From the NCBI GenBank assembly GCA_027064085.1, contig JAMOQH010000088.1, positions 1 to 11,298 of the forward strand: a DNA stretch of 11,298 nucleotides. Direction: 5' to 3'. The translations under genes were made by a program, and so were the position numbers. The notes under the pieces are model-generated. The model worked only from the letters and a program-made list of their open reading frames with translations, was not told where the DNA came from and did not search any database. How positions within the stretch are numbered: position 1 is the stretch's first letter; every line of letters starts with the position of its first letter. This document shows positions 1 through 11,298 of this stretch, one piece after another. This DNA is from a bacterium. Its GTDB lineage: Bacteria; UBP6; JAFGXH01.

Positions 1-229
1 TGAATTAAAGGAAAAGGCTAATCAACAAGATATTGAAAACCTGAATAATACATTTAATTCATTCAAAGAAGATATATTGCAAAAACTCAATGAAATAACT
101 GATGAATTAAAGGAAAAGGCTAATCAACAAGATATTGAAAACCTGAATAATACATTTAATTCATTCAAAGAAGATATATTGCAAAAACTCAATGAAATAA
201 CTGATGAATTAAAGGAAAAGGCTAATCAA
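1..229 (+). repeat. Perfect 102-bp tandem repeat encoding a coiled coil
   Basis: Bases 1-102 and 103-204 are identical, and a third copy continues for 25 bases (205-229) before diverging. The array is cut by the window edge, so the copy number is unknown but above 2.2. The period is 34 codons, so gain or loss of units keeps the frame. Each unit contains hydrophobic residues spaced three or four apart (I, L, F, F, I, L, I, L) among Glu, Lys, Asn and Gln, which is typical of a coiled coil. Since 34 is not a multiple of seven, each unit must contain a break in the heptad register. Complete nucleotide identity, including silent positions, points to recent or ongoing homogenisation. Confidence 0.95.
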
Positions 230-1033
230 ACTCAATTTGATTTGTATCTACGAACGGTTAATTATGCAAAAGACTACATGCAATTGGTTCAACAAAATAT
301 TCAAGGTTTGGTAGATGAAGCCAAGAAAAGACTGCCAAATGAGGTATTTAATAAAAAAGAACTTTTAAAAATCACAAAAGAAGAAAAGCATAAATTTGAT
401 ACTTTTTATGTAGAATTTGAAGATAAATTTAGAGGTTCAAGAGAAGATATTAAACAGAGAGTAAGTGTTTATCTGTCTTATTTAGGAAAACTGCCATTTG
501 AAAAGGAGAAAATAAATATATTAGACATTGGATGTGGTAGGGGAGAATGGCTAGAGTTGTTAAAAGAAAATGGTTATAACGCAAAAGGAATTGATATAAA
601 TAGAATAATGGTTGCAAAATGCAAAGAGTTAGGATTAAATGCTGAAGAAGCAGATGCTATAGAATATTTATCAAAACTTGACGATGAGTCTTTAAATGCA
701 ATAACAGGTTTTCATATTATAGAGCACTTGCCTTTTGAAGCATTGATGAAATTATTTGAAGAAAGTTATAGAGTGTTAAAGAAAGGCGGAATGGTAATTT
801 TTGAAACACCGAATCCTGAGAATATTATTGTAGGGGCTTGCAATTTTTATACTGATCCAACGCATAGGAATCCTCTGGTTCCTGAGAGTGTAAAATTTAT
901 ATTAGAAAATATTGGTTTTGCTGGTGAAATAAAAAGATTACATCCTTTTAATAATATTCATTTTGAAGATTCATTTATAAACCATGTTTTTACAGTAGGC
1001 CAAGATTATGCAATTATAGGATATAAAAAATGA
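2..1033 (+). CDS. Coiled-coil SAM-dependent methyltransferase, 5' end outside window (possible glycan chain terminator)
   Basis: The reading frame is open from the first complete codon at base 2, so the true start lies upstream; 343 residues are visible. An internal TTG at 77 sits inside the repeat and is not a credible start. Visible residues 1 to about 85 are a charged, heptad-like helix made of 34-residue repeats. A linker follows with an FRGSREDIK segment (about residues 143-151), then a class I Rossmann methyltransferase: SAM motif ILDIGCGRGEW at about 173-183, acidic GIDIN further on, FHIIEHLPFEAL, and FETPNPENI. The fold is clear. The target is inferred: next to a multi-domain glycosyltransferase, the likely role is methylation of a growing or finished glycan at the inner membrane, as for the coiled-coil terminator WbdD or the methyltransferase part of WsaE. 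No kinase domain is visible, though one could lie upstream. The TGA overlaps the next ATG (ATGA, 1030-1033), suggesting translational coupling. Confidence 0.85.
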   Translation, partial: ELKEKANQQDIENLNNTFNSFKEDILQKLNEITDELKEKANQQDIENLNNTFNSFKEDILQKLNEITDELKEKANQTQFDLYLRTVNYAKDYMQLVQQNIQGLVDEAKKRLPNEVFNKKELLKITKEEKHKFDTFYVEFEDKFRGSREDIKQRVSVYLSYLGKLPFEKEKINILDIGCGRGEWLELLKENGYNAKGIDINRIMVAKCKELGLNAEEADAIEYLSKLDDESLNAITGFHIIEHLPFEALMKLFEESYRVLKKGGMVIFETPNPENIIVGACNFYTDPTHRNPLVPESVKFILENIGFAGEIKRLHPFNNIHFEDSFINHVFTVGQDYAIIGYKK

Positions 1034-4000
1034 GAATTGTTATAGACTTGCAGGGTGCACAAAGCGAGAGTAGATTTAGAGGAATAGGACGGTTTTCATT
1101 AGATTTTACTCATTCTTTTGTAAAAAAAGCAACTCAAAACCATGAAATATTTCTTTTATTGAATGGTGCTTTAAGCGAGAGCATAGAAGATATTAAAGAA
1201 AGATTTAAAAACATATTACCTGAAGAGAAGATAAAAATATTTGAAATTCCGACACCAACATTTGAAGAAAATACCAATAATAGCCCAAGAGCAAGAATAG
1301 CAGAATTAATTAGAGAATATTATATTACTCAGTTAAATCCAGATTTTGTTTTGATAACGAGTCTTTTTGAAGGGTTTGTGGATAATGCTGTGGTTTCTAT
1401 AGGACAACTAAGTAATATAAGAACAGCAGTAATTTTATATGATTTAATACCATATATAGATCATAAATATTTATCAAATGAAATTTATAAACAATTTTAT
1501 ATGAGAAAAATTGAATATTTAAAAAAAGCAGATGTATTGTTAGCAATTTCTGATTCTTCAAAACAAGAAGCAATTAATTATTTAAAGTTTAATGAATCTA
1601 AAATCCAAACTATATACGGTGCAATCGATACTATATTTCAAAAAGTTGAATTTAATGGTATTGATATAGAAAAAATAAAAAATAAATTTGGCATACAAAA
1701 TAAATTTTTAATGTATACTCCAGGCGGATTTGATTATAGGAAAAATTTTGAAAAACTGATAGATGCTTATAGCTTATTGCCAGAAAATATAAAAAAAGAG
1801 TATCAGCTTGTGATAGTTGGAAAAATTTCTGAAGGTAATAAATTAGAATTAGAAAATTTATCTAAACAATTTGGTTTAGAAAAAAGTAATCTGATTTTAA
1901 CCGGTTATATTTCAGATAATGATTTGATTGCACTTTATAATTTAACTGATTTGTTTATTTTTCCATCTTTACATGAAGGTTTTGGTTTGCCGGTATTGGA
2001 GGCAATTGGTTGTGGAGCAGTAGCCATAGGCTCTAATACAACCAGCATTCCTGAAGTTATAGGGTGTAAAGAAGCTTTGTTTGATCCAAATAGTGCAAAG
2101 TCAATCGCTAAAAAGATTGAAGAAGTCATCCTTGATGATAAGTTAAGAAAAAAGATTTATATACAAGAGCAGGAGAATAAAAAGAAATTTTCTTGGGATA
2201 AGTCTGCTGAAAGGGCTTTAGGCTTTTTGGAAAATCAGATTAAATTTACAAGACAGAATTTCGTGTCATTTGATTCTTTTATATCTAAGGTAGTTGAAAC
2301 GATAGAAAAGACATACTTAGAAAATGATGACGAGATAAAAAAAGTATCTGAAGTTATTTATAAGAATAATAAATTGGTTTCGACTAATATAACCATAAAA
2401 AGTATACGTATAGAAGGCCCGTTTGATAGCAGTTATAGTTTAGCCATTTTAAATAGGGAGATGGCGAAAGCTCTGAATAAATTTTTTCCAGGGAAGGTTC
2501 ATTTGTATTCTATGGAGGGTTATGGAGATTTTGAACCAAATATTGACTTTTTAAATAAAAACAGAATTTTGTACGAAATGTATGAAAATGGTAAGAGAAT
2601 TAAAAACCCGGATGTTGTTTTAAGGAATTTATATCCTCCTAGGGTTTGCGATGCAAAAGGACAAGTTAAATTAATGAATTCTTATGGATGGGAGGAGTCC
2701 GTTTTTCCAGAGTCGTTTGTGGAGGAATTTAATAATTATTTAACAGCTTTACCTGTGATGTCTGAGTATGTTAAAAAAGTTATGATTGATAATGGGGTTT
2801 TTATCCCAATATTTGTAGTAGGAGATGGTGTTGATCATGTTTTAAATGTAAAAGAAAAAGTATATAAGTTAAAAACTAAAAAAATATTTAAGTTCTTACA
2901 TATTTCATCCTGTTTTCCAAGAAAAGGAGTTGATATCCTATTAAAGGCATATTGTAATAGTTTTACTAACCAAGATGATGTGTGCTTGATAATTAAAACT
3001 TTTCCTAATCCTCATAATAATATTGAGGATTTAATTAAGAAATATGCCATAGGCAATAATAGTCCTGAAATAGAATTAATTAATAAGGATTTGGAGGATG
3101 AATATATTATTAGTTTATATAAACAAAGTAATTGTTTGGTTGCTCCTAGTAGAGGGGAGGGATTCGGTTTACCGATGGCGGAAGCTATGGTCTTTGGGTT
3201 GCCAGTTATAACTACTGGATATGGTGGACAGATAGATTTTTGTACTGAAGAAACTGCATGGTTAATAAATTATTCTTTTAAAAAAGCTAAAACTCATATG
3301 AAACTGTTTGACTCGTATTGGGTGGAGCCAGATTGGAAGCATTTAGCTAAAGTAATGCTTAAAGCTTATAAATTACCAGAAAAAAAAGTTGCAATTAAAA
3401 CAAAAAGGGCAAAGCAATTTATTTTGGATAATTATAAATGGGATGATTGTGCAAATAGACTTGTTAATGTTATAAAAGAAATGTTAAATAATAGAACTAC
3501 TTTCAATTGGGATAAAGTTAAAATAGGATGGGTTAGTACTTGGGAAGTGAAATGTGGAATTGCTACTTATTCTAAACATCTTATAGATCACTTTACTAAT
3601 AAGCCAATTATTTTTTCAACCTATAATAGTTTAGATGAAAGAAGTGTAAAATGTTGGAATTTTAGTGATGATTTAAATAATTTGTATTATAAAATATTAG
3701 AGCATAAAATTGAAATAGCAGTAATACAATTTAATTATGGTTTTTTTAATTTTCAATCTTTGAAAGATCTTGTGATTAAATTAAAAAATAAAAACATAAA
3801 AATAATTTTAGAGTTACATTCTACTACAGATCCAGCTCATGAACCATCAAGGAAACTTACTTATCTATCAGAAGTTTTACGCCTTGTTGAGAGAATAATA
3901 GTTCATAATATTGATGATTTGAATAGATTAAAAGAATTAGGATTGATAAATAATATAATGCTTTTTCCTCTTGGGGTGCTTGATTTTGAAATTGATATAA

Positions 4001-4587
4001 AACCTCAGGAAAATCTAATTGCTACTTATGGTTTTTTTTTGCCTCATAAAGGATTGGTTGAGACAATAAAAGCTATAAAAATATTAAAAGATAAAGGGTT
4101 TAATTGTAAATTAAAAATGATTAATGCAAAATATCCTGCTGATATTTCTGATAAACTTATAAAAGAAGCAGAAAAACTAATAAAAACACAAAATTTAGAA
4201 AATGATATTGAATTAATTACTGAGTTTTTAGATGATGAAGTGTGTTTAAAAGAAATTAGTAAAGCAAAGTTAGTAGTCTTTGCCTATCAGGAAACAGGGG
4301 AAAGTGCTAGTGCTGCTGTAAGATATGCATTAGCTGCAAATAGGGATATTTTAGTAACTCCACTTAAGATTTTTGATGATGTTAGAGAATGTGGATTTAC
4401 TCTTAAGGGTTTTACACCAGAAGATATTGCTAGTGGTATAATTGAATATTTTAATAGTAATAAAAAAATGTTAGAAGAGGTTAAAAGATATAGAGAAAAG
4501 TGGTTAAGTGCCCATAGATATTCAAAGCTTGGAAGAAAATATGAAAATGTTTTGAAAAGTATTTGTGTTAATTATAAAAACTTTTAG
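1030..4587 (+). CDS. Three-domain glycosyltransferase (GT-B fold, GT4-like), probable polysaccharide polymerase
   Basis: This 1185-residue protein contains three successive GT-B units. Domain 1 (about 1-400) opens with MRIVIDLQGAQ and has the GT4 EX7E motif at E316/E324 (HEGFGLPVLEA). Domain 2 (about 450-815) opens near IRIEGPFDSSYSL and has EX7E at E710/E718 (GEGFGLPMAEA). Domain 3 (about 828-1185) opens with KIGWVSTWEVKCGIATYSKHL; its equivalent motif, ETGESASAAVRYALAA from 1088, lacks the second Glu. Multi-domain GT4 proteins such as WbdA and WsaE polymerise mannose or rhamnose chains, so a rhamnosyl- or mannosyl-polymerase is the best guess; linkage and sugar cannot be read from sequence. 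A Shine-Dalgarno AGGA at 1018-1021 supports the ATG at 1030, which overlaps the upstream stop. The gene looks very AT-rich and carries a T9 run at 4032-4040 in domain 3. The protein is probably cytoplasmic or membrane-associated, as no signal peptide or membrane helix is evident. Confidence 0.9.
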   Translation: MRIVIDLQGAQSESRFRGIGRFSLDFTHSFVKKATQNHEIFLLLNGALSESIEDIKERFKNILPEEKIKIFEIPTPTFEENTNNSPRARIAELIREYYITQLNPDFVLITSLFEGFVDNAVVSIGQLSNIRTAVILYDLIPYIDHKYLSNEIYKQFYMRKIEYLKKADVLLAISDSSKQEAINYLKFNESKIQTIYGAIDTIFQKVEFNGIDIEKIKNKFGIQNKFLMYTPGGFDYRKNFEKLIDAYSLLPENIKKEYQLVIVGKISEGNKLELENLSKQFGLEKSNLILTGYISDNDLIALYNLTDLFIFPSLHEGFGLPVLEAIGCGAVAIGSNTTSIPEVIGCKEALFDPNSAKSIAKKIEEVILDDKLRKKIYIQEQENKKKFSWDKSAERALGFLENQIKFTRQNFVSFDSFISKVVETIEKTYLENDDEIKKVSEVIYKNNKLVSTNITIKSIRIEGPFDSSYSLAILNREMAKALNKFFPGKVHLYSMEGYGDFEPNIDFLNKNRILYEMYENGKRIKNPDVVLRNLYPPRVCDAKGQVKLMNSYGWEESVFPESFVEEFNNYLTALPVMSEYVKKVMIDNGVFIPIFVVGDGVDHVLNVKEKVYKLKTKKIFKFLHISSCFPRKGVDILLKAYCNSFTNQDDVCLIIKTFPNPHNNIEDLIKKYAIGNNSPEIELINKDLEDEYIISLYKQSNCLVAPSRGEGFGLPMAEAMVFGLPVITTGYGGQIDFCTEETAWLINYSFKKAKTHMKLFDSYWVEPDWKHLAKVMLKAYKLPEKKVAIKTKRAKQFILDNYKWDDCANRLVNVIKEMLNNRTTFNWDKVKIGWVSTWEVKCGIATYSKHLIDHFTNKPIIFSTYNSLDERSVKCWNFSDDLNNLYYKILEHKIEIAVIQFNYGFFNFQSLKDLVIKLKNKNIKIILELHSTTDPAHEPSRKLTYLSEVLRLVERIIVHNIDDLNRLKELGLINNIMLFPLGVLDFEIDIKPQENLIATYGFFLPHKGLVETIKAIKILKDKGFNCKLKMINAKYPADISDKLIKEAEKLIKTQNLENDIELITEFLDDEVCLKEISKAKLVVFAYQETGESASAAVRYALAANRDILVTPLKIFDDVRECGFTLKGFTPEDIASGIIEYFNSNKKMLEEVKRYREKWLSAHRYSKLGRKYENVLKSICVNYKNF

Positions 4588-4592
4588 TTTTT
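4576..4592 (+). terminator. Weak AT-rich hairpin at the end of the three-domain GT gene
   Basis: AAAAACT (4576-4582) and AGTTTTT (4586-4592) form a 7-bp perfect inverted repeat with a TTT loop across the stop codon. The 3' arm supplies the U tract. Only one G-C pair is present, so the hairpin is unstable, and it may be chance in AT-rich DNA. Its position before the only sizeable gap among the glycan genes is the main argument for a weak terminator or RNA 3'-end signal. Confidence 0.2.
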
Positions 4593-4776
4593 AAGAAAGT
4601 AAGATAGGTAGCCAAGCAATGAAAAGTAAAGTAGTTATTATGTGCAATATATAGTGTAACATACAATAATGGTGCTACAAATGAAATATGGATTTACAAA
4701 AGATAGATGAGGATAAAAATTTATGCGGTAAAAAGAATATTAAAAGATAATAGATTAATGGATTGGAGGAGCTTGA
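4588..4776. other. 189-bp intergenic gap before gmd
   Basis: No open frame of note, tRNA-like structure or clear inverted repeat is visible after the hairpin at its left end. This is the likeliest place for a separate promoter driving gmd and rmd. Possible -10 hexamers are TATAGT (4650-4655) and TACAAT (4662-4667), but neither has a convincing -35 box at the right distance, so no promoter is called. Confidence 0.5.
4765..4770 (+). promoter_or_regulatory. Strong ribosome binding site of gmd
   Basis: GGAGGA lies six bases before the ATG at 4777. It is the best Shine-Dalgarno match in the window and fixes the gmd start. It suggests that gmd is translated independently, unlike most neighbours, which start at stop/start overlaps. 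Confidence 0.8.
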
Positions 4777-5811
4777 ATGAAAAAAGCGTTTATAACGGGA
4801 ATTACCGGTCAAGACGGTGCATATTTGACCGAATTACTTTTGAAAAAAGGATACCAGGTTTACGGAACGTATAGAAGAACGGCTTCTGTTAATTTTTGGC
4901 GTTTGGAAGAATTGGGTGTCTTGGAACATCAAAATTTACATTTGGTTGAATTTGATTTAATTGACCAATCAAATATAATTCGAATGATTTCCAAAATTCA
5001 ACCTGATGAAATATACAATCTTGCGGCTCAAAGTTTTGTTGGGGTGTCGTTTGAACAACCATTAGCTACTGCTCACATTACAGGACTTGGTGCAGTGCAT
5101 TTATTAGAGGCTGTTAGAATAGTAAACCCTAAGATTAAATTTTATCAAGCTTCAACAAGTGAAATGTTCGGAAAAGTTAGAGAAATTCCACAAACTGAAA
5201 ATACACCTTTTTATCCCAGAAGCCCCTACGGAGTAGCAAAATTATATGCTCATTGGATGACAATTAACTATAGAGAAAGTTATGGAATTTTTGGATGCAA
5301 TGGCATACTTTTTAATCATGAGTCACCTCTGAGAGGTTTGGAATTTGTTACGAGAAAGATAACCGACGGTGTTGCAAAAATAGTATTAGGCAAGTTAGAG
5401 TGTTTGGAACTTGGAAATCTTGATGCAAAAAGGGATTGGGGATATGCAAGGGAGTACGTAGAAGGCATGTATCTAATGTTACAGGCAAATAAGCCTGACA
5501 CTTATGTATTAGCTACTAATAGGACAGAAGCTGTTAGAGATTTTGTAAGAATGGCGTTTAAAGCTGTTGATATTGAATTGGAATTTGAAGGCATTGGCAT
5601 AGATGAAAAAGGTGTAGATAAAAAAACAGGCAAAGTTTTGGTGAAGGTTAATCCTAAATTTTTTAGACCGGCGGAAGTTGATCTTCTTATAGGTAATCCT
5701 GAAAAAGCAAAAAAAGAATTAGGATGGGAACCTAAAACTACTTTGGAAGAATTATGTAAAATGATGGTTGACGCTGATTTGGAAAGAAATAAAAAAGGTT
5801 GGAGCTTTTAA
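4777..5811 (+). CDS. gmd: GDP-mannose 4,6-dehydratase
   Basis: The enzyme converts GDP-D-mannose to GDP-4-keto-6-deoxy-D-mannose in the cytoplasm, the first step to GDP-D-rhamnose, GDP-L-fucose, GDP-perosamine and related sugars. The 344 residues match the usual length of bacterial Gmd. It is an extended SDR protein: NADP-binding GITGQDG at 8-14, TYRR at 31-34, the STSEMFG segment with catalytic T127 and E129, and YGVAK with Y151 and K155. The 22-residue spacing from Glu to Tyr is the same as in human GMD (E157, Y179). [15 protein letters not shown] from 181 and [12 protein letters not shown] near the C-terminus are also characteristic. The gene appears richer in G and C than the preceding glycosyltransferase. 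Its TAA shares one base with the ATG of the following reductase, so the pair is co-translated. Family assignment is secure. Confidence 0.96.
5801..5804 (+). promoter_or_regulatory. Ribosome binding site deciding the rmd start
   Basis: GGAG at 5801-5804 stands six bases before the ATG at 5811. This favours ATG 5811 over the in-frame TTG at 5799, which would add four residues before the nucleotide-binding strand and has no suitably placed binding site. The site lies within the last codons of gmd. Confidence 0.75.
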
Positions 5812-6695
5812 TGAAAAAAGTTCTAATAACAGGAATTGATGGGTTTACGGGATGGCATTTATCGGAATACTTAAAGCAATCTGGATATGAAGTTTATGGA
5901 ACATCCCTAAAAAAAGAGGTTGGGAATGTTTATAAATGTGATGTTAAGGATAAGAGCGATATTAGAAGAGTTTTGCAAAATGTAGAGCCAAATTTTATTA
6001 TACATCTTGCCGCTATTTCTTTTGTCGGATATGATAATTATGAAAACTTTTATAAAGTAAATACATTAGGCACCGTTAATTTGCTTGATAGTTTATTGGA
6101 AGATAGAATATTGCCTAAAAAAATTATCTTGGCAAGCAGTGCAGTTGTTTACGGAAATCAAAATAGTGAAGTTTTAGATGAAAGTATGTGTCCAAGTCCT
6201 AACAATCATTACGGTTGCAGTAAGTTTTCTATGGAGCAATTATCGAAGAACTATTTTGATACATTGCCTATAATTATTACCAGACCGTTTAATTATACCG
6301 GAGTAGGTCAAAAAGATTATTTTTTAATTCCTAAAATCGTTAAACACTTTAAAGAAAAGAAAACAAGCATAGAATTGGGTAATTTGGATGTTATAAGAGA
6401 GTTTAATGATGTAGAGTTTGTTTGTGAATCTTATAAAAGATTACTTGAATGTGAGATTAAATCTAAAATTGTAAATATTTGTTCTGAAAGAGGGATAAAG
6501 CTTCTTGATGTTATAGAGATGATGCAAGAAATTTCAAAATACAAGATAGAAGTGAAAGTTAATCCAAAGTTTGTGAGAAAGAATGAGATAAAAAAGTTGA
6601 TAGGAAGTGGTAAAAGGCTTTTTGAGTTGGTTGGCAATGTTGAGCAAAAAGAATTTCATCTAACTTTGGGAGAAATGTATGAAAATTGTAATTAA
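5811..6695 (+). CDS. rmd: GDP-6-deoxy-D-lyxo-4-hexulose reductase (GDP-D-rhamnose forming)
   Basis: This 294-residue extended SDR protein has GIDGFTG at 8-14 (NAD(P)H binding), an SSAVVYG strand with S109/S110, and YGCSK with Y134 and K138. The ELGNLDVIREFNDVEFV segment resembles the G-LDV-RDF-DV region of RMD-type reductases. The N-terminus lacks the GMVGSA pattern of GDP-L-fucose synthases, so reduction of Gmd's product to GDP-D-rhamnose is the best call. Its one-base overlap with gmd supports that substrate. Other 4-keto reductases or epimerases of the same superfamily cannot be excluded from motifs alone. The last 17 bases overlap the next glycosyltransferase gene, so gmd, rmd and that GT form one translational unit. 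The product is cytoplasmic. Confidence 0.8.
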   Translation: MKKVLITGIDGFTGWHLSEYLKQSGYEVYGTSLKKEVGNVYKCDVKDKSDIRRVLQNVEPNFIIHLAAISFVGYDNYENFYKVNTLGTVNLLDSLLEDRILPKKIILASSAVVYGNQNSEVLDESMCPSPNNHYGCSKFSMEQLSKNYFDTLPIIITRPFNYTGVGQKDYFLIPKIVKHFKEKKTSIELGNLDVIREFNDVEFVCESYKRLLECEIKSKIVNICSERGIKLLDVIEMMQEISKYKIEVKVNPKFVRKNEIKKLIGSGKRLFELVGNVEQKEFHLTLGEMYENCN

Positions 6696-7788
6696 CGCCA
6701 CACCATTACTTTCTTTTGCTACTGGCGTTGGTAGATATACCTATGAAATTTCAAAGTATTTAGAGCAGGATAAACAATTAAAAGTTGATTTTTTTTATGG
6801 ATATTATTCAAAAAAGTTAATAGAACCTGACGAAAAAACTGTATTAAAAAGTTTTAAATCAAGCATAAGGAGTAAATATATAAAAAAAATTCTTAGAAAA
6901 CTTTTGGCAATATTTTCTAAAATACGTATTTCAAAGTATGATGTATACTGGGAGCCTAATTTTATTCCTATTAGACATATAAATACCAACAAAATAATAT
7001 CAAGTATCCATGACTTTTCGTTTATTTTATACAAAGATTTTCACCCAAGGGAAAGGATTGAGTATTTCGATAATTATTTTTTTAAAAATATATACAAAAG
7101 CGATATGATTATATGTTTTTCTGAGTTTACCAAACGAGAAATTATGGAAAGATTAAATTTTGAAGATAACAGAATAAAAGTAATACCTCATGGAGTTAAA
7201 CATGATGTATTTAGAGTTCATAATGACCTATCTTTGGGTTTTGTTTTGCCACAAAAATTCATACTTTGTGTAGGTAGTATAGAACCAAGAAAAAATCTTT
7301 TAGGATTGTTGAAAGCGTACGATAAACTATCTTCAGAAATTAAAAGTGAGTACAAATTGGTTTTAGCAGGTTTTAAAGGATGGAAGAATAAAGATATTAT
7401 GAAAATTATTGATGATAACAAGGAATATGTTATCTATTTAGGATATATCTCTGATTTGGAACTTGCTAAGGTTTATAATTTAGCCTCTTTATTCGTTTTT
7501 CCATCCTTTTACGAAGGATTTGGATTTCCTCCGCTTGAAGCTATGGCTTGTGGCACGCCTGTTATTACTTCAAATGTTTCATCTTTGCCGGAAGTGGGCG
7601 GTGATGCGGTAATATATTGTAATCCATACGATATTGAGGATATAAAAGAAAAAATTGAGATGGTTTTAAATAATAAAGAATTGCAAAGAAAGATGATAGA
7701 AAAAGGCTTAAAAAGAGTAAAACAGTTTACTTGGGAAAAAGCGGCAAAAAAACACTTGGAAGTTTTTAATAAGGTATTAAAAAATTGA
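6679..7788 (+). CDS. GT4 family glycosyltransferase
   Basis: This 369-residue GT-B enzyme has an N-terminal acceptor domain starting [11 protein letters not shown] with a G-VGRYTYE loop, and a C-terminal nucleotide-sugar domain. The latter shows [10 protein letters not shown] around 195-204 and EX7E at E279/E287 ([15 protein letters not shown]), followed by [10 protein letters not shown]. Length and motifs fit retaining mannosyl- or rhamnosyltransferases such as the A-band WbpY/WbpZ group. Use of GDP-D-rhamnose is suggested only by its overlap with rmd (17 bases); donor and linkage remain unproven. GGGAG at 6668-6672, six bases before the ATG, supports the start. A T8 run at 6789-6796 lies near the 5' end. 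Downstream is the inverted-repeat element, so this may be the last gene of the gmd transcript. Confidence 0.88.
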
Positions 7789-7800
7789 AAGGGAACAATA

Positions 7801-7874
7801 GGGGTCAGGTCTTGATTTTTGAAAAAATGAAGTAAAGGAGCAAGGATAAAATTTACAATTCAAGATCTGACCCC
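7801..7874. repeat. Long-armed inverted repeat, REP/MITE-like element
   Basis: GGGGTCAGGTCTTGA (7801-7815) pairs with TCAAGATCTGACCCC (7860-7874) over 15 bases, with one G-T wobble and a 44-base spacer. The pairing extends outward through AACAA/TTGTT (left arm from about 7794, right arm to about 7879) with a two-base bulge. From memory, very similar GGGGTCAGGTCTTG inverted repeats occur in many unrelated bacteria, near IS200-like/RAYT transposases or as orphan copies; I could not check this. No transposase gene and no clear target duplication is visible here. In RNA the arms would form a stable hairpin between the GT and antitoxin genes. Alternatives are an operator bound by the downstream AbiEi protein or a transcription attenuator; there is no strong U tract after it. 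Confidence 0.75.
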
Positions 7875-7903
7875 TTGTTAGTTGAATATGTAAAAGAGGT
7901 AAA

Positions 7904-8536
7904 ATGGATATTTTAATAGATAAAGAGCTTGCAAATATAAAATCACATATTATAGATTATGCTACCATAAAAGCTATACTTGAAAAATATAATTACAAAA
8001 GAATAAACGATAAAATAGAGAATTTAAAACGGCAAGGGATAATCAAAAGTTTAAAAAAAGGCCTATATGTCCACACTTCTATGCAAAATAATATAATCTC
8101 AAAAGAACTTATTGCAAATTCTCTTTTAAGTCCTTCATATATATCATTGGACCATGCTTTGAGTTTTTATGGTTTGATACCGGAAATAGTTGTGGGTGTG
8201 GTTTCTGTTACGACAAAAAGAGCTAAAGCTTTTAAAATAGATTATGGAGTGTTTGAGTATAAGCATATCAAAAAAGAATTATATCCTATTGGGCTAAAGA
8301 TTTATAATGCAAATGAGTATACTTTTTTGATAGCTACAAAAGAAAAAGCACTTTGTGATAAAATATTTTTTACTAAAAATCTTCAAATATCTTCAAAAAA
8401 AAGAATGTTGGAGTTTTTGGTTGTTGATTTGAGGATTGATTTAGATGATATGGAGAGTTTTGATAAAAATATAGTAAATTCATATTATATCAAAAGTCGG
8501 TCAAAAAATAAAAGTCTTGTTGGAGTTATTAAATGA
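7904..8536 (+). CDS. abiEi: AbiEi-type antitoxin / transcriptional regulator (type IV TA)
   Basis: This 210-residue protein has an N-terminal winged helix-turn-helix (about 15-57, with LKRQGIIKSLKKGLYV forming the recognition helix and wing). The C-terminal AbiEi domain shows SYISLDHALSFYGLIPE at 78-94 and ATKEKALCDKIF at 144-155. Proteins of this family repress their own promoter and counteract the AbiEii nucleotidyltransferase toxin. The length is normal and nothing is broken. AGAGG at 7895-7899 precedes the ATG closely. Its TGA overlaps the start of the toxin gene (ATGA), the usual abiEi-abiEii arrangement, but only 19 toxin codons remain, so this is an orphan antitoxin. It may still act as a DNA-binding regulator on sites such as the inverted repeat just upstream; that is inference. 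Confidence 0.85.
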   Translation: MDILIDKELANIKSHIIDYATIKAILEKYNYKRINDKIENLKRQGIIKSLKKGLYVHTSMQNNIISKELIANSLLSPSYISLDHALSFYGLIPEIVVGVVSVTTKRAKAFKIDYGVFEYKHIKKELYPIGLKIYNANEYTFLIATKEKALCDKIFFTKNLQISSKKRMLEFLVVDLRIDLDDMESFDKNIVNSYYIKSRSKNKSLVGVIK

Positions 8537-8592
8537 GTATATTTGAACAGATGCTTGTAAAATATGAAATAAAAACAGAAAATGATAAATAG
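8533..8592 (+). pseudogene. Remnant of AbiEii-type toxin gene: first 19 codons only
   Basis: An ATG overlapping the antitoxin stop, with GGAG at 8522-8525 seven bases before it, opens a frame reading MSIFEQMLVKYEIKTENDK and then TAG. This closely resembles the usual N-terminus of AbiEii/AbiGii nucleotidyltransferase toxins (M-IFEQML-KYEIKT followed by a helix). The catalytic GG(S/T)-D-D-K region is absent; ten bases after the stop the next glycosyltransferase begins in a different frame. The toxin was therefore removed by a deletion leaving just its start. The signals for translating this short peptide are intact. The match rests on my recall of the family and on position, and the peptide is short. 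Confidence 0.7.
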
Positions 8593-8602
8593 ATAAAAAT
8601 TT

Positions 8603-9715
8603 ATGAATAAAAAAACGGCAATAATTCACGACTGGCTTGTAACCAATGCGGGAGCTGAAAAAGTTTTAAAAGAAATTGTTGATATTTTTCCTGATGCGGA
8701 TATATTCAGTTTGGTTGATTTTTTAAATGATAAAGATAGGTTGGAGATTTTAAAAGGCAAAAATGCCAAAACCTCTTTTATTCAAAAACTTCCCTTTTCA
8801 AGAAAATATTTTAGAAATTATCTGCCGTTTTTTCCCAAAGCAATAGAAAGTTTTGATTTACATGGATATGATTTGATTGTGAGCTCATCTTGGGCTGTTG
8901 CAAAAGGGATTAAGAAGAACAAAAATCAATTACATATTTCCTATTGTCATACTCCCATTAGATATGCTTGGGATTTATATGGTGAATATATTTCTAATTT
9001 AAAACAACCTAAAAAATATATTGTTGAGTGGACTTTAAAATATATAAGAAGATGGGATATAAAAACGCTAAATAGGGTAGACTGTTTTATTGCAAACTCT
9101 AAATTTGTCCAAGAAAGAATAAAAAGGATTTACCATAAAGACGCTTGCGTTATTTATCCGCCTGTCGATGTAGATAGATTTGAGTTGTATACAAAAAAAG
9201 AAAATTTTTACCTTACTGCTTCAAGACTGGTGCCTTACAAAAAGATAGATTTGATAGTTGAAGCATTCTCTAAAATGTCGGATAAAAAGCTTGTTGTTAT
9301 TGGAGATGGGACAGATTTTAATACAATAAAAAAGAAAGCAGGTAAAAATATTGAGATTTTAGGTTATCAGCCATTTGAGACTTTAAAAGATTATATGCAA
9401 AGGGCAAAAGCTTTTGTTTTTGCTGCTGAAGAGGATTTTGGGATAGTCCCTGTTGAAGCACAAGCATGCGGGACACCTGTTATTGCTTTTGGTAAAGGCG
9501 GAGCAACAGAAACTGTTGTAAACTGGGAAACCGGGTTATTTTTTAAAGAACAGACAATTGAAAGTTTAACAGATGCTGTTAAAAAGTTTGAAAAAATTGA
9601 AGAAAAATTTGATTATGTTAAAATAAGAAAAAATGCTGAAAGGTTTGGTAAAAGTAGGTTTAAGCATGAGTTTAAAAAGTTTGTTGATAATAAAATAGAA
9701 AAATTCTTTATATGA
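8603..9715 (+). CDS. WbaZ-like GT4 glycosyltransferase
   Basis: The 370-residue GT-B enzyme opens with AIIHDWLVTNAGAEKVL, the hallmark of the WbaZ-like GT4 subfamily, followed by FPDADIFSLV, SSSWAVAKG and ISYCHTPIRYAWDLY (about 112-126). The donor domain has TASRLVPYKKID and EX7E at E277/E285 (EDFGIVPVEAQACG). Relatives transfer mannose or similar sugars during O-antigen assembly, often early in the chain and often encoded close to the initiating sugar-phosphate transferase, which also follows here. The specific donor is unknown. No Shine-Dalgarno sequence precedes the ATG; the stop of the toxin remnant is ten bases upstream, so translation may depend on coupling to it. The TGA overlaps the start of the MNT gene (ATGA, 9712-9715). 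Confidence 0.88.
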   Translation: MNKKTAIIHDWLVTNAGAEKVLKEIVDIFPDADIFSLVDFLNDKDRLEILKGKNAKTSFIQKLPFSRKYFRNYLPFFPKAIESFDLHGYDLIVSSSWAVAKGIKKNKNQLHISYCHTPIRYAWDLYGEYISNLKQPKKYIVEWTLKYIRRWDIKTLNRVDCFIANSKFVQERIKRIYHKDACVIYPPVDVDRFELYTKKENFYLTASRLVPYKKIDLIVEAFSKMSDKKLVVIGDGTDFNTIKKKAGKNIEILGYQPFETLKDYMQRAKAFVFAAEEDFGIVPVEAQACGTPVIAFGKGGATETVVNWETGLFFKEQTIESLTDAVKKFEKIEEKFDYVKIRKNAERFGKSRFKHEFKKFVDNKIEKFFI

Positions 9716-10008
9716 CGAATATACAATATATTAAAACATCTGAAGATTTAAAGAATTTTCTAAAAGAATATTTTAAAGATAGTGATGTTGAAGTATATCT
9801 GTTTGGTTCAAGGGCAAGAAGAGATAACAGTATTTTTTCAGATTTTGATATAGGTATTGTAACACATGAAGATATTTCAACAAAGCTTACACTTTTGAAA
9901 GAATCATTGGAAAAAAGTAATTTTCCCTATAAAGTAGATATTGTGGATTTGTCTTTAGACGAAAGATTGTATAAGATTGTATTGAAAGAGGGTATTAAAT
10001 GGCTTTAA
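9712..10008 (+). CDS. mntA: MntA-like minimal nucleotidyltransferase antitoxin (type VII TA)
   Basis: This 98-residue protein is a minimal DNA-polymerase-beta-type nucleotidyltransferase. It has the exact GSX10DXD signature, G32-S33 then D44 and D46 (GSRARRDNSIFSDFDIG), plus a third acidic residue D76 in KVDIVDL. All three catalytic carboxylates are present. In characterised MntA-HepT pairs this enzyme transfers AMP to a tyrosine of the HEPN toxin and so inactivates it. The next gene encodes such a HEPN protein and overlaps it by ten bases. No Shine-Dalgarno is evident; the start lies inside the ATGA overlap with the WbaZ-like gene, so expression appears tied to glycan-operon translation. HI0073 of Haemophilus is the same kind of protein. 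Confidence 0.88.
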   Translation: MTNIQYIKTSEDLKNFLKEYFKDSDVEVYLFGSRARRDNSIFSDFDIGIVTHEDISTKLTLLKESLEKSNFPYKVDIVDLSLDERLYKIVLKEGIKWL

Positions 10009-10418
10009 AAAATGCTTTACATGATTTTGATAGATCTTTACATAGACTGAAGGAGGCTTATTTAAAGGCAAAAAAATCAAATGATGATAATTATAATTTC
10101 TTTAGGGATAGCGCTATTCAACGATTTGAGTTTACGGTAGAGATTTTTTGGAAAAGTATCAAATATTATTTAAAAGAAATAGAAGGTATTGAATGTAGAA
10201 GCCCAAAATCGTGTATAAGAGAATTTTTTATTACGGGTGGGTTGGATAGTGAAGAGGGTGTGGTCTTGCTTCTTGAGATGATTGACGATAGAAATATGAC
10301 ATCCCACACATATAAAGAAGAGATTGCAAAAATGATATTTTCAAAAATAGAGATATATATCGATAGACTCAACGAAATTTTGGTTAAATTTAAAAGTGTA
10401 GTAAATATAACAATATAA
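9999..10418 (+). CDS. hepT: HepT-like HEPN toxin (HI0074 family, nucleotidyltransferase partner)
   Basis: This 139-residue all-helical protein resembles the HI0074 'nucleotidyltransferase substrate binding' family, now seen as HEPN RNase toxins. RDSAIQRFEFTVEIFWKSIKYYL (about 36-58) is the typical central helix. The active-site motif RX4HXY is complete: R98, H103 and Y105 in DDRNMTSHTY. In the family, R and H form the RNase site and the Tyr is the residue AMPylated by MntA, so toxin and its control site both look functional. GAGG at 9988-9991 precedes the ATG by seven bases, inside mntA, and the reading frames overlap by ten bases. This order and overlap are standard for MNT-HEPN modules. Confidence 0.87.
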   Translation: MALKNALHDFDRSLHRLKEAYLKAKKSNDDNYNFFRDSAIQRFEFTVEIFWKSIKYYLKEIEGIECRSPKSCIREFFITGGLDSEEGVVLLLEMIDDRNMTSHTYKEEIAKMIFSKIEIYIDRLNEILVKFKSVVNITI

Positions 10419-10432
10419 ATTAGGATAGTGCT

Positions 10433-11298
10433 GTGTCAAGAATTAAAGAAGATTTAACAAAAATACTTTTGTTGTTATTCGATTTTTTTATAAGTAATAT
10501 AATTTTGTTGCTTTCAATATTTATAAAAGGTGAATTTGGGAAATATGGTTTATTGTTGATAAAACCCAATGAAGGCGACTATTTTTTAAAAATTTGGTGG
10601 ATTTCAATATTTTTAGTGTTGATATTTTTTGTTAAAGGGCTGTATTCAAAGAGATTGCCTTTTTGGAATGAAACAAAAGAGATTGTTTCGTCTGTTTTTT
10701 ATACTGTTTTAATATCACTTTCTATCATATATTTACAAAAGTTATGGAATTTTCCGCGCTCTATCTTTATTCTGTATTTTGTCCTATCTATAGTTGTTAT
10801 CCCATTTTTAAGGCATTGGTTTAAGCTGTTTTTGTTAAAGATAGGTATATATAAAAGAAATATGATTGTGGTAGGTGCTGGAGCATCGGGCAGGGCGGCT
10901 GTTTATGGTATTTTAAAACAAAAAGAGTTTGGTATGAATGTTGTGGGTTTTGTGGATGATTTTAAAAATAAAGATGTGATAATAGGAAATCATACGTTTA
11001 AAATTTTAGGTAAAATAGAGGACTTGGAGAGTTTATTAAATAAATTTAATGTCGATACCGTAATGATAGCAATACCGTCATTAGGTTCTGAAAAAATAGC
11101 GAATCTTGCATCAAGAGTTCAGTTGTTGGTTAGAAGGTTATATATTATTCCGGAACTCAAGGGTGTTGCAATATCAAATACCCAAATCTATACGCTGTTT
11201 GATGAGCAGATGTTTTTATTGAGAATAAACAATAATTTGCAATACCTAAAAAACCGTATATTGAAAAGGATTTTTGATATTATATTTTCTGTTTTGTT
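10433..11298 (+). CDS. WbaP-like polyprenyl-phosphate sugar-1-phosphate transferase, 3' end outside window
   Basis: The frame opens at GTG 10433, with AGGA at 10422-10425 and an in-frame TAG at 10421 limiting any earlier start, and runs off the window after 288 codons. Four hydrophobic segments are visible at about 11-31, 52-71, 84-101 and 110-127, followed by a Rossmann-like domain with MIVVGAGASGR (144-154) and VGFVDD (171-176). The visible part ends at LKNRILKRIFDIIFSVL, which in WbaP-type enzymes is the helix leading into the phosphoglycosyltransferase catalytic domain; that domain lies beyond the edge. Such inner-membrane enzymes move a sugar phosphate (often Gal-1-P or Glc-1-P) to undecaprenyl phosphate to begin glycan synthesis. 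The sugar cannot be told. A gap of 14 bases after hepT suggests the same transcript. Confidence 0.87.
   Translation, partial: MSRIKEDLTKILLLLFDFFISNIILLLSIFIKGEFGKYGLLLIKPNEGDYFLKIWWISIFLVLIFFVKGLYSKRLPFWNETKEIVSSVFYTVLISLSIIYLQKLWNFPRSIFILYFVLSIVVIPFLRHWFKLFLLKIGIYKRNMIVVGAGASGRAAVYGILKQKEFGMNVVGFVDDFKNKDVIIGNHTFKILGKIEDLESLLNKFNVDTVMIAIPSLGSEKIANLASRVQLLVRRLYIIPELKGVAISNTQIYTLFDEQMFLLRINNNLQYLKNRILKRIFDIIFSVL

Follow-up and report, generated by a model that had tools for sequence, protein, structure and literature searches.

The protein encoded at the start of the contig examined here is, on balance, probably a relative of the terminator WbdD with reversed domain order, which would cap a glycan assembled by an ABC-transporter-dependent pathway and whose coil would reach outwards in steps set by tandem units. 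The first-pass idea of an adjustable ruler is partly borne out. The textbook ruler of glycan length is the coil of WbdD, and it is known from engineered coils with insertions or truncations. The coiled-coil terminator itself is already known; what is new is the reversed domain order together with a coil built of tandem units. The window, that is, the whole stretch of 11,298 nt that was analyzed, is the entire contig C88 of a genome bin (Table 1).

Table 1. Position and assignment of the features found in the window.
Feature	Coordinates	Strand	Remarks
Perfect tandem array of a 102-bp (34-codon) unit, 2.25 copies or more	1..229	+	5' side cut by contig start
5'-truncated terminator gene	2..1033	+	Coil residues 1 to ~112, methyltransferase ~133-343
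SAM-dependent methyltransferase domain	398..1030	+	46.7% identical to O8 WbdD methyltransferase; best structure 3dli
1185-aa glycosyltransferase, three GT1-type stretches, candidate WbdA-like polymerase	1030..4587	+	
gmd, GDP-mannose 4,6-dehydratase	4777..5811	+	NCBIfam equivalog above cut-off
SDR, probably GDP-4-keto-6-deoxymannose reductase Rmd (GDP-D-rhamnose supply)	5799..6695	+	
GT4-type glycosyltransferase	6679..7788	+	
GT4-type glycosyltransferase	8603..9715	+	

The terminator gene and its neighbors

Coil residues 2-110 are almost wholly helical in the AlphaFold2 model, with modest confidence (pLDDT ~60-70), and the hydrophobic residues are spaced every 3.74-3.78 residues, a periodicity that none of 2000 shuffles reached in strength. 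The 34-residue unit is a non-integer number of heptads. A helical coil adjoining the catalytic domain, as in WbdD-type terminators, is predicted to be present, and the coil is probably oligomeric. A helix is thus predicted for the coil proposed in the first-pass annotation, at this level of confidence and for a protein that is truncated on its 5' side. The accompanying length of ~5 nm for each unit of 34 residues is correct given a continuous helix.

The methyltransferase domain was modeled by AlphaFold2 with high confidence. Among solved structures it matches 3dli best (Z 25.6, 42% identity; rmsd of 1.8 across 201 residues). Residues 133-342 are 46.7% identical to the methyltransferase of E. 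coli O8-type loci, and the matching E. coli O8 gene sits between wzt and the polymerase gene, which is the position of WbdD. The protein was annotated as ending in a methyltransferase preceded by the coil, the opposite of WbdD. Both points agree with the domain layout and with the homology to the O8 WbdD domain. The order found in WbdD, namely methyltransferase, coil and C-terminal membrane anchor, is not that of the window protein. As the coil comes before the methyltransferase and there is no C-terminal extension, the protein was filed as a reversed-order relative and not as WbdD.

The annotated multi-domain glycosyltransferase was likewise found directly downstream, with three GT stretches. 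It is 44% identical over 946 residues to the multi-domain glycosyltransferase of the relative L042, and by sequence it is a candidate multi-domain polymerase. The SDR was read as Rmd because it adjoins gmd. Together, gmd and the probable rmd suggest a glycan containing D-rhamnose, and the surface glycan is probably a D-rhamnose polymer. An AbiEi-like antitoxin homologue (7904-8536; NCBIfam NF047376, below cut-off) lies amid the sugar genes, with no adjoining AbiEii toxin in the window. Positions 9999-10418 encode a HI0074-type nucleotidyltransferase substrate-binding protein. The usual partner of such proteins is an MNT-type nucleotidyltransferase, and none is listed in the window. A polyprenyl glycosylphosphotransferase, the initiating transferase, occupies 10433-11296 and is cut by the contig end.

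Neither wzm nor wzt is present in the window, which is cut inside the terminator gene. In the genome bin the best Wzt match reaches 31%, which is not close, nothing matches PF01061 above cut-off, and no cognate Wzm was found. Either the upstream contig is absent from the bin or C88 is foreign to it. Foreign origin was considered; the composition of C88 fits the bin (GC 29% vs 25-31.5%, compatible tetranucleotide distance), yet both explanations are retained.

Relatives and coil-length variation

The best relatives of the window protein come from Campylobacterota (55-64%). Where full-length, they consist of DUF4214, hydrophobic helices, coil and methyltransferase, in this order. DUF4214 is present in 10 of 19 aligned members, and the hydrophobic stretch ahead of the coil reaches a Kyte-Doolittle 19-residue maximum of 1.3-2.0 in the Campylobacterota relatives. 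In L040 and L042 the gene order is manC-wzm-wzt-terminator-multiGT, and Wzt carries a Wzt_C domain. This operon matches the O8 order wzm-wzt-wbdD-wbdA with the terminator's own domains reversed, in keeping with the first-pass analogy to WbdD. Wzm- or Wzt-like genes occur at 43 of 65 loci with an N-terminal coil and at 14 of 15 with a C-terminal one. In the methyltransferase tree, one change between the two domain orders suffices (support 95/84), and the window protein falls in a nine-member Campylobacterota-type clade with N-terminal coils (support 100/100). The phage collection contained no relative. In L121, plasmid p16187MP2 of Campylobacter sp. RM16187, an ABC-transporter glycan cluster includes a 1111-aa protein in which a methyltransferase is joined to glycosyltransferase modules.

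Tandem arrays recur in terminator coils across the family, whether the coil is N- or C-terminal. With TRF, repeats of period at least 15 were counted in 35 of 101 terminator genes and in 10 of 407 neighboring ORFs (Fisher odds ratio 21, p 8e-19), in a set that includes some near-duplicate genomes and with non-coil neighbors as controls, so that the excess may in part reflect a trait of coiled coils in general. The array lies on the coil side, N- or C-terminal, in 34 of the 35 terminators, and its period is divisible by 3 in 34 of 35. An array is present in eight of the nine clade members. The unit measures 102 bp, 60 bp, 54 bp (in two members), 33 bp (in three) or 27 bp, and differs between most lineages. 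Coil length ranges from ~48 to 115 residues in this clade, and the methyltransferase domain from 206 to 234 residues family-wide.

Gain and loss of units across lineages was shown. Outside the coil, the alignment of L041 with L043 is gap-free, with ~95% nucleotide identity in the flanks, and one coil is 31 residues shorter; collapse during assembly is unlikely since the units have diverged. This pair, along with an O8 wbdD duplication allele described below, agrees with the annotated expectation that unit number varies among related proteins. A difference of 22 residues between L048 and L049 was set aside as possibly due to start-codon choice. Near-perfect short coil arrays occur in L133 (27 bp, 5.9 copies), L135 (33 bp, 4.1 copies), L083 (21 bp, 6.3 copies) and L140 (21 bp, 3.2 copies); these are well suited to strain-to-strain comparison of unit number.

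The E. coli ruler is close to constant in length: the sampled chromosomal O8 and O9a alleles show no variation in it, and a change of units does occur but is uncommon. The O8 wbdD gene measures 1278 bp in 59 of 59 full-length E. coli rows sampled, and the O9/O9a gene 2127 bp in 48 of 48 (91.7-100% identity); O9a wbdD has no tandem DNA array comparable to that of the window. The O8 wbdD of plasmid pECO-5e72 (E. coli ECONIH4) contains an exact 156-bp, 52-codon duplication in the coil (1434 vs 1278 bp), and the identical allele is found on a Serratia marcescens IncX5 plasmid. The carriers are two IncX5 plasmids, NZ_CP026400 and NZ_CP020505. When the duplication junction was searched for in O8 alleles, the place counts left room for no more than one additional genome with an extra place. 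The characterized rulers of E. coli are constant in length apart from the one plasmid allele, and so give no sign of frequent heritable switching. In L159 (E. coli NDM4), O9-type wbdA and wbdC are retained, and wzm, wzt and most of wbdD have been lost beside IS1 and rfbBADC. Only the last 8-13% of wbdD remains in several genomes of the O9/O9a sample.

Coil reach and alternative explanations

A stepped ruler could operate as follows. The N-terminal DUF4214 and hydrophobic helices seen in the relatives would hold the terminator to the membrane, close to the polymerase. From this anchor a helical and presumably oligomeric coil would project with the methyltransferase at its far end, and only chains reaching the methyltransferase would receive the methyl cap that ends their growth. 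Unequal recombination or slippage would add or remove whole units; as the coil is made of in-frame units, such events would leave the reading frame and the hydrophobic core stripe intact. The reach would shift by ~5 nm per 34-codon unit, and glycan length might follow. Seen in the relatives, gain and loss of whole spacer units in an otherwise unchanged protein suggests stepwise retuning of sugar-chain length. As natural coil-length variants exist, tuning of glycan length by unit number is directly testable.

The coil might instead be a mere oligomerization or docking rod for the polymerase, in which repeats are tolerated and unit number is neutral for glycan length. Coils are of low complexity and can accommodate in-frame repeats, unit sequences vary among most clade members, and the control for repeat enrichment was unmatched for coils. 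Against this, the coil keeps one length in each of the E. coli O8 and O9a genome samples, a sign that its length is important, and insertions and truncations in the O9a coil alter chain length (PMC5082667). A neutral rod is considered unlikely, albeit the most serious competitor of the stepped ruler.

It is distinctly improbable that the methyltransferase modifies internal residues or a precursor rather than terminating the chain, in which case no ruler would be needed. The nearest solved structure, 3dli, is an uncharacterized methyltransferase, but the domain is 47% identical to the O8 terminator domain and the operon of the relatives includes a Wzt with a Wzt_C domain.

The array was also considered in the light of the assembly. 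It is the only one detected by TRF in the window (1-229, period 102, 2.2 copies, 100% match). Positions 1-127 are identical to 103-229, and identity drops to 9/30 just beyond. The repeat is in frame, and the frame is open from position 2. Three contig pairs of the assembly share end overlaps of exactly 127 bases. No other length of end-to-end overlap was found among the fetched contigs of the bin, those shorter than ~3 kb being excluded as they are apparently masked and give meaningless self-overlaps. These overlaps indicate a de Bruijn assembly with k=127, so that the 229 bp of the array (127 + 102) are best read as one vertex of k=127 and one 102-bp loop (the loop plus the exit edge). The annotated figure of at least 2.2 perfect copies thus stands as to frame and to 100% identity over 229 bp, and the value 2.2 is a lower bound set by the assembler, the real array comprising 2.25 perfect copies or more. 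The array sits at the contig start and its length is exactly 127 + 102, yet an assembly artefact is highly implausible, as the loop in the graph requires reads that run through 229 bp or more of perfect periodicity, the reading frame stays open, relatives carry assembled and diverged arrays at the equivalent position, and both IncX5 plasmids are complete records with the identical duplication.

C88 begins within the array and is the only contig of the bin with the 102-bp repeat, so the window lacks the N-terminal end of the protein. The bin did not yield the upstream half, and the N-terminal region of the relatives had no match there. Another contig of the bin (L228, G000:C49) ends in an array of 135-bp period within a cysteine-rich repeat protein, with the identical 127-base assembler signature.

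Comparison with known terminators

Coiled-coil terminators are a hallmark of the ABC-transporter-dependent pathway of glycan assembly (PMC11231755). In the characterized systems, the coil spaces the terminating enzyme from the polymerase and a changed length shifts glycan length (PMC5082667, PMC11231755). In O9a, coil length sets the modal O-antigen length, and chain length shifts when the coil carries insertions or is truncated (PMC5082667). Literature searches linking tandem repeats with chain length in coiled-coil terminators returned nothing relevant. The tandem units, the near-identical relatives whose only length difference lies in the coil and the 52-codon O8 duplication are natural equivalents of the engineered coil changes. 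As a tentative proposal, gain and loss of coil units, in both domain orders and in many phyla, may be a general evolutionary dial for glycan length, the reversed N-anchored form being the most variable and its copy number strain-dependent.

In the described forms the terminator sits N-terminally, where the coil has its distal end (PMC5082667, PMC11231755). The family of the window protein probably keeps the logic of the ruler, with the anchor at the N-terminus and the terminator at the C-terminus, and its reversed order suggests that the spacer logic may be independent of domain order. The nearest solved structure, 3dli, is that of an Archaeoglobus fulgidus protein of which only the methyltransferase domain was solved; its residue numbering, 253-473, hints at an N-terminal extension similar to that of the window family.

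The coil of K. pneumoniae O12 WbbB, O4 ORF7 and O7 ORF6 likewise lies between a terminator domain and polymerase modules (PMC11231755), but these proteins have other catalytic domains, and the terminator is N-terminal in the described forms. The window protein shares with the WbdD ruler of E. coli O9a and K. pneumoniae O3 a predicted catalytic tip on a coil spacer, whereas O9a WbdD has a kinase domain and a C-terminal anchor, and is of constant length in the sampled genomes. A close counterpart is E. coli O8 WbdD, a methyltransferase-only terminator, with a homologous methyltransferase (46.7%), a long coil and an adjacent multi-domain glycosyltransferase; in O8 WbdD the methyltransferase precedes the coil, whereas the window protein has the two in the opposite order.
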